From: Paenibacillaceae bacterium | GTDB lineage: Bacteria; Bacillota; Bacilli; Paenibacillales; Paenibacillaceae | Direction of reading: 5' to 3' | Length of the DNA: 64,000 bases | Assembly (NCBI GenBank): GCA_004134985.1 | Contig: REGQ01000058.1 | Span: 310,001-374,000, forward strand | Shown: positions 1 through 64,000 of the stretch, piece by piece | Layout: each line of letters starts with the position of its first letter | Position numbering within the stretch: the first letter of the stretch is position 1 | Translations under genes and position numbers: made by a program | The notes under the pieces: generated by a model | Seen by the model: the letters and a program-made list of their open reading frames with translations, nothing else | What the model was told of the DNA's origin: nothing | Databases searched by the model: none

Positions 1-45
1 GCTTCCACTTATATTAACTTCTAGCCCAATCCATTTTCCACTCAT
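1..45 (-). CDS. Partial gene, 5' end only (runs off the left edge)
   Basis: The minus strand shows GGAGGAAGATAAG followed by ATG and an open frame beginning MSGKWIGLEV that leaves the window. Its start is 2 bases after the stop of the gene at 47-268, so the two are probably translationally coupled. Too little is visible to assign a function. Confidence 0.6.
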   Translation of the reverse strand, partial: MSGKWIGLEVNISGS

Positions 46-46
46 C

Positions 47-268
47 TTATCTTCCTCCTTTTTTTATAAGTTCAATCCCTGCATAACCTCTCTCACTTAT
101 TACTCGTACATCTATACCGTTGATCAACAGTATGCGAATGTCTCCACTCGGAAGAATTTCAAATCTAAATTGTCGATCATCTATTTCAATAGAAAAATCA
201 TCTGTTTCAACTATCATTTGATATTCTTTACTTTCTCCACCACATTGTGCCAAAATGACTTTTTTCAT
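47..268 (-). CDS. Small hypothetical protein (73 aa)
   Basis: Open frame on the minus strand. The start is placed at the ATG at 268 because GGAGAACACTAAA lies just before it; an upstream in-frame ATG at 283 has no ribosome binding site. The protein is acidic with no membrane segment or known motif. It is followed immediately by the partial gene at the left edge, in one leftward operon. Confidence 0.7.
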   Translation of the reverse strand: MKKVILAQCGGESKEYQMIVETDDFSIEIDDRQFRFEILPSGDIRILLINGIDVRVISERGYAGIELIKKGGR

Positions 269-331
269 TTTAGTGTTCTCCATTTTTATTTAGTAAAAAA
301 CAACAACTCATTGAAAGACACTATATCTTTT

Positions 332-433
332 TCATAAACACCACACATATTCATCATGATTCTCTAAACCTTGTACATTAGTGGTTTCAACAGTGTCCCC
401 AATTTGAATGTCATCAGTTTCATTCATATGCAT
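332..433 (-). CDS. Very small hypothetical protein (33 aa)
   Basis: Short minus-strand frame MHMNETDDIQIGDTV... ending TGA. AGGAG lies 8 bases before the ATG at 433; another in-frame ATG at 439 is too close to it. The IGDTV stretch resembles the start of small beta-barrel (KOW/SH3-like) phage proteins, but the frame is too short to be sure it is translated. Confidence 0.4.
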   Translation of the reverse strand: MHMNETDDIQIGDTVETTNVQGLENHDEYVWCL

Positions 434-525
434 CTTCATAACTCCTATGTATTTTAAATACACATATGCAGTTGAGTTATTCTGAATGTTTTTAATCCCC
501 CTTTCATTTCTAATCCTCCATTGAC

Positions 526-810
526 CTAAAAATTAATTTTAACGTCTGATCTGTGATGATATTTCTCTTTCACAAATGGAATCAATGTCTTAGAAAGCTC
601 CCATGAATACATTCCATATGCACTCTTATCATAACCGCCCCAGATAGCCAGTGCTTGAAATAACTGAAACTCTTTAGAGGTAGTGACCTTTTGAAGCGTA
701 ATATCGATATCCTCATCATAATAAATATAACTTCTAATTGAGCCATAAGGTGTATGAAAAAACTCAATTCGATCAAAATCTTTGGTTGCTTGGATGTTTG
801 TGTTGGACAT
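526..810 (-). CDS. Hypothetical early protein (94 aa)
   Basis: Frame MSNTNIQATKDF... with AAAGGAGAGAATTG before the ATG. It has aromatic-rich strands (YGSIRSYIYYDED, ALAIWGGYDKSAYGMYSW) and no recognised motif. It sits downstream of the cytosine methyltransferase in the same direction. A second overlapping frame at 582-815 is its shadow. Confidence 0.7.
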   Translation of the reverse strand: MSNTNIQATKDFDRIEFFHTPYGSIRSYIYYDEDIDITLQKVTTSKEFQLFQALAIWGGYDKSAYGMYSWELSKTLIPFVKEKYHHRSDVKINF

Positions 811-925
811 TTCAATTCTCTCCTTTTTGATTATGCACTTCTATTAAATAATCAATTTACTCCAATAACTCTAATATTATTCATTCTAAACCCTCTTAAA
901 TATGATGGTTTTTCATACATTCTTT

Positions 926-2263
926 TTAAGACGCGTATATTTGATCAGTCATCAAATACTTTTGCAAAAACTTGAATAATTCTTTAGTGAGAGTATCAAA
1001 AGTTTGAATGCATACGCCCTGACCAATGCTTTCCACAATCAATTTATTACTATCACCCAAATAGTAGTTCTTGTCAATTCCGTGTAATTTTCTAATTTGC
1101 TCACCTGTTAAATAAGCAAACAAATTTGGATTGGTTGGATGTTTAATCCAATTTTCTGGTTGAATTTTGTGGTGACTTTTCGTGATTGTTCCAATAAAAG
1201 AATCCTTAGTTATATCAAAAAGAGTCATACGATGATTGTGAGTCATTGCTTTCTTTTCTCTCTCCAGAAAGTAGCTTAATGTCCCACTTTCTTCTGCTGT
1301 CATCCATTTTAATTCATCAATACTTAACACACCATCCGCGGCAATGCTATTTATCTTTTTCCTTATTGGAGTTGGGAATGAGAACCCCTCATAGACTGAA
1401 GCCACCATAAAAAATCTTTCTCTTTTGGTTCTACTGCCATAATCTAATGAATTCAATTTCCCCATTTTCATAAAAAATCCTTCTTCCTCAAAGCACAACT
1501 TCAAGCTATTACCTGCCGTTTTTTCAAACTCTGGAACGTTTTCAATCAAGATAGCTGAAGGCCTGTCCTCTTTTCTGCGCTCCCAAAACAGACGCATCAA
1601 ATGCATGTACAGATGCATTGTATGATATTCCTTTTTCGTGCCATTGGAAGCTTTGCTATAGTCTGTACAATCTAATGTTGCTAGCCATACATCAGCATAT
1701 GGTAAATCAGTTCCGCTCAACATTTGCATGGGAAGGTTGAACATAACTGAGTCAGGATGGTTGACAGAATAAATATTTGAAAACTTATCCTCACTACCCT
1801 CTTTTGGGTTCCATTCAACAGCTGCCACCTCATCAAATCCTGCCTGCTTCATGCTTTCAGTACTGATTCCAGCACCAGCACAGAAAGTAATACTTTTCAA
1901 TTTTTCGTTAGTTATTTCATTTTCTTTTATTGTTGCCGCTGTTTTCTTAATACCTTTAATCAAGACTCTCTCATTAAAGAATGTGATTTTGATTTCATCG
2001 CATCCCTCTAAAGCAGAACGAATTTCATGACCTGATTTATCGATCACAGGAACAATCGATTTCTTTCTAGTTTTTTTCGATACTTTATTTGATCCTGTAT
2101 TATGTATTTTGAATTCAATAAGATTGTTATCTGGATCAGATACGGTATCGAAACGCTGCCCAGGACCGAATCCTGCTTGTGTTAAAGCTGAACGATCTAT
2201 GTAAATACGTTGTCCATTATATGTAGGCTTACCATTAAACTGATAAAGGATTTCACTAGTCAT
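926..2263 (-). CDS. DNA cytosine-C5 methyltransferase, variant catalytic motif
   Basis: Transfers a methyl group from S-adenosylmethionine to cytosine C5 in DNA, probably protecting phage DNA from host restriction. Motif I is FCAGAGIS (about 128-134), motif VI is ENV (241-243), motif VIII is RTKRERF (278-284), and an IGQGV motif X lies near the C-terminus. The catalytic cysteine is C199 in TLDCTDYSKA; the usual PC dipeptide of motif IV is replaced by DC. Residues 1-120 form an extra domain with a short beta-rich, SymE/AbrB-like look (ALTQAGFGPGQRFD) and a basic linker. The start ATG follows GAGGTG. No cognate restriction enzyme is visible nearby, which suggests an orphan, protective enzyme. 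Confidence 0.85.
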   Translation of the reverse strand: MTSEILYQFNGKPTYNGQRIYIDRSALTQAGFGPGQRFDTVSDPDNNLIEFKIHNTGSNKVSKKTRKKSIVPVIDKSGHEIRSALEGCDEIKITFFNERVLIKGIKKTAATIKENEITNEKLKSITFCAGAGISTESMKQAGFDEVAAVEWNPKEGSEDKFSNIYSVNHPDSVMFNLPMQMLSGTDLPYADVWLATLDCTDYSKASNGTKKEYHTMHLYMHLMRLFWERRKEDRPSAILIENVPEFEKTAGNSLKLCFEEEGFFMKMGKLNSLDYGSRTKRERFFMVASVYEGFSFPTPIRKKINSIAADGVLSIDELKWMTAEESGTLSYFLEREKKAMTHNHRMTLFDITKDSFIGTITKSHHKIQPENWIKHPTNPNLFAYLTGEQIRKLHGIDKNYYLGDSNKLIVESIGQGVCIQTFDTLTKELFKFLQKYLMTDQIYAS

Positions 2264-2366
2264 TTATATATACACCTCATGAATTATATATTTATAACAC
2301 TTGATAACTGTATAATCATATATTTTATTTCAATAGGGTGAAAACAACCTTTCATATGTTTCAAAC

Positions 2367-2477
2367 CTATTCTATTTTTATATTTAGTTTTTCATTCAAT
2401 TTTCCTAATAGCACATCCAACTTTACAATCTTATCTTTTAATTCTTCAGATTCTTTTCTCAACTCTCTCATGATCAA
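2367..2477 (-). CDS. Small coiled-coil peptide (36 aa)
   Basis: Minus-strand frame starting with TTG (2477) after AGAGGTG with 8-base spacing; an in-frame ATG lies at 2471. The peptide is a charged heptad-like helix (RKESEELKDKIVKLDVLLGKL). It is driven by the strong promoter at 2521-2549 and lies just upstream of the methyltransferase gene, so it may be co-expressed with it. Function unknown. Confidence 0.5.
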   Translation of the reverse strand: MIMRELRKESEELKDKIVKLDVLLGKLNEKLNIKIE

Positions 2478-2513
2478 CTTATTTTCACCTCTTTAATATA
2501 ATTTATGCTTTAT

Positions 2514-2549
2514 ATTTATAAATATAAACTTATATAATTGTTTTGTCAA
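2514..2549 (-). promoter_or_regulatory. Leftward early promoter with SPBRE-like operator
   Basis: Reading leftward: TTGACA (2549-2544), 17 bases, TATATT (2526-2521). The palindrome ATTTATA-AA-TATAAAC at 2514-2529 overlaps the -10 box. It matches the repeated operator found at the other early promoters. It should transcribe the 36-aa peptide and possibly the methyltransferase. Confidence 0.7.
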
Positions 2550-2728
2550 TATATTATTTTCATTCTATAAATCCTATTAGAATTAATCAACAATACAGTA
2601 GATCGGCTCCACTGTTACTTCTATCCATCTGCTTATATAATAAAACCGAGAAAAGTAAGGGATGAAACAAAGACATTAATGCATTTGAAAAACTCTCTAC
2701 TTCGGAGGAGAAGATAGATCACAACACA

Positions 2729-3031
2729 TTAATACTCTTCATACCCATCGTCCACATCTATACCAAATACTTCATCGTAGGGAACATTAATTATTATATA
2801 TCCATCGTGAATCAAGTATTTATTTGCTAACACATATTTAACTGGTACAGCAGCTTCAAACTCTGATAAGTCAGATTGAGAATGTTGTTCTGCCAGCGAT
2901 TTAGGGACTGCCATAATAGAATGCCCACAATCGCTTAAATAAGCGTAGAATGACTTTAACTCATCTGGTAGACCAGGATACTGTTTTGTTAGATTGATCA
3001 TATGCTTAATTGACTGTAAGCTTTTTCTCAT
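2729..3031 (-). CDS. Hypothetical early protein (100 aa)
   Basis: Frame MRKSLQSIKHMINL... ending with an acidic tail (DVDDGYEEY). The ATG at 3031 has AGGAGG 11 bases upstream; an in-frame TTG at 3040 is only 2 bases from it. Mixed helix/strand composition; no known motif. A likely promoter precedes it (TTGTAT-17-TATAGT, about 3070-3098, leftward). Confidence 0.65.
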   Translation of the reverse strand: MRKSLQSIKHMINLTKQYPGLPDELKSFYAYLSDCGHSIMAVPKSLAEQHSQSDLSEFEAAVPVKYVLANKYLIHDGYIIINVPYDEVFGIDVDDGYEEY

Positions 3032-3214
3032 GTCAAGCAAAGCCTCCTAGTGTTTTTCTACATATCATTACACTATAGCAGATTATAATTTCATATACAA
3101 TGTCACAATTTTTTTTATGTTACTCTATTATCCTCTAATTTCAATAACCTTCTTGCTTCCACTTTAATATGTTATTTACTCGTCTGATTGCTCAATTATC
3201 TGTTTTATCTATGT

Positions 3215-3640
3215 TTAATCATGATATGCGCTAGCAATAACTTTAGCATCTCTACCAAATGCCCACTTGATCACATCGGCTCCAAGATATCCTCCCAAGT
3301 TACCATAAATGTCGTTATTGTCCCTTAAACGAATCATTGTTTGTAACTGAGCATCTGTTATATCTCTAGTCAATGCGTGTTCTTCAGACCCGTGAAAAAA
3401 ATGCCAATAAGGATTTGTATTTAGCATAAACTCAACGTACCAAACGACTAAATCACCATTCGTACGAAGTAACAAACAAACATTAAGCGGACAATCATGA
3501 GCAACAGATCTGATAATTGCCATGTCTTCGCATGAACCTTCACGCTCAACATCATACCTCTGCCCTAGCTCTACAACATGTTCCTTGATTTCGCTAACAC
3601 CTAAAATACCAGTTCTAGTATAAGTTATTAAATTCCCCAT
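3215..3640 (-). CDS. Hypothetical protein (141 aa)
   Basis: ATG preceded by AAAAGGAGATGATTG. Single soluble domain with regular strand-like segments (VCLLLRTNGDLVVWYVEF) and an aromatic-rich centre (NPYWHFFHG). No recognised family. Stands alone between two intergenic gaps in the leftward early array. Confidence 0.7.
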   Translation of the reverse strand: MGNLITYTRTGILGVSEIKEHVVELGQRYDVEREGSCEDMAIIRSVAHDCPLNVCLLLRTNGDLVVWYVEFMLNTNPYWHFFHGSEEHALTRDITDAQLQTMIRLRDNNDIYGNLGGYLGADVIKWAFGRDAKVIASAYHD

Positions 3641-3774
3641 AATTCAATCATCTCCTTTTATGTAATTCAATTTTTTTCTTGTCAGTTTCATTAATAGGAA
3701 ATGCCGTTTTTATGGTAGTTTCACGAGGCTGCTGTTAATCATCCTCTACGCTGTCATTAATAATCACAGCTGAT

Positions 3775-4008
3775 TTAAAATAATTCAAGTTCATCCTTAA
3801 CATATTCGTGTGACCAAAAAAGATCATTTATAATACTTTCCAATTTCTTTTTGTTTGTTGCTCTCAGGTCAATGAAAACAATAAAGAACGGCGAATCGGT
3901 AAATTGTTCAAACAAAGCATACCTAATATTGTGCGATTTCAAAAATTCATTTATTTCAGAATGTGTATTGGATTCTTTGTTAATCATAACTTTCATTACA
4001 GTTTTCAA
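3775..4008 (-). CDS. Small hypothetical protein (77 aa)
   Basis: The start is placed at TTG 4008, 9 bases after GGAGG; the longer frame from 4017 abuts the ribosome site. The pattern of alternating hydrophobic strands and helices (IRYALFEQF, FFIVFIDL, LESIINDLF) suggests a small ferredoxin-like fold. Function unknown. Confidence 0.6.
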   Translation of the reverse strand: MKTVMKVMINKESNTHSEINEFLKSHNIRYALFEQFTDSPFFIVFIDLRATNKKKLESIINDLFWSHEYVKDELELF

Positions 4009-4061
4009 AAAAATCAACCTCCGATTTTATTTGTCTTGAAACAAGTGTTTCAAGACAAATA

Positions 4062-4421
4062 TTACATATGTGACAATAGTTTTCTAACTTGTTCATTGTC
4101 GAGATTATCGTATACACGAACAACAACTTTAGAATCTGGATGCATGAAATTTTTGAATTTCAAAACTCCATCAATGAAAGAAACGTTACCCAGAACAACA
4201 AGGGTTTCAATTTCATTTCTATATATGAGTTCGCCAGTTACATTAATTGAAACCTCTAAAGTAGGAGGCTGAAAATCGTCAACAATACTCTTAGAATCAA
4301 TATATCCTACAAAAACGTTAAGCTTCCTCGCAAATTGTTCAATATCTAAACTGAAAGCAAACGATTCACCGTATCTAGTATTCTCATACTGAAATACATT
4401 TTCGAAAATTTCCTTTATCAT
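4062..4421 (-). CDS. Hypothetical protein (119 aa)
   Basis: ATG after AAAAGGAGTAATTAAATATT. Beta-rich middle (TLEVSINVTGELIYR, ETLVVLGNVSF) and a basic C-terminus. No family recognised. The intercistronic inverted repeat at 4451-4468 lies in its leader. Confidence 0.65.
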   Translation of the reverse strand: MIKEIFENVFQYENTRYGESFAFSLDIEQFARKLNVFVGYIDSKSIVDDFQPPTLEVSINVTGELIYRNEIETLVVLGNVSFIDGVLKFKNFMHPDSKVVVRVYDNLDNEQVRKLLSHM

Positions 4422-4450
4422 AATATTTAATTACTCCTTTTTGTATGGGA

Positions 4451-4468
4451 ATGAAAGACTGGTTTCAT
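4451..4468. repeat. Inverted repeat ATGAAA-N6-TTTCAT, copy 1
   Basis: Perfect 6-bp arms around GACTGG. It lies between the stop of the upstream gene and the ribosome site of the downstream gene on the minus strand, like the other members of this family at 4912, 7552, 16083, 17443, 17787 and 23273. Confidence 0.7.
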
Positions 4469-4496
4469 ATATTAATTTTTACTATATGTTCAACTT

Positions 4497-4697
4497 TTAT
4501 ATAAATGTGTCGCTGATGTTCATATCCAAATAATCAAACCCACTAGTAATATGTTCAAAATGCACCACAGCTATATCTTTAGTTTGATTTGGAAACAATA
4601 CAAATTCTCCGATATCCCCAACTTTAAGCTCAGGATGATGAGAATTATTCTTTACAGAAAGTACCTTAACTTCATCTCCTTCTTTCAATAAGCTCAT
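4497..4697 (-). CDS. Small KOW/SH3-like hypothetical protein (66 aa)
   Basis: The frame from ATG 4697 starts MSLLKEGDEVKVLSV and contains LKVGDIGEFVLFPNQ, a pattern typical of small five-strand barrels. TTG 4703 is an alternative start; the ribosome site (GGTGCG) is weak. Probably translated with the 56-aa gene upstream. Function unknown. Confidence 0.55.
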   Translation of the reverse strand: MSLLKEGDEVKVLSVKNNSHHPELKVGDIGEFVLFPNQTKDIAVVHFEHITSGFDYLDMNISDTFI

Positions 4698-4724
4698 AAT
4701 CAACGCACCATTTCTATTGAATAT

Positions 4725-4895
4725 TTATCCGTTCCCCTCATCTGACTTTTTCCCATCGACAGAAAACATTTTCATTACATTCTTTTGTGCTTCCTTTTTA
4801 ACTTCGCGGATCTTTCTGCTTGTAGGATCATTTCCAGTTTCAATAATTTTTTTCATTTCCTCTACACCTTTACGACTAATCTTTGGCTTATCCAT
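4725..4895 (-). CDS. Small basic helical protein (56 aa)
   Basis: The minus-strand frame MDKPKISRKGVEEMKK... follows GGAGATGATACTAT. Rich in lysine, with predicted helices and no cysteine, and could bind nucleic acid. It fills the gap between the genes at 4697 and 4931 and shares their direction. Confidence 0.6.
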   Translation of the reverse strand: MDKPKISRKGVEEMKKIIETGNDPTSRKIREVKKEAQKNVMKMFSVDGKKSDEGNG

Positions 4896-4911
4896 ATAGT
4901 ATCATCTCCCC

Positions 4912-4929
4912 ATGAAAGACCGGCTTCAT
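4912..4929. repeat. Inverted repeat ATGAAA-N6-TTTCAT, copy 2
   Basis: ATGAAAGACCGGCTTCAT: same arms as copy 1 with one mismatch and a nearly identical spacer (GACCGG against GACTGG). Again between two leftward genes. Confidence 0.65.
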
Positions 4930-4930
4930 A

Positions 4931-5359
4931 TTAATCACTAATAACAAAACCTTTATGTCCACAATCTTTACATTCAACATTAATATTAATAGAACCATCT
5001 TGATACCCATCAAGATATTTATTCAATTCAGCAGTAACCTCAGAATTTGAACTTTTACAAATCGGGCAAACTACTAGAAATTTTGCTTGTTCAACCTGTT
5101 TTTTCTTTTCTTCGTTCCATTTCAAATGATCACTCATACTCGTGTCCCCCTCTCCATGTTTCATCACTTTAAGTTTTAACTCGTTTAAATCAATATCACA
5201 AACATTTGCAACTCTGATTAAACTCTCACCTGATATCCGATTAAGATTTAACCAACCAGTAAACGTCTTCTCATTTTCACCCAACTGCGCTGCTACCCAG
5301 GTCAAAGATAAGCCTTTATCTTCCTTAATAATTCTCTTTAATTCTTTTCCAAAATTCAT
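4931..5359 (-). CDS. XRE-type HTH protein with C-terminal zinc ribbon
   Basis: Probable DNA-binding regulator of 142 aa. The N-terminal 60 residues read as a lambda-repressor-like helix-turn-helix (LSLTWVAAQLGENEKTFTGWL). A charged linker follows, then CPIC (about residue 95) and CKDC near the C-terminus, forming a four-cysteine zinc ribbon. The start is at ATG 5359 (AGAGAGGTG 6 bases before). It lies directly downstream of the 79-aa gene driven by the 5656 promoter. Its target is unknown. Confidence 0.7.
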   Translation of the reverse strand: MNFGKELKRIIKEDKGLSLTWVAAQLGENEKTFTGWLNLNRISGESLIRVANVCDIDLNELKLKVMKHGEGDTSMSDHLKWNEEKKKQVEQAKFLVVCPICKSSNSEVTAELNKYLDGYQDGSININVECKDCGHKGFVISD

Positions 5360-5381
5360 ATACCACACCTCTCTTCGATAA

Positions 5382-5621
5382 TTACACTAACTCTAATTCA
5401 GGATCATACTTTTTCAAGTATTCGTTGGCTTCAACCACACTTGCCTTTTTAGTTGAATTCTTTTCGCACCACATTACAGTATCCCAATCAATTTCCTCAG
5501 TTTCCTCAGTTTCGTTTGCTACTCTGAATTTCAATTCATTGAGTTCGCTAACGTAAACTCCCACAACCTCCGATCCGGTGTCAGGACAAGAAAAAGTTTT
5601 TGTGCTGTAGATATCCTTCAT
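5382..5621 (-). CDS. Small acidic hypothetical protein (79 aa)
   Basis: The start is at ATG 5621 after AAAGGAATGATTATATT; the 26 codons upstream in the same frame overlap the promoter and are not coding. The protein carries repeated glutamates (NETEETEEIDWDTVMW). First gene of a short operon with the HTH/zinc ribbon gene. Confidence 0.65.
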   Translation of the reverse strand: MKDIYSTKTFSCPDTGSEVVGVYVSELNELKFRVANETEETEEIDWDTVMWCEKNSTKKASVVEANEYLKKYDPELELV

Positions 5622-5655
5622 AATATAATCATTCCTTTTCTCTTTGATATGTATA

Positions 5656-5705
5656 ATTATAACACGATAACACTTCAATGTAAAGAATTTTTTCTTCATT
5701 ATGAA
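5656..5705 (-). promoter_or_regulatory. Leftward early promoter with upstream TTCAT-ATGAA element
   Basis: TTTACA (5684-5679), 17 bases, TATAAT (5661-5656). Upstream of the -35 at about 5692-5705 is CTTCATAATGAAG, a perfect palindrome. A related palindrome sits at the same place at the 8902-8953 promoter. This may be an operator of a second regulator. Confidence 0.7.
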
Positions 5706-5744
5706 GAAAAAAACGCTTTCGCGTCCTATAGAATCTCAATTTCA

Positions 5745-6353
5745 TCATCCATCTGTTGTGTTTTTCAACAAAGCAGCCAAAACATTCGGTAGTGCCTCGA
5801 ATTTCTTTTGATTTATTGTTCTCAACTGCTCGCTTGCTCTTTTCACCTTCTCCCAATCTTTCTTTGTGATTGCAATATCTAATGATGTAAGTGTTATACG
5901 GTTACTTTTCTCCCAATCCTTATACCATTCATTTACTATATTGTGAAGTGAGTTTTTATTTTTAATATGCCTTATTTTCTGACCAATAGATTTCCCAGAC
6001 CCTTTACTACTTTTTGAAGTTTGGAGTTGGATATTCGAAATTGATGTTGAGATAGGGATTGAAGGTGGATCAGTAATGCTTTGAATTTGTTCTGAATCAG
6101 CTTTTTGGGACTTGCTTTCCAAATATCTTTTACGGAAATATTCTTGACATGTGCTACAGTACGTCTTTCCCTCCCTATCATTTTCATTCTTACATTTCCT
6201 GCATTTACCTTGACTTGAAAGTAGTGCAGATTCATTGCGTTTGTTAATTCGAAATCTGCATCTATCAGAGCAGTAATCTCTTTCAGGAGAATCATCAAAA
6301 ACCACAAAGGTCTCTTCGCAATCATTCGCTTTACATTTGATTCGTTCAATCAT
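5745..6353 (-). CDS. Zinc-finger protein with basic C-terminus (202 aa)
   Basis: The N-terminal 75 residues hold three cysteine clusters (CKANDC, CSDRC, CRKCKN...CSTC) of the kind that bind two or three zinc ions. A serine-rich linker and a basic helical region (SGKSIGQKIRHIKNKNS) follow. Likely a nucleic-acid-binding protein. The start ATG has a weak site (AGGACTGAT). No enzymatic motif is visible. Confidence 0.65.
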   Translation of the reverse strand: MIERIKCKANDCEETFVVFDDSPERDYCSDRCRFRINKRNESALLSSQGKCRKCKNENDREGKTYCSTCQEYFRKRYLESKSQKADSEQIQSITDPPSIPISTSISNIQLQTSKSSKGSGKSIGQKIRHIKNKNSLHNIVNEWYKDWEKSNRITLTSLDIAITKKDWEKVKRASEQLRTINQKKFEALPNVLAALLKNTTDG

Positions 6354-6452
6354 ATTTTATCAGTCCTGTTCCCGTGAATGATTCGTTTCATCCTTAGTTT
6401 ATAAAATAATATCAATCTTTTCACCCAATTACTTTCTAACAACTACATATAT

Positions 6453-7016
6453 TTACATCAATTTATACCTACCATCCAGTATATCCTCTAACTGATTATT
6501 TAAGCTTGCAATCTGATCACGTATGTCCTGTTCAATTTCGCACAGCCTATTAGCATCCTGTACGAAAATTTGCTCATTTCCTGCTCTGATTCTAACATAC
6601 TTAGCTTCATTCCACGACAAATATTCAATAAAGTCTTCGGCTTTATCTGAATCAATGATCCTTACATCTTTCCCCAATAAGAGCTGTCTTTTGTACAACT
6701 CAAATTGCTCACTGTCGGGGAAAGTAATATTAAGTTCTTTTCGAGTTCTCAAGTGTATTTTACCTGGCTTTAGTAAGTTATCCGATAAAGATGTGCTCAA
6801 TTTAACTCGAATTGTTTTTATTATTGCATCAAACAACTCCTTTGAAATCTCAATGCATTCTCCTTTTTCAGTGAATCCTGAGTAGCATTTTAAAGTCAAT
6901 GAATAACCATCAGTATCAACTGTACAGAGATATCTTTTTTTATCATAATTAAATCTTTCAGTTGCTAATCTCCTCATATTTAATGTTCCTTCCCATGTGT
7001 AAGTAAAAGTTCTCAT
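6453..7016 (-). CDS. Hypothetical protein (187 aa)
   Basis: The ATG at 7016 overlaps the TGA of the 31-aa frame upstream (ATGA), suggesting coupling. An internal ATG at 6977 has a better ribosome site (GAAGGAA, 8 bases), so the real N-terminus may be 13 residues shorter. Beta-rich N-terminal half and helical C-terminus; no known family. Confidence 0.6.
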   Translation of the reverse strand: MRTFTYTWEGTLNMRRLATERFNYDKKRYLCTVDTDGYSLTLKCYSGFTEKGECIEISKELFDAIIKTIRVKLSTSLSDNLLKPGKIHLRTRKELNITFPDSEQFELYKRQLLLGKDVRIIDSDKAEDFIEYLSWNEAKYVRIRAGNEQIFVQDANRLCEIEQDIRDQIASLNNQLEDILDGRYKLM

Positions 7017-7108
7017 TCTTCTTTTGTATAAGCAACAAAGAGAGGATTTTGCGTTTCCACATCAGATGTTTCTTTAATTTTGAACCCTTTATATGTAAAT
7101 ACTTTCAT
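7013..7108 (-). CDS. Very small peptide frame (31 aa)
   Basis: The frame MKVFTYKGFKIKETSD... ends in TGA overlapping the next gene's ATG. Its first residues (MKVFTY) resemble those of the next gene (MRTFTY), which hints at a duplication remnant. No clear ribosome site, so translation is uncertain. Confidence 0.35.
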   Translation of the reverse strand: MKVFTYKGFKIKETSDVETQNPLFVAYTKEE

Positions 7109-7136
7109 TTTCGCGATTGAAAACCGATTTGTTATA

Positions 7137-7163
7137 CAAGCCTCCAGTTCGGCTGAAGGCTTG
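7137..7163. terminator. Hairpin at gene end, no U-tract
   Basis: CAAGCCTCCAG and CTGAAGGCTTG form an 11-bp stem with one C-A mismatch around TTCGG. It lies just past the stop of the gene at 7174 (minus). No run of T follows on either strand, so it may stabilise or process the transcript rather than end it. Confidence 0.45.
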
Positions 7164-7173
7164 CTGTTATATA

Positions 7174-7524
7174 CTAATCCATTATTAATTTCCTGGTGAA
7201 ACTATTCAATTTAAATGCCTGATTTTCTCCATTAATTTCGGGCTCATTATTTACAATATGAAGTTCGTGACAAGGATTATGATCGTCAACCGATATTGTG
7301 ATTGTAAATCGCCCTCCAAAACTAGAACCTGAACGAAAGTTTATAACATTTTCTCTGGTTATTTTAAAACCATTAATGATAATCTCATCGCCTTCTGTCT
7401 CTGTTTTTAATAGCTGTAAATCCTTCACAAAGCTTTTATCTGAGCTATAGAAGTTAATCCCCTCTAATTGGACTTTAGTTCCTTCGTTTTCTTTTAAAAA
7501 CCGTACTATTTCACTTGTATTCAT
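7174..7524 (-). CDS. Hypothetical protein (116 aa)
   Basis: ATG with AAGGAGATGATTTTTT before it. Beta-strand-rich soluble protein (FTITISVDDHN, DEIIINGFKI) with an N-terminal helix (TSEIVRFLKENEG). No family recognised. A copy of the inverted repeat family (7552-7569) lies in its leader. Confidence 0.65.
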   Translation of the reverse strand: MNTSEIVRFLKENEGTKVQLEGINFYSSDKSFVKDLQLLKTETEGDEIIINGFKITRENVINFRSGSSFGGRFTITISVDDHNPCHELHIVNNEPEINGENQAFKLNSFTRKLIMD

Positions 7525-7551
7525 AAAAAATCATCTCCTTATTATATGGCT

Positions 7552-7569
7552 ATGAAATAAGCATTTCGT
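7552..7569. repeat. Inverted repeat ATGAAA-N6-TTTCAT, copy 3
   Basis: ATGAAATAAGCATTTCGT, one mismatch in the arms. Placed between the gene ending at 7577 and the ribosome site of the gene starting at 7524. Confidence 0.55.
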
Positions 7570-7576
7570 GTTACAG

Positions 7577-7915
7577 TTAAGAATTTTCAATTAATATTTC
7601 TGTAGGAATTAAATGCAAAGACCCCGAAGTTGTTTCACCAAGAGAAAATCCGTTCTCATATTCATAGATAATATTAAATATGGTATATTTTTTTACCATA
7701 TCATAGTCTTGAGAAATAACCTTCTTTTTATTAATAACGTTTGCCTCTTCTGTATATCTACCTAACTTAAGCATATTACTACTATATTCATCAAATTCAT
7801 TAAGTAACTCATCCACTACTTCAGAATCAATGTTCATTTTATCAACAAGTTTGTCATAAAGATTCGCAACCATAAGCTGATAGTCATCAATTATTTTAAA
7901 TAAATTTGGCTCCAA
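7577..7915 (-). CDS. Hypothetical protein (112 aa)
   Basis: Probable TTG start at 7915, 9 bases after AGGAG; the ATG at 7924 abuts the ribosome site. Helical N-terminal half (VANLYDKLVDKMNID, VVDELLNEFDEYSSN) then a strand-rich tail. No family recognised. Confidence 0.6.
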   Translation of the reverse strand: MEPNLFKIIDDYQLMVANLYDKLVDKMNIDSEVVDELLNEFDEYSSNMLKLGRYTEEANVINKKKVISQDYDMVKKYTIFNIIYEYENGFSLGETTSGSLHLIPTEILIENS

Positions 7916-7966
7916 ATGAATCATCTCCTAAAAATAAAGTTTCATTTAAGAAATTGTCTTAGCTTA

Positions 7967-8182
7967 TTATCCTTCAGATAAATTCTTATTTCTTGCAAAC
8001 ACATTGTCATACTGGATCTTGTCCACTACTATTACTTTATCGCTATGTACGCCGCTCTTGATGATCTCTCTGACTTCATCTTCGGTGATCACCTCTTCAT
8101 TGTACAACGCCAATTTAGGTGCTGTAAATGAGCCATGTGGAGCTTCAAATTCGATGATCATAATTTTATCTTTAGTGATCAT
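7967..8182 (-). CDS. Small hypothetical protein (71 aa)
   Basis: ATG preceded by TGAGGTGAAAAC. Starts MITKDKIMIIEFEAP and has a charged helix (ITEDEVREIIKSG). Soluble; no motif. Part of the short operon 7174-8862. Confidence 0.65.
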   Translation of the reverse strand: MITKDKIMIIEFEAPHGSFTAPKLALYNEEVITEDEVREIIKSGVHSDKVIVVDKIQYDNVFARNKNLSEG

Positions 8183-8220
8183 GTTTTCACCTCAATTGTA
8201 TTTCACACAAAACTCAGATT

Positions 8221-8862
8221 TCATTCCCTAAAAAGATCCTCAATGGTTTCCCATCTTTCATTTTCTTCTTCTGCCTGCTGAAGTGCTGCTGGCAGGGGGA
8301 CAAGATAAATTGGATTGGAGTTGACTGTTTCGTTCGGGGCAAGAATGAACATGTACCCGTATTTATGGCCAACTAGGTGACTTACAGCGTCAAGCTCAGA
8401 TTCTGCGTCTTCACTACTTAGATGAGATGATAATATTTTTTGCCCATTTGCCACAATGATATAGTATGGACTGTGATTACATAGTTCAATTTTAGCTGAA
8501 ACCTCTTTATTCATGACTTTCCCTCTTTCGAAAAAAGTTATCTCTTCAATTTCCACATACTCTTCATCATCATCTACTTCATTTTCTGTTAAACTGAAAA
8601 TGTAACCATTTTCTAAATATGAACTTATCTTACCGTCGTCATCTACATATTTTATAAAATGTGAAAAAACAATTTGCACTTCATCTTCATGGCCTTTTCT
8701 TTCTATTTCTAACGATGTTATAAACACATCGTTACCTATCGTATGAATAGCATTACCATCTTGCGGCGTGGATATATCTGTAACACGATTGTTTGCAAAT
8801 GTAACTGTGCCTTGTATTTGAGGGTACATATCTGATACTGTTTTAATTTCATATTTTTTCAT
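8221..8862 (-). CDS. Hypothetical protein (213 aa)
   Basis: ATG after GAGAGGAGAGATTTTAA, driven by the promoter at 8902-8953. Mostly beta structure with alternating strands and acidic loops (DDDEEYVEIEEITFF). No cysteine cluster, membrane segment or catalytic motif is visible. Confidence 0.65.
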   Translation of the reverse strand: MKKYEIKTVSDMYPQIQGTVTFANNRVTDISTPQDGNAIHTIGNDVFITSLEIERKGHEDEVQIVFSHFIKYVDDDGKISSYLENGYIFSLTENEVDDDEEYVEIEEITFFERGKVMNKEVSAKIELCNHSPYYIIVANGQKILSSHLSSEDAESELDAVSHLVGHKYGYMFILAPNETVNSNPIYLVPLPAALQQAEEENERWETIEDLFRE

Positions 8863-8901
8863 TTAAAATCTCTCCTCTCTTATTCTCTTGGAATTAATTA
8901 C

Positions 8902-8953
8902 ATTATATCACATTAGATGCTTCATATCAAATATTTTATTCTTCAAAATGAAG
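8902..8953 (-). promoter_or_regulatory. Leftward early promoter
   Basis: TTGATA (8930-8925), 17 bases, TATAAT (8907-8902), feeding the gene at 8862. Upstream at about 8939-8953 is CTTCATTTTGAAG, an inverted repeat matching the one at 5692-5705, and ATGAAGC recurs just inside the -35. Confidence 0.7.
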
Positions 8954-8977
8954 TTTTTTTGCTATTGGGTAAATAAT

Positions 8978-11900
8978 TCAACTAATCTCTTGCTTCCCCC
9001 ATTTGATTCTAACATTACCTTCAATGTCTCTTTCTTTTGACATCAACATGTCTAGTAAGTTAAAATCCACGCCAAACTTATCATACAATTCTTCATCGTC
9101 AATTTCTTGATTCTTCATAAATAAATTCAACTTCTCTTTTGTCAATATTAATCCGAGTAGGTTGCTTTCGATACTATTCTCATAAGTAAAAAAGTGAACC
9201 TCCTTTTTGTCAATTGAATTGTAACGTATGAATCTAAAGTAGTACTGACTCATTGTGGCTTCATTCCAGGATAATTCAGGGATAATCACTTTATTGACAA
9301 ATCCTATATTCATGCTGCTACTCAAACTCTGTTGAGTCGAAATTAGTATTCCATTTTTCGACTCTTGAAGCTGCTGGATTATCTGTTTTCGTTTATTTAG
9401 GCTAACTTTATCCCCAGTGATTACGAAAACAGGTCGGCTAGGAAATCTGTATTTTATCGCCTTAACATATGCATTGACAGTTTTTATATGCCGAACTCCA
9501 ATGGCAACATACTCATCTTCCCACTTATCAATTTTGTTTAAAACGTCAACAAATTTATTTGGTAATTGTTTACTTTGATACTCCCCGAACACTTGAGGAG
9601 CTGCACAAACTTTTAACATGAGCATTAACTGATTAAGGATCTCAAGCATTCTATCTTTACGAATATTGCCTGTTGACTTAAACAAGTGCTTCATCGTATA
9701 AAATTCTTCAATTATTCTTTTATACAATTCTTTTTCCGCTGAGTTGAAGCGACTTTTTTGCTGAATAATATCATAAATCTTTTCTCCTCTCACTTCTTCG
9801 AAGGATCTTGTTATTATTGTTTTATTGATTAAATCTTTTAAGACATCAGCGTTATATACATCTTGTGTATGTTGTCCAATACCAAAAACGGTTATTTTCT
9901 CAGGAATGTGAGATTCTGAAAAAAGTCTATATCCCTTATTATAGGCTGGAATAGGCTTTAAATAGTTTTCGTTTCTTACTTCATTTAACTTCTCTTTATC
10001 ATCCTTGTCTCTTTTGAAAATATACTCACAGTTACTTATCATATTGACACTATTATTATAAAGTAATTCGAACTGTGTCGCCGCTTCAGCAATTGTATTT
10101 CTCGTCATGGTGCCAGTCATAAGCGTTTTATACTTTACCTTTCTGAATACGCTCAAAATGGCTCTGGTGCGTTTAGAAACTGAACTGGACATGTTGTCAG
10201 CTTCATCAAAAATCAAAGCAACTTTTTGTGATTGCATTTTAACGAATTTTTTTATGAACCTTTGATACTTTGTTAATTGGTTGAGTGTTACAATGACGAT
10301 TTGGCCAGGTTGGATGTTGTAAATATCTTTTAAGGTGTTGATCCTTATGAAGTCGAATCCATAACTTTTCAAAATGACTGCCCACGTATTATTAATTGCA
10401 ATTGCAGTTGAGACTATAAAGACGTTTCTAGCTTTATTGACCTGCAACCTGTAAACTAGATTTGCAACACCTGACACACTTTTTCCAGAACCCTGCCCCC
10501 ATTGTAAAAATCCATATTGCTTTTGGAGAATTTTGTTTGTATCTTCTTTTTGAATCAAATTCAATTTAATACTCTCATTACTATTGCTATCATAGATAAT
10601 GAGGTCATCCAAGAAATTACTGATCTTTCTATTCAAATTCATTTCAGAGTAGTATAGAGCTTGTGCTTTATACTTGGTAATCTTCTTATTTAATAATTTT
10701 TTATATTTTTTATCCTCAAAAGGATAGTTATTATTTAAGACCATATTAAAGAAAGTATCTTCTTTTTTACCTGTCTTTGATAATGACAATTTCATTTTAT
10801 GTGAATAAGCTTTCAATTTTATTCCGTACCTTGTTTTTACTAATTTAATTTCATCTCTTTCTATGTAATGCTGGTTTTTCAAGACTTTCTTCAAATATGA
10901 CAACACCTTATTTTTGGTAATTCTTATTTTCATCCACTCTTCGTATTTCATCGAATTTGGTTTGACTTGGTTGTAATATCTATTAACATATTCGCGACAT
11001 TTAGCATACTTCATGTTTATCTTCGAATTTCTTTTGATGTCAAATAAATACTTTTTAACCTTAAACTCAAATTCATCGTCTGGTTCACTTTGTAGATTTT
11101 CTAAATATAGTTTACTCCGTATTTTTTCCTTCTCTTCGTAAAGTTGTTCTATGTATTTTTTAAAAATAATGCTCCCGTTCGATTCTTTAGGTTCTGTTAT
11201 AGTTAATTCCTGTCCGTTTGAATATATTGTCTCCGGTATATAATCACTCTTTTTTTGGAATAGCATGATTTTAGTTTCAAACCTTTCGACCCCTACCGAC
11301 TTAAAAGCATCATCGGGTAATCCAATATGATGAATAAAGTTGAACATTGCATTCATTTTTTTAATCATCCCTGAGTCTGTGAAATCATCAGACAAAAAAG
11401 ATTTGGGTACAATGAGCGCTAATATCCCTCCAGGCTGCAAAAGCTCATGTGCTTTCCAGCAATAATAAAATTGACTTAAATATTCTTCTTTATCCACTGT
11501 CCATTTTAAGTTAAATGGAGGATTCCCTAAAATTAAATCAAATTTAACTCCTGGTTCATAGCTCCTGATGTCTTCACAGCTTGAATTAACTTCCGGATAT
11601 AAAAATCGCATGACCTTGAATGCTTTTATATCAATTTCATTTCCGTAAACATTAGAAAGGTTGGGCAACCAATTAAAGAAGTTACCCATACCAGCGGTTA
11701 AATCTGCTATCAAATCATGCTCAGAAGGTTTTAAACAGTCAATAATGAACCTACATAGATTATGAATAGTGAAAAATTGACCGTTTTCTATTTCTTTTTT
11801 CGCTTCTGTGTAATCGTGAAAGTTATCAAAATCATTAAATGATAACCCATGTAAACCACCGTCTCCAGTGTAAGAATTATAAATGTCTTCCGCTTCAACA

Positions 11901-12004
11901 TTGTACTTTTCAGTTAGTTTATTATCAATCAAGTACAGTATTTTTTCGTTTATTACTTTTCTCTTGTCTTGAGGGATTTCAGTAGGTTGTATTGTATACT
12001 TCAT
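8978..12004 (-). CDS. Adenine-N6 DNA methyltransferase fused to SF2 helicase (1008 aa)
   Basis: Two domains in one chain. Residues about 75-270 are a SAM-dependent N6-adenine methyltransferase: SAM motif DLTAGMGNFFNWL (101-113) and catalytic NPPF (161-164). After a lysine-rich central region comes a superfamily 2 helicase: Walker A GQGSGKS (about 503-509), DEAD-like FDEAD (about 600), MTGTMTR motif III, and a C-terminal helicase domain ending in FRFIRYNS. The layout resembles phage defence-evasion proteins such as P1 DarB and the methylase-helicases of type I/III-like systems. The gene lies 8 bases downstream of the DUF4942-like gene. No target-recognition subunit is recognisable. Confidence 0.8.
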   Translation of the reverse strand: MKYTIQPTEIPQDKRKVINEKILYLIDNKLTEKYNVEAEDIYNSYTGDGGLHGLSFNDFDNFHDYTEAKKEIENGQFFTIHNLCRFIIDCLKPSEHDLIADLTAGMGNFFNWLPNLSNVYGNEIDIKAFKVMRFLYPEVNSSCEDIRSYEPGVKFDLILGNPPFNLKWTVDKEEYLSQFYYCWKAHELLQPGGILALIVPKSFLSDDFTDSGMIKKMNAMFNFIHHIGLPDDAFKSVGVERFETKIMLFQKKSDYIPETIYSNGQELTITEPKESNGSIIFKKYIEQLYEEKEKIRSKLYLENLQSEPDDEFEFKVKKYLFDIKRNSKINMKYAKCREYVNRYYNQVKPNSMKYEEWMKIRITKNKVLSYLKKVLKNQHYIERDEIKLVKTRYGIKLKAYSHKMKLSLSKTGKKEDTFFNMVLNNNYPFEDKKYKKLLNKKITKYKAQALYYSEMNLNRKISNFLDDLIIYDSNSNESIKLNLIQKEDTNKILQKQYGFLQWGQGSGKSVSGVANLVYRLQVNKARNVFIVSTAIAINNTWAVILKSYGFDFIRINTLKDIYNIQPGQIVIVTLNQLTKYQRFIKKFVKMQSQKVALIFDEADNMSSSVSKRTRAILSVFRKVKYKTLMTGTMTRNTIAEAATQFELLYNNSVNMISNCEYIFKRDKDDKEKLNEVRNENYLKPIPAYNKGYRLFSESHIPEKITVFGIGQHTQDVYNADVLKDLINKTIITRSFEEVRGEKIYDIIQQKSRFNSAEKELYKRIIEEFYTMKHLFKSTGNIRKDRMLEILNQLMLMLKVCAAPQVFGEYQSKQLPNKFVDVLNKIDKWEDEYVAIGVRHIKTVNAYVKAIKYRFPSRPVFVITGDKVSLNKRKQIIQQLQESKNGILISTQQSLSSSMNIGFVNKVIIPELSWNEATMSQYYFRFIRYNSIDKKEVHFFTYENSIESNLLGLILTKEKLNLFMKNQEIDDEELYDKFGVDFNLLDMLMSKERDIEGNVRIKWGKQEIS

Positions 12005-12012
12005 TTTTTAGT

Positions 12013-12843
12013 TCATCTCCCACAATATTCTTTAGCAAATTTAATAGCACATTGGCTGGATTCGAATTCAATGTCCATTTTTCCATTTTTTAAAAATTTA
12101 ATACTTTTAACTTTGCTCATGGTTTCAATATTACAACGCTCGTAGTTAGCCTGATCTCTTTCATTATCGTATCCACAATACAAATTCCGTATTTCCTGCT
12201 TTATGTTGCAGTCACCGTCTTCAAAATGGGACAGCGCCTTGAATACAGCTTCACACCTATCGCTATTTAGTCGATAATCCTTCCATATGGAATCATGGCG
12301 TGCAAACCATGCATTTAAATTTACTTTGCTGCCTTTGACAACAACTTTGTCAATATCATGTCTGAACAGTTCCTTCAGATTTTCTTTGATTTCTTTTTCT
12401 GCTTTTTCAGCAAAATTGAATCCACCTAGCTGTAAGAATATTTCTTCAACAATATCGCTATAAGTGACACTTTCTTTAAATTTCTTTACTATTATTTCAT
12501 TATTAATTGTTATGTTATGTTCACACTCAAAATACCTGCACACTTGATTAATAAAACCTTCCCTTATTTTGTATATTTTACTATTATAGTCATATATCTT
12601 TAAGGTGTAATAAAAAGCAGTTTCCTGCTTATGAAAATAAGCACCTGATTGTTTACCATATTTTTGCCCATGCTCTTCATTTAATTTTGATATATTTGAA
12701 AGTTGTTTAAAAAACTCTTGATATGTATGTAAAGTTTGTTTATAAATCTCTTCTTGCTCTTTACAAAATTGCAAGTCCTTTTCCGAAAGTCTTGTTTCGT
12801 TTTCAATTTTTACATTTTCAAATTTACTAAGTACATCAAACAT
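12013..12843 (-). CDS. DUF4942-like protein, partner of the methylase-helicase
   Basis: 276 aa. The C-terminal half (VNLNAWFARHDSIWKDYR, then CEAVFKALSHFEDGD) fits the DUF4942 family, which often lies next to or fused with phage N6-methyltransferases. Helical N-terminus. The ATG follows GAGGAAATAAC, and the stop is 8 bases before the start of the methylase-helicase, so the two are surely one operon. Its biochemical role is not known. Confidence 0.65.
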   Translation of the reverse strand: MFDVLSKFENVKIENETRLSEKDLQFCKEQEEIYKQTLHTYQEFFKQLSNISKLNEEHGQKYGKQSGAYFHKQETAFYYTLKIYDYNSKIYKIREGFINQVCRYFECEHNITINNEIIVKKFKESVTYSDIVEEIFLQLGGFNFAEKAEKEIKENLKELFRHDIDKVVVKGSKVNLNAWFARHDSIWKDYRLNSDRCEAVFKALSHFEDGDCNIKQEIRNLYCGYDNERDQANYERCNIETMSKVKSIKFLKNGKMDIEFESSQCAIKFAKEYCGR

Positions 12844-12987
12844 GTTATTTCCTCATTCCTATATTTTTTTAAAAAAATCCCGTTCGAAAATTTAGCTGCT
12901 GTTATAGTCAGAAATGAAAACCCTTATGTTTATTGTGTTTTTTATTCCTTTATACTACGATGAAACTGTTATTTTATACTATAGTAA

Positions 12988-13021
12988 GCACTCCAGTAAA
13001 AAAAGAAAACTGAAGTGCTTA
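12988..13021. other. Hairpin AAGCACTCCAGT / ACTGAAGTGCTT
   Basis: Twelve-base arms with one mismatch around an A-rich loop, just past the stop of the gene at 13035 (minus). It shares the CCAG/CTGA mismatch layout with the hairpin at 7137. No T-run follows, so it is not a standard terminator. Confidence 0.45.
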
Positions 13022-13034
13022 TTGATAATAAAAC

Positions 13035-13454
13035 TTATCCTAAATACCTTTTAGGCTCTTTAAGATAATCTCTCGCATGTATGCCAAAATGCTCTGAAAG
13101 AATATCCCATGCTTTTGCACCATCTTCCTTACCTATTAAAAACTCTTGTTGCTCTGTCTCACTGTATTCTGGAAGGGGTATATGTCCCCTATAGCTATTG
13201 TAACCTATTTTCAACCCTGTCAAATATGATTCGCTTAGACCACCGAATTCAGTTGCCTTAGGGTCTAATGAAGCCATCGTAATATAATAACAATCATACA
13301 GTTCATTTAATTTTATCCATTTATTATGTAGTGCCAAAGCAATTAACAGATTAACATGGTCTGTTTTATAGTCAAAATCTATATCTCTTATAGGCTTGAC
13401 ACATGCTCCTTCAAACCAACTAATTACGTTATCAAGCTCTATTCTCTTTGTCAT
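13035..13454 (-). CDS. Hypothetical protein (139 aa)
   Basis: ATG after AAGGGGGAAGAAGA. Helical, with an internal segment rich in leucine (HVNLLIALALHNKWIKL) that is not long enough for a membrane span. No family recognised. Confidence 0.65.
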   Translation of the reverse strand: MTKRIELDNVISWFEGACVKPIRDIDFDYKTDHVNLLIALALHNKWIKLNELYDCYYITMASLDPKATEFGGLSESYLTGLKIGYNSYRGHIPLPEYSETEQQEFLIGKEDGAKAWDILSEHFGIHARDYLKEPKRYLG

Positions 13455-13490
13455 TCTTCTTCCCCCTTAAATTCAATGTTAAACTACTTA

Positions 13491-13709
13491 CTAAATCCTA
13501 GATAACAGGTTTGTTATGAATTTACTTCCTCCGATTAACCTTTGACGTTCATAGTTGTCTTCTGGGGACTCTGAAAAAGCAAGCTTTTGAATCCTCTCAT
13601 AGTTAATACTCAGATTTAACTCTAAAACCTCCTTTAATTTTTGAATGTCTGTAATTTTTGCAAAATGCAATAAATCCTGCTCTTGCATAGCTGCCTGTGC
13701 TGAACGCAT
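13491..13709 (-). CDS. Small helical protein (72 aa)
   Basis: The start is at ATG 13709 after GGGAGGGCTATAAA; 23 upstream codons lack a ribosome site. Begins MRSAQAAMQEQ and is helical throughout. No known motif. Confidence 0.6.
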   Translation of the reverse strand: MRSAQAAMQEQDLLHFAKITDIQKLKEVLELNLSINYERIQKLAFSESPEDNYERQRLIGGSKFITNLLSRI

Positions 13710-13826
13710 TTTATAGCCCTCCCTATGATATGTACTTAATACTAATTTATCAAAGTTATACTTTTTTAACAATAACAATTGGAGATATTTTTAAATATTT
13801 TCCAAATAATACGGTACGGCACTTAT

Positions 13827-14525
13827 CTAGTCTAATACTGTAATACCTGAGTCGGCGAAAAATTTTATTAGCTTTTTAGGATTACGCGCCCAAGACACAA
13901 GCGCAGAAGAACTAACAGCGAATTCCAAATATTGACTTAATTCTCGTCTATCTTCCCTACCGTTGCCGTATATACTTTTGCTTTTCAAGCAAGGATCGAA
14001 CTTTCCTCCATCAAGATCAGCATAAATGATCAATTCATACTTAAATTGTGAATGTTCCTCGCCTTCGAAATGAATTTCCTTCACTTCAACTGTAAGATTT
14101 TGTATAAATTCTTCCACCTGTTCAGTGGTAATTGTGATTCCTCTTTCCAAAATTTCTTTCTTTCTGATAATTATTTTTTCCAAACCTTTTTTTCTCTCAA
14201 TTTCATAGAGTCTTTCAGCTTCCTCCTTTTTTTTCTTATCTTCTATTGCTTGCCTCTCTGAAGCTGAAACCTCTCCTTCAATTGTTAACCCCTTTTCCAA
14301 GAGGTCAATAATTGTATGACTGACAATTTGTTGGTACACACCCCAGTTTTGTCCACTATAATCATGATCAACACAAACATCACCAATATGAAGAGTATCG
14401 TTATCCGTTACATCACAGAGTAATATTTGAAATGCCTTAATTATATATGGTGTGTCCCCTACGCAGCCAATATATGTATTGATAACAACATCTGAAGTAG
14501 TGTTATTGATAATTTTATATGGCAT
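13827..14525 (-). CDS. Hypothetical protein with central coiled coil (232 aa)
   Basis: ATG after AAAGGGAGTTATAAA. A beta-rich N-terminal domain (1-75), then a charged coiled coil (about 85-130, KKKKEEAERLYEIERKKG) and a C-terminal mixed domain. No catalytic motif is visible. Confidence 0.65.
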   Translation of the reverse strand: MPYKIINNTTSDVVINTYIGCVGDTPYIIKAFQILLCDVTDNDTLHIGDVCVDHDYSGQNWGVYQQIVSHTIIDLLEKGLTIEGEVSASERQAIEDKKKKEEAERLYEIERKKGLEKIIIRKKEILERGITITTEQVEEFIQNLTVEVKEIHFEGEEHSQFKYELIIYADLDGGKFDPCLKSKSIYGNGREDRRELSQYLEFAVSSSALVSWARNPKKLIKFFADSGITVLD

Positions 14526-14628
14526 TTTATAACTCCCTTTTGTTATATTTTATTTTAACCCATTATAAAAACCTTACCGATAATATTTTGATACTTGAAT
14601 CAATTTTCATTTTCGTACTCCTTGGGAT

Positions 14629-14660
14629 ATTCGAGCAAACAACACAATGTTTGCTCGAAT
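14629..14660. other. Perfect 12-bp inverted repeat
   Basis: ATTCGAGCAAAC and GTTTGCTCGAAT around an 8-base loop, between the Csx16-like gene (upstream on the minus strand) and the gene at 13827. No T-run follows on the minus strand. It could end or protect the Csx16-like transcript. Confidence 0.55.
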
Positions 14661-14677
14661 AAATATCAACTATACTC

Positions 14678-14698
14678 TGTACGCTGTACGCTGTACGC
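14678..14698. repeat. Three tandem copies of TGTACGC
   Basis: Three perfect 7-base repeats directly abutting the stop codon of the Csx16-like gene. The nearby perfect inverted repeat and the GC-richer gene make this a possible junction of an acquired cassette. Confidence 0.6.
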
Positions 14699-15267
14699 TA
14701 TCCTGAAATTGCAGTTACTCTATATGCCCCTTTAATCTGCATTTGCAAGCCCTGCTCCAGCAACTCGTTAACTGACATGTCGCTGTGTTTGGCAGCGTCA
14801 AACCCTGGTACAGTTACAGTGGTATAAGCATCGCAGTGAGCAAGCATAAACGGTGGAAGTTGGCCATATACATGCTTGCCTGCTACATCCTCAACACTTG
14901 CATTACCTGTAATAATGGGTGTGCCAGACAACTCTGGCATATTAGTAAGCAACAGATCTATAGCTGCCTGATGCTGTGTGACAATAATCACTGGAGCAGC
15001 CGACTCTACTTTGTGGACTTGGTACAAGTCCACATCAAGATCAGCAGCTAGCACATCTTCCGCTGAAGCGTACTTTGCTCCCCGCGGAATACGCGGTGCA
15101 TAATACTCAGTATATCCCTGCTCTGCAACTACTGGAGCAGGCAAAACTGACAATACAGCAAGAACGGCATCTTGATTTGACAATGGAGCGAGTTGCTGAA
15201 ACGCTGGAAAACCAAGAACAGTAAGTTTGCGGGAAGATAAAAGATCATTAAGTTTTGTAATTTTCAT
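14698..15267 (-). CDS. Csx16-like domain protein, possible anti-type III CRISPR ring nuclease
   Basis: 189 aa. Residues about 93-184 follow the pattern of the CRISPR-associated Csx16 (VVA1548) family: a strand plus HQAAID (99-104), a GKHVYGQLP stretch (130-138) followed by an alanine/cysteine helix, a TVTVPGFD strand, then SDMSVNELLEQG. Csx16 proteins have been reported as ring nucleases that degrade the cyclic oligoadenylate messenger of type III CRISPR systems, so a phage copy could switch off host immunity. This is inference from pattern only. Residues 1-90 are alanine- and valine-rich and unassigned. The start is at ATG 15267 (AAAGGAG); the 24 codons upstream are leader. Base composition is clearly more GC-rich than the neighbours, suggesting recent acquisition. 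It has its own operator-bearing promoter. Confidence 0.6.
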   Translation of the reverse strand: MKITKLNDLLSSRKLTVLGFPAFQQLAPLSNQDAVLAVLSVLPAPVVAEQGYTEYYAPRIPRGAKYASAEDVLAADLDVDLYQVHKVESAAPVIIVTQHQAAIDLLLTNMPELSGTPIITGNASVEDVAGKHVYGQLPPFMLAHCDAYTTVTVPGFDAAKHSDMSVNELLEQGLQMQIKGAYRVTAISG

Positions 15268-15330
15268 TTTAAATTTTCTCCTTTTGTACCGACTCCTTGT
15301 TGAGCCTAGTACGCTTACCTGATACTCATA

Positions 15331-15359
15331 ATTATACAAGTTTATATGTGTAAAGTCAA
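15331..15359 (-). promoter_or_regulatory. Promoter of the Csx16-like gene with SPBRE-like operator
   Basis: TTGACT (15359-15354), 17 bases, TATAAT (15336-15331). The operator GTTTATA-TG-TGTAAAG occupies 15340-15355, filling the spacer. Confidence 0.8.
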
Positions 15360-15381
15360 TATAATATTATATATTTTATTT

Positions 15382-15987
15382 TTATTTTTTGTAGATTGGA
15401 GTTGCATCAATCGAGTTAAAAAGGTCAATCATATATCGCTTATCAAAGCATCTATACTTTGATTGTTTGATAATAAAATGCTTGCTTTCTGTTATATTTT
15501 TTGTTGAATCGATGTCTACATTGATCCAGCCATCATAAACCAATATTGATTCATCAGGCAAAATGATGTTTTCATAATTACTCCTTTTTCTTTTTGGTCT
15601 ATGCAAAATACGCAATGACTCGCTGTATTGTGCATAAGGCTTAACAACAACTTTTTTAATCACAGTCTGGAAAGCAACAGGGAAGCCGAATTCTGATAGC
15701 TTTACAATTGTTACTTTACGTTCCTCCTGTAAAGGAGAAATGTCAGCAAATACACTGATAAGCTCTTTAAGCCAAGTAATAATTATTGAATTTGGAAATT
15801 CTATTTCTGCCTTTTTGATTAAGGCAGCATCAACATTCAAATCCTTTATTGAATCAAAGAAAACCATTTTTGCGTTTTGTTTGTCGGAATCTGTTAGTGA
15901 GAAGATATTGTTACCATATTTACTAATTGCTTCTGCCGCATAGTCAGAAACTAGGTCAATCGTATTGAATTCATATGTATTAGTCAT
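15382..15987 (-). CDS. Hypothetical protein (201 aa)
   Basis: ATG after GGAGGTTTTTATAA, with its own operator-bearing promoter upstream. Helical N-terminal half, strand-rich C-terminal half (SILVYDGWINVDID). No family recognised. Confidence 0.65.
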   Translation of the reverse strand: MTNTYEFNTIDLVSDYAAEAISKYGNNIFSLTDSDKQNAKMVFFDSIKDLNVDAALIKKAEIEFPNSIIITWLKELISVFADISPLQEERKVTIVKLSEFGFPVAFQTVIKKVVVKPYAQYSESLRILHRPKRKRSNYENIILPDESILVYDGWINVDIDSTKNITESKHFIIKQSKYRCFDKRYMIDLFNSIDATPIYKK

Positions 15988-16025
15988 TTATAAAAACCTC
16001 CATTTGTTTGCATCTCTTAATAATA

Positions 16026-16054
16026 AATATACAGGTTTATAACTATAAAGTCAA
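16026..16054 (-). promoter_or_regulatory. Leftward promoter with SPBRE-like operator
   Basis: TTGACT (16054-16049), 17 bases, TATATT (16031-16026); operator GTTTATA-AC-TATAAAG at 16035-16050 in the spacer. Drives the gene at 15987. Confidence 0.75.
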
Positions 16055-16082
16055 CTAATTTTTTTATATTTTATTAAATAGA

Positions 16083-16100
16083 ACGAAACAGCTATTTCAT
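16083..16100. repeat. Inverted repeat ATGAAA-N6-TTTCAT, copy 4
   Basis: ACGAAACAGCTATTTCAT, one mismatch, just upstream (minus strand sense) of the promoter at 16026 and just past the stop of the gene at 16115. Confidence 0.5.
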
Positions 16101-16114
16101 GCTAACTATTCAGA

Positions 16115-16393
16115 TTAATAAACATCCATTTCAACAGAGTAAAAATTGTGTTCTTTGTACCATAGAATATTTCGAACTACTGCTTTAATAGTCCAATCTT
16201 TTCTATGATCATCGGGATTCCTATATCTCCCTTTGCTTTTCACTATGTCCATTACCTTTCTAAACTGTCCGTTGTTTGTGTAATCATTACCATATCGAAT
16301 TACAATTGTAAGTTGTTGACCAGGCTCCAATGCTTTAAATTCAGCTTTGATTATTTTGTATATGCTTTCTAAATCTATGATAACTTTACTCAT
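16115..16393 (-). CDS. Small hypothetical protein (92 aa)
   Basis: ATG after AGGAGGGTTATTCGA. Mixed fold with a conserved-looking strand (QQLTIVIRYGNDY) and a basic C-terminal half. Its ribosome site can pair with an upstream complementary segment (see 16397-16446). Confidence 0.65.
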   Translation of the reverse strand: MSKVIIDLESIYKIIKAEFKALEPGQQLTIVIRYGNDYTNNGQFRKVMDIVKSKGRYRNPDDHRKDWTIKAVVRNILWYKEHNFYSVEMDVY

Positions 16394-16396
16394 TCG

Positions 16397-16446
16397 AATA
16401 ACCCTCCTGTTAACGTCTTAATGACATTGTATCACAGAGGGTTATT
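16397..16446 (-). promoter_or_regulatory. Leader inverted repeat covering the ribosome binding site
   Basis: AATAACCCTC (minus-strand position 16446-16437) is perfectly complementary to GAGGGTTATT (16406-16397), which includes the AGGAGGG ribosome site of the gene at 16393. A transcript that starts upstream of the pair would hide its own ribosome site; one that starts between them would not. Confidence 0.55.
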
Positions 16447-16472
16447 AATTGTATATATTTTTCTTTTATAAT

Positions 16473-16763
16473 CTAAGCAGTTGTTAACTCTCTATTCAGG
16501 TCACGAATGAAAGCCATGATATTACCTACCTCATAACGATTAAAGCGCTCAGGATGCTTTTTATAGGTGTCTGGAGCTTCCATTGGGTCAATGTCTCTAA
16601 AACCGTCTACAAAGGCCACTGAAGGCCGTCCAGCTTTGTCATACTTGCGTACTAGTTCACGGTACTTAGCTTTATAGACGATCCGCCCACAATCCCAAAC
16701 CTGTGCATAGATAGGCGTATGGTGCGTTGTGGTTTGCGCGGTTTTTTGGTAAGTGAAAATCAT
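16473..16763 (-). CDS. Small hypothetical protein (96 aa)
   Basis: ATG after GATAGGAGGGTAATCCCCA. GC content appears higher than in the neighbours. Basic N-terminal half (YKAKYRELVRKYDKAGR) with a possible nucleic-acid role; no family recognised. Confidence 0.65.
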   Translation of the reverse strand: MIFTYQKTAQTTTHHTPIYAQVWDCGRIVYKAKYRELVRKYDKAGRPSVAFVDGFRDIDPMEAPDTYKKHPERFNRYEVGNIMAFIRDLNRELTTA

Positions 16764-16777
16764 TGGGGATTACCCTC

Positions 16778-17116
16778 CTATCGAATTAGGCCACTATTGA
16801 AAGCGTCGATGACTTCTAGTGCCATATATTTTTTCTGTCCTTCGTCTTTTTCATTTCCATTGTTAAAATAGTGAACGCAAAGACGTTTTAAATTATTTAG
16901 AAATTCATTTAATCTCTTCTGCTGGATGTAGTCTGTTAGCTCGACTTTGTAGCTTTCTAATTGATCAACAAGGACGGCAGAACTTATGCTTTCGCCTTCA
17001 TTCTCATATTTAAGGATTGCAAAAATTTCTGCTTCTTCCGTCGATCTGGCCGCGAAAAGATCGGTTTTAGTGAAATCGCCTACGCTGAAATATGTGTCTA
17101 CTTTGTATAGGTTCAT
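16778..17116 (-). CDS. Hypothetical protein (112 aa)
   Basis: The start is at ATG 17116 after CACAGGAGGCCTAATAAA; 18 upstream codons lack a ribosome site. Begins MNLYKVDTYFSVGDF, then a helix with FAARSTEEAEIFAILKYE. The pattern fits a small phage protein of unknown role. Confidence 0.6.
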   Translation of the reverse strand: MNLYKVDTYFSVGDFTKTDLFAARSTEEAEIFAILKYENEGESISSAVLVDQLESYKVELTDYIQQKRLNEFLNNLKRLCVHYFNNGNEKDEGQKKYMALEVIDAFNSGLIR

Positions 17117-17157
17117 TTTATTAGGCCTCCTGTGTACTATATTGGATTGATTCACCT

Positions 17158-17412
17158 TTAGGAGAAGCAAGGATAGTCAGTTTCACGTTTTTTCCTTTTG
17201 AATTTTTCTATACTGATTTGCATTTGTTCAGTATTTGCATAAAATGGCTTGCCAACTTTTGAAGCATAATTAAAATGAGGAAACACCATTGCTTTATTTT
17301 CATTGAAGCGAATATATGCAATCAATTCTTTGTTAATTCTTAATTCGTTGAGTTCAAACATATTCATTGGAGTAACTTCAACATCTGGAATTGCATTTAA
17401 ATGATTTTTCAT
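17158..17412 (-). CDS. Small hypothetical protein (84 aa)
   Basis: ATG after AAGGAGAATTAATAAA. Mixed fold, basic C-terminus ending in a cysteine. The inverted repeat copy at 17443 is in its leader. No family recognised. Confidence 0.65.
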   Translation of the reverse strand: MKNHLNAIPDVEVTPMNMFELNELRINKELIAYIRFNENKAMVFPHFNYASKVGKPFYANTEQMQISIEKFKRKKRETDYPCFS

Positions 17413-17442
17413 TTTATTAATTCTCCTTGTCTATGTATTAGT

Positions 17443-17460
17443 ATGAAAGTCGCATTTCAT
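17443..17460. repeat. Inverted repeat ATGAAA-N6-TTTCAT, copy 5
   Basis: Perfect 6-bp arms around GTCGCA. Placed 12 bases after the stop of the upstream gene (17472) and before the ribosome site of the gene at 17412. Confidence 0.7.
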
Positions 17461-17471
17461 GTCCTATTTAT

Positions 17472-17759
17472 TTATGTATATTTTGGAGATACAAACCTTT
17501 GTTCCTTCTTTTCTTCTATCATGTTTTTAAGCCATCCCTGATTTGCTTTAATCAATTGTTCTGCTCGTTCAATTGCATCTTTCTCATATCTATAATTTTG
17601 AGTTACTGCCATTCCCGTAATGGCTTCCGTTACATTCCAATGTTTATCATGTGCTAAGGATTCGTGAACAAAACATTCAAAACCACTTATTAAAACTTTT
17701 GTGCCTTCTACTTCTATGAATTTATTACCCTTTACTTGAATGTAATAAATATCTTTCAT
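17472..17759 (-). CDS. Small hypothetical protein (95 aa)
   Basis: The start is at ATG 17759, after GGAGTGGTTAAAA; ATG 17774 overlaps that ribosome site. Two strand pairs then a helix (DAIERAEQLIKANQG). No family recognised. Confidence 0.6.
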   Translation of the reverse strand: MKDIYYIQVKGNKFIEVEGTKVLISGFECFVHESLAHDKHWNVTEAITGMAVTQNYRYEKDAIERAEQLIKANQGWLKNMIEEKKEQRFVSPKYT

Positions 17760-17786
17760 TTTTAACCACTCCATTTATGTATTAGT

Positions 17787-17804
17787 AGGAAAGCCGTATT
17801 TCAT
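17787..17804. repeat. Inverted repeat ATGAAA-N6-TTTCAT, copy 6
   Basis: AGGAAAGCCGTATTTCAT, one arm mismatch. It overlaps the stop region of the gene at 17801 and lies in the leader of the gene at 17759. Confidence 0.55.
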
Positions 17805-18196
17805 GCTAATGCTTCAATTTTTTTAAACTGATATTCGTTCACCGCTTTTGGGGATTTACGAATGTAATCAAAAACTTTCAAAACATCTTGAATAGTAATT
17901 CTTTCCATTTCAATGTTTGTCATAATTTGATTATAATCATGATTCAAAACATCCCACACGATCAAAAATTGATCGAAATTAAAGGGGTTGTTCTCCTGTA
18001 GACTGTTCAATAAATCGTCTCTTTGTTCTCTTGCTTCGCGTTCGTCTTTTTCTCTCTTTGCTTTTTCGATACTTTCCACTTTTAAAGCATGATCAAATTT
18101 TTCATCAGATAATTTTAGGTTGTTGGCATTGATACGCTTGTTATATGCGCTCCAATCCTTGGCGGTGCTATTAAATTTCGGTTTTGTTAAAATCAT
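17801..18196 (-). CDS. Helical hypothetical protein (131 aa)
   Basis: ATG after GGAGCGTGAATATAA. Long charged helix with heptad character (SIEKAKREKDEREAREQRD) followed by a globular helical part. No family recognised; possibly a scaffolding or DNA-associated small protein. Confidence 0.65.
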   Translation of the reverse strand: MILTKPKFNSTAKDWSAYNKRINANNLKLSDEKFDHALKVESIEKAKREKDEREAREQRDDLLNSLQENNPFNFDQFLIVWDVLNHDYNQIMTNIEMERITIQDVLKVFDYIRKSPKAVNEYQFKKIEALA

Positions 18197-18228
18197 TTAT
18201 ATTCACGCTCCTATGTATCTATTTTATA

Positions 18229-18321
18229 TTACTTTAAGCAGTCAACCGCTGCACTGATGGAATCGTCTATTTCATTGTCGAACCAGTAGAATAATGATAC
18301 CCAAAGTATGCATTCATCCTA
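18229..18321 (-). other. In-frame extension behind an amber stop
   Basis: Directly after the TAG that ends the gene at 18319 the same frame stays open for 30 codons to a TAA at 18229, with protein-like composition (ILWVSLFYWFDNEID). No separate start codon or ribosome site precedes it. Either the gene was cut by a nonsense mutation or the amber codon is read through. Confidence 0.45.
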
Positions 18322-18561
18322 ACCATTGCAACAAGCTTTAGCCATATCAGACAAATAATTTTTGTCCCAGGCTAGAATCTCATATGCGCTTATATCAAGT
18401 GTAACTGATACAGTATAAACCTCCTCAAAATGCTGATTTCTGAAGCGTGGATCAAACTTAGCAGAATCCTTAGCAGCAAGGTAATCGCAATAATTCTCCC
18501 AAACACGATAACTATTCACTTCACCTTGAGACATAGTGGCCAAATCTTTCTCTTTCAACAT
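18319..18561 (-). CDS. Small hypothetical protein (80 aa), possibly truncated by amber codon
   Basis: The start is at ATG 18561 with GGGAG 8 bases upstream; a GTG at 18570 overlaps the site. Contains EVYTVSVTLDISAYEILAW and ends in a cysteine pair before TAG. See the in-frame extension at 18229. Driven by the promoter at 18596-18625. Confidence 0.6.
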   Translation of the reverse strand: MLKEKDLATMSQGEVNSYRVWENYCDYLAAKDSAKFDPRFRNQHFEEVYTVSVTLDISAYEILAWDKNYLSDMAKACCNG

Positions 18562-18595
18562 TCTAATCACTCCCTGATATGTATTTATTACCTTA

Positions 18596-18625
18596 ATTAT
18601 AATTGAAAAGTTTATGTTTGTAAAG
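18596..18625 (-). promoter_or_regulatory. Leftward promoter with SPBRE-like operator
   Basis: TTTACA (18624-18619), 17 bases, TATAAT (18601-18596). Operator GTTTATG-TT-TGTAAAG at 18610-18625; here its TGTAAA half is the -35 box itself. Confidence 0.8.
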
Positions 18626-18709
18626 TTATTTTTGTATATTTATTATTTGATAATTACGGTGAACATAATTTGATAAATACTTAAATTAATATCACTGGCA
18701 ATGCAATAG

Positions 18710-18985
18710 CTATATTTGAGTTTTACCCATTTTTGAAAAGTCACTTATTAGCGCATCCACGCCTTCTATCTCAATCACTATGTCAATTGCTTCTTCAACG
18801 CTTTCGACTTTTGTTCCATTCACAGAGATCTTATCTTTGTATAAATCAATCGTACAGTTCTCGGTCAATATGGCTGCCGTTGGTGCATATGCAAATGTGT
18901 ATTTGTCTCCAAATACTTCATATTTGTATCCATATATCTCAAGTTTGCGGCTAATGGCTTTGATGTTCTTTTCTAGTTTGGTCAT
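18710..18985 (-). CDS. Small hypothetical protein (91 aa)
   Basis: ATG after GGAGGGAAATGTC. N-terminal basic helix, central strands (YTFAYAPTAAILTENCTIDLY), C-terminal helix (AIDIVIEIEGVDALISDF). No family recognised. Confidence 0.65.
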   Translation of the reverse strand: MTKLEKNIKAISRKLEIYGYKYEVFGDKYTFAYAPTAAILTENCTIDLYKDKISVNGTKVESVEEAIDIVIEIEGVDALISDFSKMGKTQI

Positions 18986-19032
18986 GACATTTCCCTCCTA
19001 TTTAACTTTGATTCATATTTATAGTTTTATAA

Positions 19033-19179
19033 CTACCATCCTCGACCATTTTTCACTGCTTCTAAATTTTCTTTTGCGTAGATAATGTAATCTTCTTTTC
19101 TGTGATCGTTTTTGTAAGCGTCAATGACTTTCTCCAATTGCTTTTCATAATACTCAATTAACTGCTCTTTCAATTTCAT
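19033..19179 (-). CDS. Small helical protein (48 aa)
   Basis: The frame MKLKEQLIEYYEKQLEKV... follows GGAGGTAATAAATA. Lysine/glutamate-rich single helix hairpin, no cysteine. Similar in size and style to the 49-aa gene at 23098. Function unknown. Confidence 0.65.
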   Translation of the reverse strand: MKLKEQLIEYYEKQLEKVIDAYKNDHRKEDYIIYAKENLEAVKNGRGW

Positions 19180-19218
19180 TATTTATTACCTCCTATAGAA
19201 TCACTCTTTTATATTCTA

Positions 19219-19446
19219 CTATGCAAGATATGTATTTTTATCATCTTTATAGATTGTTTTTAATTCTAAAGGCATATAAAAATAATTCTTCTCTCCATGG
19301 ATTACGATGAAGTAACCCTCATTATCATGCTGCACTTTTCTGTGTGCAGTGGTATTGATTTTTGCTCTATTGACAATCTTAACGACAGCATACAGTTTTT
19401 CTGACTTACTAATAAACAAATCTACATAAATCCAGTTTTTCATCAT
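19219..19446 (-). CDS. Small hypothetical protein (75 aa)
   Basis: The ATG overlaps the TGA of the gene at 19443 (ATGATG), with GGGAGG before it. Alternating strands (YAVVKIVNRAKINTT, GYFIVIHGEKNYFYM); no family recognised. Confidence 0.65.
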   Translation of the reverse strand: MMKNWIYVDLFISKSEKLYAVVKIVNRAKINTTAHRKVQHDNEGYFIVIHGEKNYFYMPLELKTIYKDDKNTYLA

Positions 19447-19670
19447 TCATGCCTCCCATTGCTATGCCATTTTAAATTATTTATGGGCAATTCAAATCTT
19501 TCATTGTTCCTTAATTCCAGTAGTGCCGTTTCATATCCCCAAGCTTGTTGTATCTTTTCTTCATCAGCAGCATTCCAGTATTGACCGTACATTCCCACCA
19601 GAAAAACTGAACCGTGTTTATCTTTTGTGAAAACTACATTTAATGAGCGCAATCCTTTTCTATTCCCCAA
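19443..19670 (-). CDS. Small hypothetical protein (75 aa), TTG start
   Basis: TTG start at 19670 after GAGGTGAGATT. Strand-rich N-terminus (LNVVFTKDKHGSVFLVGM) and a helix. Overlaps the next gene by 4 bases, so the pair is translationally coupled. Confidence 0.6.
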   Translation of the reverse strand: MGNRKGLRSLNVVFTKDKHGSVFLVGMYGQYWNAADEEKIQQAWGYETALLELRNNERFELPINNLKWHSNGRHE

Positions 19671-19679
19671 AATCTCACC

Positions 19680-19816
19680 TCATGTCACTTTTTCTAAAAG
19701 TAAGTGTTTCATTTCTTTCAATGCCTTATTGACTGCTATAATTGAATTTTTAGATTTAATAATGCAAATAAATAATGCCTCATTTATATCCGGTTTTTAA
19801 CTTCATTGTGATCCAT
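19680..19816 (-). pseudogene. Small gene split by a frameshift
   Basis: GAAGGAATAAAA precedes ATG 19816, which opens only 10 codons. The -1 frame then stays open from the AAAAAC run to TGA at 19680, with protein-like sequence (ALFICIIKSKNSIIAVNKALKEM). A one-base slip would give a 43-residue protein. This is a decayed gene, a sequencing error, or an A-run frameshift. Confidence 0.45.
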
Positions 19817-19913
19817 TTTTATTCCTTCTGATATTTTTATAGCCACCTCAACGCCTTCACAAGACGTTGAACGCTCTAAGCTTAAGGCTGCTTCTGACTA
19901 TAATAGTCACCGC

Positions 19914-20171
19914 TTAGACGGTTTGTTTAAGTAATTGATAATTGTAATGAATTAATTCATTTAAATCGATACCAGATGATTCAATAGCACTTTTGATGCT
20001 TTCTTTGAAATTATTTAAAGATTCAATCTTACAAATCTTTTCAATTTCAGTTAAAGAATCATCATCTCTTATTATTTCAATTGCATAACTCAAATCAGTC
20101 ATTGATCTAAATAATTCAATTGCATTCCCCTTTAGGGTAGCATTCAATTCATTTTCAAATACATTTTTCAT
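19914..20171 (-). CDS. Small helical protein (85 aa)
   Basis: ATG after AGGAGGTATTACC. Almost entirely helical (ELFRSMTDLSYAIEIIRDDD, FKESIKSAIESSGIDLNEL). No family recognised. Confidence 0.65.
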   Translation of the reverse strand: MKNVFENELNATLKGNAIELFRSMTDLSYAIEIIRDDDSLTEIEKICKIESLNNFKESIKSAIESSGIDLNELIHYNYQLLKQTV

Positions 20172-20265
20172 GGTAATACCTCCTAGTTATGTGTATGGTT
20201 TTATAATATCACAATGTACATGAAATGAGTATTTAATCGGATAGATAGTGAAGTATATCCCTTTT

Positions 20266-20457
20266 TTAATATTTGCCATTCGGATTAATAAAGTCACATT
20301 GAACATCATTTTCTTTCATGTAGCGGTAGTAATTAACAAGCATTACCATGTCACCTTCAGGAATGGCCGTTGTTTCGTCAGTGATTACATTAACTTTTTG
20401 GGTTGTTTCATCATGAACGAATTCCATTGTTCTATTATTGTTGATTTCAATTTTCAT
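20266..20457 (-). CDS. Small hypothetical protein (63 aa)
   Basis: The start is at ATG 20457, 8 bases after AGGAG; GTG 20466 overlaps the site. Begins MKIEINNNRTMEFV. Strand-rich. No family recognised. Confidence 0.6.
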   Translation of the reverse strand: MKIEINNNRTMEFVHDETTQKVNVITDETTAIPEGDMVMLVNYYRYMKENDVQCDFINPNGKY

Positions 20458-20485
20458 TTTACACACTCCTATGTATGATTGGAGA

Positions 20486-20505
20486 AGGGGAATTTCTTCC
20501 CCTTT
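20486..20505. terminator. GGGGAA..TTCCCC hairpin, copy 1
   Basis: AAGGGGAA / TTCCCCTT, perfect 8-bp stem with 4-base loop, just past the stop of the gene at 20518 (minus). Same short hairpin recurs at 20833, 21273, 21645 and 23091, each at a gene end. Confidence 0.5.
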
Positions 20506-20517
20506 ATTACAAGGCTT

Positions 20518-20706
20518 CTACATGAACAACCGTTTATAATATTCAATTTTATCTTTTGTTGCCTCCAGTGCGTCTGTCGCATTGCAGAAAGGCCTAACAC
20601 TTTCAAGCTTTGCAAGCTTCGGCATGATATATTCCCAGCTTTTCTTTTTTGCTTCCAATTCTTTAATTTTGCCGCGGATCTGCATATTGTGCAATTCAAC
20701 ATTCAT
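20518..20706 (-). CDS. Small basic helical protein (62 aa)
   Basis: The frame MNVELHNMQIRGKIKELEAKK... follows GAAGGTTTTTAG and is driven by the promoter at 20743-20772. Coiled-coil-like with a basic face. A longer overlapping frame at 20469-20702 is its shadow. Confidence 0.6.
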   Translation of the reverse strand: MNVELHNMQIRGKIKELEAKKKSWEYIMPKLAKLESVRPFCNATDALEATKDKIEYYKRLFM

Positions 20707-20742
20707 CTAAAAACCTTCTTCCATTATGTATTTGTTACTTTT

Positions 20743-20772
20743 ATTATAATCGTTTACTTTATATTTGTAAAG
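20743..20772 (-). promoter_or_regulatory. Leftward promoter with SPBRE-like operator
   Basis: TTTACA (20771-20766), 17 bases, TATAAT (20748-20743). Operator CTTTATA-TT-TGTAAAG at 20757-20772. An A/T-rich UP-like element (AAATAAAATATACA on the minus strand) lies upstream, as at most sister promoters. Confidence 0.8.
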
Positions 20773-20832
20773 TTTTATGTATATTTTATTTATTTTTAAT
20801 TACAATGAAAACCGAATTCTATCGTAAGAGAA

Positions 20833-20849
20833 AGGGGAATTACTCCCCT
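20833..20849. terminator. GGGGAA..TTCCCC hairpin, copy 2
   Basis: AGGGGA / TCCCCT stem with a 5-base loop at the end of the gene at 20848; on the minus strand CCCCTTTC follows, a weak T-tract. Confidence 0.45.
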
Positions 20850-21234
20850 ATAAACTTAACAGTTCTTTTACTTCTTCATGAGCTGCCAACACAACATTAT
20901 GAAATTGTTGGTCATCCATTTCAATTAAATCTTTGTTGCTGTATCCTTCAATTAAAGTTCTAATATCTTCACAATCGTACACATTCACCGCACTGATTTT
21001 AGAAATGCTTTTAATCCTTTTCATAACAGTGTGATTAATTTTATAACTTTCATCCATAATTCTATTTTCTTTCTCAATCAACCATTTCGGTGGTTCGTAT
21101 TCGCGGTAAGGCTTGCTTAATTTGTGATGATCGTTCACCCACTGCTGTCCATTGCATTCATAACACTTGCCGCCGTCTATCATTATGTAGTTTTGGATAA
21201 TTCCCTTACCTAGACATTTAGGACACTTTTTCAT
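20848..21234 (-). CDS. DnaJ-type zinc-finger-like protein (128 aa)
   Basis: The start is at ATG 21234 after AGAGGAATCCAAACC. CPKC-GKG (residues 4-10) and CYEC-G (about 27-32) form the CxxCxGxG-like zinc site typical of DnaJ-like fingers. The rest is helical and acidic. Probably a small nucleic-acid or protein-binding factor. No J domain is present, so it is not a co-chaperone. Confidence 0.6.
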   Translation of the reverse strand: MKKCPKCLGKGIIQNYIMIDGGKCYECNGQQWVNDHHKLSKPYREYEPPKWLIEKENRIMDESYKINHTVMKRIKSISKISAVNVYDCEDIRTLIEGYSNKDLIEMDDQQFHNVVLAAHEEVKELLSL

Positions 21235-21272
21235 GGTTTGGATTCCTCTTTTCATTTTTGTTGGAAGAAGTA

Positions 21273-21292
21273 AAAGGGGATTTCTGCCCTTT
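21273..21292. terminator. GGGGAA..TTCCCC hairpin, copy 3
   Basis: AAAGGG / CCCTTT, 6-bp stem with an 8-base loop at the end of the gene at 21291 (minus), followed on the minus strand by TACTTCTTCC. Confidence 0.4.
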
Positions 21293-21530
21293 AAGCTGGA
21301 ATACTTTTCATTAGTGAATTGAAGTCATATGGCATTGCCATTCTTTTGTTCAGATCCTTTATATAGCTATCATAAAATTCAGGAAAATCAGGAAAATCAG
21401 TTTCTAACTTTTTAAGCAATTCACATCTTTTCTCAATAAGTCCTTGCCTGTTTTTAATGTTGAGGTTGCTCCGACTACGTATTACACATTCTGTTTCAGC
21501 GAGGTCTTGACAAAGTCTTTTGTAGTTCAT
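21291..21530 (-). CDS. Small helical protein (79 aa)
   Basis: The start is at ATG 21530; TTG 21539 overlaps the ribosome site AGGTGG. Basic N-terminus (NYKRLCQDLAETECVIRSRS) and an acidic aromatic C-terminus. Driven by the promoter at 21574-21603. No family recognised. Confidence 0.6.
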   Translation of the reverse strand: MNYKRLCQDLAETECVIRSRSNLNIKNRQGLIEKRCELLKKLETDFPDFPEFYDSYIKDLNKRMAMPYDFNSLMKSIPA

Positions 21531-21573
21531 TTTTATCAACCACCTAATATGTATTTGTTACTTTGTTACTTTT

Positions 21574-21603
21574 ATTATAAATCAAAAGTTTATAAACGTA
21601 AAG
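21574..21603 (-). promoter_or_regulatory. Leftward promoter with SPBRE-like operator
   Basis: TTTACG (21602-21597), 17 bases, TATAAT (21579-21574). Operator GTTTATA-AA-CGTAAAG at 21588-21603. Confidence 0.75.
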
Positions 21604-21644
21604 TATTTTTGTATATTTTTTTACGATGAATCCTTATTCTAATG

Positions 21645-21663
21645 AAGGGGAATTTCTCCCCTT
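21645..21663. terminator. GGGGAA..TTCCCC hairpin, copy 4
   Basis: AAGGGGA / TCCCCTT, 7-bp stem with a 5-base loop, overlapping the stop region of the gene at 21662 (minus). Confidence 0.45.
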
Positions 21664-22345
21664 ATGCAGTACAATCTGCCAATAAATCTAATTCTACAGA
21701 CTTATGAATCACGATTTCATATTCTTCTGCATCTGCAATCATTTCATTCATTCTAGATTCATTTACTACATCCCATACCTTCCGGCCTTCATAACTAGTC
21801 CAGCATATTAAAAACCTGTCAATCCTAGACAATGCGCTTTCTTTTCTTCTTGTGTTGTTCTTTATATATTTGATTAAATGTTTGTTTCCGATTTTCAAAA
21901 AATCGATTAACCTTTCATCATTGTGAAAGTTTTCATATAATTTTTCTTTGTTAAATGCACCGCCCCCATAAAGACTTCTAATTCTTTCAATTGACTTTTC
22001 AGAGCCATTTCCGATAACCATATATGTTAATTCATATTCCCACGTTTCAACTTCGTTAAATTTCTTGTGGATCGCCGCAAACTGATTGCCAGTTAACTTG
22101 TGACAATCATCCCATTGTGCGACAATGGAATCTTGAAACCTCTTATTCCAGTCATCTTTAAAAGTTTTAGTTTTAAATACCTCTATTAAAGCGATACATT
22201 TATGACTCCAATCCGCATTAGCAATGTTTTGCAGATGAACATATTTAAGTGCTAAGGCTTGGCGATAACAGTTATACCCATAAGATTTGCCGTCTAAATG
22301 ATGAACGTTTTGAATCGATTTTCCGCAAGTGTAACAGTTCGTCAT
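21662..22345 (-). CDS. Zinc-binding hypothetical protein (227 aa)
   Basis: ATG after TATGGAGGTTTAATTCA. The N-terminus has CYTCGK (4-9), HHLDGK and a further cysteine about residue 26, a likely zinc knuckle. The rest is helical and tryptophan-rich, ending with a double cysteine region. No enzymatic motif seen. Confidence 0.6.
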   Translation of the reverse strand: MTNCYTCGKSIQNVHHLDGKSYGYNCYRQALALKYVHLQNIANADWSHKCIALIEVFKTKTFKDDWNKRFQDSIVAQWDDCHKLTGNQFAAIHKKFNEVETWEYELTYMVIGNGSEKSIERIRSLYGGGAFNKEKLYENFHNDERLIDFLKIGNKHLIKYIKNNTRRKESALSRIDRFLICWTSYEGRKVWDVVNESRMNEMIADAEEYEIVIHKSVELDLLADCTA

Positions 22346-22368
22346 TGAATTAAACCTCCATAATCATC

Positions 22369-22758
22369 TTAAATAAGAAGCTTAAAAGCAGCATTTACAG
22401 CGTTTCGTTTTTCTCCATAGCTTGCCGATGGGCATTTAGCCAATCTCAAGAGTTTCATTACTGTTTCTGAAACTACTGGAATTGAAATTATATATTGTAT
22501 CTTTTTTTCAATTAATATTGATTCCCAAGCAAGCGAAGCATTTTCAAGCCAGTATTCATCATATGCTGGCGAAACTGTAGTAAAGTTAATACCAGCTTTC
22601 TTTAGATAAATTATTTGAGAAGTGGAAATATTGTGCCGATCTAATAGAACAATTGAAGAAGAAGGAATAATAACATTTTTAATTGCATCGATTTTAAATA
22701 CAACTGCACCCGATAGCTGGTTTATGTTTTCAGAAATTATAATAATTTTCTTCTTCAT
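22369..22758 (-). CDS. Hypothetical Rossmann-like protein (129 aa)
   Basis: ATG after TGGAGGTCACCCAAAT, with an operator-bearing promoter just upstream. The pattern KKKIIIISENI, NVIIPSSSIVLLD and YIISIPVV suggests an alternating alpha/beta fold of the Rossmann type. No cofactor or catalytic motif is clear. Confidence 0.55.
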   Translation of the reverse strand: MKKKIIIISENINQLSGAVVFKIDAIKNVIIPSSSIVLLDRHNISTSQIIYLKKAGINFTTVSPAYDEYWLENASLAWESILIEKKIQYIISIPVVSETVMKLLRLAKCPSASYGEKRNAVNAAFKLLI

Positions 22759-22805
22759 ATTTGGGTGACCTCCATATAAATAAAATATAAATCTGATATG
22801 TTTAT

Positions 22806-22835
22806 ATTATAACAATCCGGTTTATACTTGTAAAG
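22806..22835 (-). promoter_or_regulatory. Leftward promoter with SPBRE-like operator
   Basis: TTTACA (22834-22829), 17 bases, TATAAT (22811-22806). Operator GTTTATA-CT-TGTAAAG at 22820-22835. Confidence 0.8.
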
Positions 22836-22869
22836 TAAATATGTATATTTTATTTTTATTTGCTTCAGT

Positions 22870-23085
22870 ATTCAACAGTCCATCACTGCAACCAGGAAAC
22901 GCCGCTAGGAGACGCTATAGGCCTCCTACTACTTCTGTCGGCTAATGCCTTATGACTTACTTTGTTACATACAAAGTGTTATCCAAGCGCCTTAGACTAG
23001 AGAGAGAGCACCTATATAAGGATGATAGTTCCCACATTACTAAATTTCCTAAGAATGTATCCCTCCTAGTTCTCTATACTGTTGT
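22870..23085. other. Intergenic segment with several hairpins, no gene
   Basis: Between the 49-aa gene and the promoter at 22806. It holds ACTTTGT-tacat-ACAAAGT (about 22958-22976), a TAGGAG/CTCCTA stem nested inside GCCG/CGGC near 22902-22942, and no frame with a ribosome site. It is more GC-rich than the surroundings. It could be a structured 3' tail or a small RNA. Confidence 0.4.
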
Positions 23086-23090
23086 TTAAA

Positions 23091-23106
23091 AGGGGAATTA
23101 CTCCCC
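23091..23106. terminator. GGGGAA..TTCCCC hairpin, copy 5
   Basis: GGGGA / TCCCC with a 5-base loop that contains the TAA stop of the gene at 23098; TTTT follows on the minus strand. Confidence 0.45.
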
Positions 23107-23247
23107 ATAAATTCTAATATGTTCATGATATTCGTCAATAATCTGTTCTTTTTCTTCGATGGCTTTAGAATGATATTCTTCCTCATGCATTCTATAATCT
23201 TCCTCAAGCCACTTGATAAAGTGCGCAAGATTTACGTTAAGTTTCAT
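23098..23247 (-). CDS. Small acidic helical protein (49 aa)
   Basis: The frame MKLNVNLAHFIKWLEEDYRM... follows GGAGGTAAAATAA. One long amphipathic helix rich in glutamate and histidine. Function unknown. Confidence 0.65.
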   Translation of the reverse strand: MKLNVNLAHFIKWLEEDYRMHEEEYHSKAIEEKEQIIDEYHEHIRIYGE

Positions 23248-23272
23248 TTATTTTACCTCCATTTAGTATAGG

Positions 23273-23290
23273 ATGAAAGACAGATTTTAT
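23273..23290. repeat. Inverted repeat ATGAAA-N6-TTTCAT, copy 7
   Basis: ATGAAAGACAGATTTTAT, one arm mismatch, between the genes at 23098 and 23287. Confidence 0.5.
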
Positions 23291-23496
23291 CCATATTTTT
23301 TAATAAAAGATAAGCAATTTTTACACAAAGAATTCAGTTCTATATCAGACAAATGCTCAAAATGTTCGGGTTCTTCTGAAATAATGTCTAACTCGTGTTG
23401 TACTAGGAACACCAAGTCTTTAACTGATTGGTGAATATGTGGATCATATGTTATACCGTCTGGAAGATTCTTCAAAGCTCTACTAAACATAATCAT
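23287..23496 (-). CDS. Small hypothetical protein (69 aa)
   Basis: The ATG overlaps the TGA of the gene at 23493, with AAAGG before it. Helical with two cysteines near the end (LNSLCKNCLSFIKKYG). No family recognised. Confidence 0.6.
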   Translation of the reverse strand: MIMFSRALKNLPDGITYDPHIHQSVKDLVFLVQHELDIISEEPEHFEHLSDIELNSLCKNCLSFIKKYG

Positions 23497-23684
23497 TTCA
23501 CTGCCTTTGCAATAATTTTTGTTTTAATTCTCTCGTCAAATTTAAATTGAAACTCAGTATCAAATTCGATTTCAGCCTCACCGATTGCCATTACATAAGC
23601 ATCTTCTGGAAACACACTATTATAGGAATCATAAACTATTGAAGCCGCTCTTTCAATAATCATCTCATGAATAGTATTCATCAT
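23493..23684 (-). CDS. Small hypothetical protein (63 aa)
   Basis: ATG after GGAGGTAATAAAA. N-terminal helix (TIHEMIIERAASIVYDSYN), acidic middle and a basic tail. Coupled to the next gene by stop/start overlap. Confidence 0.6.
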   Translation of the reverse strand: MMNTIHEMIIERAASIVYDSYNSVFPEDAYVMAIGEAEIEFDTEFQFKFDERIKTKIIAKAVK

Positions 23685-23710
23685 TTTTATTACCTCCGAT
23701 TATTTTTTAT

Positions 23711-24010
23711 TTAGTGAAAATATGATCTGACAATTACTACTGAATCGGGATCTTGCTGCTCACCAGAATAAGCAATTGTTACAAAAGTATCCTTGTACAA
23801 CTTTGTTAATTCTTCGTCACCCAGGTTCTTTTCATTTTCCAACTCTACAACCCAATGACCAAATTCATCACCCAAGTATGAGACCGCATAAGTTGCGAAC
23901 TCGTCACTATATACTGACTCAATAGCCACTTTTACTTGATTGATTTCCTGATTCGTGTTTCCTCCAATATTCGTAAACATCATCAAAGCAATTAGCAATT
24001 TAATCATCAT
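23711..24010 (-). CDS. Hypothetical protein with signal-like N-terminus (99 aa)
   Basis: ATG after GGGGATATA. The first 20 residues (MIKLLIALMMFTNIGGN) look like a short signal or membrane anchor. The remainder is soluble, with a DEFGHWVVELENEK strand. It may act at or outside the membrane. No family recognised. Confidence 0.55.
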   Translation of the reverse strand: MMIKLLIALMMFTNIGGNTNQEINQVKVAIESVYSDEFATYAVSYLGDEFGHWVVELENEKNLGDEELTKLYKDTFVTIAYSGEQQDPDSVVIVRSYFH

Positions 24011-24035
24011 TATATCCCCATTCTTTTTTTATTTT

Positions 24036-24131
24036 TTATTTTAAAATCAATTGCCCGTAGACTTTCTTTTCCTTCAATTCCTGTTGCCGCTGCCATCTGC
24101 TTGAAATGACAGCAAGTTTTGTTTGGCTCAT
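24036..24131 (-). CDS. Very small basic peptide (31 aa)
   Basis: The frame MSQTKLAVISSRWQRQQELK... follows AAGGATGTGATTCTA. Basic and helical. Lies just downstream of the polyvalent protein gene's promoter region; translation plausible but unproven. Confidence 0.4.
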   Translation of the reverse strand: MSQTKLAVISSRWQRQQELKEKKVYGQLILK

Positions 24132-24188
24132 TAGAATCACATCCTTTGTGTATTTAAGCTTTATACATATCCTCTGTAACTAATTATT

Positions 24189-24217
24189 AGTATACAGGTT
24201 TATATGTATAAAGTAAA
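24189..24217 (-). promoter_or_regulatory. Leftward promoter with SPBRE-like operator
   Basis: TTTACT (24217-24212), 17 bases, TATACT (24194-24189). Operator GTTTATA-TG-TATAAAG at 24198-24213. Drives the 31-aa peptide and genes below. Confidence 0.7.
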
Positions 24218-24233
24218 GATAAATATTTATATT

Positions 24234-25748
24234 TTATTTATACCTCTCTTTGTGGTATTTATCTATTGCTGTTGCAGGCTCAGCAACTATTTTAAACAAT
24301 TCATCAACCGTTTTATGTTGTAATAATTCATCGGCCTGTTCTTTGCTTAAAATATTAGTGATAGTGAACAGCTTTAAATTCTGTTCAGGGGTCAATTTAG
24401 ATTTATTGGCTCTACGATCAATAAAATTATTAAATGATATAACGTTATTATCATTGTTAGACATAGATTCTTCCATTGTTTCAGACTCAGAGTCGCTTTC
24501 TAAAGAGTCTTCTTGATTGGCATCAATAATGATACTGTTAAAGCTATCAACAAGCCTAGAAGCCAATTCTAATCGTTCAGGGGTGTTTTTAGCCCACCAC
24601 ACCGCATGGCGTGAAGACCATTTAAAACCTAGCGATTTAATCGCTGAAATGATATTGTCTGAAGGCTTGGTAGCAAATTTAACTTCCAGTCCATTTTTCT
24701 TTGTGTTGATTTTAAGTGTTGCTTTGTTAGTTGTTTCCTCGCTCACTTGTTCAGCTTCAACTGTTTCTGGCTCCTCTTCTTTTGAGGTTTCAATTTGAGG
24801 AGAATCGGAAACCTTTTGTGTCCGCTTTGTTTTCTTAAAAACTGTCTTTTCTGTGAACTCTGTTACCTCTTGTAAAGTATACACTTTGACTTTGCCCTCT
24901 TGCATTTCTTTTTGAAGACGCTCCATCGGTTGATAATATCTCTTAGTATTGTTTTTGCGTTGATATCCTCTTTTCTCACTTCCCAGTAGTTCATAAGTTA
25001 CCCTTACTTGCTCACCAACAGTATAAACTTTATTGACGATCCAATAATGACCATGATACGAAAAGGAAAGAATATCACCTTCGTAAATTCTATTGTTTTC
25101 TTTTTCATCTTTTTCAACTGGTCTAGTTACTTTTTTAGCTACTTTAATAACTTCTGCTTGCAATGCATCCGAATCGGACAGAACTTTTTCAATTTTAACA
25201 ATAAACTTTTCAAGTTTTTCGGATTTTTGTTCAGCCGCTGTTTTTTCTTCGTTTTGCCAGTCATAGGAATTTACAGCGAATGCTCCACTTCCTTTTGCAA
25301 TAATCTGACCATCCTTCTCGATATGCCAATTGTTATGTTTAGGATTTCCGTGTGCAAAAGTTGGATATGTTTCAACTATTGTGTAAGTTGGTTTAATTCC
25401 TTGCTTCTCTTTTTCTTTATCGATCAGAACCACACAAGATGCCTTTTCGTTCTCTGTGGATGCAGGATCGTCCATCATTGCTTGTAACTTCTCAATTCGT
25501 GCAGTTGCTTTGTATGAATTTTTATCGTAGTTATATTTTTTCACTTCATAGCCGCTATATCGCGTATTGTCATTATCGACAACGAGTACGAAGCCATTCT
25601 TCTCTGCGATACCGTCCCAGTTGGCTGGGGAAAAATAATCGGTCATAGAGTCACTATCATCTGATTTATACCCAAATACATTCCAACCTTTTTCAGTAAG
25701 TGCGTGCATAATTTTTACTCTTGCTTCTCTTTTATCATAGTAATGCAT
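24234..25748 (-). CDS. Large polyvalent-type protein (504 aa)
   Basis: The start is at ATG 25748 (GGGGGTTATACAT). The N-terminus (YYDKREARVKIMHALTEKG...YFSPANWDG) fits the LPD29-like domain of phage and plasmid polyvalent proteins. A second copy-like unit near 350-405 (LEVKFATKPSDNIISAIKSLG, then WSSRHAVWWAKNTPERL) is the repeat often seen beside antirestriction modules. Between them are an SH3-like part (YEGDILSFSYHGHYWIV) and an acidic, low-complexity linker. Such proteins are thought to be delivered with DNA or to protect it early in infection. No catalytic motif is visible here. Confidence 0.65.
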   Translation of the reverse strand: MHYYDKREARVKIMHALTEKGWNVFGYKSDDSDSMTDYFSPANWDGIAEKNGFVLVVDNDNTRYSGYEVKKYNYDKNSYKATARIEKLQAMMDDPASTENEKASCVVLIDKEKEKQGIKPTYTIVETYPTFAHGNPKHNNWHIEKDGQIIAKGSGAFAVNSYDWQNEEKTAAEQKSEKLEKFIVKIEKVLSDSDALQAEVIKVAKKVTRPVEKDEKENNRIYEGDILSFSYHGHYWIVNKVYTVGEQVRVTYELLGSEKRGYQRKNNTKRYYQPMERLQKEMQEGKVKVYTLQEVTEFTEKTVFKKTKRTQKVSDSPQIETSKEEEPETVEAEQVSEETTNKATLKINTKKNGLEVKFATKPSDNIISAIKSLGFKWSSRHAVWWAKNTPERLELASRLVDSFNSIIIDANQEDSLESDSESETMEESMSNNDNNVISFNNFIDRRANKSKLTPEQNLKLFTITNILSKEQADELLQHKTVDELFKIVAEPATAIDKYHKERYK

Positions 25749-25781
25749 ATGTATAACCCCCAATTAAATTATGTATTTCTT

Positions 25782-25817
25782 ATTTATAACTATAAAGCAA
25801 AATATGTATATTGTCAA
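25782..25817 (-). promoter_or_regulatory. Leftward promoter with SPBRE-like operator over the -10
   Basis: TTGACA (25817-25812), 17 bases, TATAGT (25794-25789). Operator ATTTATA-AC-TATAAAG at 25782-25797 covers the -10 box instead of the -35, which shows that the palindrome is not just part of the promoter consensus. Confidence 0.8.
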
Positions 25818-25832
25818 TATGTATATTTCATT

Positions 25833-26237
25833 TTAAAATATTACAGCGATAACTTTTGCATCTTTTATTAATATTTCCCCATGGTCTGGATCATCGTTGC
25901 GACCTACGTTGTCGTTTGCAATAATGTAGCAATGATTAGTTAAGAATAATTTGCTGCAATCAATATCTGTACTATCCCAAGGGCGAATTTTATATGTTGA
26001 ATCTAACTGCATATTCCAGGCAGAAGTACCGTCTAATACTTCCATTTCTTCATATTCCGGTGTCGCATAAATTGGAAATTCACGTTCATCGTCTCGACAT
26101 GGATTGTGACGTGAATATTCACAAATATCACCAATTCTCCGTTCCTTGTCTTCAAAGCGCAAACCAACATAATAATAATCTTGTTGTGCTTGTGACAGGA
26201 ATAGCTTGCAAAACTCGTACATTTGAATAATATTCAT
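25833..26237 (-). CDS. Hypothetical protein (134 aa)
   Basis: ATG after AACGAGGTCTTAAAA. Soluble, aspartate- and cysteine-containing protein with a beta-rich core (YYYVGLRFEDKERRIGDIC). C-terminal IKDAKVIAVIF strand. No family recognised. Confidence 0.6.
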   Translation of the reverse strand: MNIIQMYEFCKLFLSQAQQDYYYVGLRFEDKERRIGDICEYSRHNPCRDDEREFPIYATPEYEEMEVLDGTSAWNMQLDSTYKIRPWDSTDIDCSKLFLTNHCYIIANDNVGRNDDPDHGEILIKDAKVIAVIF

Positions 26238-26258
26238 TTTTAAGACCTCGTTTCGTTG

Positions 26259-26606
26259 TTATCTACAAAATAAATTACCAATAGTCCAAGCAATTTCTTT
26301 TGCTCCCTTGCGCGTTTCTCCATTGCACGGATTCATTTTTAAACAAATTGCTTTCTTTCCTTCAATACGGACAACCTTCCATAGAACGCCTTTTGCTTCA
26401 ACATAAGATCCAACTTGCACTTTTTTACCATTGGACGAAAGATTTTCATTTGAATTGATAGGAATAACATGATCTGTGCTCAGTTGATATTCAAAACCAA
26501 TCGACAATAATGCTGTAATATTTTTTCCATTAACGAAGGTAATAGTTGCTTCCAAACCTTCGTACATCCCCCATGTAATTTGCACCTTGTTACCGATATC
26601 AAACAA
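26259..26606 (-). CDS. Small-barrel hypothetical protein (115 aa), TTG start
   Basis: The start is at TTG 26606, after GGAGTTGATTAAA; the longer frame to 26648 lacks a site. Begins MFDIGNKVQITWGMYEGLEATI, a KOW-like barrel pattern that is repeated as KVQVGSYVEAKGVLWKVVRIEG. Two tandem barrels are likely. Function unknown. Confidence 0.6.
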   Translation of the reverse strand: MFDIGNKVQITWGMYEGLEATITFVNGKNITALLSIGFEYQLSTDHVIPINSNENLSSNGKKVQVGSYVEAKGVLWKVVRIEGKKAICLKMNPCNGETRKGAKEIAWTIGNLFCR

Positions 26607-26684
26607 TTTAATCAACTCCAATTTATGTATTTCATTTATTAATATCATTATAAGCTTTTATTTAATAAAAGTAAAGTATTTTCT

Positions 26685-27122
26685 TTACTTAATATAATAT
26701 TCATTATTAATTTTAACAATATTTTTAAATCCGAATACACTTGTAACAGGTTCGTCAATGGCATTAGCCAATTTAAGCATCGTTCGGACATCCAGGTTAT
26801 CGCTCTGTAGTATTTGTCCAACGCGCTGCTTTGTAACTCCCAGTGTCTCACCAATTTTTTCATTGGATAGTTTCTTACTTTTCTTAATTAAATTCACTTT
26901 GTTGATAAAACCGTTGTTATTGAAAATAGAAATCTGCTCATCAATATATTGCGATGCTACAGTATCAATAATAATTTCACCGCAATCAGAGCATTGCAGT
27001 ACTGGAATACTTTCAATAACAAGCGTTTTATTTGAGACGTTAAATTTATCCGTGTGAAGAATTCTATTTAGATTTTCAGAAAAGCATTCTGTGCAAAAAC
27101 TAACTCCAGATGTTTTTGACAT
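26685..27122 (-). CDS. MqsA/YgiT-like zinc-finger HTH regulator (145 aa)
   Basis: N-terminal zinc site with CTEC (10-13) and CSDCGEII (44-51) resembles the YgiT/MqsA antitoxin zinc domain. Residues about 80-125 are an XRE helix-turn-helix (LSNEKIGETLGVTKQRVGQIL). MqsA proteins pair with a toxin, but no toxin candidate is next to this gene, so it is more likely a stand-alone transcription regulator. The start ATG has AAGGAG 8 bases upstream. Confidence 0.7.
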   Translation of the reverse strand: MSKTSGVSFCTECFSENLNRILHTDKFNVSNKTLVIESIPVLQCSDCGEIIIDTVASQYIDEQISIFNNNGFINKVNLIKKSKKLSNEKIGETLGVTKQRVGQILQSDNLDVRTMLKLANAIDEPVTSVFGFKNIVKINNEYYIK

Positions 27123-27181
27123 TTAGACAACACTCCTTAGTTTAGTTTCTAGTAGCAATGAACAATTATTCCTTGTCCATT

Positions 27182-27340
27182 TTATCGTTCTCTTCTCTTT
27201 TTGAATCTGATGATTCCTACTACAGATACTACTATAGCCAATCCTAAAGCAATTGTAGGGATCATAGCTAAAGGCTGCAAAGTAATTAGCATAGTTATGC
27301 TGGATAGGATTATAAGCGTGTATAGGCCATTGTAAGCCAT
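27182..27340 (-). CDS. Small two-helix membrane protein (52 aa)
   Basis: The start is at ATG 27340 after GAGGTGATTATA. Two hydrophobic stretches (LYTLIILSSITMLITL and ALGLAIVVSVVGIIRF) end in a basic tail KKRRER. Holin-like size, but it lies among early genes, so a host-membrane role (for example superinfection exclusion) is equally possible. Confidence 0.6.
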   Translation of the reverse strand: MAYNGLYTLIILSSITMLITLQPLAMIPTIALGLAIVVSVVGIIRFKKRRER

Positions 27341-27436
27341 TATAATCACCTCATTATAGAGTTGCATTCATAGTAAACTTATGTTAAATTGTAAGGGAAG
27401 AGGGAAGCCAGAAATGCACTTCCCAACATAGCTGTT

Positions 27437-27628
27437 TTACCGTTGGTGTTTATCCTTTCGTGGAGGATAAGCGCCTTTTTCATGTTGTGCTGATTCTAGT
27501 TGTTTCCGGTAAGTTCCCCTTATCTCCTGTTTTCTTTTTCTTTGATAGCGTGTTTCATCTAAGATGAAACGGATTAGTGCAAGAATAACAGGAATGTAAG
27601 GTATAATGGACTTTAGGAGTTGGAACAT
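27437..27628 (-). CDS. Small membrane-anchored basic protein (63 aa)
   Basis: ATG after AGGGAGGTTACCCC. One N-terminal membrane helix (LLKSIIPYIPVILALIRFI), then a strongly basic cytoplasmic tail. Driven by the promoter at 27673-27701 and probably co-transcribed with the 52-aa membrane protein. Confidence 0.65.
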   Translation of the reverse strand: MFQLLKSIIPYIPVILALIRFILDETRYQRKRKQEIRGTYRKQLESAQHEKGAYPPRKDKHQR

Positions 27629-27672
27629 GGGGTAACCTCCCTTGCTATGTATTGTCCTCCCTTACAACTACA

Positions 27673-27701
27673 ATTATACAGTTTTATATATGTAAAGTCA
27701 A
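27673..27701 (-). promoter_or_regulatory. Leftward promoter with SPBRE-like operator
   Basis: TTGACT (27701-27696), 17 bases, TATAAT (27678-27673). Operator TTTTATA-TA-TGTAAAG at 27682-27697 in the spacer. Confidence 0.8.
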
Positions 27702-27788
27702 TTGTTTTTTGTATTTTATTTTTTATTTTTGTTGGAATTGTTAAGTGCCCTGGTCTCATAAAAAAATTGAATTGCAACTCTATAGATG

Positions 27789-28610
27789 TTATTGAAGACT
27801 TATTGCAGTGTGATCAAAAACAATGTAAACAGTATGCGTCTCCTCTACGCTTATTGGTAGATCAATCTTGGAATCTTCAAATACAATAGCATCGTAACCA
27901 GCTTTCATTATCATGCTTTTCCATTCGGACATATAGTTTGCGTTGAGTAACAAGCTAGTCATTTGCTTTTCAGAAGGTGTTTCAGTTCCAATGTACTTGA
28001 ATGCCAATGGCTTGCATAGAAAAAAATCATCAAAGTTGTCAGTATGAGCGTAAAGCGGATTATGTAAGGTTACTTTTACAGTGTAAACATTTGGGCCATA
28101 CAGTGATCGTGCTTTATCTGGAGAAGAAGTAAACCAAGTGCCCAACTTGTTATAGTTAGTTACCTCCTGAGCTTCAAATGTTAAGCTTCCATTATGTGAT
28201 GCATGGAAGACAGTGTGAACATTGCCGTTCGAGTTTTCAACTTCTGCTATAGTAACTTCTTCTGTTACCGTTGAAGTGGACATGACTTCTTCTGTCTTCT
28301 TCACAGCTTTACGGTACTTGCCAATACTTAGCTTCTCTTCAATCTGGTCACGTAACCAAGACACTTCTTCTTTGACCTCTTTAATGGTCATGCTGAGTGC
28401 TTTGTTAACCGAAACTACAGTATCGCTATATGTTTTTTCATCTTCGGATGGACATCCACTCCATATTACTCCGTTGATATCTTTGATCATTGCATATGCT
28501 GCATCCCATTCAGCTTCAGTCTTGCATACCAAACGTAGTTGTGCACCTTTGTATTCATCTTTACCAGTCATTGGGTTCCAGTTACGTTCTTCTTCGTATA
28601 CAAGTTTCAT
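27789..28610 (-). CDS. Putative ADP-ribosyltransferase, ART-PolyVal type (273 aa)
   Basis: Residues about 135-273 follow the pattern of the polyvalent-protein ADP-ribosyltransferase fold: VFHASHNG (early strand), LGTWFTSSPDKARSLYG (the Y/F-x-S/T motif with a following helix), VYTVKVTLHNPLYAH, AGYDAIVFEDS, and a final VYIVFDHTAIS. Such enzymes would transfer ADP-ribose from NAD+ to a host protein or nucleic acid. Residues 1-130 form an unassigned N-terminal domain with a helical linker. The ATG follows CGGAGGATTCACA, and the gene is controlled by the operator-bearing promoter at 28654. The family call is by eye; the exact catalytic glutamate is not assigned. Confidence 0.6.
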   Translation of the reverse strand: MKLVYEEERNWNPMTGKDEYKGAQLRLVCKTEAEWDAAYAMIKDINGVIWSGCPSEDEKTYSDTVVSVNKALSMTIKEVKEEVSWLRDQIEEKLSIGKYRKAVKKTEEVMSTSTVTEEVTIAEVENSNGNVHTVFHASHNGSLTFEAQEVTNYNKLGTWFTSSPDKARSLYGPNVYTVKVTLHNPLYAHTDNFDDFFLCKPLAFKYIGTETPSEKQMTSLLLNANYMSEWKSMIMKAGYDAIVFEDSKIDLPISVEETHTVYIVFDHTAISLQ

Positions 28611-28653
28611 TGTGAATCCTCCGATTAATTTATATTATGTATTTGTTATCTTT

Positions 28654-28683
28654 ATTATAAGCGATTACTTTATATATGTAAAG
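28654..28683 (-). promoter_or_regulatory. Leftward promoter with SPBRE-like operator
   Basis: TTTACA (28682-28677), 17 bases, TATAAT (28659-28654), a near-consensus sigma-A promoter. Operator CTTTATA-TA-TGTAAAG at 28668-28683. The rightmost member of the series. Confidence 0.85.
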
Positions 28684-28739
28684 TGTTTTATGTATATTTT
28701 ATTTATTTATTTTTTTGGAATTTATTTTTGGAAATTTTC

Positions 28740-29765
28740 AATTTTGGAATTTGGGTGATTGATCGTGAGGTATAGTGATGATGGTAGCAAGGTGAGAGAT
28801 GAGGCTTATAAGGCTGCGTAGGGATGAATAGAGGATAAGGATAGGATGGGATGGAGGAGAGATTAGGGATGAGTTGTGGAGTTGTGAGGGTGGATTGAGT
28901 TATGGATTGGGGAATATTGGTAATTTTATATTTTGAATAATAGTTATCATTTGATAAGTATTTGAAGAAACGCTGCCTGTTACAATAACGATGTTGGCGA
29001 ATGTCTTATCTCTCCCGCTCCTGTATATTAAATTAATTGGAATAATCATACAAAAACTTTTTTGCTGCCTTCAACAGCATGTGCTAATCATGTATCTGAT
29101 TTGCCTGGACTGTCATTCATATTCTCCTGTATCATTACCATATATTGCTAAAGTGTCATCTAATCACTATTAGACTACAGTTTTAAAGGGTTATTGACCT
29201 CTATCCAGACCATAAGCAGGGGGCTACTTAACAACTTTTATATCCATTTATTACCAAATATCAGCATGAGCACATCAACTCCCACACTCAGCTTAATTTA
29301 TCAATCGATACAGCATATTTCTCCACTCTCCCACTATTCTCATCCTCATCTTCCCACTAGTCGTTATCGTAATTGTTATCGTAAACTATGCATATTCATT
29401 ACCTTTTCTCACCTAATATTTATCATCATTTCACCTTTTTCTCCACTTTACCTCTCATTCCCCCAATACTATCAACACATTTACGATATCAACTATCGAT
29501 ATCACATTTCCCTTCCTCAATTACACTCATCAATTTCCCAATATTCTCAACAGTTAAATACTCATTTCCATACTCATTTTCATCTTTATATTTACTCACT
29601 ATCTCACTCACGATAACATTTACCACCTACCCGATCTCATCTATAATCCTACAATTTTTAACTTTATCACCTACTCTTTATCGTAAAGTTATTGAAATTC
29701 AACAGTTATTCACCTATACTATCCTCAATTGTCTAATTTACTATTTATTACTACGAATTGGAGTC
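28740..29765. other. Gene-free, strand-asymmetric region: candidate replication origin
   Basis: About 28750-28915 is purine-rich on the plus strand (many GGAT/GAGG runs), and about 29230-29700 is pyrimidine-rich (many CTC/CAT runs). Within the second part TTATCGTAA-type repeats occur at 29363, 29375 (12-base spacing), 29480 (inverted), 29609 (inverted, one mismatch) and 29677. A TTATCA-tt-TGATAA palindrome lies at 28944-28957. Long frames here (29194-29616, 29388-29795) have skewed low-complexity composition and no ribosome site. Skew plus repeats next to a zinc-finger gene and the helicase block suggest an origin; this is inference. Confidence 0.45.
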
Positions 29766-29772
29766 TTAATAA

Positions 29773-30264
29773 ATGAATTGTCCTCTTTGCAATAGCCCAC
29801 TTAAAAGGAATAAGGTTGCTTGTTCAATGAAATGTTACGGCTTGTTAAAAAGTAATATTAAACAATGTGTGATATGTGATAAACCATTCTTTGAACCCCC
29901 AAGTAGTTCAACAATTACATGTGGAGAAGACTGTTCTGCTGAAAATAGACGGAGATTATTCAAAAAAGGAGTTAACGATGAAGCTTTAAAAGCAGCTCAT
30001 GAAAAGTTGTTAACTAATCCACTAACCGGACGCTTCTCAACACACATGCATGCAAAGGAGTGGGTTATTCAATCTCCAACAGGAGAAGTCTACAAATGTC
30101 GCAATTTAAAAAATTGGCTGAGAGAAAATGAACAGTTATTAGACGGTACATACAAGCAGGCTTGGGACGGAATATCTAAGATAAAATATTCTGCTCAGGG
30201 CAAGAGAAAAAATAATGTTTATCAGTGGAAAGGTTGGAGGTTGTTGGCCTGGAGTGACAATTAA
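29773..30264 (+). CDS. Zinc-finger DNA-binding protein (163 aa)
   Basis: The only rightward gene in the left half. Two CxxC pairs form N-terminal fingers (CPLCNSPLKRNKVACSMKC and CVICDKP...CGEDC), similar to the fingers in the intron endonuclease at 62748. The C-terminus (WDGISKIKYSAQGKRKNN, then WKGWRLLAW) looks like the DNA-contacting tail of homing-endonuclease-related phage proteins. No nuclease motif is visible. No clear ribosome site. It ends in a strong terminator at 30284-30319. Confidence 0.6.
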   Translation: MNCPLCNSPLKRNKVACSMKCYGLLKSNIKQCVICDKPFFEPPSSSTITCGEDCSAENRRRLFKKGVNDEALKAAHEKLLTNPLTGRFSTHMHAKEWVIQSPTGEVYKCRNLKNWLRENEQLLDGTYKQAWDGISKIKYSAQGKRKNNVYQWKGWRLLAWSDN

Positions 30265-30283
30265 ATTAATAACATTACAAATT

Positions 30284-30319
30284 AAAAAAACTCTCTAAAT
30301 TAATTGAGAGTTTTTTTTA
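30284..30319. terminator. Bidirectional intrinsic terminator
   Basis: ACTCTC / GAGAGT stem with 10-base loop, flanked by seven A on the left and eight T on the right, so it ends transcripts from both the zinc-finger gene (plus) and the membrane-protein genes (minus). Confidence 0.8.
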
Positions 30320-30321
30320 TA

Positions 30322-30552
30322 TTAATTTGGCTGTTGTTTTTCCTTGTTTGATTCATTAAGCAGTTTAACTATCTCCGACAATCCAATGAGCAACATCCCA
30401 GATGTGATTGATCCAAACCACCACAATAGCATGTTGGAAAAAATAAAGCCATCATCAGATTGCCCTGAAATTAATCCATAAATTAATCCAACTACTAAGA
30501 TGCATCCACCCAAATACTTTAGAGATAAAAAAATAGTATGGTCGTACTTCAT
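30322..30552 (-). CDS. Small two-helix membrane protein (76 aa)
   Basis: ATG after GGTAGGAGGTGTACATTA. Two hydrophobic segments (YLGGCILVVGLIYGLISG and MLLWWFGSITSGMLLIGL) and a polar tail. Holin-like in size, but the neighbouring lysis genes are not in this window. Likely co-transcribed with the gene at 30622. Confidence 0.6.
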   Translation of the reverse strand: MKYDHTIFLSLKYLGGCILVVGLIYGLISGQSDDGFIFSNMLLWWFGSITSGMLLIGLSEIVKLLNESNKEKQQPN

Positions 30553-30621
30553 TAATGTACACCTCCTACCATTTATTGTTAATGAATTATTATTAAAACT
30601 CTTCTATCTATCTTACTCTTC

Positions 30622-30810
30622 TCACTTTACTAGGCTGGTGAAACTAGGCTGGAGACTCATAAAAGTGTTATGTAATCCCTCTAATACAAAAGTAACAGCA
30701 CTCGCAAATAAGTCACCGCCTTTATTTGCAAACTGATCTGGATTGCTTATAAATACCAATAAAACCACTAGGGTCGATAAAGCAGCTATCAACTTTAATT
30801 TATTGTTCAA
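30622..30810 (-). CDS. Small single-span membrane protein (62 aa)
   Basis: The start is placed at TTG 30810 after AAGGATGTGAG; a longer frame to 30855 lacks a site. One membrane helix (LIAALSTLVVLLVFI) then a soluble segment. Function unknown. Confidence 0.5.
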   Translation of the reverse strand: MNNKLKLIAALSTLVVLLVFISNPDQFANKGGDLFASAVTFVLEGLHNTFMSLQPSFTSLVK

Positions 30811-31144
30811 TAACTCACATCCTTTTGACCTATTTTTATAGTTATATATTACCATGTCAGTATCAAAAATTCAATTAAGTGTAGAACATTACAAATTAAG
30901 AAATTCATAACTTACTAAAACAACCATTCAGGATCTGATGTTGGTACCATGCATGTAATCAATTCTAAGCATTGAATTACTGTTTAGTTATCATAAATTC
31001 ACTTGTAACGGTAATCTGATGATCAATTACACCCTGAGGATTAAAATGTCTTAGATTGGCATTTAAACAGGTTATACGATGTATTGTCCTTAAGGGGTTA
31101 ATAGTCTGTGAGGAAACAAGTGGTTTTCTTGTTTTTGAACAGGG

Positions 31145-31345
31145 TCAAACGGGAAAATGCTTTTTTTCCCGTGCGGCAGGCACTTTATATTATCTCTCCA
31201 ATACTCAAGGGGGATTCTGTCACTCAGCGCAAAAGCAGCGCTTCATTCCCTTAGGAATCCAATCCCCCTTCTTGTCTACGGCTACGCCTACGCCAATTCA
31301 TCCCCCTTGCCTTTATATAATGATGCTAACGCTTATATGTAAATG
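31145..31345 (-). ncRNA. Candidate small structured RNA or single-strand origin
   Basis: A leftward promoter TTTACA (31343-31338), 17 bases, TTATAT (31320-31315) would start a transcript near 31308. Downstream is a long hairpin whose arms are AAGGGGGATT (31207-31216) and AATCCCCCTT (31261-31270), with AGCGC/GCGCT inside, and a competing GGATTC/GAATCC pair. A second hairpin, ACGGGAAAA / TTTTTCCCGT at 31149-31172, could end it. The segment is far more GC-rich than its surroundings and has no good reading frame. Plasmid single-strand initiation sites have this look as well. Confidence 0.45.
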
Positions 31346-31384
31346 TAGAAATAAAAGGGACAATATCGTTCTGGTATATAGGTT

Positions 31385-31457
31385 AAAAAAGTTGTCCAAT
31401 CTGTTACATTATATATATTATATATTTATATAATGAAAAGGAATGGACAACTTTTTT
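31385..31457. terminator. Long-stem bidirectional terminator
   Basis: AAAAAAGTTGTCCA (31385-31398) pairs perfectly with TGGACAACTTTTTT (31444-31457); an AT-rich inner hairpin fills the loop. A-run on one side and T-run on the other make it work in both directions, isolating the candidate RNA region from the gene at 31463. Confidence 0.75.
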
Positions 31458-31462
31458 GTGTA

Positions 31463-32629
31463 TTAATTTCCCTTATATTTTTTGATTTTTTCAATAGTTA
31501 CTTTACTGTCATCATTAAAATCGAATGTAGTAGAAACAATTTTTCTAGTGTCTGTAATATAAGTTTCTTTAGTGCGATTATTTATATTAAACATTGATGC
31601 ACCACTCTCTTTTTTACATAGAGCACTCTTGTGTCTTTTTTCAGCCAGCTGAACAATATAATCTTGACTTTCAATATTAAGCAAGCTCATTTTCATATGC
31701 TTTTCTTTTGGCTCAAGTAAGAATTCACAATTTATTTCCTCAATTGCACGTTCAATGCTATTTATTTTATCGGGCGACAGTCTGTTAATCGCTTTTTCAA
31801 TGTGTTTAGAATTATATCCAAATCTATACGATTGATAATAATACACAATATTCATTTTTTCCCTTAATAGTGTATTTACTTTATTATTAAATTCTATCCT
31901 TTTGTCTTCTGGAACAAATGCTATGTCCATATTTAATCCCATATTTTCCTTTACTGTGTGTTTTACTGCTACAATATAATCCGCTTCTTGTTTTGTTGCT
32001 AATCTATAAGTACAGGAAACTAAATTCTCACTCGTGACTGAATATTGTGAATCTCCCCATTCGTCAACATTCTCCTCAATAGTTGCGATTACTTCATTAT
32101 TATCATTGGTCTTGACTGAAGTTTCAGCATGACACAAAATAACCTCTTTACTCCAATTTATTATGTACTTATTTTTTAAATTGTTAAAGGCTTTCTCAAC
32201 CTGATATTTTAATGTTCTATCAGTTGACGCAAAAAAGTCATTCATACTCAGGACATTAACATTTAAGTACTGACTGGACTTATTCTGATTTTTCTTGATG
32301 AAATTATATATGTCATTTATTATTTTCATTCTCTTCAACAATTTTGTTTTAGATATTAATAATTCTTGTTGATCATGAGTAGCAAGCATGTCTAAAAGCA
32401 ATATTTCAATTATCTGTACATGTGATATAGTTTCAGTCTTAGGGAGCGGTTCTTGATACACTTCTTTAATAATAAAAGAAAATTTTTCTCTTTCATATGT
32501 GAAGTATCTCTCCCATTCGTTTAATTGTGCTATTTTCGCATTCCCAGTTTTCACTTTCTCATTTAGTAATTCACACATTTCTTTGTAGCTTTTGACTTTC
32601 TGATCTTTAGATAATCTACTTGTATCCAT
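31463..32629 (-). CDS. Hypothetical replication-region protein (388 aa)
   Basis: Not recognised with confidence. Basic, helical N-terminal third (SYKEMCELLNEKVKTGNAKI, LKRMKIINDIYNFIKK), a middle with possible winged-helix character (YQVEKAFNNLKNKYIINW), and a C-terminal helical region. Its place between the candidate origin and the RecD2-like helicase suggests a role in replication initiation, which is inference from context. The ribosome site is weak (GTAGTGAT). Confidence 0.5.
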   Translation of the reverse strand: MDTSRLSKDQKVKSYKEMCELLNEKVKTGNAKIAQLNEWERYFTYEREKFSFIIKEVYQEPLPKTETISHVQIIEILLLDMLATHDQQELLISKTKLLKRMKIINDIYNFIKKNQNKSSQYLNVNVLSMNDFFASTDRTLKYQVEKAFNNLKNKYIINWSKEVILCHAETSVKTNDNNEVIATIEENVDEWGDSQYSVTSENLVSCTYRLATKQEADYIVAVKHTVKENMGLNMDIAFVPEDKRIEFNNKVNTLLREKMNIVYYYQSYRFGYNSKHIEKAINRLSPDKINSIERAIEEINCEFLLEPKEKHMKMSLLNIESQDYIVQLAEKRHKSALCKKESGASMFNINNRTKETYITDTRKIVSTTFDFNDDSKVTIEKIKKYKGN

Positions 32630-32734
32630 TCGATATCACTACTCTCTGTATTCTATTTTCTGATTGGCTAATTCCGCGTATAGTTTAAATATTAATTGTA
32701 TTGTTTATTTAGTTGTTCATTTTATTTATTTTGC

Positions 32735-32772
32735 AATTCGGATCGTGACAATTACCCGACACGATCCGAATT
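32735..32772. other. Perfect 13-bp inverted repeat
   Basis: AATTCGGATCGTG and CACGATCCGAATT around a 12-base loop, just past the stop of the helicase gene on the minus strand. No T-tract follows on the minus strand, so it may be an RNA-stabilising hairpin, a protein-binding site or an unusual terminator. Confidence 0.6.
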
Positions 32773-32783
32773 ATTTAGATTCA

Positions 32784-35099
32784 TTAAGCAACCAAGTATT
32801 TATTAAGCATTGTTCGTCTTCTCAGATTCGCTTTTTTGGAAAGTGATCTGTTTAATTCATCTGCTTCACACACAATCACAGCATCATATCTTGCTCTAGT
32901 CAAAGCCGTGTAAATCAAATTTGCGTTACAGAAATGTGTATCATTGGGGTCTGTTATAATAATGACTACTGGAGCAGATGAGCCTTGTGATTTGTGCATT
33001 GTTAAGCACCAGGAATGTAATAGTTGAATTTTGTCTACTAAAGGCAATCTAATTTGATCATGATCGAATTGAATAATTATGCCATTTTTATTCCCGTCCA
33101 ATACACCCTTACCAGTGTCAGTTATTATATCAATTACGAATCCTGTATCTCCATTTACAATATCAGTTTCATCACCATTTACATCCTCAATCCTGTATGT
33201 ATTTCTTGTATTTATAATATAATCGTTTTTTCTTAATACATTATCTTCACCGAATTCAATTTCTATTTCACTGAATGGATTTACAATTTTCTGTATTTCT
33301 TTATTGATTTTTATTGTGCCAAGGTCGCCTTTTTTCTTCATAGTGAGTAGCATTATATCTTCAGGCTTGTAGCCCTCATCAAGGTATTTCTGATAATAAA
33401 ATTTATATCCATCAATCATATATTTTTCTGAAACACTATGTATTCTTAGATTTGATCCATATTCTTTAACTCCAATAAAGTCATCATCAATAAATTGTTG
33501 TCCATTTCGAATTTTTGTTGCTATATCTAAAATGCCACCTTCTGACTGTCTGAAAACAATATCAAGTACTGTAATAGGCACTTGATTACTCTCCTGCATA
33601 TCATGAAGTAAATTCCCACACCCAACAGAAGGAATCTGGAATCCATCACCTACAAACAACAGCCTTGTGTTCGGATTCTTAATTTTCTTAAATAAAGATG
33701 CGCACAGATGCACATCAACCATACTCCACTCATCAATTACAATAAAATCTTCATGTATAGCTATCAACTCGTTATCATCTTTCTTTTGTCCATATCCAAT
33801 TGCCCTATGGATTGTCATTCCCTTTTGGTCAACAAGATATTCGGTCAGGATCTTTGCAGCCTTCCCTGTAGGTGTTAACCATTTCACTGTCAAACCAAGT
33901 TGGGTAAGAAGCTCTTTCAATAGTTTCTGCATAGCTGATTTACCTGAACCAGCAAAACCAACTAACATTCCAATATCAAAATTCTTCACCATTTCAAAAA
34001 GAGATTTTTGTTGCTCAGATAGCCCATCTGGAAAATCATCTTTGTACTTTCTTTCCATTCTCTCCACAAAGTCATCTACATCAAAATTCAATTTAGTGCA
34101 ATGTTCAAGTTTAAACTTAATATAGTTAGCAATTCCTTTTTCAGCTTCATGCGTGTATAAAAGCATAACCTTATCACCATCGACATGTAGCTGCGGATAC
34201 ATCTCAAATGGATCTTGTTTGATTACATCTTCAATACAGAATTCTTCAATTTGTAGCAACTCAACCGATAACTGAACTAACTTATTGAATTTTGTATAAG
34301 TATGTCCTTCATTTTGTTGTTCTCCCAATGCATGTTTTACACCTGTAATGATTCTGAATGATGTTCGCATAGCATCTTCATATAGTAATTCAGCTTTTTC
34401 CCTGGTGATTCTGCCACTTTTGAGATCAACAGTAATATCGTAACGAGCCATATTCAAAGCTATCGCATCTGCTGTCTTAAACCCAATGCCACCGACCCTA
34501 ATTAACACATAAGGATTTTCTTTAATTTTTTGAATTGCTAGTTGTGCACTACCAAATTCACTCATGATCTTTTGAATAGTATTATAGTTGATACCGTACT
34601 TACCTAAATGAGTTATCATTTCCTTATACTCAAGATTCTCTAAAACTTTTGTACGGACACGTTCATATACCACTTCCCCAAAACCATGAACTTTTTTCCA
34701 ATCAAAATTATTATTTTTTATAAGGTCAATAATATCTTCATTTGGATAAACCTTAAAAATCTCCTCGACCTGTTTGTTTGTTAATAATGCTTTAAAGTAA
34801 TCTCTTTGTTTTTCAGGGGTTTCAGGAATATCTTGATAAATATTTTTAATCCAATAACTTGCTCCAAAAGTTGGATCAATCTTATCAAGTTGTAACTCAG
34901 CTTTATATTCAGTACCGGTTTGTAGTTTTTGAGTTATCTTTCCTTTGATACTTACTTTTCCTCGCTTATTAACTTCAATTCCCTTGCCATCGATTAAAGT
35001 ACAATCATAGATATAAAATCCATCTGGACTATTATAAGTTTTAGGATGAACTTGCCAGTCTGGTTTTATTAACACTTCAATTACATCATTTTCGTTCAA
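32784..35099 (-). CDS. RecD2-like superfamily 1 DNA helicase (771 aa)
   Basis: ATP-driven DNA helicase, probably for phage replication or recombination. The N-terminal part contains helix-hairpin-helix-like repeats (VLIRVGGIGFKTADAIAL). The motor has Walker A GFAGSGKS (motif I), IDEWSMVD (motif II), VGDGFQIPS (motif III), a VFRQSEGG motif IV, and the C-terminal MHKSQGS (motif V) and YTALTRAR (motif VI). The size fits RecD2. TTG 35099 has GGAG at 8 bases; GTG 35108 overlaps the site. It sits between the recombinase and the 388-aa gene. Confidence 0.85.
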   Translation of the reverse strand: MNENDVIEVLIKPDWQVHPKTYNSPDGFYIYDCTLIDGKGIEVNKRGKVSIKGKITQKLQTGTEYKAELQLDKIDPTFGASYWIKNIYQDIPETPEKQRDYFKALLTNKQVEEIFKVYPNEDIIDLIKNNNFDWKKVHGFGEVVYERVRTKVLENLEYKEMITHLGKYGINYNTIQKIMSEFGSAQLAIQKIKENPYVLIRVGGIGFKTADAIALNMARYDITVDLKSGRITREKAELLYEDAMRTSFRIITGVKHALGEQQNEGHTYTKFNKLVQLSVELLQIEEFCIEDVIKQDPFEMYPQLHVDGDKVMLLYTHEAEKGIANYIKFKLEHCTKLNFDVDDFVERMERKYKDDFPDGLSEQQKSLFEMVKNFDIGMLVGFAGSGKSAMQKLLKELLTQLGLTVKWLTPTGKAAKILTEYLVDQKGMTIHRAIGYGQKKDDNELIAIHEDFIVIDEWSMVDVHLCASLFKKIKNPNTRLLFVGDGFQIPSVGCGNLLHDMQESNQVPITVLDIVFRQSEGGILDIATKIRNGQQFIDDDFIGVKEYGSNLRIHSVSEKYMIDGYKFYYQKYLDEGYKPEDIMLLTMKKKGDLGTIKINKEIQKIVNPFSEIEIEFGEDNVLRKNDYIINTRNTYRIEDVNGDETDIVNGDTGFVIDIITDTGKGVLDGNKNGIIIQFDHDQIRLPLVDKIQLLHSWCLTMHKSQGSSAPVVIIITDPNDTHFCNANLIYTALTRARYDAVIVCEADELNRSLSKKANLRRRTMLNKYLVA

Positions 35100-35141
35100 T
35101 CGGTTCACTCCAGTTTCTAAATTATTGGTGTATTTATAATT

Positions 35142-36119
35142 TTAAATATTGATTAATATTTCCTGGTAAGCACTTGGCGCTTTTTCTTTCAGCAGTTTTA
35201 TTAGTTCTTCTTTTGATAATTGCTCGATATTTTTTTCACTCACATCTCTCATCATGCGTATGCCAGCTCTACTATTATGATCAACTGTCATGTGAGTATA
35301 ATGATCTATAAATGTTTGTGCTGATCGATGTCCTGTTTGCTCCATGGCAGCAACTATATTTCCAGAAGTTTTGAGTTCATAGTGTATGGCTGTCTGTCTA
35401 AAGGAGTGAGTTGTGTATCTGATATTCTTTGGAAGATTCATCAACTTTGCGAATTTTTGAATGGCTCTTCGAACTTTTGCAGGATTCAAATTTCTGAACA
35501 CTTTTCCGTTTGATTTCTTAATGCTTAATATTTTATTAAACAGAATACTATCTATTGGTACCTGATATATTTCTTCTCCTTTATCCATCATTTTGATCAA
35601 ATATTCATCCTCAGATGTATAAATATCATTATAATCAATGTTCAAAACAGATGAAATGCGTCTGCTTGTTTGAGCCAGTACGAGTATGCAAATTTCTAAT
35701 TCATCTGCATGATGTAGCTCCTCCTTCGCTAAAATTGCCATCTGTTTCATTTGTTCCAGTGTAATAAGACCATAACTATTAGGGTTAGCTTTAATTCTTT
35801 CTGTTGTAAATATTTCATAATTCACATTGTATTTGTTAGTTTTCAAATACTTAAAAAAACTTCTAAGAGTGCTAATATTTCTACGAACTGTATTTGGCTT
35901 AAATTTTTCAAGCAAATAATTCTTATACATTCTCACATCCTTATCCAGTATCTCAATTTCGCCGTTCTTTAGGGTTGTAATGTCATGCAATCCTATGTAA
36001 TCTGTAAATTCTTTAATGTCTCGTTGATACTCCTTTCTAGTATTTTCAGGGTAAGTTTTCAAGAAAATTGCAAGATCATTTGTATTGTTGAGTCTCTGGA
36101 CTGCTGCTTGATTGCTCAT
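35142..36119 (-). CDS. Tyrosine recombinase family protein, MrpR (YopR)-like candidate
   Basis: 325 aa from ATG 36119 (GGGAGG), the same length I recall for SPbeta YopR/MrpR. Catalytic-type residues are visible: R in SRRISSVL, HSFR (HxxR), GHRS, and Y in DHYTHM. The N-terminal half is a SAM-like core-binding domain. In SPbeta the related MrpR has lost recombinase activity and works as the master repressor that binds SPBRE elements. Here the position next to the late switch and the many operator copies fit the same role, although the active-site residues look intact, so real recombination cannot be excluded. Confidence 0.7.
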   Translation of the reverse strand: MSNQAAVQRLNNTNDLAIFLKTYPENTRKEYQRDIKEFTDYIGLHDITTLKNGEIEILDKDVRMYKNYLLEKFKPNTVRRNISTLRSFFKYLKTNKYNVNYEIFTTERIKANPNSYGLITLEQMKQMAILAKEELHHADELEICILVLAQTSRRISSVLNIDYNDIYTSEDEYLIKMMDKGEEIYQVPIDSILFNKILSIKKSNGKVFRNLNPAKVRRAIQKFAKLMNLPKNIRYTTHSFRQTAIHYELKTSGNIVAAMEQTGHRSAQTFIDHYTHMTVDHNSRAGIRMMRDVSEKNIEQLSKEELIKLLKEKAPSAYQEILINI

Positions 36120-36156
36120 TGAGCTACCTCCCAAATAGTAATGTAAATCTATATTT

Positions 36157-36185
36157 ATTATAAGCAACATATATGAAACAGTCAA
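36157..36185 (-). promoter_or_regulatory. Leftward promoter of the recombinase/helicase block
   Basis: TTGACT (36185-36180), 17 bases, TATAAT (36162-36157). A near-consensus sigma-A promoter. No good copy of the repeated palindrome is seen here. Confidence 0.85.
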
Positions 36186-36213
36186 CAAATTTAATGTAAA
36201 TTATACAAATTGT

Positions 36214-36242
36214 TTGACAATAATTTAACTCTATTGTAATAT
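36214..36242 (+). promoter_or_regulatory. Rightward promoter for the YonP/YonO block
   Basis: TTGACA (36214-36219), 17 bases, TAATAT (36237-36242). Back-to-back with the leftward promoter, 28 bp between the two -35 boxes, forming a divergent switch. Host RNA polymerase would use it to make the phage polymerase. Confidence 0.85.
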
Positions 36243-36338
36243 TGGTCACAGAAAGGAAAATACAAATACTAGAAGAAAATCAAATCTACTTTGAAAGGGA
36301 TGTGATTATAATAATTATATTAAAGGAGAATAGAGATT

Positions 36339-36479
36339 ATGGGGAATCATTCACGGTTAACATGGCAAGATTTATATTATGATGGGGATATCGATCCCTG
36401 GGATGAATTGTTTGATGAGGATTGTCAAGAGATTATAGAATTAGATGGCGAGTACACAGAAAATTTAATGATAGATTAG
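36339..36479 (+). CDS. yonP: YonP-like small acidic protein (46 aa)
   Basis: The frame MGNHSRLTWQDLYYDGD... follows AAAGGAGAATAGAG. Highly acidic (DEDCQEIIELDGEY). It lies immediately before the RNA polymerase gene, the position of yonP before yonO in SPbeta. Its role is unknown; a polymerase-associated function is a guess from gene order. Confidence 0.55.
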   Translation: MGNHSRLTWQDLYYDGDIDPWDELFDEDCQEIIELDGEYTENLMID

Positions 36480-36480
36480 G

Positions 36481-39084
36481 GTGGTGAATTCAATAGGTTT
36501 GGATAAGCAATATCATCTTTATAGTGTGGACACAAGCGCCTTTTACAATAATGAAGAAAATAAAATACATACTCGAATAAAGAAAAGATTCCTAATTAGA
36601 AAAAACCTTAAAGCTTTATTTTCTAAGAAAAATCATACTGAAGATTATAAAAACAAAGTAGGCAGTTTAATAAAAAGTATAAATAAGAATTTAGAATTCA
36701 ACAAAAAGAAATTAACCATCGAGTTTGAAAAACACAAGGGAGTAAGAAACCTTATTCCTGAGCATTTAAAAGCGAGGAATATTGTTTCTTCTTTTGATTC
36801 TGTATTAAGTAGAACTTTATCGATTAAACAAAATGATGTTACTAAAGATATTTTGATTGTCCAGACTTATTATTTTCAAATTTTAAAAGATATTATAGAG
36901 AATGGATTTATGTATAACAACGAGAAATACATATGCTTCACTGCTAGTGCAGGACAAATTAGAACTAAGAAAACGGTTTTTATAAAAGAAAGTGTTTTCG
37001 AGGAACATAAGAAATCTCTTATGTGTGGCTTGACTCTTGAAATAATTAACGATTTGGGTGGAGTAAACATTAACAAATTTTTAGCTTATTTGGCTCTCTG
37101 TAATAGCGCTACAGATCATTGGACGAGCTTTAATATCGAAAAATCTATCGTTGTAGATGATATGGAGACAAATGTTAATGCATTGTTTGATCATATCGAT
37201 GATGAGACTTATCAAATAAGTAGAGAAAAAAGAGAAGTGCTAATCAATCATACTGATGGCTGTGGAATGATGTTGCCTTCAGTAAATGACAAATCTTTTA
37301 TGGTTAGGTTGCCATGGATCAAAGGATTACTCGTTCCATTCCCATTTGATAAATTTATTAACGATGAAAAAAGAAAAAGGGAAAAAAATGACAAAAAGTT
37401 TTGGTTAATTAAAGATATATATGGGCAAGAGCACGATGTAATTAAAGAAGGAATAGAGGTTATCTTCACAAAGAGTCAATTCAAAATGTGGAAATACTAT
37501 TCCAATTGGGAAGATTATATTAATAAATTTCAAGCAAATAATTGTCAAGCTGGGATGTGCAATGAAGAAGAGGCTTCTATACCTGAGACTAAGATTAACT
37601 ATCAAATGTTGCAAACACTAACCAGTTTTAGTAATCAGCAGTTAAACACCCTTTGTCAGCCAACCAACGATGAAATTACTAAAATCGCTACTGATCGAAA
37701 AACAATGCTTAAAGTATTGGGTGTAAACGATTCAAGGACGAATCTAAATTATTATCAATCTGCACTAAAGATATATCCCGAACTTCTTGCCGACAGTTAT
37801 AGCAAAGAAATATTAAAACAACTCAAAAAGAAGAAAGTTATAGAAGGAAGAGCTGGAAAATTAAATATTAAGGGTAAATATACTTTTATCTGTCCAGATC
37901 TATACGCTTTCTGTCAGTTTTTATTCTTAGGAATGGAGAAGCCCACCGGACTACTAAAAGAAGGTGAGGTGTATTGTTCTTTATATAAAGAAAAGAGTAA
38001 ATTAGACTGTTTGAGAAGTCCTCATCTTTATAAAGAACATGCTGTCAGATACAATGTAACTGATAGCAGAATAAGCAAATGGTTTAAAACTAAAGGTTTA
38101 TATACAAGCTGCCATGATCCTATTAGTAAGATACTAATGTTTGACGTTGATGGAGATAAGTGCCTAGTTTGTGCAGATGAGAATATTATATCTGTAGCGG
38201 AATTAGAAATGAAGGATATCGTACCATTAAACTACAACATGAGAAAAGCAGATCCGAATCAAATTAATAATGGTGCTATCTATAAGGGTTTGAAAGATGC
38301 ATATACCGGAGGAAACATTGGCATCATTAGTAACAATATTACTAAGGTGTGGAACAGCAAAGACATCAATCTAGATGTAATAAAGATTCTCTGTATGGAG
38401 AATAACTTTACAATCGATTATGCTAAAACTCTCTATAAGCCTGTAAGACCGCCAGAAATAGATACAAAAATAAAAAAATACACTGGAAATAAGAATCCTT
38501 ACTTTTTCAAATATGCAAAAGAAAAAGATGATAAAGATATCGAAGAAATTAACACTAATACTGTAAACAGAATAACCAAGTTAATAAAAAATCCAAGGTT
38601 GAATTTCAATGATGAAGGATTGGGCTTGTTTAACTATCGTTTTCTTTTGAGTGACCCAAGTAACAAAGAAATACATATTGATGAAACAATAGTAAATGAA
38701 TACAAGAGGCTTGATCAAAAAAAGAAATTCATTCAAATGAAGCCAGATGAGTATGACACAACATTGGATGGTGCGTACATCTTTGATGTCATTCGTAATT
38801 CTATTCTGGAGATTAACAGAGATATCCATTATGTAGTGGATGTATTAGTAGAGTATCTTTACAACTTTAAAAAAAGTAATTTTAAAACAACGTTATGGTC
38901 AGCATTTGGTGATATTCTATTAAATAATTTATCAAGAAATATTGAGCAGCGGTTTGAAGATGGATACATACAATGCGACTCTTGCGGTTTAAGAATAATA
39001 AAACAATCTAATCGACAAAAGATGTGTAAATCTTGTTATAGTGTATCGAATCGAATTAATGCTAAAAACAAAAAAAATAAATAA
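36481..39084 (+). CDS. yonO: YonO-like single-chain DNA-dependent RNA polymerase (867 aa)
   Basis: Distant relative of cellular multisubunit RNA polymerases reduced to one chain. The metal-binding motif is DVDGD at residues 555-559 (FDVDGDKCL), the DxDGD signature of the two-barrel family; SPbeta YonO has the same type of motif and transcribes the phage late genes. Length is close to that of YonO (about 900 aa). The extreme C-terminus holds two CxxC pairs (CDSCG... CKSC), a zinc ribbon. The start is uncertain: GTG at 36481, or TTG at 36499 after GGTGGTGA. All downstream genes share its direction. It makes the late operon independent of host sigma factors. Confidence 0.8.
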   Translation: MVNSIGLDKQYHLYSVDTSAFYNNEENKIHTRIKKRFLIRKNLKALFSKKNHTEDYKNKVGSLIKSINKNLEFNKKKLTIEFEKHKGVRNLIPEHLKARNIVSSFDSVLSRTLSIKQNDVTKDILIVQTYYFQILKDIIENGFMYNNEKYICFTASAGQIRTKKTVFIKESVFEEHKKSLMCGLTLEIINDLGGVNINKFLAYLALCNSATDHWTSFNIEKSIVVDDMETNVNALFDHIDDETYQISREKREVLINHTDGCGMMLPSVNDKSFMVRLPWIKGLLVPFPFDKFINDEKRKREKNDKKFWLIKDIYGQEHDVIKEGIEVIFTKSQFKMWKYYSNWEDYINKFQANNCQAGMCNEEEASIPETKINYQMLQTLTSFSNQQLNTLCQPTNDEITKIATDRKTMLKVLGVNDSRTNLNYYQSALKIYPELLADSYSKEILKQLKKKKVIEGRAGKLNIKGKYTFICPDLYAFCQFLFLGMEKPTGLLKEGEVYCSLYKEKSKLDCLRSPHLYKEHAVRYNVTDSRISKWFKTKGLYTSCHDPISKILMFDVDGDKCLVCADENIISVAELEMKDIVPLNYNMRKADPNQINNGAIYKGLKDAYTGGNIGIISNNITKVWNSKDINLDVIKILCMENNFTIDYAKTLYKPVRPPEIDTKIKKYTGNKNPYFFKYAKEKDDKDIEEINTNTVNRITKLIKNPRLNFNDEGLGLFNYRFLLSDPSNKEIHIDETIVNEYKRLDQKKKFIQMKPDEYDTTLDGAYIFDVIRNSILEINRDIHYVVDVLVEYLYNFKKSNFKTTLWSAFGDILLNNLSRNIEQRFEDGYIQCDSCGLRIIKQSNRQKMCKSCYSVSNRINAKNKKNK

Positions 39085-39291
39085 TTTAGTTTTTTTTAGA
39101 AAATGATCAAAAAAGTCAATAAATATATAGAGTTTTTGCACCTCAAAAACTAAACTTTTCGATTCGCTCATGTTAAAAAACTCAATGTTATCAACGGTTT
39201 TTTGATAATTAGTGCAAAAAACGTAATCGCCTTTAAGGGAAGATAATTGTATCTTACCTAAAAATAATAACCTAAAAGGGAGAAATGAAAT
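39085..39291. promoter_or_regulatory. Intergenic region upstream of HU, possible late promoter
   Basis: About 207 bases without a gene between YonO and HU. It contains AT-rich runs and TTTTTTGATAATTAGTGC, but no clear sigma-A promoter. If YonO reads its own promoters, one should lie here; I could not identify a motif shared with other late gaps. Confidence 0.35.
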
Positions 39292-39570
39292 ATGAACAAA
39301 GCAGACTTGATTAAAGCAGCAGCAGTAAAGACAGGTGTAACAAAAAAAGATACTGAAAAAACAGTGGATGCAGTACTTGATACAATCGTTGAAGCACTAA
39401 CATCTGGAGAAAACGTAAAGCTTGTAGGCTTTGGTAATTTTGAAGTACGTGAAACAGCAGCTCGTAAAGGAAGAAACCCGCAAAGCGGTGAAGAAATTGA
39501 AATTCCTGAAAGTCGCAAGACTGCATTTAAAGCAGCTAAAGCATTGAAAGATGCAGTAAAAGGTAGCTAA
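39292..39570 (+). CDS. yonN: HU-family DNA-binding protein (92 aa)
   Basis: Full-length [22 protein letters not shown], helical dimer region, [18 protein letters not shown] (the DNA-binding arm with its conserved RNP tip) and a basic C-terminus. It bends and packs DNA. SPbeta carries its HU homologue (yonN) just after yonO, matching this order. AAAGGGAGAAATGAAAT precedes the start. Confidence 0.95.
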
Positions 39571-39600
39571 ATAATATTTTATAGTTAAAATACATATATG

Positions 39601-39640
39601 AACAGGTATAGTCCTAACGAGACTATGCCTGTTTCTCTTG
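39601..39640 (+). terminator. Hairpin after the HU gene
   Basis: AACAGGTATAGTC and GACTATGCCTGTT form a 13-bp stem (one G-T pair) with a 7-base loop, followed by TTCTCTTG, a weak T-tract. Possible terminator or processing site between HU and the YonK-like gene. Confidence 0.55.
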
Positions 39641-39679
39641 AAAATTCGAATACAATTTAACAGTGGGAGAGATTTATTA

Positions 39680-39889
39680 ATGGCTAAGAGGACACATCAA
39701 GTAAGTTTTAAAGGTGAATTTGATTTCGAACGAATGGTCATCGCTGAATATGACAAGAAGACAGAAAACACTTCGTTCTATTCGATTAAAGATGCACTGA
39801 AGGAATTTGACGGCAAAATTCTAACACTTTCGGCAAAGGAAGAAGACGGTGTTTCATCTGTAGAGGAAGATGATCTCGAAGAGGATTAG
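39680..39889 (+). CDS. yonK: YonK-like small protein (69 aa)
   Basis: The start is at ATG 39680 (GGGAGAGATTTATTA). Begins MAKRTHQVSFKGEFDFERM with a strand pair and a short helix (SIKDALKEFDGK), then an acidic tail, like SPbeta YonK, a structurally known small oligomeric protein of unknown function. Its position between HU and the phosphoesterase matches SPbeta. Confidence 0.65.
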   Translation: MAKRTHQVSFKGEFDFERMVIAEYDKKTENTSFYSIKDALKEFDGKILTLSAKEEDGVSSVEEDDLEED

Positions 39890-39893
39890 AACT

Positions 39894-41324
39894 ATGAATA
39901 AGAATGAATTATTTGAGATTGGTATAAAAAAACGTAGCGGCCAACTAAGTAAAACATGGAATGAAATAGCGGATATTTATACAGACGGTCTATTTACTGG
40001 AGAAGGTCTTCGATCTTGGATTAAAAGAGAAATTCCAAAACGAAAAGACGGAAATTCTTCATCGACATCTGACATCGATTCTAAGGTTCAAAATGATGAT
40101 ACATCACAATTAAATTATAAAGAGTCAACTGAAATACATAGGGATGGCAGTCAGAGTAGTAACAAGTTAATTCATCTTGCAACTCATCAGGAAAAAGACC
40201 CTCTATACCTCCTACAAGCACACGGTTACGATCCTGAGCAATGGGAGTTAATTACGTCTCGCTCATCAATTTGGTCTGGATACAGTAAACAAGACGGACA
40301 ATTTGAGCAGTATGCTTCTAAGATATCAGTAAAACCTAGAAAAGATGATCAAATTGAAGAGTCTGAAGAATTACGAGTTGCCAAACTGGAACTACAAAAG
40401 CAAAAATATCAACTCCAGGAACAACGCAGAGAGTACAACGCTCTAATCAAAACACAGGCTAAGTTTGAGCATTTAAAAGATGAAGTTGCGATTGCAATCA
40501 GCGACTTATCTAAAACAAAACCTCTCACATTTAAACCCTGGAACAATATAGCTTCCAATGTAAAGGCAAACGTCCTCTGGTCAGATTGGCATGTTGGACA
40601 AGAGTTTGAAAACAGTCTTAACTCCTATAGTATCGATATTTTCAAAAGTCGCTTGAGTAGTTTAGTTTCTCAAACCATTTATTATTGCGAGATTCACAGA
40701 GTTGACAATCTGACAATCGGTTGTCTAGGTGATCTGCTTGCAGGCTCCATTCACATTGCAAATCGAGTACAGTCTAGTGAAGATGTGATTAAACAGATCC
40801 AGATTGTGTGCGAAGCAATATCTGAAGCAATTGCTAAGCTTTCTTCGAATTTCAGGACGGTCAATTTTATTAACATTATTGGCAATCATGCTCGCTTACA
40901 AAGCAATAAAACTGAATCATTATTGAATGAAAATTTAGAAAAGTTGATTCCCTGGTACCTCGAAAGTCGTTTGAGTGATTTTGACAATGTGAAAATCCAA
41001 TCTGACACAGATGGCTATTTTGTTGATTATGATAATGATGGTGAGCATGTTTATGTACATGGTGATTTAGATCATGTGGCAAGTGCTGCAAAGTCCCTTC
41101 CTCAAGTGCTAGGATTTGTTCCTAAATACATATTCTCAGGTCATATTCATCATTATTCACTTAAAGAGCATGGTACAACAACAGTGATTTCCAATGGAAG
41201 TCTGATTGGCCCGGATGACTATGCCGTTGGAAAGCGATTCAGTGCAGAGTCAATGCAGCTCATGCATGTTTTTAACGAAGATAAAAAAATTGAGTACAGC
41301 ATCCCTATTTATTTAAAAGATTAG
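39894..41324 (+). CDS. yonJ: Metallophosphoesterase (YonJ-like, 476 aa)
   Basis: Calcineurin-like phosphoesterase with two-metal site motifs: DWHVGQ (DxH), GDLLAG (GDxxxG), GNHAR (GNHxx), HGDLDH, and GHIHH (GHxH). The N-terminal 200 residues hold a helix-turn-helix-like segment (SKTWNEIADIYTDG...LRSWIKRE) and a coiled coil (LELQKQKYQLQEQRREY). The HTH suggests it acts on phage or host DNA. The start is at ATG 39894, overlapping the end of yonK in the SPbeta order. Reaction and target are unproven. Confidence 0.8.
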   Translation: MNKNELFEIGIKKRSGQLSKTWNEIADIYTDGLFTGEGLRSWIKREIPKRKDGNSSSTSDIDSKVQNDDTSQLNYKESTEIHRDGSQSSNKLIHLATHQEKDPLYLLQAHGYDPEQWELITSRSSIWSGYSKQDGQFEQYASKISVKPRKDDQIEESEELRVAKLELQKQKYQLQEQRREYNALIKTQAKFEHLKDEVAIAISDLSKTKPLTFKPWNNIASNVKANVLWSDWHVGQEFENSLNSYSIDIFKSRLSSLVSQTIYYCEIHRVDNLTIGCLGDLLAGSIHIANRVQSSEDVIKQIQIVCEAISEAIAKLSSNFRTVNFINIIGNHARLQSNKTESLLNENLEKLIPWYLESRLSDFDNVKIQSDTDGYFVDYDNDGEHVYVHGDLDHVASAAKSLPQVLGFVPKYIFSGHIHHYSLKEHGTTTVISNGSLIGPDDYAVGKRFSAESMQLMHVFNEDKKIEYSIPIYLKD

Positions 41325-41358
41325 AGAAGAAAAAATTTTCGCATTTGCAGGTGAAACA

Positions 41359-42084
41359 ATGATTGAAGAAATGTTATATGGGATTATCTATAAAATTACT
41401 AATAAAATCAATAATAAATGTTATATCGGACTTACAAGAAAAACCCTAGGTGAACGTATTACGCAACATTTATATACTTGTAGAGCAAAGAAAAGAAAGA
41501 AACACAAAATACATTATGCTATCAATAAATATGGTGTTGATAATTTTTTATTTGAAGAGATTGATCAGGCATTTAGTCTAGATGAATTAAATAAAAAAGA
41601 AATTTTACATATTAAAACTCATGATTCTATTGCAAATGGATACAATATTCTCGAAGGTGGAGGAATAGATGGACATTTAATCTGGCTAGGCAGAACACAC
41701 TCTGAAGAAACAAAAAGAAAAATCTCGAAAGCTCATATGGGGAAAACTTTTTCTAAAGAAACAAGGTTAAAGATATCCAAAACGAGAAAAGATAGAAAAC
41801 TCGGTCAATTACCAGGTAAAGATCATCATAGTAGTGTAGAAATTGTACAGTTAGATAAGGATACATTAGAATTAATTGATATATATGATGCAGCGGCTCA
41901 AGCAGAAATTAAATATAGTAAAAACAAAACTCGTTCTGGAGCTATACATAATGTAGTTAGCAAAAATAAAAGCTCTCGTACAGCCTATGGATTTAAATGG
42001 TTAAAGAAGATCGACTATGATCAAATAAAGAATCATATTAATGAAAATTTATATCTTGAATTAGTAACCAAAATTCGTTCTTAA
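41359..42084 (+). CDS. GIY-YIG homing endonuclease with NUMOD domains (241 aa)
   Basis: Residues 1-95 are a GIY-YIG nuclease domain (YGIIYKITNKINNKCYIG at the start with a catalytic R in the LTRKTLGERI stretch). About 105-145 is a doubled NUMOD3 DNA-binding motif (HSEETKRKISKAH, FSKETRLKISKTR), and about 155-225 a NUMOD1-like region ending in GFKWLKK. The ATG has AGGTGAAAC before it. No group I intron core motif was seen around it, so it is most likely free-standing and may target a nearby site. Confidence 0.85.
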   Translation: MIEEMLYGIIYKITNKINNKCYIGLTRKTLGERITQHLYTCRAKKRKKHKIHYAINKYGVDNFLFEEIDQAFSLDELNKKEILHIKTHDSIANGYNILEGGGIDGHLIWLGRTHSEETKRKISKAHMGKTFSKETRLKISKTRKDRKLGQLPGKDHHSSVEIVQLDKDTLELIDIYDAAAQAEIKYSKNKTRSGAIHNVVSKNKSSRTAYGFKWLKKIDYDQIKNHINENLYLELVTKIRS

Positions 42085-42119
42085 TTATTTTATCGTATGT
42101 AGGTGCAGTTAAGAAAGGA

Positions 42120-42487
42120 CAAAGTTTTATATGGGACAGAGAATATGGCCTTACCGATATTCTCCATTCAACAATTGTAAAATAACGTTTTCCCCGTTAA
42201 GGGGCGCATTACAAACAAGGGTGAGACTGACACCTATTCAGTCATTTTTAGTCTTTCGCCATAAGACGCGAACGATACAATTGGTGTTTCGCCACCATAA
42301 GACGCGAGCTTTAAAATATATCGCGGAAGGGCAACTCGCGCGTACCCGCTTGGGGGCACCCACACCGATTGGGTGAAAAATAATTCCTTTCCTATCCCAC
42401 AGGGAGATGATCTCTGTCGCTGCCTTTATCCTTAACTTTAAGTCAAGTAAGACCTTTCAGCTAAACCGTAATCCGTTGTAATAGTTT
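42120..42487 (+). ncRNA. Densely structured RNA region upstream of a tRNA
   Basis: About 370 bases far more GC-rich than the surrounding phage DNA. Many short hairpins: AGAATAT/ATATTCT near 42141, CCCC-gtta-GGGG near 42192, GACTGA/TCAGTC near 42226, two tandem TTCGC-..-GCGA stems with the repeated phrase CATAAGACGCGA (about 42261 and 42297), a CGCG/CGCG stem near 42324, and CACCC/GGGTG near 42358. The frame at 42131-42376 is not protein-like. Large ornate phage RNAs (GOLLD, ROOL) are known to lie beside tRNAs, and this may be such an RNA; a packaging site is an alternative. Confidence 0.5.
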
Positions 42488-42562
42488 AGGTGTCCATGTT
42501 CCAAGGTTTGGCGATACGATCTCCAAAATCGCATGTGACAGGTTCAATTCCTGTGCCACCTG
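42488..42562 (+). tRNA. tRNA-Trp-like gene (anticodon CCA)
   Basis: Acceptor AGGTGTC / GCCACCT (one mismatch), anticodon arm CGAT-CTCCAAA-ATCG with anticodon CCA at loop positions 34-36, five-base variable loop, T arm ACAGG-TTCAATT-CCTGT fully paired, and a G discriminator. The D arm is poor (TGTT..GGCG), so it may be an unusual or decaying tRNA. It would read UGG. The two in-frame stop-codon cases in this window make a UGA-reading variant worth asking about. Confidence 0.55.
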
Positions 42563-42588
42563 TTTTTTATAGTTAGCGAGGTGACCAA

Positions 42589-42891
42589 ATGACTGAAAAA
42601 GAGAATTGGGATAGCGAATCAGACGACAATGAGTTTGGTGACACCTTTTTATCTGAGGAAGCTTCAGGCAATATAAATATGATTATCATCCCTGATTATA
42701 GTCACGATAAAGATGAGTTCATACATACGTGTTTGAGGGTGCTATCTAGATGTAAGACCAATGATGATGCCCTGGAGTTACTTAATAAATTTTATAATCA
42801 AATTCACATGATTGCGACTATCCAAGCTGAGTCTGAAGCAATCCAAGACAGAGCTGAAAATCTGCGTTTTCTAGTCGAAGAAATACTATGA
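42589..42891 (+). CDS. Small acidic hypothetical protein (100 aa)
   Basis: ATG after GCGAGGTGACCAA. Acidic N-terminus (SESDDNEFGDTFLSEE) and a helical C-terminal half (LRVLSRCKTNDDALELLNKFY). It lies just before the terminase genes, in the yonH/yonI position of SPbeta; identity not established. Confidence 0.65.
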   Translation: MTEKENWDSESDDNEFGDTFLSEEASGNINMIIIPDYSHDKDEFIHTCLRVLSRCKTNDDALELLNKFYNQIHMIATIQAESEAIQDRAENLRFLVEEIL

Positions 42892-42961
42892 AAATCTAAT
42901 TTTATCTATATTAAAATGCTTGAAACTTTCGGATTGAGGACATTGATCTTCAATCTCTTTG

Positions 42962-42981
42962 TTTTGTGCATTTGCACAAAA
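42962..42981. other. Perfect palindrome TTTTGTGCA-TT-TGCACAAAA
   Basis: Nine-base arms around TT, in the gap before the terminase small-subunit-like gene. Possibly a protein-binding site (packaging or late control). Confidence 0.5.
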
Positions 42982-43021
42982 TAACAAACAAGTTTAAATC
43001 TCTAAATTAATTTTAGTGATT

Positions 43022-43047
43022 ACAGGTGAACCTCTCCCTTCGCCTGT
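43022..43047 (+). terminator. Hairpin before the YonG-like gene
   Basis: ACAGGTGAA and TTCGCCTGT form a 9-bp stem (one G-T pair) with an 8-base loop, followed by TCTTGCTTTTG, a weak terminator-like tail. Confidence 0.5.
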
Positions 43048-43092
43048 TCTTGCTTTTGTTATTAAATAAATTATTTGGGAGATGAAGTACAA

Positions 43093-43983
43093 ATGAAGAA
43101 GAAAGAAGACATAATTAAAAAAAGATGTATTACATGCAATACTGAAAAAGTAGCAAATACTGCATTTTACATGTCCAACAACGATTTTCATAAGATTGAT
43201 AAGAGATTCCCAGTTTGTAAAGGATGCGTAAAAAAAACAATCGACTTTACAAATCTAAACACTCTATACGATATATTGCAACAGATGAACAGACCGTTTC
43301 TGATAGAAGTGTGGGAAGCAGCAATATCAGAAGCAGAAAGAAACGACAGGGAACTGTTCGGATTATACCTCAAGTCAGTTTTGCTCAACCACAAGAGTTT
43401 AAATTGGAATGATAGTGTTTTCGATAAAAATATAAGCGATATTCAGAAATCAGATGATTTTAATAAGAACACAGACATTAGCTTTACCGTGACAAGAGAA
43501 ATGATTATTAGATGGGGCTCAAACTATGAACCAGAAGATTACATGAACCTGGAGGACTTTTACACCAGGATGCAATTATCTAATAAAATTGAAACTCCGC
43601 AAGAAGAAGCTTATTTAAAAAAATTGGCAGTAATCTCATTAAAAATGGATAAAGAATTGGTTGCAGGCAAGTATTCACAAGTAAAACAGCTTGGAGATCT
43701 CTTTTCAAAATATATGGCTGACAGTAAATTTAGAGCGTCTGATAAAACAGATGCGGACAAATCTGGTGGCATTAGAAATTTTGGCACTATATATGCTGAA
43801 GTTGAAAAGGACAGTCATATTCCCCCTTGGGAAGAATTTAGACTTGTTAAAAACATTTCACAAGATTTGATTGATAAAACTATTATGCATATTGAAAACT
43901 TCACTCTAAGACTTAATAAAATTGAACGTATGACTACGCCTCCTGATGATACTCCGAAGCTTCAAGAGGAATTAGAACAATGA
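43093..43983 (+). CDS. yonG: Putative terminase small-subunit-like protein (YonG-like, 296 aa)
   Basis: The start is at ATG 43093, after GGGAGATGAAGTACAA. N-terminal zinc-binding cluster CITC...CKGCVKK, then helical domains. It overlaps the ATG of the large terminase by 4 bases, as small and large terminase genes often do, and its size and place match SPbeta YonG. The small-subunit role is inferred from position only. Confidence 0.6.
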   Translation: MKKKEDIIKKRCITCNTEKVANTAFYMSNNDFHKIDKRFPVCKGCVKKTIDFTNLNTLYDILQQMNRPFLIEVWEAAISEAERNDRELFGLYLKSVLLNHKSLNWNDSVFDKNISDIQKSDDFNKNTDISFTVTREMIIRWGSNYEPEDYMNLEDFYTRMQLSNKIETPQEEAYLKKLAVISLKMDKELVAGKYSQVKQLGDLFSKYMADSKFRASDKTDADKSGGIRNFGTIYAEVEKDSHIPPWEEFRLVKNISQDLIDKTIMHIENFTLRLNKIERMTTPPDDTPKLQEELEQ

Positions 43984-45728
43984 CTTCACATAAAAATTAT
44001 AGTCAAAAAATAAGAAGTGAACTAGATGCTCCTGCTTTTTCTTCCCCTGAATCTGTTGAGCGATTGAAGATTAACGATCAAATGATTAAAAGTTTTGATC
44101 AAGCAAAAGAAAAATGGAGGATGTATTGTAGCTATTTTCGTCATTATCCAGATCACTTTTTAGATTTCATTTCTGATCCTTCTTCTAAAATCAAACCATA
44201 TTTTTATCAACGAGTTTACTTGCGCATAATGCTCAGATATAGAAAAGTTTATTTAACCGCAACACGCGGCACATCAAAAAGCTATCTTCAAAATCTTGCA
44301 TACGTACTAAAATGTATTTTTTACCCGAAAACAAGACTGTTTATTTGTGCTCCAGGTAAAGAGCAGGCGACAAAAATCGTGGCAGAGAAACTAGATGAGA
44401 TTTTTGACCATTATCCTTTATTGAAAAATGAAGTTAAGGATATAAGTCTTCAAAAGGACTATATTCGCATTATTTTTCATAATGGATCAAGATATGATGT
44501 TGTACAAATGACTGATGCTGCTCGTGGTGGTCGTCGCTATGGTGGAGCAATCGAAGAAATAGCGGATAAAAAATTTAATGGGGACATTCTAAATTCAGTT
44601 GTTATTCCTTTAATGGCGAATAACAGATCATCAATGAATGGCAAAGTCGATCCACATGAGATTCATAAAAGCGAAATTTATATAACAACCGCAGGTACTC
44701 AACAACAATTTGCATTTGAAAAGCTACTTGAAGTTTATAAGGAAATGTTAGAAGGCAAGTCGGCATTCTGTATAGGAAATTCATACGAACTTCCTTGTGA
44801 TTACGATCAACTTGATATTGACTTTGTTGAAGCTCTCCGCGATTCACCAACGTATTCAATTATGGATTTCATGCGCGAGTACGAATCAATTTGGACAGGT
44901 TCTAGTTCTGATAGTCTTGTCTCAGATGACAAACTAAATAAAACGAGAGTTGTTGGTATTGCTGAATGGGAGCATTGCGGAGATGAAAATGTAATATATG
45001 TCCTCTCTTACGATGTAAGTAGAAACGAAGGAGATGAAAATGCCTTATCTTGCTTAGTGGTTTTTAAACTCACACCAAAGAGCAATGGAAACTATACGAA
45101 GGAAGTTGTTAACATCTTTTCTATGGAGGGGCAACATAGCACTTTACAAGCTAAATTTCTAAAAGAAAAAGTAAAAGAGTTCAAATCTAGGATTTTAGTG
45201 ATTGATGCAAATGGACTTGGTGTCTCAGTAGTTGACCAACTAGTATTAGACCTGAGTGATGGTAACCCCCCTTATGCAGTAGTAAATGATGATCGATATG
45301 ACAAATACAACACCGCGGAAAGTATCCCGATGGTTTTTGCTTTAAAATCACAAAATAAAGAAACACGAGAAAGTGATATGATAAATCATTTAATGCAAGT
45401 GTTTTCTAAAATGGACATAGGGCTACTTAAATCAGCTCATGAGGGAATTAAAGATTATGAGAAAAAACATAAGAAAGTTAAAAATTCAGAAGAACGCTCT
45501 ACTTTGGAAATTCCTTATGTTCTAACAGATATCTTATGTGAAGAGATAATGAATTTGAGATATAAACAAAATGGAAACGATACGAAGGTTGAACGAATAT
45601 CTACACGAATAAAAAAAGATAAGTATTCTGCTCTATTGTATGGTCTCTATTGGATATATTTAGAAGAACAGAAGAATAAAGTTATACCTCAAGATAATTC
45701 AAACTTCTTAGATTATCTTTATGTTTAA
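43980..45728 (+). CDS. yonF: Terminase large subunit (YonF-like)
   Basis: 582 aa. Packages DNA into proheads with ATP. Walker A is ATRGTSKS (94-101), Walker B region YGGAIEEIAD (about 183-192), and a C-terminal RNase H-like nuclease domain with acidic motifs SYDVSRNEGDE and LVIDANGLG. Directly followed by the portal gene. Belongs to the SPbeta-type terminases by gene order. Confidence 0.9.
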   Translation: MTSHKNYSQKIRSELDAPAFSSPESVERLKINDQMIKSFDQAKEKWRMYCSYFRHYPDHFLDFISDPSSKIKPYFYQRVYLRIMLRYRKVYLTATRGTSKSYLQNLAYVLKCIFYPKTRLFICAPGKEQATKIVAEKLDEIFDHYPLLKNEVKDISLQKDYIRIIFHNGSRYDVVQMTDAARGGRRYGGAIEEIADKKFNGDILNSVVIPLMANNRSSMNGKVDPHEIHKSEIYITTAGTQQQFAFEKLLEVYKEMLEGKSAFCIGNSYELPCDYDQLDIDFVEALRDSPTYSIMDFMREYESIWTGSSSDSLVSDDKLNKTRVVGIAEWEHCGDENVIYVLSYDVSRNEGDENALSCLVVFKLTPKSNGNYTKEVVNIFSMEGQHSTLQAKFLKEKVKEFKSRILVIDANGLGVSVVDQLVLDLSDGNPPYAVVNDDRYDKYNTAESIPMVFALKSQNKETRESDMINHLMQVFSKMDIGLLKSAHEGIKDYEKKHKKVKNSEERSTLEIPYVLTDILCEEIMNLRYKQNGNDTKVERISTRIKKDKYSALLYGLYWIYLEEQKNKVIPQDNSNFLDYLYV

Positions 45729-45746
45729 AGGAAAGTAGGTGAAAAT

Positions 45747-47288
45747 TTGTCGAGAAAAAACAAAAGAAAAGACAATCGCACTGCTCAAAATCAAATAGTT
45801 AATGATGTGAATAATACAGATGAAGATTTTAACTATTTTCTAAATTATTCAAAGGCCCTTTCAAGAGCCGTAAGAAATAGTCATTTCTTTGATCCATACT
45901 TGCAAAACCAAAATCTAAAGAGTATTAATATGAATCCAACAAAATACTCCAGAGAAGAGATTGATAAGCTAGTAGCCAATCCAGAAAGAAATGAAAAAGA
46001 ATTAAGGGAGCTATCAGAGTATATTCAAAACTCGATTATGCAGTTCAAGCGAATAGTCTATTTCTATGGTACTATCTTGACTTTTGATTTCTACCCTGAG
46101 CCAACTAATGCTGATGAAGAGGATATGAGGTCACCTGCTTTCAAAAAAAGCTATAAGAAAATGAACGATTGGCTTGATAAATTTAACCCAAGAAAACAAT
46201 TTTCAGACATTATGAGAGTGATAATGAGAACAGATGTCTCATTTCATTATCTTCGAGAAAGTAAAAATCACATATCACTTCAGGAGATGCCTTACGATTA
46301 CTGTAAGATAGTTGCAAAAACTGATCTAGGTTATCAGTACGCATTTAATATGGCATATTTCTTTCAAGACCAAAAAAGCCTAGATGGATTCGATCCAATA
46401 TTTAAGACATATTTCGAAAGTTACCAACAAACTAGTGAACATAAGAATGGAAACTCATACTGGATAATCCTAGACCCTCTGAAAGCTCCTGTCTTCAAGT
46501 TTGATGAGAATGTCGCAGGTATCGTCTCCCCTTTGCTTGGACTATTGGGAGACAGTATAGATATTGAAACTTATAAGGGCATTTACAAAACTAAATCAAA
46601 ACTAGATATTTTGAAGATAATCTTAAATAAAATACCTATGCACAATGATTCAAAAGGCGTACAGGCAAAAAATAACTTTTCTATTGATGCAGGAACAGCT
46701 GCTGAAGCATCTGCAAGAATGCAATTTAAAATAGAAGAAGCAAAAGTCTTGACTTCTCCATTCGAGACAAAAATACATGAGTTTGAACAGAAAAACAATA
46801 ATGAGGCTCAGAGAAGCGCTGGTAATGATACCTTTTTTGATAGTGCAGGAATAAATCCTACTATCTTCGGAAAAGAAACTTCAACATCGCCAGGGATTAA
46901 AGCTTCCATTCGTACTAGTGAAGCTTTTGTCAGACACATGTATTTTGTTTTTGAGAGATATATTAACGCATTACTGCGTCAAGTAACAGGCAGATATCGC
47001 TGGAAAATACATTTTGAAGGTACTGAATTTGATCGGGAAGAACGTTTTGAAAGAGCATTGAAAGGTGCTCAGTACGGATTGCCTATTTCATATGCTGTAG
47101 TCGCAAGAGGGTCAACGGTCGATGAGTTTGTGAATTTAACTAATTTTGAGAATGCTTTTGAATTAAAATCTAAACTCATTCCACTTGTATCTTCACATAC
47201 ACTTAATGGCAATGAAACTGGTAAGCCTGTTTCTAGTAATGTAAGTGAATCAGGAGAAAAAACAAGAGACTATGAAAGTAATGAGTAA
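45747..47288 (+). CDS. yonE: Portal protein (YonE-like, 513 aa)
   Basis: TTG start after GTAGGTGAAAAT. Forms the 12-fold ring through which DNA enters. Placement between terminase and protease/scaffold, length, and a helical C-terminal stem (RYINALLRQVTGRYRWKIH) fit an SPP1-like portal, as does the SPbeta yonE position. Confidence 0.8.
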   Translation: MSRKNKRKDNRTAQNQIVNDVNNTDEDFNYFLNYSKALSRAVRNSHFFDPYLQNQNLKSINMNPTKYSREEIDKLVANPERNEKELRELSEYIQNSIMQFKRIVYFYGTILTFDFYPEPTNADEEDMRSPAFKKSYKKMNDWLDKFNPRKQFSDIMRVIMRTDVSFHYLRESKNHISLQEMPYDYCKIVAKTDLGYQYAFNMAYFFQDQKSLDGFDPIFKTYFESYQQTSEHKNGNSYWIILDPLKAPVFKFDENVAGIVSPLLGLLGDSIDIETYKGIYKTKSKLDILKIILNKIPMHNDSKGVQAKNNFSIDAGTAAEASARMQFKIEEAKVLTSPFETKIHEFEQKNNNEAQRSAGNDTFFDSAGINPTIFGKETSTSPGIKASIRTSEAFVRHMYFVFERYINALLRQVTGRYRWKIHFEGTEFDREERFERALKGAQYGLPISYAVVARGSTVDEFVNLTNFENAFELKSKLIPLVSSHTLNGNETGKPVSSNVSESGEKTRDYESNE

Positions 47289-47313
47289 CCTGTAAAGGGG
47301 GTGAAAACAAGAA

Positions 47314-48855
47314 TTGAAGGTTAATACAAGCATACCTATTACTTTTGAAAAAACTGGTGACAGTGAAGATTCTAGATTTTCTTATGTGAAAGTTTTTATT
47401 GCTCACGAAGGATTGAACTTGAACAATAGTCACTTTTCCAAGGCTGTTCTTGATTCAATGTCAGACAGTTTGAGTGGTGTTCCTATTGTGGGTTATTTAG
47501 CAGACAACAATGGAAATAAAGATTTTAGCGGACACGAATCAAAGTTAACCATTACTGAGGACGGAATAGAATACACTTATCTTGGTCAGGCGTATGGCTT
47601 TATTCCGAACGATCACAACGCAAGATTTGAACTAAAAGCATGTGATGATGGCACTGAAAAGAACTATTTAGTTGCTGATGGAATCCTTTGGAACAAATTT
47701 GAAGATTGTAAAAAGATATTTGATAAGGATGGTATGCGATCTCAATCGATGGAGTTGTTACCTGAATCTGTTGAAGGAAGTTTTAGTGCCGATAAGACAT
47801 TTCATTTTACAAATGCCACTGTTGAAGCACTTTGTATTCTAGGTAAAGATGTTAAACCAGGTATGATGAATGCAACAATCGAAAAATACACATTTTCTTC
47901 ACTTAAAGAACAGATTACTAATCTTATGAGAGAATTTAATGTGAGCACTATTGTGAAAGTTGATGAAGATAACGACACAACAACTACCACAATTGAAGAC
48001 AATAAAAAAAATAAGGAGGATGAGGTCTTAGTAATGAAAACAAAAGCCGAGATTGCAACAAAATTTAGCCTGACTGTAAATCAGTTATCTGATGAACTCG
48101 AAAGAAAACTTCAAATCAAAAAATACTCAACCACAAATTGGTATGGAGAACAATATGAAGCTCCAAAGTATTACATGAGGGATTTTGATGATCAGTATGT
48201 TTATGCAATTGATCGTGAAAATGGATATGTAAACGTTAAAATTCCTTATTCTATGGATGGAGACAATGCTACATACTCTTTTGATGAAACAAAGAAAATC
48301 AAATATGTCCCCACTGATTGGGATGAAGGTACCGAAGATGTTTCAGAGAATTTCACATTGAAAGTCGTAGAAGAGGGCAAACTTCAGTTTTCACAAATCA
48401 AAGAAGAGAAAGAGCAGCTTGCTTCTAAGCTGCAAGAAAAAGTGGATTCCCTTTTATCACTCAATGAACAATTTTCTCAAATCAAACAAGAATTGACTGA
48501 TAAAGAAGCATTAATTAGCAGCAAAGATAGTGAGATCACTGCTTTAAAAGAGTTCAAAGAGTCTGTCGAAGTCAAGCAGCGTGATGAGAAAATTGAACAA
48601 ATTTTTGAGAAGTTCTCCAAACACTTGACATCTGATGAGGTAGATAACTTCAAAGGGAAAATTGACACATATAAATCAATCGAAGAGTTTGAAGTAGACG
48701 TCAAAGTGTTTGTGGCTGATAAAGTAACACTATTCATCAACAAAGAAACATCTACAAACTATAGTACTTTTAATATTAATACTAAAACAAACACAGAAAA
48801 TGAATCTGTTCCAAAAAATATTTGGGATAAGCTTGAAGAGAATACTAAAAATTAA
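47314..48855 (+). CDS. yonD: Prohead protease fused to scaffold (YonD-like, 513 aa)
   Basis: TTG start after GGGGGTGAAAACAAGAA. The N-terminal 200 residues look like a prohead protease domain (LSGVPIVGYLADNNG, GHESKLTITED...YTYLGQAYGFIP). The C-terminal half is a glutamate/lysine-rich coiled coil (KEEKEQLASKLQEKVDSLL) typical of scaffolds. An internal gene starts at 48034. Catalytic residues are not assigned. Confidence 0.75.
   Translation: MKVNTSIPITFEKTGDSEDSRFSYVKVFIAHEGLNLNNSHFSKAVLDSMSDSLSGVPIVGYLADNNGNKDFSGHESKLTITEDGIEYTYLGQAYGFIPNDHNARFELKACDDGTEKNYLVADGILWNKFEDCKKIFDKDGMRSQSMELLPESVEGSFSADKTFHFTNATVEALCILGKDVKPGMMNATIEKYTFSSLKEQITNLMREFNVSTIVKVDEDNDTTTTTIEDNKKNKEDEVLVMKTKAEIATKFSLTVNQLSDELERKLQIKKYSTTNWYGEQYEAPKYYMRDFDDQYVYAIDRENGYVNVKIPYSMDGDNATYSFDETKKIKYVPTDWDEGTEDVSENFTLKVVEEGKLQFSQIKEEKEQLASKLQEKVDSLLSLNEQFSQIKQELTDKEALISSKDSEITALKEFKESVEVKQRDEKIEQIFEKFSKHLTSDEVDNFKGKIDTYKSIEEFEVDVKVFVADKVTLFINKETSTNYSTFNINTKTNTENESVPKNIWDKLEENTKN
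48034..48855 (+). CDS. Nested scaffold protein start inside the protease gene (273 aa)
   Basis: In-frame ATG at 48034 with AAGGAGG and a second GAGG 8 bases before it, an unusually strong internal ribosome site. It would give a separate scaffold protein MKTKAEIATKFSLTV..., without the protease domain, as lambda Nu3 does within C. The upstream region is low-complexity threonine/asparagine (DTTTTTIEDNKKNK), a natural linker. Confidence 0.7.
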   Translation: MKTKAEIATKFSLTVNQLSDELERKLQIKKYSTTNWYGEQYEAPKYYMRDFDDQYVYAIDRENGYVNVKIPYSMDGDNATYSFDETKKIKYVPTDWDEGTEDVSENFTLKVVEEGKLQFSQIKEEKEQLASKLQEKVDSLLSLNEQFSQIKQELTDKEALISSKDSEITALKEFKESVEVKQRDEKIEQIFEKFSKHLTSDEVDNFKGKIDTYKSIEEFEVDVKVFVADKVTLFINKETSTNYSTFNINTKTNTENESVPKNIWDKLEENTKN

Positions 48856-48874
48856 TAAAAGGAGAGATTAATAA

Positions 48875-49384
48875 ATGAAATATACAGTTGTTAAAATTGG
48901 AAGAATGGCGTCAACAAATGTCGATGCTTATCTTGAAACAGTTCAGTCTGCAACCCCTATTGAAAATGGATCACATATTGTTCTGGGAGACCTAATTCCA
49001 GGAGGAGATCTTAACACCTATAAAGCTCTTGCTCCAACGGACGTGAATGTTGATGATGTTTTGATTGTCGAAAGTCCTGTGTTAGTCGAAGTTGAAGGAA
49101 TGAGAATTGACATTCGTGACCCTCGCAAATTTATCAATGCTAAGGACAGACCACTTCGTGCTCGTCGCCTGAAACAGGGGGATTCTGTAACAATTTCAAT
49201 TGATGGGTTTACTGATGTGCCCACTGTTGGTCAGTATGTCGTACCAGTTAACGGCTCCTATAAACTTGCTCCATCGACAACCATCGGCACAAGTAAACTA
49301 GTATACAAGGTCGAATTAAAAACTTCGATTCCAATTGCAGTTGAATATCTAGAAGCATACAAACTCAAAGTCATTAAATCATAA
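48875..49384 (+). CDS. Head protein, probable decoration or capsid-stabilising protein (169 aa)
   Basis: ATG after AAAGGAGAGATTAATAA. Beta-rich small protein (VLVEVEGMRIDIRDPRKFI, DSVTISIDGFTDVPTVGQYV). Lies between scaffold and capsid, the usual place of decoration proteins; the function is inferred. Confidence 0.6.
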   Translation: MKYTVVKIGRMASTNVDAYLETVQSATPIENGSHIVLGDLIPGGDLNTYKALAPTDVNVDDVLIVESPVLVEVEGMRIDIRDPRKFINAKDRPLRARRLKQGDSVTISIDGFTDVPTVGQYVVPVNGSYKLAPSTTIGTSKLVYKVELKTSIPIAVEYLEAYKLKVIKS

Positions 49385-49414
49385 AAATAATTTATATAAT
49401 GGAGGAAATAAAAT

Positions 49415-50524
49415 ATGTCAAAGTTTGATATTGTACAAACATCTACTCTGCTGAATTTCAGCAAAAAAGAAGTAGATGTAATTAAAGCAGGTGTTGATCT
49501 TTACAAGCACTATCTTTTTACCACAAAAGGAAAATTAGAGTATGCTGAATATGCTAAAGATCGCTCATACGAAGAAAAAGAACAGCTTTTTAATAAGAAT
49601 CTTATCCAAGAAGCTGTAAAACGTTCTGGTCTAACTTTTGAAAGCTATGATATTAATAAGATTATTCAAAAGCCAGTTATCCAAAACGAAATTTTTGCCC
49701 TGATTTCTGAAACACTTGCAGTCATTATCCCTAATACTGTAATTGATTCATTTGGACCTCTTGCAGAAGTACGGAATGGGAACTGGGGCGATAATTTTAA
49801 ATTCTCTATTCCAAACCCAAGTCTATTTAAGGTTAACAGAATGTCAAATGGTCAGCGGCGCGGAGAGCCACAGCGGCTCTATGAAGGTGAAGACTTTCTG
49901 ACGCCTGCTCCACGTGAAGTTACTATTCAAGAAGACTTGTATCGAATCCTTGCAGGGAAAGTTAATTGGGGGGATTGGATTACTCGTATTGCGTTGTCTG
50001 TGCAAACGGAAATCAGTACCGAAGTATATCGTCAACTTTATGATGCGTACAACAATCTCATTCCGAACTTTAAAGAAGGCGCATTTAACAAAGATGCATT
50101 TGTCCAACTTTCTCAACGTGTCAGAGCTGCCAATCGTGGAGCTAAAGCTTCTGTCTTCGGAACACAGTTAGCACTGAGTAAAATTGTTCCTGATGGTGAT
50201 TTTTCGAAATATGGATACGTTGGTCTTGGTGAAGAATATAATCGTAACGGCTATCTGAGAGACTTTATGGGTGTTAGTGCATTCATGGTTGAGCAACGAA
50301 TCGTACCTAATGATCCAGAATTCAATTTCTCTATTGAAGATGACAGGCTGTTCTTCTTGAGTTTAGCTACTGACAGACCTGTGAAAATTGGGTTTGAAGG
50401 GGTTCCACAAGTTTTCCAAAGCAATGCTTCTGATCATGCTGATCTCACGCAAGTCTATACTTATGTACATTACTGGGATACAAAAGTTATTACTTCTAGT
50501 AAATTCGGAATTATGCAGATTTAA
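49415..50524 (+). CDS. Major capsid protein (369 aa)
   Basis: ATG after TGGAGGAAATAAAAT. Single, uniformly folded protein of the size of HK97-fold capsids, with an E-loop-like region (GEPQRLYEGEDFLTPAPREVTIQEDLY) and a long spine-helix region (WITRIALSVQTEISTEVYRQL). Follows scaffold and decoration genes; strong ribosome site fits high expression. Confidence 0.8.
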   Translation: MSKFDIVQTSTLLNFSKKEVDVIKAGVDLYKHYLFTTKGKLEYAEYAKDRSYEEKEQLFNKNLIQEAVKRSGLTFESYDINKIIQKPVIQNEIFALISETLAVIIPNTVIDSFGPLAEVRNGNWGDNFKFSIPNPSLFKVNRMSNGQRRGEPQRLYEGEDFLTPAPREVTIQEDLYRILAGKVNWGDWITRIALSVQTEISTEVYRQLYDAYNNLIPNFKEGAFNKDAFVQLSQRVRAANRGAKASVFGTQLALSKIVPDGDFSKYGYVGLGEEYNRNGYLRDFMGVSAFMVEQRIVPNDPEFNFSIEDDRLFFLSLATDRPVKIGFEGVPQVFQSNASDHADLTQVYTYVHYWDTKVITSSKFGIMQI

Positions 50525-50533
50525 TAAAAATAG

Positions 50534-50557
50534 GGATGAGATTGAGAAATCTCATCC
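50534..50557 (+). terminator. Hairpin after the capsid gene
   Basis: GGATGAGAT / ATCTCATCC, 9-bp stem with 6-base loop, followed by TGTTAATTAAG. Lacks a real T-tract; it may protect the abundant capsid message from 3' decay. Confidence 0.5.
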
Positions 50558-50582
50558 TGTTAATTAAGGGAGAGTAATATCA

Positions 50583-51257
50583 ATGACAAAAATTGAGAAA
50601 CAAGCAAAATCAAAAGTTAGTGAAAATAACATAGATGAAGGTTCAGTTCTTCAGGAAAACGAATCTCTTAAAAAAGAAATCGAAACAATGAAGCAGATGC
50701 TTAATAATTTTCTTGAAACTCAAAAAAAATCAGAAACTAAAGCTATTGAAACTGTAGTAGAAGAAATAAAAGAAGACGAGTTGCCAATTATTCCTCCTAA
50801 TAAATTAATTCATGTAACTAGTTTGTTTAAAGGTGGTATGACTTTAAAGGGAGCAAACAACAACCCGAAGAGATTTGACACTTTTGGTGTGACGTTGCCA
50901 ATATCATTTGAAGATATTTCATACATTGTTGGGAATCATAGAAAATTGGCAGAAGAAGGCTGTTTTTATATTAATGATCGAAGTGTAATTAAAGCCCTTT
51001 ATCTTGAGGACAGTTACGAGAAAATTTTAAATAAGAACCGAATCGAAGGAATCATGTTACTTACTGAGACTCAGATCAAACAGATTATGGAGATTTTGCC
51101 GAATGGGCAAAAAGAAACCATTGAACAATTCATTGTTGATGGTATCGTCAATAATGATATGACTTATATGAATAAAAATAAGATTTCAATAATTAGTGAA
51201 GCATGCGGTAAAGATATTTGGCGTATCGCTCAAAATAGAATGAGTGATGATCTCTAG
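50583..51257 (+). CDS. Hypothetical virion protein (224 aa)
   Basis: ATG after GGGAGAGTAATATCA. N-terminal coiled coil (ENESLKKEIETMKQMLNNFL) and a C-terminal globular domain. Between capsid and head-tail genes, so probably a structural protein; no family recognised. Confidence 0.65.
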   Translation: MTKIEKQAKSKVSENNIDEGSVLQENESLKKEIETMKQMLNNFLETQKKSETKAIETVVEEIKEDELPIIPPNKLIHVTSLFKGGMTLKGANNNPKRFDTFGVTLPISFEDISYIVGNHRKLAEEGCFYINDRSVIKALYLEDSYEKILNKNRIEGIMLLTETQIKQIMEILPNGQKETIEQFIVDGIVNNDMTYMNKNKISIISEACGKDIWRIAQNRMSDDL

Positions 51258-51271
51258 TAAGGGTGATATTT

Positions 51272-51694
51272 ATGACACCGTATCAAAATGTATATGAAAG
51301 ATTTGCTTTAAAAGTAGAGGATTATTTATTGGATGAACTCTTTTGTTCTTCAGTAACAGATTATGAAAAGTATTTGCTAGGATGGCTAAAGAGTGCCATA
51401 CCTAAATTCTCAAAATGTAAAAACGATTTGAAAGATCGTGATGATAATGAACAAATTTTTAATCAGAAACTTACAGAAAAAGAAGAAGAAGTATTGGCTT
51501 TCTTGATGCAAATTGAATGGTCTGAAAAAGAAGTGAAAAATATTCAGGAAATGAGATTGTATCTTAGTAACAGTGATTTTAAAAGATATGCAGAATCCAA
51601 TAATCTAAAAGTTAAGATCGATCTACAGAATCAGCTAATAGAGAGAGCAGATCGTTTCATAGTTGAATATACCTATGATGGCTTTACTTTTTGA
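51272..51694 (+). CDS. Head-tail connector-like protein (140 aa)
   Basis: The start is at ATG 51272 (GGGTGAT 4 bases before); GTG 51263 overlaps the site. Helical throughout (MTPYQNVYERFALKVEDYLLD). Position and helical fold suggest an adaptor of the gp15/gp6 type; inferred. Confidence 0.55.
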   Translation: MTPYQNVYERFALKVEDYLLDELFCSSVTDYEKYLLGWLKSAIPKFSKCKNDLKDRDDNEQIFNQKLTEKEEEVLAFLMQIEWSEKEVKNIQEMRLYLSNSDFKRYAESNNLKVKIDLQNQLIERADRFIVEYTYDGFTF

Positions 51695-51709
51695 GAGGGA
51701 GGTTGAGGA

Positions 51710-52936
51710 TTGAACTATTATGACTCTTACAGAGCTAAGTTATCTGTCTCAAAAAGAAAACCAAGAGAGCATTCCATTAATCATATGCAGAAAGTAATAA
51801 ATAGTGGGTATGAAAACTCCATTTCATATGAGGAAGCATACTTTAATAATTCTGACTCATCAACAGGAATTCAAGTTGTAAGCGACACTAAGAATCCTAG
51901 TAAAAAAATCGTTCTTATGAGACCAGGTGAAAAAATAAGTGCTGGAGATTTAATCAAAAGAGAGAACGACAGGGTTTGGTTATGTGTAAGTGAAGATGAC
52001 AAAATAGCCTATAGTAAAGGGTTTATAGAAGAATGCGAAATCAGTTTAAAATGGTTAGACGAAAATGGGGAGTTACAAACACAACCATCCGTTTTCTACT
52101 TTAACACTCGTTCAAATTTCGGTGAGAAACTTGATAGAGTAATGGCATTACCAGATGGAAGAAGACAAACAATCTTACAGAAGAATGAACACACCTTGAA
52201 ATTAAAACGTGGTAAGAGGTTTATTATCGGAGGGGAAGCATTTACTGTTATTGATTTTGACCATGTGAGTGATAAAGGCTTGGTTAACCTCAGTCTCCAG
52301 TCTCATCTAATTAACCCAACAGCAGATAACTTGGAATTAGAAGTGGCCGACTTTTATAATCATGTTTCGAATTATAAATTGAGTATTCTAAACGGTAACT
52401 TTGCATCAGTTAACGCCGATCAGAAATTGATTATTAATGCACAACTCTCTAATAGAGGTGTAGTAATTGATAAACCGACAATTGAATTCAATGTTAGTAA
52501 TGAAGATATTGCTACTATTAATGATGATGGGGTTTTAACACCATTAGACCATGGTATTGTCATCGTCACAGCACACTTCCAAAACCTTACAGCTCAAATT
52601 CAAGTGAATATTTCACAACTAATTGTTTACAATTATTCGGGTCATATTAATGGTTCTGACAATATCATTGTAGAGACCACAAAAGAGTATTCAGCAGTGT
52701 TTAAAAGAAATGGTGAAACAGTTCAAGATGAGAGTGATTTTTATCTTACAGACTTAGAAGGTAATATCACGACTTTAGCTACGATAACCGACCAGGATAG
52801 TATACGAAATATATGTAGAATAAAAGCTGGTAAAAAGAAAAATCAATTTTCTACTGAAAAGTTTATTTTGCATGTTAGGAATAAAAGTGGCCTTTCAGCT
52901 AGTCAAAAAGTAATAACATTAAAACCATTATATTAA
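51710..52936 (+). CDS. Virion protein with Ig-like (BIG2) domain (408 aa)
   Basis: TTG start after GGGAGGTTGAGGA. Residues about 225-305 form a BIG2-like Ig domain (NADQKLIINAQLSNRG, STDGVLTPLDHGIVIVTA pattern). Ig domains on virions often bind host surface sugars. The N-terminal part (RPGEKISAGDLIKRENDRVWL) resembles head-tail joining proteins. The mix suggests a decorated connector. Confidence 0.6.
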   Translation: MNYYDSYRAKLSVSKRKPREHSINHMQKVINSGYENSISYEEAYFNNSDSSTGIQVVSDTKNPSKKIVLMRPGEKISAGDLIKRENDRVWLCVSEDDKIAYSKGFIEECEISLKWLDENGELQTQPSVFYFNTRSNFGEKLDRVMALPDGRRQTILQKNEHTLKLKRGKRFIIGGEAFTVIDFDHVSDKGLVNLSLQSHLINPTADNLELEVADFYNHVSNYKLSILNGNFASVNADQKLIINAQLSNRGVVIDKPTIEFNVSNEDIATINDDGVLTPLDHGIVIVTAHFQNLTAQIQVNISQLIVYNYSGHINGSDNIIVETTKEYSAVFKRNGETVQDESDFYLTDLEGNITTLATITDQDSIRNICRIKAGKKKNQFSTEKFILHVRNKSGLSASQKVITLKPLY

Positions 52937-52947
52937 GGAGGGCTTTT

Positions 52948-53460
52948 GTGCCACAAAAAATAATTCGGTTCGGGGAACTAAAAATTGAAAAGTTTGTTGA
53001 AGGTATTAATAACTACTGGCTAATTTATGGTGCTCTTCCCAATAGCAGGCAACACTCAAGTGGCATTGATGGTGATATTTCCATTAGCGCTACTCCAACT
53101 AAAGAAATAATTGATGCTGATTTGGATGTAGCTATTGATCCTGGGGTTAAGTACGTTTATTCCGTTGCAACAGACAATAAAATTAAAATAGCATTTGATA
53201 AAAATACTCATGCTGATAAAGGTAGCGCTGCTGAAGCGTTGAGGTGTATTAGTATCACTTATGAACTTGGTGAACTAGTAGCAAATGGAAACCTATATAT
53301 TATGATTATTCGAAATAGTTTGGGCGAGGAAGTACATCGAACAACCCCAGTCACACTTGACCAAATCAAAAATATTGCGACCACATTTGATGACACCCGA
53401 GAAACTAGTGTGGGTGGTATACTCACTTATGGCTTTGAACGGTATTATACTGTTAAATAG
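52948..53460 (+). CDS. Hypothetical tail protein (170 aa)
   Basis: GTG start with AAGGAGGGCTTTT. Beta-rich (DGDISISATPTKEIIDADLDVAIDPGVKYVYSV). In the tail-completion part of the operon. No family recognised. Confidence 0.6.
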   Translation: MPQKIIRFGELKIEKFVEGINNYWLIYGALPNSRQHSSGIDGDISISATPTKEIIDADLDVAIDPGVKYVYSVATDNKIKIAFDKNTHADKGSAAEALRCISITYELGELVANGNLYIMIIRNSLGEEVHRTTPVTLDQIKNIATTFDDTRETSVGGILTYGFERYYTVK

Positions 53461-53480
53461 TCTAGAAATGAGGTGCGATC

Positions 53481-53954
53481 ATTTCTGCTCTTAATAATCT
53501 AGGTCAAGATAAGTTTACAATTATTAAAAGACTTCTCCAAGATCAAAATATTGTAAAAGCTGTTTATAGTCAATCAGCCAACTTTTTAGATGAGCCTGAT
53601 ATAGAAGATATAGACGAATTAATTTATCATAATATTTTCCCCTATCGCTTCATCCCAGAGAAAGAAGATACAGCCAAAACATATATTCAATTCTCATTTC
53701 AAAACTACTATCAAGTTAAAAACACATTTAAAACAGGTTTAATCTACTTCTATGTTTTTACACAGCGTAATCTTTTTAGAACAGATTATGGGGTTTTACG
53801 TACAGATTTTATTATTTCTCAGATTGACAAATTTATGAGTAATAAGAATGGAATTGGCATGTGTAAAACGACATTTCATTCAATGGATGATTTATTCATT
53901 AATAATGAGTACAGCGGAACAACAATTTCCTATAAACTTTACGACTGGAAGTGA
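53481..53954 (+). CDS. Tail-completion-like protein with apparent ATT start (157 aa)
   Basis: A continuous frame SALNNLGQDKFTIIKRLLQD... runs from 53481 to TGA 53952, but the codons at its beginning are ATC-ATT with no ATG, GTG or TTG. GAGGTG ends 5 bases before ATT 53481, ideal spacing. The composition is that of a real globular protein (TYIQFSFQNYYQVKNTFKTGLIYFYVF). Either ATT is used as start or an upstream frame contributes. See the findings. Confidence 0.65.
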   Translation: MSALNNLGQDKFTIIKRLLQDQNIVKAVYSQSANFLDEPDIEDIDELIYHNIFPYRFIPEKEDTAKTYIQFSFQNYYQVKNTFKTGLIYFYVFTQRNLFRTDYGVLRTDFIISQIDKFMSNKNGIGMCKTTFHSMDDLFINNEYSGTTISYKLYDWK

Positions 53955-53960
53955 TATGCC

Positions 53961-54677
53961 ATAGACAGACTAAAAGCGTATATACACGGAAAGTGCCAAC
54001 TTGCTAATGGGGTTGTATTATATTCTCCGACAATAGATAGTATTTCAGAAATTGGTGAAGTGGAATATCATATAAATCTAATCTTGACCACATTCGACAA
54101 AGAAAAGATATTAGTTAATCTGTTTGGATTTGATGACCTTAAAATGAAGGCTTTTGACTCCATATCTGACTATGACGTTTTAGTTTCAAGTATCGATATT
54201 ACTAATTACATTTGTCAGGGATTATCATTCTTTTCAAAGAAGGACGTTATTTTTGATGAGAACGAACTTGTTTTTCTTATTGAGGATATCCAATTTATAT
54301 CTAAAGACAACTACAAGGAAGTATCAACACTTATACAAAAACTTAATGGGATTGAAGAGACTAGCACTGATAATATTAAATTTCGTAATGCTAAAGCAAA
54401 GGAAATTTATGAACAGCTAAATAAGGCTAAACAAAAACAAAATAAATCAAATAAAGACTCCTTAGATATTAAAGACATTCTGTCTATACTCTGCCATGCA
54501 GATGGAAATGGCATCAATATCTTTAATGTTGGTAAGTTAACCATTTATCAGATGTATGAGCATTTTGAAAGACTAAACATAAAAGAATCACACAGAAGAA
54601 TACTTCCTGTTTGGGCAAACGGTCATTTAAAGGAAAATGACAAGCTTCCTGAATGGATTGTCAAAACAAAATTATAA
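53961..54677 (+). CDS. Tail protein with apparent ATA start, in frame with the gene before it
   Basis: The frame opens right after TGA 53952 and continues to 54677. The part upstream of GTG 54060 reads protein-like (DRLKAYIHGKCQLANGVVLYSP). AAGTGAT lies 5 bases before ATA 53961. Alternatives are the GTG at 54060 or readthrough of the UGA that ends the previous gene, which is in the same frame. Role inferred from place only. Confidence 0.55.
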   Translation: MDRLKAYIHGKCQLANGVVLYSPTIDSISEIGEVEYHINLILTTFDKEKILVNLFGFDDLKMKAFDSISDYDVLVSSIDITNYICQGLSFFSKKDVIFDENELVFLIEDIQFISKDNYKEVSTLIQKLNGIEETSTDNIKFRNAKAKEIYEQLNKAKQKQNKSNKDSLDIKDILSILCHADGNGINIFNVGKLTIYQMYEHFERLNIKESHRRILPVWANGHLKENDKLPEWIVKTKL

Positions 54678-54694
54678 TTAACGGAGGAATATAA

Positions 54695-55453
54695 ATGGCA
54701 TTGGATTTAGGGCGTTATGGCTCAAGAGAAATTCTAAAACTGCAAGTATTTGATGCAGTAACCAGCACACCACTAATGTATTTCGATTACGCTAACACAG
54801 CTTCGCAAGAATGGTCGTCATCGAGGGTTTATGCTACTGGTGCAGGTGTTCGACGGGTTGCATGGGATGGCGACAAAGAGGAAACTCTGACTGTTGAAAC
54901 GCAAATTTTTACTATGCAACACTTGGCAATGATCGCAGGTGAAGAAATTAAAAGCGGCGCAGCCAAAATCTACAAATCTGAGGTGTTGCAAGTTCAGAGT
55001 GGTGGAAAGATCGAACTCAGCAAACCAGCAGTTGGTGGTGTATCATCAATCAGTGTATTTGAATTTAAAAACGGAATTATCACTGATCCTCAAGAGGTTG
55101 AAACCGTTACTGGTACTGATGTGACATTGGCAGCTTCAGCAACGGTAACAACAGGAGACGAAGTGGAAGTGTACTACCAATTCCAGTCCACAAGCTCCCA
55201 CTCGCTGCAATTCACTGCCAAAGGCTTCCCGAAATATGTGAAGCTTGTCGGTGACACGCTGTATCAGGATGAGGTTGGTAATGAGGCAGTAGCTGCACAA
55301 ATCGTGTACTACAAAGCAAAACTACAGCCAAACTTTAGTATTGCGATGAGTTCCACTGGTGACCCAACGTCAATCTCGCTCGTTTTCGACTTGTTTCCTC
55401 AAAAAGTGGATGGAGTAGACGTTACAACTGAGATTGTATTGTACGAGGAGTAA
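54695..55453 (+). CDS. Major tail (tube) protein (252 aa)
   Basis: ATG after ACGGAGGAATATAA. Beta-rich with long strands (LKLQVFDAVTSTPLMYFDY, VEVYYQFQSTSSHSLQFTAKG). Codon usage is GC-richer than its neighbours, as is common for abundant virion proteins. Its size and position fit a tail-tube protein. Confidence 0.7.
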   Translation: MALDLGRYGSREILKLQVFDAVTSTPLMYFDYANTASQEWSSSRVYATGAGVRRVAWDGDKEETLTVETQIFTMQHLAMIAGEEIKSGAAKIYKSEVLQVQSGGKIELSKPAVGGVSSISVFEFKNGIITDPQEVETVTGTDVTLAASATVTTGDEVEVYYQFQSTSSHSLQFTAKGFPKYVKLVGDTLYQDEVGNEAVAAQIVYYKAKLQPNFSIAMSSTGDPTSISLVFDLFPQKVDGVDVTTEIVLYEE

Positions 55454-55455
55454 TA

Positions 55456-55535
55456 AATAAAAGCGTTTTTGATAAGGTAGACAGGGTGAGTTATTATCGC
55501 TCTGTCTCCTTATTTAATAAAAAGGAATAATAAAT
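55456..55535 (+). other. Hairpin between tail-tube and glycosyltransferase genes
   Basis: AAGGTAGACAG and CTGTCTCCTT form a stem with two small interruptions around a loop of about 15 bases. It may limit transcription or RNA decay into the glycosyltransferase genes. No strong T-tract. Confidence 0.4.
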
Positions 55536-56270
55536 ATGAAAACATTACCTACTGTTACAATTGCAGCACCAATAAGAAATAGAGCATACATTCTAAATCA
55601 ATATCTTCATCATTTACAACAAATCGACTACCCGAAAGAGAGGATCAATATTCATTTTGTTGTAAATGATTCAGTTGATGAATCATTACAAATACTTTTA
55701 AAATTTAAAAAGAACTATGGAAAAGAATATAACAAAGTAGTAATCGAAACATATAACAGGAGAGTACCAGAAGATCGAAGAATATCACACATCAGAAATA
55801 ATTACATTTTTGAGCATTTGAGTGTTATGAGGAATTACATATTATCAAAAGTAAAAACGGATTACCTTTTCTCGTGTGATTCAGACATTTTGGTTCCTGA
55901 AAACATCATACGTAAGCTGCTAGCCCATGATAAAGATATTGTTTCAGGTTTGATTTTTAATGGTTACGTTGACCATGTTGTCCATCCATATGAATCCACA
56001 AATCTTATGAAATATGACTTTCATGGTAAATTAAATCATGTTAGCAATTATAAAATCATGACAGCAAAAGATAAAAACATCTCAGAACTCTTAGAAGTTG
56101 ATGTAACAGGAGCAGTAATATTACTTACTAGTGATGTGTGTAAACAAGCTAAATACGGATGGCACTTTCAAGGTGAAGATATTTATTTCTGCAATCAAGC
56201 TAAAGAAAAAGGTTATAAGATCTACTGTGATATTGGAGCGTTTTGTTCTCATATCATGACTAGCAAATAA
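55536..56270 (+). CDS. Family 2 glycosyltransferase (244 aa)
   Basis: GT-A fold: opens VTIAAPIRNRAYILNQYL, nucleotide-sugar DxD motif DSD at 115-117 (LFSCDSDILV), and a C-terminal acceptor-side motif GEDIYFC. Transfers a sugar from a nucleotide donor. First of three consecutive sugar enzymes in the tail operon, so likely glycosylates a virion protein. Confidence 0.8.
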   Translation: MKTLPTVTIAAPIRNRAYILNQYLHHLQQIDYPKERINIHFVVNDSVDESLQILLKFKKNYGKEYNKVVIETYNRRVPEDRRISHIRNNYIFEHLSVMRNYILSKVKTDYLFSCDSDILVPENIIRKLLAHDKDIVSGLIFNGYVDHVVHPYESTNLMKYDFHGKLNHVSNYKIMTAKDKNISELLEVDVTGAVILLTSDVCKQAKYGWHFQGEDIYFCNQAKEKGYKIYCDIGAFCSHIMTSK

Positions 56271-56282
56271 GGGAGAGAATTA

Positions 56283-57287
56283 ATGAAACAGAAAACCATT
56301 GTTTACGCTAATACAATTGATTGGGATCATCCACTACAGCAGCGTCCACATCACATAATGAAACTCTTTTCAGAGAATGGTTACAAAGTGTATTATGTGA
56401 ATCAAAACAAGCGAACAGATAAGGTCAGAGATCGCATAAATGACAACCTAGAAGTGTATTATGATTTCGACGTGTTTTGTAGACGCGTACCTGAAGTCGA
56501 TATTTATTTTTCCAGTTGGAGTTTTCGGTATGTGGATTTAGATAAATTAAAAGCAAAAGTAGTGGTTTATGATTCATTAGATAATTTTGAACAGAATGAG
56601 CCTGAAGAAATTAACATGATCAAAAGAGCAGACATTTTGTTCACGACAGCAAACACACTTTATGACGTTCGCAAGGAACAGCATGACAATATTGAAATCG
56701 TGCGTAACGGCTGTTTTGCTGAGTTTGTAAACAAAGAGTATGCAATACCTGCTGACCTAAAACCGTTCAAAGACAGTGGAAAACCAATCATACTTTTTTC
56801 AGGTGCTATGGCTTATTGGTGTGATCTTGAGCTGGTTGAAAAAGTAGCTAAGAAATATCAAGTTATCGTAGTAGGGATGCCATGGGCAATTGAAAAAATG
56901 CCTGAAGGTGTGCATTACCTTGGTAAGAAAAATTATAATGAGTTGCAGGCATATTATCATCATTGTGATGTAAATTTATTACCATTCAAGCGTTGCCAAG
57001 TAGCCGACTTTTCTAATCCGATCAAAATGTATGAGGCTATGGTACACGGCAAGCCTACAGTTGCAATGGACATTCCAGAGGTGTCTCACTATCCAGATGT
57101 TGTTTTATCCAGTGGTACTCATGATGAGTTTTTAAATAATGTAGAATATGCACTTCAATTATCTAAATCACAAACCTTTGGTGAATTAGCTAAGTCAACT
57201 GCAAGACAGAATACTTGGTTACATAGATTCCAGCAGATGGACACTGTAATCAACAAGTACATTTTTGAAAATGGAATTCCACTATGA
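56283..57287 (+). CDS. GT4-like glycosyltransferase (334 aa)
   Basis: ATG after GGGAGAGAATTA. GT-B pattern: N-terminal HHIMKLFSENGYKVYYV, central PIILFSGAMAYWCDLELVEK, and a C-terminal donor-binding NPIKMYEAMVHGKPTVAMD (ending in the E of the EAMVHGKP motif). Its stop overlaps the next ATG by 4 bases. Confidence 0.8.
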   Translation: MKQKTIVYANTIDWDHPLQQRPHHIMKLFSENGYKVYYVNQNKRTDKVRDRINDNLEVYYDFDVFCRRVPEVDIYFSSWSFRYVDLDKLKAKVVVYDSLDNFEQNEPEEINMIKRADILFTTANTLYDVRKEQHDNIEIVRNGCFAEFVNKEYAIPADLKPFKDSGKPIILFSGAMAYWCDLELVEKVAKKYQVIVVGMPWAIEKMPEGVHYLGKKNYNELQAYYHHCDVNLLPFKRCQVADFSNPIKMYEAMVHGKPTVAMDIPEVSHYPDVVLSSGTHDEFLNNVEYALQLSKSQTFGELAKSTARQNTWLHRFQQMDTVINKYIFENGIPL

Positions 57288-58258
57288 AGCCCTTAAACAT
57301 CTTGTTTACAAATACATGTCCTCTCATTAAATATGGAATGAAATCAGGCTTTGACAATCTTGGACATCGTACATACATTATGGATGACCATTATCGTTTA
57401 TGGGATAAAGATAAAGAGATTCAAAATGAGTTGTTTAAACAGGCTATTGAAGAGTACTCCATTGATATCGTATTCACTGAACCATACGCAAATATGAGTG
57501 AAGGTATTTTTAAATGTACTCGTGAAAAAGGGATTTTTCATGTGTTTTGGTCAATCGAAGATACACCTCATGATCATTGGATAGGTGATTATTGGTCAGA
57601 TTTTGCAGATTATATATTCACCACAACAGCAGAATGTTTGCCTAATTATTGGAGTAAAGGAAAAAAAGCAGATCTATTGCTGTTTGCTTGTAACCCAGAC
57701 TACCATATGAAAACTGCTTCGATAGATAGTTACAGATTTGATTTAATAGTAGTTGGAAACAATTATGAGCGAAGAGAAAGTAAGGTTAAATCTTTTCTAC
57801 AACCATTAATTAATAACAATATTAATATGAAGGTGTATGGGAATGAATGGTGGATAGATGAAACAAGGAGTTTCAATTTATTGAAAAGGCCGCATATTTA
57901 TGGAGGATACTTAGCATATGAAGACATGCCTGCTGCCTACTCATCGAGTAAGATTGCATTTGGTTTAAACTTAGATGGTGATTCGTACACCCAGACATCG
58001 ATGAGGATGTATGAAATTCTAGGGTGTGGTGGGGCACTGATGCTTTCTTATCACACTAAAGCCCAAGAGTTGTTATTTCATGATTTAGTTTACCTGCCAA
58101 AAACTCCAGATGAGGCACTACTAATGACAAAAGAAATACTGTCTATGACTGTTAAGCAGAGAGCAGCAAAGGCGAATAAGGCTCAAAAATTTGTTTATAA
58201 GTACCATAATTACACTAACAGGGCATCACAAGTAATTGATGCTTACAATGGTCGATAA
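57284..58258 (+). CDS. CgeB-like glycosyltransferase (324 aa)
   Basis: Similar in pattern to CgeB/spore-maturation glycosyltransferases: CPLIKYGMKSGFDNLGHR, then FWSIEDTPHD and the donor site TSMRMYEILGCGGALMLSY. CgeB decorates the spore crust in Bacillus; here it sits with two other sugar enzymes between tail genes. Confidence 0.75.
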   Translation: MKPLNILFTNTCPLIKYGMKSGFDNLGHRTYIMDDHYRLWDKDKEIQNELFKQAIEEYSIDIVFTEPYANMSEGIFKCTREKGIFHVFWSIEDTPHDHWIGDYWSDFADYIFTTTAECLPNYWSKGKKADLLLFACNPDYHMKTASIDSYRFDLIVVGNNYERRESKVKSFLQPLINNNINMKVYGNEWWIDETRSFNLLKRPHIYGGYLAYEDMPAAYSSSKIAFGLNLDGDSYTQTSMRMYEILGCGGALMLSYHTKAQELLFHDLVYLPKTPDEALLMTKEILSMTVKQRAAKANKAQKFVYKYHNYTNRASQVIDAYNGR

Positions 58259-58296
58259 TAATTTGAAACAAACAAGTACAAGGGAGAGATTTGTAA

Positions 58297-58806
58297 ATGG
58301 CAAATTTAAAATTAAATCAACTGAAAAATAAAGTAGATAAAAAATACAATGGTAAGAAAAGAATTGATCTTGGTGATAATTTTAAAATTGATATTGATAC
58401 TGTGTTCAAACCTTCTAAAAAGAACGAAGTTTTACATGAGTATGCCTCACTATTTCAAGAGATGTTAAAGAAAAAAACAGTCTATTCAGACAGCAATCTC
58501 CTGACTGTTATCACGGCATTAATAATTAAAAAATTCACCTCATTGGAGACAGATGCTAAATCATATGAAGAGGTAATCGAAATGATGGAAATTCTACTAG
58601 ACGGTGGCTACCTAAATAAAATAGTAGAAGCGTTAATGGGAGATGAAATGACAGCTTTAATAGAAGAGTTCGGCAAAGTTAATGAGGAAATTACAAATCA
58701 TATTTATAAAGCAGCAGAAGAATTGGAAGAAGAAGCTAATACACTCAAGATCGATGCAGAATCTGTAGTAAATACTGAGGTTATCGACGATGAGCAAATC
58801 GTTTAA
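58297..58806 (+). CDS. Small helical tail protein (169 aa)
   Basis: ATG after AAGGGAGAGATTTGTAA. Lysine-rich N-terminus and helical C-terminus with acidic end. Overlaps the next gene by 17 bases. Tail-assembly role inferred from position. Confidence 0.6.
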   Translation: MANLKLNQLKNKVDKKYNGKKRIDLGDNFKIDIDTVFKPSKKNEVLHEYASLFQEMLKKKTVYSDSNLLTVITALIIKKFTSLETDAKSYEEVIEMMEILLDGGYLNKIVEALMGDEMTALIEEFGKVNEEITNHIYKAAEELEEEANTLKIDAESVVNTEVIDDEQIV

Positions 58807-59224
58807 GGATTTCGCAACTCTATTCAAACATATAAAAAAAGATTCCTCCAGGACTTTGAAAAAAGAAGTTGCTCCAACGATAACAAATGAAATGTCTCAG
58901 ACCATTAAAGAAGTTACATATAAACAATACACTCCAACTTTATACGAAAGAACTGGAGAGCTTGCCAATGTAAAAAATATGCAAGTTGAAATTATTGATA
59001 ACAATACAATCGTTATCACAAATGAACGAAGTGATGGCGGCAGAGATGTAGCTAGGGTTGTAGCAGAAGGCTTAGGATACACATGGGAAAATTCAAAAAT
59101 ATATAAAATGCAACCATTTGAAAGAAACTTTTATGAAGACACAGTAGAAAGATTAAATGGGAATGGAAAGCATGTTGAAGCAATGAGAAAAGGATTGATC
59201 AGCATGGGATATACAGTTAAATGA
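58790..59224 (+). CDS. HK97 gp10-like tail-completion protein (144 aa)
   Basis: The ATG at 58790 lies inside the end of the upstream gene, after GAGGTTATCGAC. The segment YERTGELANVKNMQVEIID resembles the conserved YxRTGxL motif of gp10-type head-tail/tail-completion proteins. Soluble, about 144 residues, as in that family. Confidence 0.7.
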   Translation: MSKSFKDFATLFKHIKKDSSRTLKKEVAPTITNEMSQTIKEVTYKQYTPTLYERTGELANVKNMQVEIIDNNTIVITNERSDGGRDVARVVAEGLGYTWENSKIYKMQPFERNFYEDTVERLNGNGKHVEAMRKGLISMGYTVK

Positions 59225-59249
59225 ACGATGAAATTTAGAAGGTGAAAAT

Positions 59250-60236
59250 GTGAGTGAAAAATTAGAAAAAATACCAGATGTAACTCAAGAGGAGTTTGAT
59301 AAATTTGATGATTTTAATAAAGAGATACTTGAGGAGTTTTTACAGCAACAACATTTAAGTGAACAAACGCTGTCACAGTACAATTCTGCATTAAAGATTT
59401 TCTTTAGGTTTGTTTATGAAAAGTGCAGAAATCTTCCTTTGTATGATCTTAAACCTCGACATGCCCTACTTTATCAAAACTTTTTAATGGCAAGAGGGCT
59501 ATCTTCAAGTGCTGTAAAGTTAAAGAGATCAGCAGTTTCTTCTCTCTGTGGTTATATTGAAGTGTATAGATCAGATGAATACCCATTATTCAGAAATATA
59601 TATAACAAGAAAATTCCAAATCCACCAAAGACACAAACACATGAGAAAAAGCCACTAACTGTTGAAGAACTACAATATTTAATTGATGAATTAGAGAAGC
59701 GTCAGGAATGGCAAATGATTGCATATATTCAGTTCAGTTATGATTCAGGTTGCAGGCGAGGTGAAGTTCGTCAATTATTAAAGGAAGTAGTTGATTATGC
59801 TTATGTAAAGGATCAGAAAACAGGAGACGAAAAAAACTACTATTTAACTCACAATATTCGATGTAAAGGAAGAGGGCGAATAGGCAAGGTAAGAAAATTA
59901 ATTTTCTCAGATGTTTCCAAAGATGCTATTCGTAAATGGTTGAAGGTAAGAAGCGAAGATGACAATCCGTTTGTATTTGTAGTTAAAACAAGAGATGGCA
60001 AGGTAACTCAGGTCTCATTAGGTATATTTAATGATTGGTGCACTAATACTTTTAGCAAAATAATGGGAAGACGCGTACATCCCCACCAGCTTCGTGCTTC
60101 TCGTGCTACGAATTTAGTGGCATATGAAGGAAAAGATATTGAAAAAGTTAAAAATCTATTAGGCCATCAGAGTTCAGAAACCACCAAAATATATGTTGTA
60201 AAAGAAGGCGAAGATGATGTTGACGATCTTTTCTAA
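59250..60236 (+). CDS. yomM: Tyrosine recombinase in the tail operon (YomM-like, 328 aa)
   Basis: GTG start after AGAAGGTGAAAAT. Catalytic set visible: CRRGEVRQL (Arg I), a basic stretch with K (RCKGRGRIGK), HQLR (HxxR), LLGHQSS (His), and IYVVK (Tyr). The N-terminal half is a SAM-like DNA-binding domain. SPbeta carries a tyrosine recombinase homologue (YomM) at the same place between tail genes and it is reported to affect the lysis-lysogeny decision. Its exact role here is not known. Confidence 0.8.
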   Translation: MSEKLEKIPDVTQEEFDKFDDFNKEILEEFLQQQHLSEQTLSQYNSALKIFFRFVYEKCRNLPLYDLKPRHALLYQNFLMARGLSSSAVKLKRSAVSSLCGYIEVYRSDEYPLFRNIYNKKIPNPPKTQTHEKKPLTVEELQYLIDELEKRQEWQMIAYIQFSYDSGCRRGEVRQLLKEVVDYAYVKDQKTGDEKNYYLTHNIRCKGRGRIGKVRKLIFSDVSKDAIRKWLKVRSEDDNPFVFVVKTRDGKVTQVSLGIFNDWCTNTFSKIMGRRVHPHQLRASRATNLVAYEGKDIEKVKNLLGHQSSETTKIYVVKEGEDDVDDLF

Positions 60237-60251
60237 TCAGGAGGAATGTAT

Positions 60252-60674
60252 TTGAAACTATATAATTACGAATTGAATCCTTTTGTTGAATTTCTTTTTA
60301 ATCTAAAGCTCATTGATAAAAAGAGCAGGATGCGTTCACGCTTCATAAACTTACTTTTAGAAAAAGTTAAACAATTGGAACTAGACTATAAAATTCTCCT
60401 TGAGCAATACGGAGAAAAGAATGAAAAAGGTGAATTATTAAAAGTAGATACCGAGGATGGAAAAACTGGATATAAAATTAATGATATTCAATCGTTTCAG
60501 TCTGCAAATCAAGAACTGATGAGCGAAGAAATCATTCTTGAAGTCACAGAAGAACGAAAAGATATGTTTCTAACTGTAATTGATTCTATTCTAAATTGTG
60601 GTATTGAATTTGAGGGAACTGAAGCAGTTCAATATGACCGCTGGTGTGAAATAATCGAGCAAATCCATAATTAA
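60252..60674 (+). CDS. Tail-assembly-chaperone-like protein (140 aa)
   Basis: The start is at TTG 60252, 7 bases after GGAGG; ATG 60246 is too close. Helical, with coiled-coil character (LLEKVKQLELDYKILLEQYG). Directly before the tape measure, the place of gpG-type chaperones, and followed by a probable +1 frameshift extension (60655-60834). Confidence 0.65.
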   Translation: MKLYNYELNPFVEFLFNLKLIDKKSRMRSRFINLLLEKVKQLELDYKILLEQYGEKNEKGELLKVDTEDGKTGYKINDIQSFQSANQELMSEEIILEVTEERKDMFLTVIDSILNCGIEFEGTEAVQYDRWCEIIEQIHN

Positions 60675-60834
60675 TACTTGCAAACATAACAAGACTTATG
60701 CGCCATTTATTCTTGCTAGTAATCCACTAAGACATGAATGGCGTTGCTCTTTATGTGGGGAATCCGGCATAGATGTTGCTTATAATATCCATGGTTTAAA
60801 TTATTATCAACTACTAAGGTATTTTTCAAAATAA
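60655..60834 (+). CDS. +1 frameshift extension of the tail chaperone
   Basis: In the +1 frame a protein-like stretch opens at 60655 and ends at TAA 60832: a CKH / CSLCG zinc-knuckle-like segment (RHEWRCSLCGESGIDVAYN). It has no start codon or ribosome site of its own. The overlap window with the first frame is 60655-60674, where AAT-TAA-T could slip +1. Programmed frameshifting at this spot is typical of gpG/gpGT in long-tailed phages; the SPP1 chaperone uses +1. Confidence 0.6.
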   Translation, partial: SSKSIINTCKHNKTYAPFILASNPLRHEWRCSLCGESGIDVAYNIHGLNYYQLLRYFSK

Positions 60835-60855
60835 CAAAATCATTCTTGAAACAGT

Positions 60856-60885
60856 CCATGTCTCCAATTAGATATGGGCTTTTTT
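60856..60885 (+). terminator. Intrinsic terminator just before the tape-measure gene
   Basis: CCATGTCT / AGATATGG, 8-bp stem (one G-T) with 6-base loop, then GC-TTTTTT. Strong terminator in an operon that should run through it. Confidence 0.7.
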
Positions 60886-60900
60886 GCTAATGAATCTCTG

Positions 60901-60935
60901 AGAGCAGACTCATACTACTGCTCTTTTATTTTTTC
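60901..60935 (+). terminator. Second intrinsic terminator before the tape-measure gene
   Basis: AGAGCAG / CTGCTCT, 7-bp stem with 10-base loop, then TTTATTTTTT. Only 16 bases downstream of the first terminator and directly before the ribosome site of the tape measure. Confidence 0.7.
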
Positions 60936-60951
60936 AGAAAGGAGTAGAGAC

Positions 60952-62703
60952 ATGTCAAACGATTTAAGAATCTTAGTAAATGTTGGTGTAAATGAAGGTA
61001 AATCAATTGGTGAAATAAATTCTGCAATTAGCAAAATATCTAAGAGTGACGCATTACGAAGCATAAAGCTAAAGTTGGATATAGATTCTAAAGTTATTCA
61101 AACTTTAAATGAATTTAGTAAGAACTTGAGTAAAATATCTCAAATCTCCAATACCCAGAATGCGGCTTTGAATGGTGTAACATCTCAAGTTAAAAATCAA
61201 TCGGATGCTTTTGATAAAGCAGCAACATCTGCAAGGAACTATATAAAAGAACAAGAAAGATTATCCAGAATTACTGGTAAACAGACTACAGTTTACGGTA
61301 ATCCAAATAATAGCAATAAAACTACTGTTAGTGGTCGGAGTGGTGGAATCCAGGATATTGTTGACTCCTATAATCCTAAAAAGGATTTGGCTGATCAGAC
61401 TAAGCTTGCTAATCAGATTGCTGATGGACGGATCAAAGCTCAAGAGAAATTCGAAAAAATGGAAGCAGATTCCCAGAAGAAGCGAATTGAAGCAGCTCAT
61501 CGATTAGCAAATGTAGAGAACAAGAGAATAGATGATCGGAAAAATTTAGAACGAGAATACGATCAGTTTTGGCAGAAATCTTTACATAGTCGAACTCAAG
61601 AAGAATTAAAAGTAGCCAACAAACTTGCTAGTGATCGCAAAGCACTCGAACAAAGTGTTGATGAAAGATGGCAAAAGAATTTAAAAGAACGAGAGCAAAA
61701 ACAGCAGAATCTTGAACAAGGCAGAATAAAGAATGAGAACCAAGCATGGCATCAGGCTCATTTAGAAAAAGAGAAGCGAGAACAATTCTTACACGGACAA
61801 CGAGTTCAGGATACATACAGAGCTTACAGTTTGGCTCAAGCTGAAGATAAAAAATACAATCAGAAAAGATTGCAAGATGAAATCAGTTTTCAGCAACAAA
61901 AAGCACGTTTAGAAACAAAATTAGCCGATACAAATAGAAGATTTGGTGCAGACAACAAAATAAAAACACAGGTTAATGAATTAAATTCTGCATTGGCCAA
62001 TACAGCTTACACTAAGAATTATCGAAATGCATTAGCAGATATAGACATTCAACTTAAACGAGTTGTGTCCACCGCTAATACGTCAGGATCGCACATTGAT
62101 AAATTCTCTCAGCAGATGGGTATTGCTGCTTCAAGGACAATTCAATGGGGTTTGACAATGGGTGTGTTATATGGCTCATTAAACAAGCTAAAACAGGCTG
62201 TTGGTGTCATTCTAGAAGTAGATAAGCAAATTACCACATTGAAAAGGGTAATGAACGAAGATACAAACTTCGAGAAGATGATGCAGGGTAGTATAAAGAT
62301 CGCAAATGAATTGGGTAGATCGATAATCCAAGTTAATGATGCAATGACTGGATTTGCAAGACAAGGTTACTCAGAAGATCAAGTATTGGCATTGAGTAAA
62401 ACTGCAACGTTAATGACAAACATCTCTGAGTTGTCAGGCGATGAAGCAATGAGTTCGCTCACAGCTGCCATGACAGTATTCAATATTGAAGCAAGTAATA
62501 GTATGCGAATTATAAATTCTTTAAATGAAGTAGACAACAACTTCGCCATTGGCACTAAAGACCTTGCTATTGCTATGCAAAAATCAGGATCAGTTGCGAA
62601 GACATTCGGCGTAAGTCTTGAAGAATTAGTCGGACACACAGCAGCCATTGGTATTCAAACTAGAGAAAGTGGAAGCATTATCGGTAAACAACTTGCCGCC
62701 TAA
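60952..62703 (+). CDS. yomI: Tail tape-measure protein, first exon (interrupted by an intron)
   Basis: Measures tail length and guides DNA ejection. The true start is ATG 60952 after AAAGGAG; the frame before it is leader. Residues 1-350 are coiled coil (repeated KARLETKLADTNRRF), then a TMP core domain beginning near IQWGLTMGVLYGSL and reaching IGIQTRESGSIIGKQL, the conserved motif that normally runs on as NSLKTIFSR. The frame stops at TAA 62701 inside the intron, so the rest lies beyond 64000. The SPbeta counterpart is YomI. Confidence 0.85.
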   Translation: MSNDLRILVNVGVNEGKSIGEINSAISKISKSDALRSIKLKLDIDSKVIQTLNEFSKNLSKISQISNTQNAALNGVTSQVKNQSDAFDKAATSARNYIKEQERLSRITGKQTTVYGNPNNSNKTTVSGRSGGIQDIVDSYNPKKDLADQTKLANQIADGRIKAQEKFEKMEADSQKKRIEAAHRLANVENKRIDDRKNLEREYDQFWQKSLHSRTQEELKVANKLASDRKALEQSVDERWQKNLKEREQKQQNLEQGRIKNENQAWHQAHLEKEKREQFLHGQRVQDTYRAYSLAQAEDKKYNQKRLQDEISFQQQKARLETKLADTNRRFGADNKIKTQVNELNSALANTAYTKNYRNALADIDIQLKRVVSTANTSGSHIDKFSQQMGIAASRTIQWGLTMGVLYGSLNKLKQAVGVILEVDKQITTLKRVMNEDTNFEKMMQGSIKIANELGRSIIQVNDAMTGFARQGYSEDQVLALSKTATLMTNISELSGDEAMSSLTAAMTVFNIEASNSMRIINSLNEVDNNFAIGTKDLAIAMQKSGSVAKTFGVSLEELVGHTAAIGIQTRESGSIIGKQLAA

Positions 62704-64000
62704 TGTAGTAATGCATTAGTGAACATTTTACTATATCGGGGGAAGCGTTGGGGAACGTAATCCCGAGGGAAGATTATTGTGAGGAAATAGAAAAAGTGGT
62801 GATATGGATTTTAATAAAAGATCAAAAAGTTGTTGTTGTATGGAACACTCGAAACAAAGCTGTCTTTCAAGGGTTTGGTTATATCTTTACAAGTTTTGGC
62901 GACAGTATTACAGTTGAGCTATTGGAATTGACTAAACATTCACGTACAAAAGTCAATGTTGAATGTGACTATTGTAAAAAAGTTTATAAACTACCCTATG
63001 CGCAGGCACAACGTGCTGAGAGACATTTATGCTCAAAGCAGTGCAGACATCTAATCGATAAGATAGAAAGCAGATGTTACATATGCAATATAAAGACACT
63101 AAAAAATAGAACACAAATGAATAAAAGGCAATCTGAATTTACATTTTGTAGTTTGAAATGCGTAGGTTCATATAATTCTAAAGTTAGAACAACTCACATA
63201 TCTAAAGATTGCTTGATATGCAACAAACCTTTTAAAGTAAAACCCAGTACCTCTGAGACTCAAGTAGTGTGTTCTATAAAATGTCAAGCTTCTTGGCAGT
63301 CAATGTATCTCAGAGGAGAAAGCGCTAATAACTTCAAAGGTGGAAATGTAGATCTAACTTGTAGTACTTGTACTGAACAGTATTCGGTAGCTCGACATAG
63401 AATCAATTCTTCTAAGTTCTGTTCTCAGTCTTGCAAACAAGATTATTGGAAGAATTACATTCTTCATAATGAAGCTTTCAAAAAAGCACACTATGAAGGA
63501 AACTTGAGGTGGAGAGCGAATATTAGACAAACACTTCCCGAAAAAATGGTAAGAGAATGGTTAGTGAACAATAATATTGATTTTATGCAGGAACAAGGAT
63601 TTTTTCATAAGTACTATGCAGACTTTTGGTTAAAAAATACAAATATTATTATTGAAGTTTTCGGAGATTATTGGCATGCAAACCCTCTAAAATATAATTC
63701 CGATAATTTAAATGAGCACCAAAAAGCACAGATCATAAAAGATGAGCAGCGGCTTAACGACTTTAAGAAACATGGTTTTAATGTTTTAATACTATGGGAA
63801 GATGATATTTATAATCATCTCGATAAGCTAATGAAAGACAAATTACTCACAATATATCCCCTTAACGACTACACGTAGAATACCCTAATGGGGTAATGAT
63901 ATAGTCTGAACTTACGCTATAACCTTGTATTCTTTAAGGCGTAGAGAATCGGTCGAGTGTAAAGACACTCTAGGGAGTACCGATTCCGCTATTTCAAAGG
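62690..64000 (+). other. Group I intron in the tape-measure gene
   Basis: Core pieces are readable: P4/P5 region CGGGGGAAGCGTTGGGGAAC...TAATCCCGAG (62734-62765), R segment TTAACGACTACACG (63862-63875), P8 hairpin TACCC-TAAT-GGGGTA (63881-63895), and S segment ATGATATAGTCTGAAC (63896-63911), which pairs with R to form P7. Hairpins GAATCGGT/ACCGATTC and GAGTGT/ACACTC near 63948-63988 form P9. The endonuclease gene sits in a loop between P5/P6 and R and its stop overlaps R. The 5' splice site lies near 62690-62705; the 3' site is at or past the window end. Confidence 0.8.
62748..63878 (+). CDS. Intron-encoded homing endonuclease, zinc fingers plus Vsr-like domain
   Basis: Spreads its intron by cutting intronless alleles. 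After a short N-terminal part (ITVELLELTKHSRTKVNVEC) come four CxxC-type zinc modules (CDYC/CSKQC, CYIC/CSLKC, CLIC/CSIKC, CSTC/CSQSC). The C-terminal 110 residues are a Vsr/EDxHD-type nuclease: PEKMVREWL, YYADFWL, IIEVFGDYWHAN (the catalytic D/E/H) and HGFNVLILWEDD. The start is unclear: TTG 62748 lies within the intron P5 loop; GTG 62796 is another choice. Confidence 0.8.
   Translation: MGNVIPREDYCEEIEKVVIWILIKDQKVVVVWNTRNKAVFQGFGYIFTSFGDSITVELLELTKHSRTKVNVECDYCKKVYKLPYAQAQRAERHLCSKQCRHLIDKIESRCYICNIKTLKNRTQMNKRQSEFTFCSLKCVGSYNSKVRTTHISKDCLICNKPFKVKPSTSETQVVCSIKCQASWQSMYLRGESANNFKGGNVDLTCSTCTEQYSVARHRINSSKFCSQSCKQDYWKNYILHNEAFKKAHYEGNLRWRANIRQTLPEKMVREWLVNNNIDFMQEQGFFHKYYADFWLKNTNIIIEVFGDYWHANPLKYNSDNLNEHQKAQIIKDEQRLNDFKKHGFNVLILWEDDIYNHLDKLMKDKLLTIYPLNDYT

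Follow-up and report, generated by a model that had tools for sequence, protein, structure and literature searches.

Csx16 (PF09652) is known as a stand-alone protein of about 100 aa in type III CRISPR loci. The locus described here raises the question of what such a protein does when it is 189 aa long, has two domains in one chain and is carried by mobile elements, with no Cas10 found in the csx16-bearing genomes or records searched. The window, the whole stretch of 64,000 nucleotides that was analysed, comprises bases 310001-374000 of a 467-kb contig in a 7.7-Mb genome. The gene and its surroundings (window coordinates) are as follows.

14698-15267, minus strand: csx16-like gene encoding the protein P0001, 189 aa, two tandem domains; ATG at 15267, TAG at 14698-14700
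14992-15267, minus strand: N-terminal domain, residues 1-92, a probable degenerate Csx16 copy (order of structural elements and conservation; similarity in sequence weak)
14701-14991, minus strand: C-terminal Csx16 domain, residues 93-189 (Pfam, PADLOC, profile comparison, conservation)
15331-15359, minus strand: sigma-A-type promoter TTGACT-17-TATAAT of the csx16-like gene, read from the sequence
15332-15353, no strand assigned: operator-like repeat over the csx16 promoter, with other sites at 2516, 16027, 24190 and 27674
14678-14698, no strand assigned: three tandem TGTACGC copies, the last base being part of the csx16 stop codon
14628-14641 and 14648-14661, no strand assigned: perfect 14-bp inverted repeat with a 6-base loop, beyond the csx16 3' end

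An earlier note on this DNA had credited the gene with its own strong promoter overlapped by a phage site, a GC-rich composition, a TGTACGC triplet at the stop codon and a perfect inverted repeat just beyond it, and all of these were found again. AAAGGAG precedes the ATG, and the 22-base TTATACANNTTTATATNTNTAA on the promoter occurs five times in the window at up to two mismatches against 0.05 expected, making it a candidate operator, here called operator-like. A second promoter much like that of csx16 (TTGACTTTACATATATAAAACTGTATAAT) lies at 27701-27674 on the minus strand and overlaps one of the shared operator-like sites. The inverted repeat is a possible terminator, though it has no adjoining T-run. 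The G+C content of the gene is 45.3% against 33.5% for the window; only 5 of 2115 windows of 570 bases are as rich, three overlapping the gene itself and two lying near 54.8 kb.

The window encodes members of terminase, portal, tape-measure and integrase families and is therefore probably part of a large prophage. A protein identical to P0001 is found in a viral-contig record of 217,570 bases. Other genes in the window include one for an 867-aa protein (36481-39084, plus strand) that matches Pfam RdRP (PF05183, E 2.7e-14) and presumably resembles YonO, the single-subunit RNA polymerase of phage SPbeta. A 1008-aa protein (8978-12004, minus strand), encoded 2.7 kb from csx16, combines an N6-methyltransferase with a helicase (Pfam N6_Mtase, DEAD, Helicase_C), and we take it to be similar to DarB-type anti-restriction proteins. 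An ADP-ribosyltransferase of the polyvalent-protein kind (PF18760, E 1.1e-8) is encoded at 27789-28610 on the minus strand. The tape-measure-like ORF at 60874-62703 (plus strand) stops early (phrog_4211, profile positions 194-774 of 2625). Next comes, at 62748-63878 (plus strand), a gene for a Cys-rich protein whose match to the DUF559 nuclease is weak and below the cut-off; the tape-measure gene may have been interrupted by an inserted element.

The C-terminal half of P0001 was compared with Csx16 at several levels. Pfam Csx16 (Cas_VVA1548, PF09652) was the top match of P0001, with E 0.013 and 16.1 bits under a cut-off of 25, and was matched by all six family members scanned, P0001 included, the best at 2.5e-7. 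At E <=1 it was matched in 22 of the 22 csx16 records searched; its cut-off was exceeded by all six records with a single or tandem Csx16 and by 11 of 16 two-domain records, P0001's own being among the five below. PADLOC Csx16 gave E 0.004 for P0001 and 5.3e-6 for one homologue. A profile built from the C-terminal halves of 14 family members reached a pairwise E of 5.1e-21 against six Csx16 sequences, and of 1.4e-21 (probability 99.4%) against a set of 20, made up of 18 from viral contigs and the two repeats of the pMESIL02 protein. Searches of PHROGs profiles, NCBIfam and PDB sequences gave no match for P0001 (other family members gave one-member matches in NCBIfam), and SAVED was not among its Pfam matches up to E 10. 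Residues 30-109 also matched Usp (E 0.033); seen in one of six family members, this match was set aside.

AlphaFold2 modelled P0001 on a 14-row alignment with pLDDT 91.7 and pTM 0.81. The elements of the C-terminal half (E, strand; H, helix) are E93-97, H100-109, E118-120, H125-128, E132-135, H139-142, E147-152, H158-161, H166-171 and E177-186, and those of a single-domain phage Csx16 (pLDDT 93.9) are E2-5, H9-18, H33-36, E40-43, H47-50, E55-58, H74-80 and E85-88, with a further two-residue strand at 27-28; the order is the same in both. Family-wide Pfam and PADLOC matches, the profile comparison and the matching element order in two confident models thus establish residues 93-186 as a Csx16 domain. 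The note had placed it at residues 93-184, and the segments that it named are present (VTQHQAAID at 96-104, GKHVYGQLP at 130-138, DMSVNEL at 163-169). The comparison of this part with Csx16 profiles, which it proposed, was positive for the family profile, P0001 alone remaining below the Pfam cut-off.

Conservation within the family follows the same lines. H99, G130, K131, H132, V133, G135, L137 and P138 are invariant in 14 of 14 C-terminal halves, so that every fixed residue of GKxVxGxLP is kept throughout. At the end of strand 1, SRH stands in 12 of 14 and TQH in the remaining two, one of which is P0001; position 97 is S or T in all 14, and (T/S)-x-H is therefore present in the family. Among 16 single-domain proteins, T6-R7-H8, G38, V41, G43, L45 and P46 occur in 16 of 16 and R68, the Arg of an RGxEL motif, in 15. 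The C-domain of P0001 thus shares motifs and secondary-structure order with Csx16, a cA4-specific ring nuclease (PMC12409355). It differs at position 160, aligned to the RGxEL Arg, where the two-domain family has Lys in 12, Arg in one and Thr in one of 14 members; RGxEL is our own reading of the 16 phage proteins and not a published criterion, and Lys may serve in its place.

The N-terminal 90 residues had been described as an extra unassigned domain. They are better read as a probable degenerate Csx16 copy, a reading based on element order and conservation. In the model a first helix (H6-12) is followed by E14-18, H21-24, E36-40, H44-49, E54-58, H69-75 and E78-86, which repeats the order of the C-terminal half and of Csx16 minus the middle strand-helix unit, the spacing of the last five elements being largely as in Csx16. 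The likeness was drawn from the secondary-structure order of the models. G19-F20, A22 and P61-R62 are invariant in 14 of 14 members; GF stands where Csx16 has RH, and P61-R62 sits in the loop after strand 54-58. With hhalign, the N-terminal half scored a probability of 1.3% (P 0.041) against the C-terminal half and of 0.8% (P 0.07) against the 20 Csx16 sequences. In our own profile test, the score against the C-terminal half was reached by 4 and 3 of 200 shuffles, against single-domain Csx16 by 121 and 48, and against both together by 64 and 82. It is the structural order that carries the case for an internal duplication, the sequence comparison being suggestive, and we regard a degenerate second Csx16 copy as the likely origin of the N-terminal half. 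On the model, the chain is probably a single-chain pseudo-dimer of Csx16.

Tandem Csx16 in one chain is also seen in the pMESIL02 protein of Allomeiothermus silvanus (WP_013159883, L006:8998-9783). There both repeats still score with Pfam Csx16 (97.3 and 30.5 bits), unlike the N-terminal half of P0001, and the His-bearing copy comes first, whereas in P0001 it comes second. Repeat 1 keeps TQH and has FG for RG, while repeat 2 has THQ and keeps an Arg. Both types of tandem split the pair, with a His kept in one half and a clear Arg in the opposite one, a pattern that would suit a composite active site. Precedents are AcrIII-2, for which such a site has been shown (PMC12751052), and Crn4a, for which it has been described (PMC12830947); in both, separate subunits supply the key His and Arg. 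AcrIII-2, a viral SAVED ring nuclease, likewise has two CARF-like domains per chain, though it differs from P0001 in its SAVED fold and head-to-tail dimers and is not Csx16 (PMC12751052). Crn4b is also a ring nuclease of mobile elements, in phages and plasmids, but is described as having a fold unlike any known ring nuclease and cleaves cA3 and cA4; Crn4 forms of some mobile elements have N-terminal extensions of 60-80 aa (PMC12830947). A complementary loss of His and Arg between the halves of the two-domain family was considered and rejected, as the C-terminal Arg position is mostly Lys, one basic residue exchanged for another. This Lys weakens the composite-site idea and speaks against R62 being needed; judged from conservation, R62 possibly has a role in catalysis.

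The same substitutions bear on whether P0001 cleaves its ligand at all. With the RGxEL Arg mostly Lys in the C-domain and GF for RH in the N-domain, one half-site would have lost its catalytic set and the other may only bind, and the protein could then be a sponge that sequesters cyclic oligoadenylate without cleaving it, as some Csx15 members do with cA4 (PMC13148439). H99 and the GKHVxGxLP loop are nevertheless invariant in 14 of 14 members, as expected if catalysis is kept, and we consider a pure sponge unlikely. As a speculative extension to which we give little weight, duplication of the two-fold homodimer could have led to one composite site, with His and Arg from different halves, and the loss of symmetry to activity on cA3, the signal to be expected for the NucC-like effectors that are common in host relatives. 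Phages and ICEs would then have an asymmetric ring nuclease with both anti-CRISPR and anti-CBASS functions.

Further homologues over most of the length were found at 17 places, namely three plasmid records, six named genomes, the L021 genome and seven viral contigs. The plasmids are Paenibacillus polymyxa pSC2 (510 kb), a second record of equal length, which may be the same plasmid, and P. amylolyticus pY5S7-2, where the copy was read in part as the gene runs across the start of the record. The genomes are those of P. phocaensis, P. campinasensis, P. agilis, Lederbergia sp., Lentibacillus populi and Bacillus subtilis DE0224. The P. phocaensis locus protein was found in G103, a genome of the host's own family, which places Paenibacillus in that family, and 5 of the 394 genomes searched in that family carry the two-domain form, the host's own genome included. 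Where the neighbourhood was read in Bacilli genomes, the setting was a prophage or an ICE, and the proteins of B. subtilis DE0224 and Lederbergia are 91% identical despite the different host genera. Some homologues are extended at the C terminus by about 80-180 aa. The single-domain form of Csx16 turned up in 21 viral contigs. Two-domain csx16 is thus borne by mobile elements (phages, plasmids, ICEs), with no host cas locus seen.

Among 50,697 phage records, neither megablast of 24 kb nor tblastn of three queries gave a match, although two phage genomes have Csx16 in a published profile survey (PMC12409355). At its cut-off, Pfam Csx16 matched 0 of 398 genomes of the phylum, none of the control genomes and not even the host's own genome; because that genome holds P0001, such a search misses the two-domain family and does not show its absence. 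At E <=1, 4 of 14 control genomes were matched, none over the cut-off, so weak Pfam matches prove nothing by themselves.

A search for Cas10 in 33 of the 41 genomes or records holding a csx16, six host genomes among the 33, detected none; many of the viral records are fragments, and the search did not extend to NZ_CP139199, the L021 genome, a Deinococcus plasmid and the viral contigs L046, L047, L054, L059 and L061. In the host's own genome no Cas10 was detected, the one weak match (24 bits) being a GGDEF protein of the response-regulator type, encoded about 220 kb off on the contig of the window. Given the phage-like element and the lack of Cas10, the window's csx16 gene appears to stand outside a CRISPR locus, which agrees with its earlier placement in a phage. 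The homologue on pSC2 carries the annotation 'CRISPR-associated protein Csx16', and a gene annotated type I-C Cas8c/Csd1 lies near csx16 on pY5S7-2 (L007:4056-4547), about 1.2 kb before the end of the record. Both would be in keeping with a CRISPR accessory gene left behind or displaced from a phage-carried cas locus, but the Cas10 results from the host genome and the 33 records argue against such an origin, which we regard as very improbable.

The anti-restriction gene ardA lies downstream of csx16 in 4 of the 15 two-domain loci compared, three of which are one type of ICE; the comparison would miss divergent ardA genes. ArdA was identified by Pfam in the two cases tested (3.8e-42 and 5.4e-36) and by BLAST cluster in the others. 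In B. subtilis DE0224, ardA begins 20 bases downstream of csx16, and the other neighbours are an HTH repressor, an FtsK-like protein, a Rep_trans protein and an AAA_10 ATPase; we take this element to be an ICEBs1-like conjugative element. The csx16-ardA pair is also present in related conjugative elements of Lederbergia and Lentibacillus (loci of all three hosts: L028:10007-11094, L026, L027), and on a 155-kb viral contig (L035) 306 bases separate csx16 from a downstream ardA. Directly beside the window's csx16, neither ardA nor another known anti-defence gene was seen. Leading regions of plasmids have already been reported to carry ArdA together with other anti-defence genes (PMC11541004); the main text of that report contains neither 'Csx16' nor 'ring nuclease'.

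If P0001 acts against type III immunity, its targets would be sought in the relatives of its host. Clear Cas10 was present in 26 of 197 genomes of relatives, including three of six from the same genus, with clear defined by our own cut of E below 1e-7 since matches near 25-30 bits look like GGDEF proteins. Fifteen Cas10 loci from 14 of these 26 genomes were read, and in 14 of them (L065-L071, L074-L080; tblastn) a NucC-like DUF6602 nuclease adjoins Cas10. The assignment was tested with PADLOC NucC in one locus (1.9e-74) and with Pfam DUF6602 in three. DUF6602 occurs in 35 of the 197 relatives and is absent from the host's own genome, and the Csx1 CARF family, the one CARF family searched for, was found in none of the 197. 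In a first batch, six scored Cas10 proteins have GGDD and a seventh, which looks split, was left unscored; in the second batch, the Cas10 of seven NucC-like loci lacks GGDD and may not signal. The fifteenth locus has GGDD and no NucC-like gene. Our literature search found no published link of DUF6602 to CRISPR.

NucC responds to a cyclic tri-nucleotide in CBASS, and cA3 is assumed to be its signal in type III systems (PMC7969007), so the NucC-like genes in 14 of 15 loci suggest, by analogy, a cA3 signal. As far as the published account goes, the one Csx16 tested cleaves cA4 and not cA3 or cA6 (PMC12409355), which leaves the earlier proposal of cA6 as a substrate without support. Three resolutions present themselves: a new specificity of the two-domain form, a role against other hosts, or a signal other than cA3 for the NucC-like enzymes. 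Of 336 candidate spacers in arrays next to the relatives' Cas10 genes, one pairs with a prophage that carries csx16; it agrees at 30 of 37 bases (27 of 28 in the core), the best of 100 shuffles reaching 25, and its array lies by a Cas10 without GGDD. Other spacer matches among the best 20 listed have E 7e-4 or worse, one of them with 22 of 24 bases inside a csx16 gene (E 0.002).

This inactivity of the tested Csx16 on the signal expected for the relatives' systems, the C-terminal extensions of some homologues and the 33 csx16 genomes or records without Cas10 would all fit a former ring nuclease that has been turned to an unrelated task in the element, for instance the binding of a different nucleotide or the control of phage genes. 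Against this, the invariant motif residues of Csx16 are kept although homologues are 32-41% identical to P0001, and ardA is a neighbour in two kinds of element. We consider a change of function rather improbable, slightly more so than the sponge.

The explanation that we favour, and hold to be likely overall, is that two-domain Csx16 of mobile elements serves counter-defence, as the note had plausibly proposed, by cleaving cyclic oligoadenylate, which we infer from the Csx16 family and from the ardA neighbours of homologues. A degenerate N-terminal copy fused to a canonical C-terminal copy would fold as the single-chain equivalent of a Csx16 homodimer. Cyclic oligoadenylate made by Cas10, or by another cyclase, would be bound between the two halves and cleaved by H99 of the C-domain, possibly aided by R62 of the N-domain, and effectors activated by cyclic oligonucleotides would thereby stay off in a newly entered host. 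The expected role is the same as that of AcrIII-1/Crn2 (DUF1874), a phage ring nuclease for cA4, namely removal of the type III second messenger (PMC12409355). Several observations count against this explanation: the score of P0001 below the cut-off, no Cas10 seen in the same cell, the mostly Lys position of the RGxEL Arg, TQH for SRH, the mismatch between NucC-like effectors, for which cA3 is the suggested signal, and the cA4 specificity of the tested Csx16, the lack of Csx1 in the relatives and of GGDD in the Cas10 of seven NucC-like loci, the weak homology of the N-terminal half by sequence, and ardA near csx16 in no more than 4 of 15 loci.

That phages can encode Csx16 has already been published (PMC12409355), and a limited literature search found no description of a two-domain Csx16. 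New here are the N-domain that is probably a decayed Csx16, the occurrence of one form in phages, plasmids and ICEs, the ardA neighbour in some of them, and the puzzle of cA3 and cA4. Double-length Csx16 is seen in Paenibacillus-type phages, large plasmids and Bacillus ICEs, in the last beside ardA, against 2 of 28,114 phage genomes with Csx16 in a published profile survey (PMC12409355). The NucC-like effectors of host relatives sharpen the question of whether its substrate is cA3 or cA4. If cyclic oligoadenylates are degraded, two-domain Csx16 would be a mobile counter-defence gene, and its structure would offer a way to test how a ring nuclease that works as a dimer can be remade into a single asymmetric chain.
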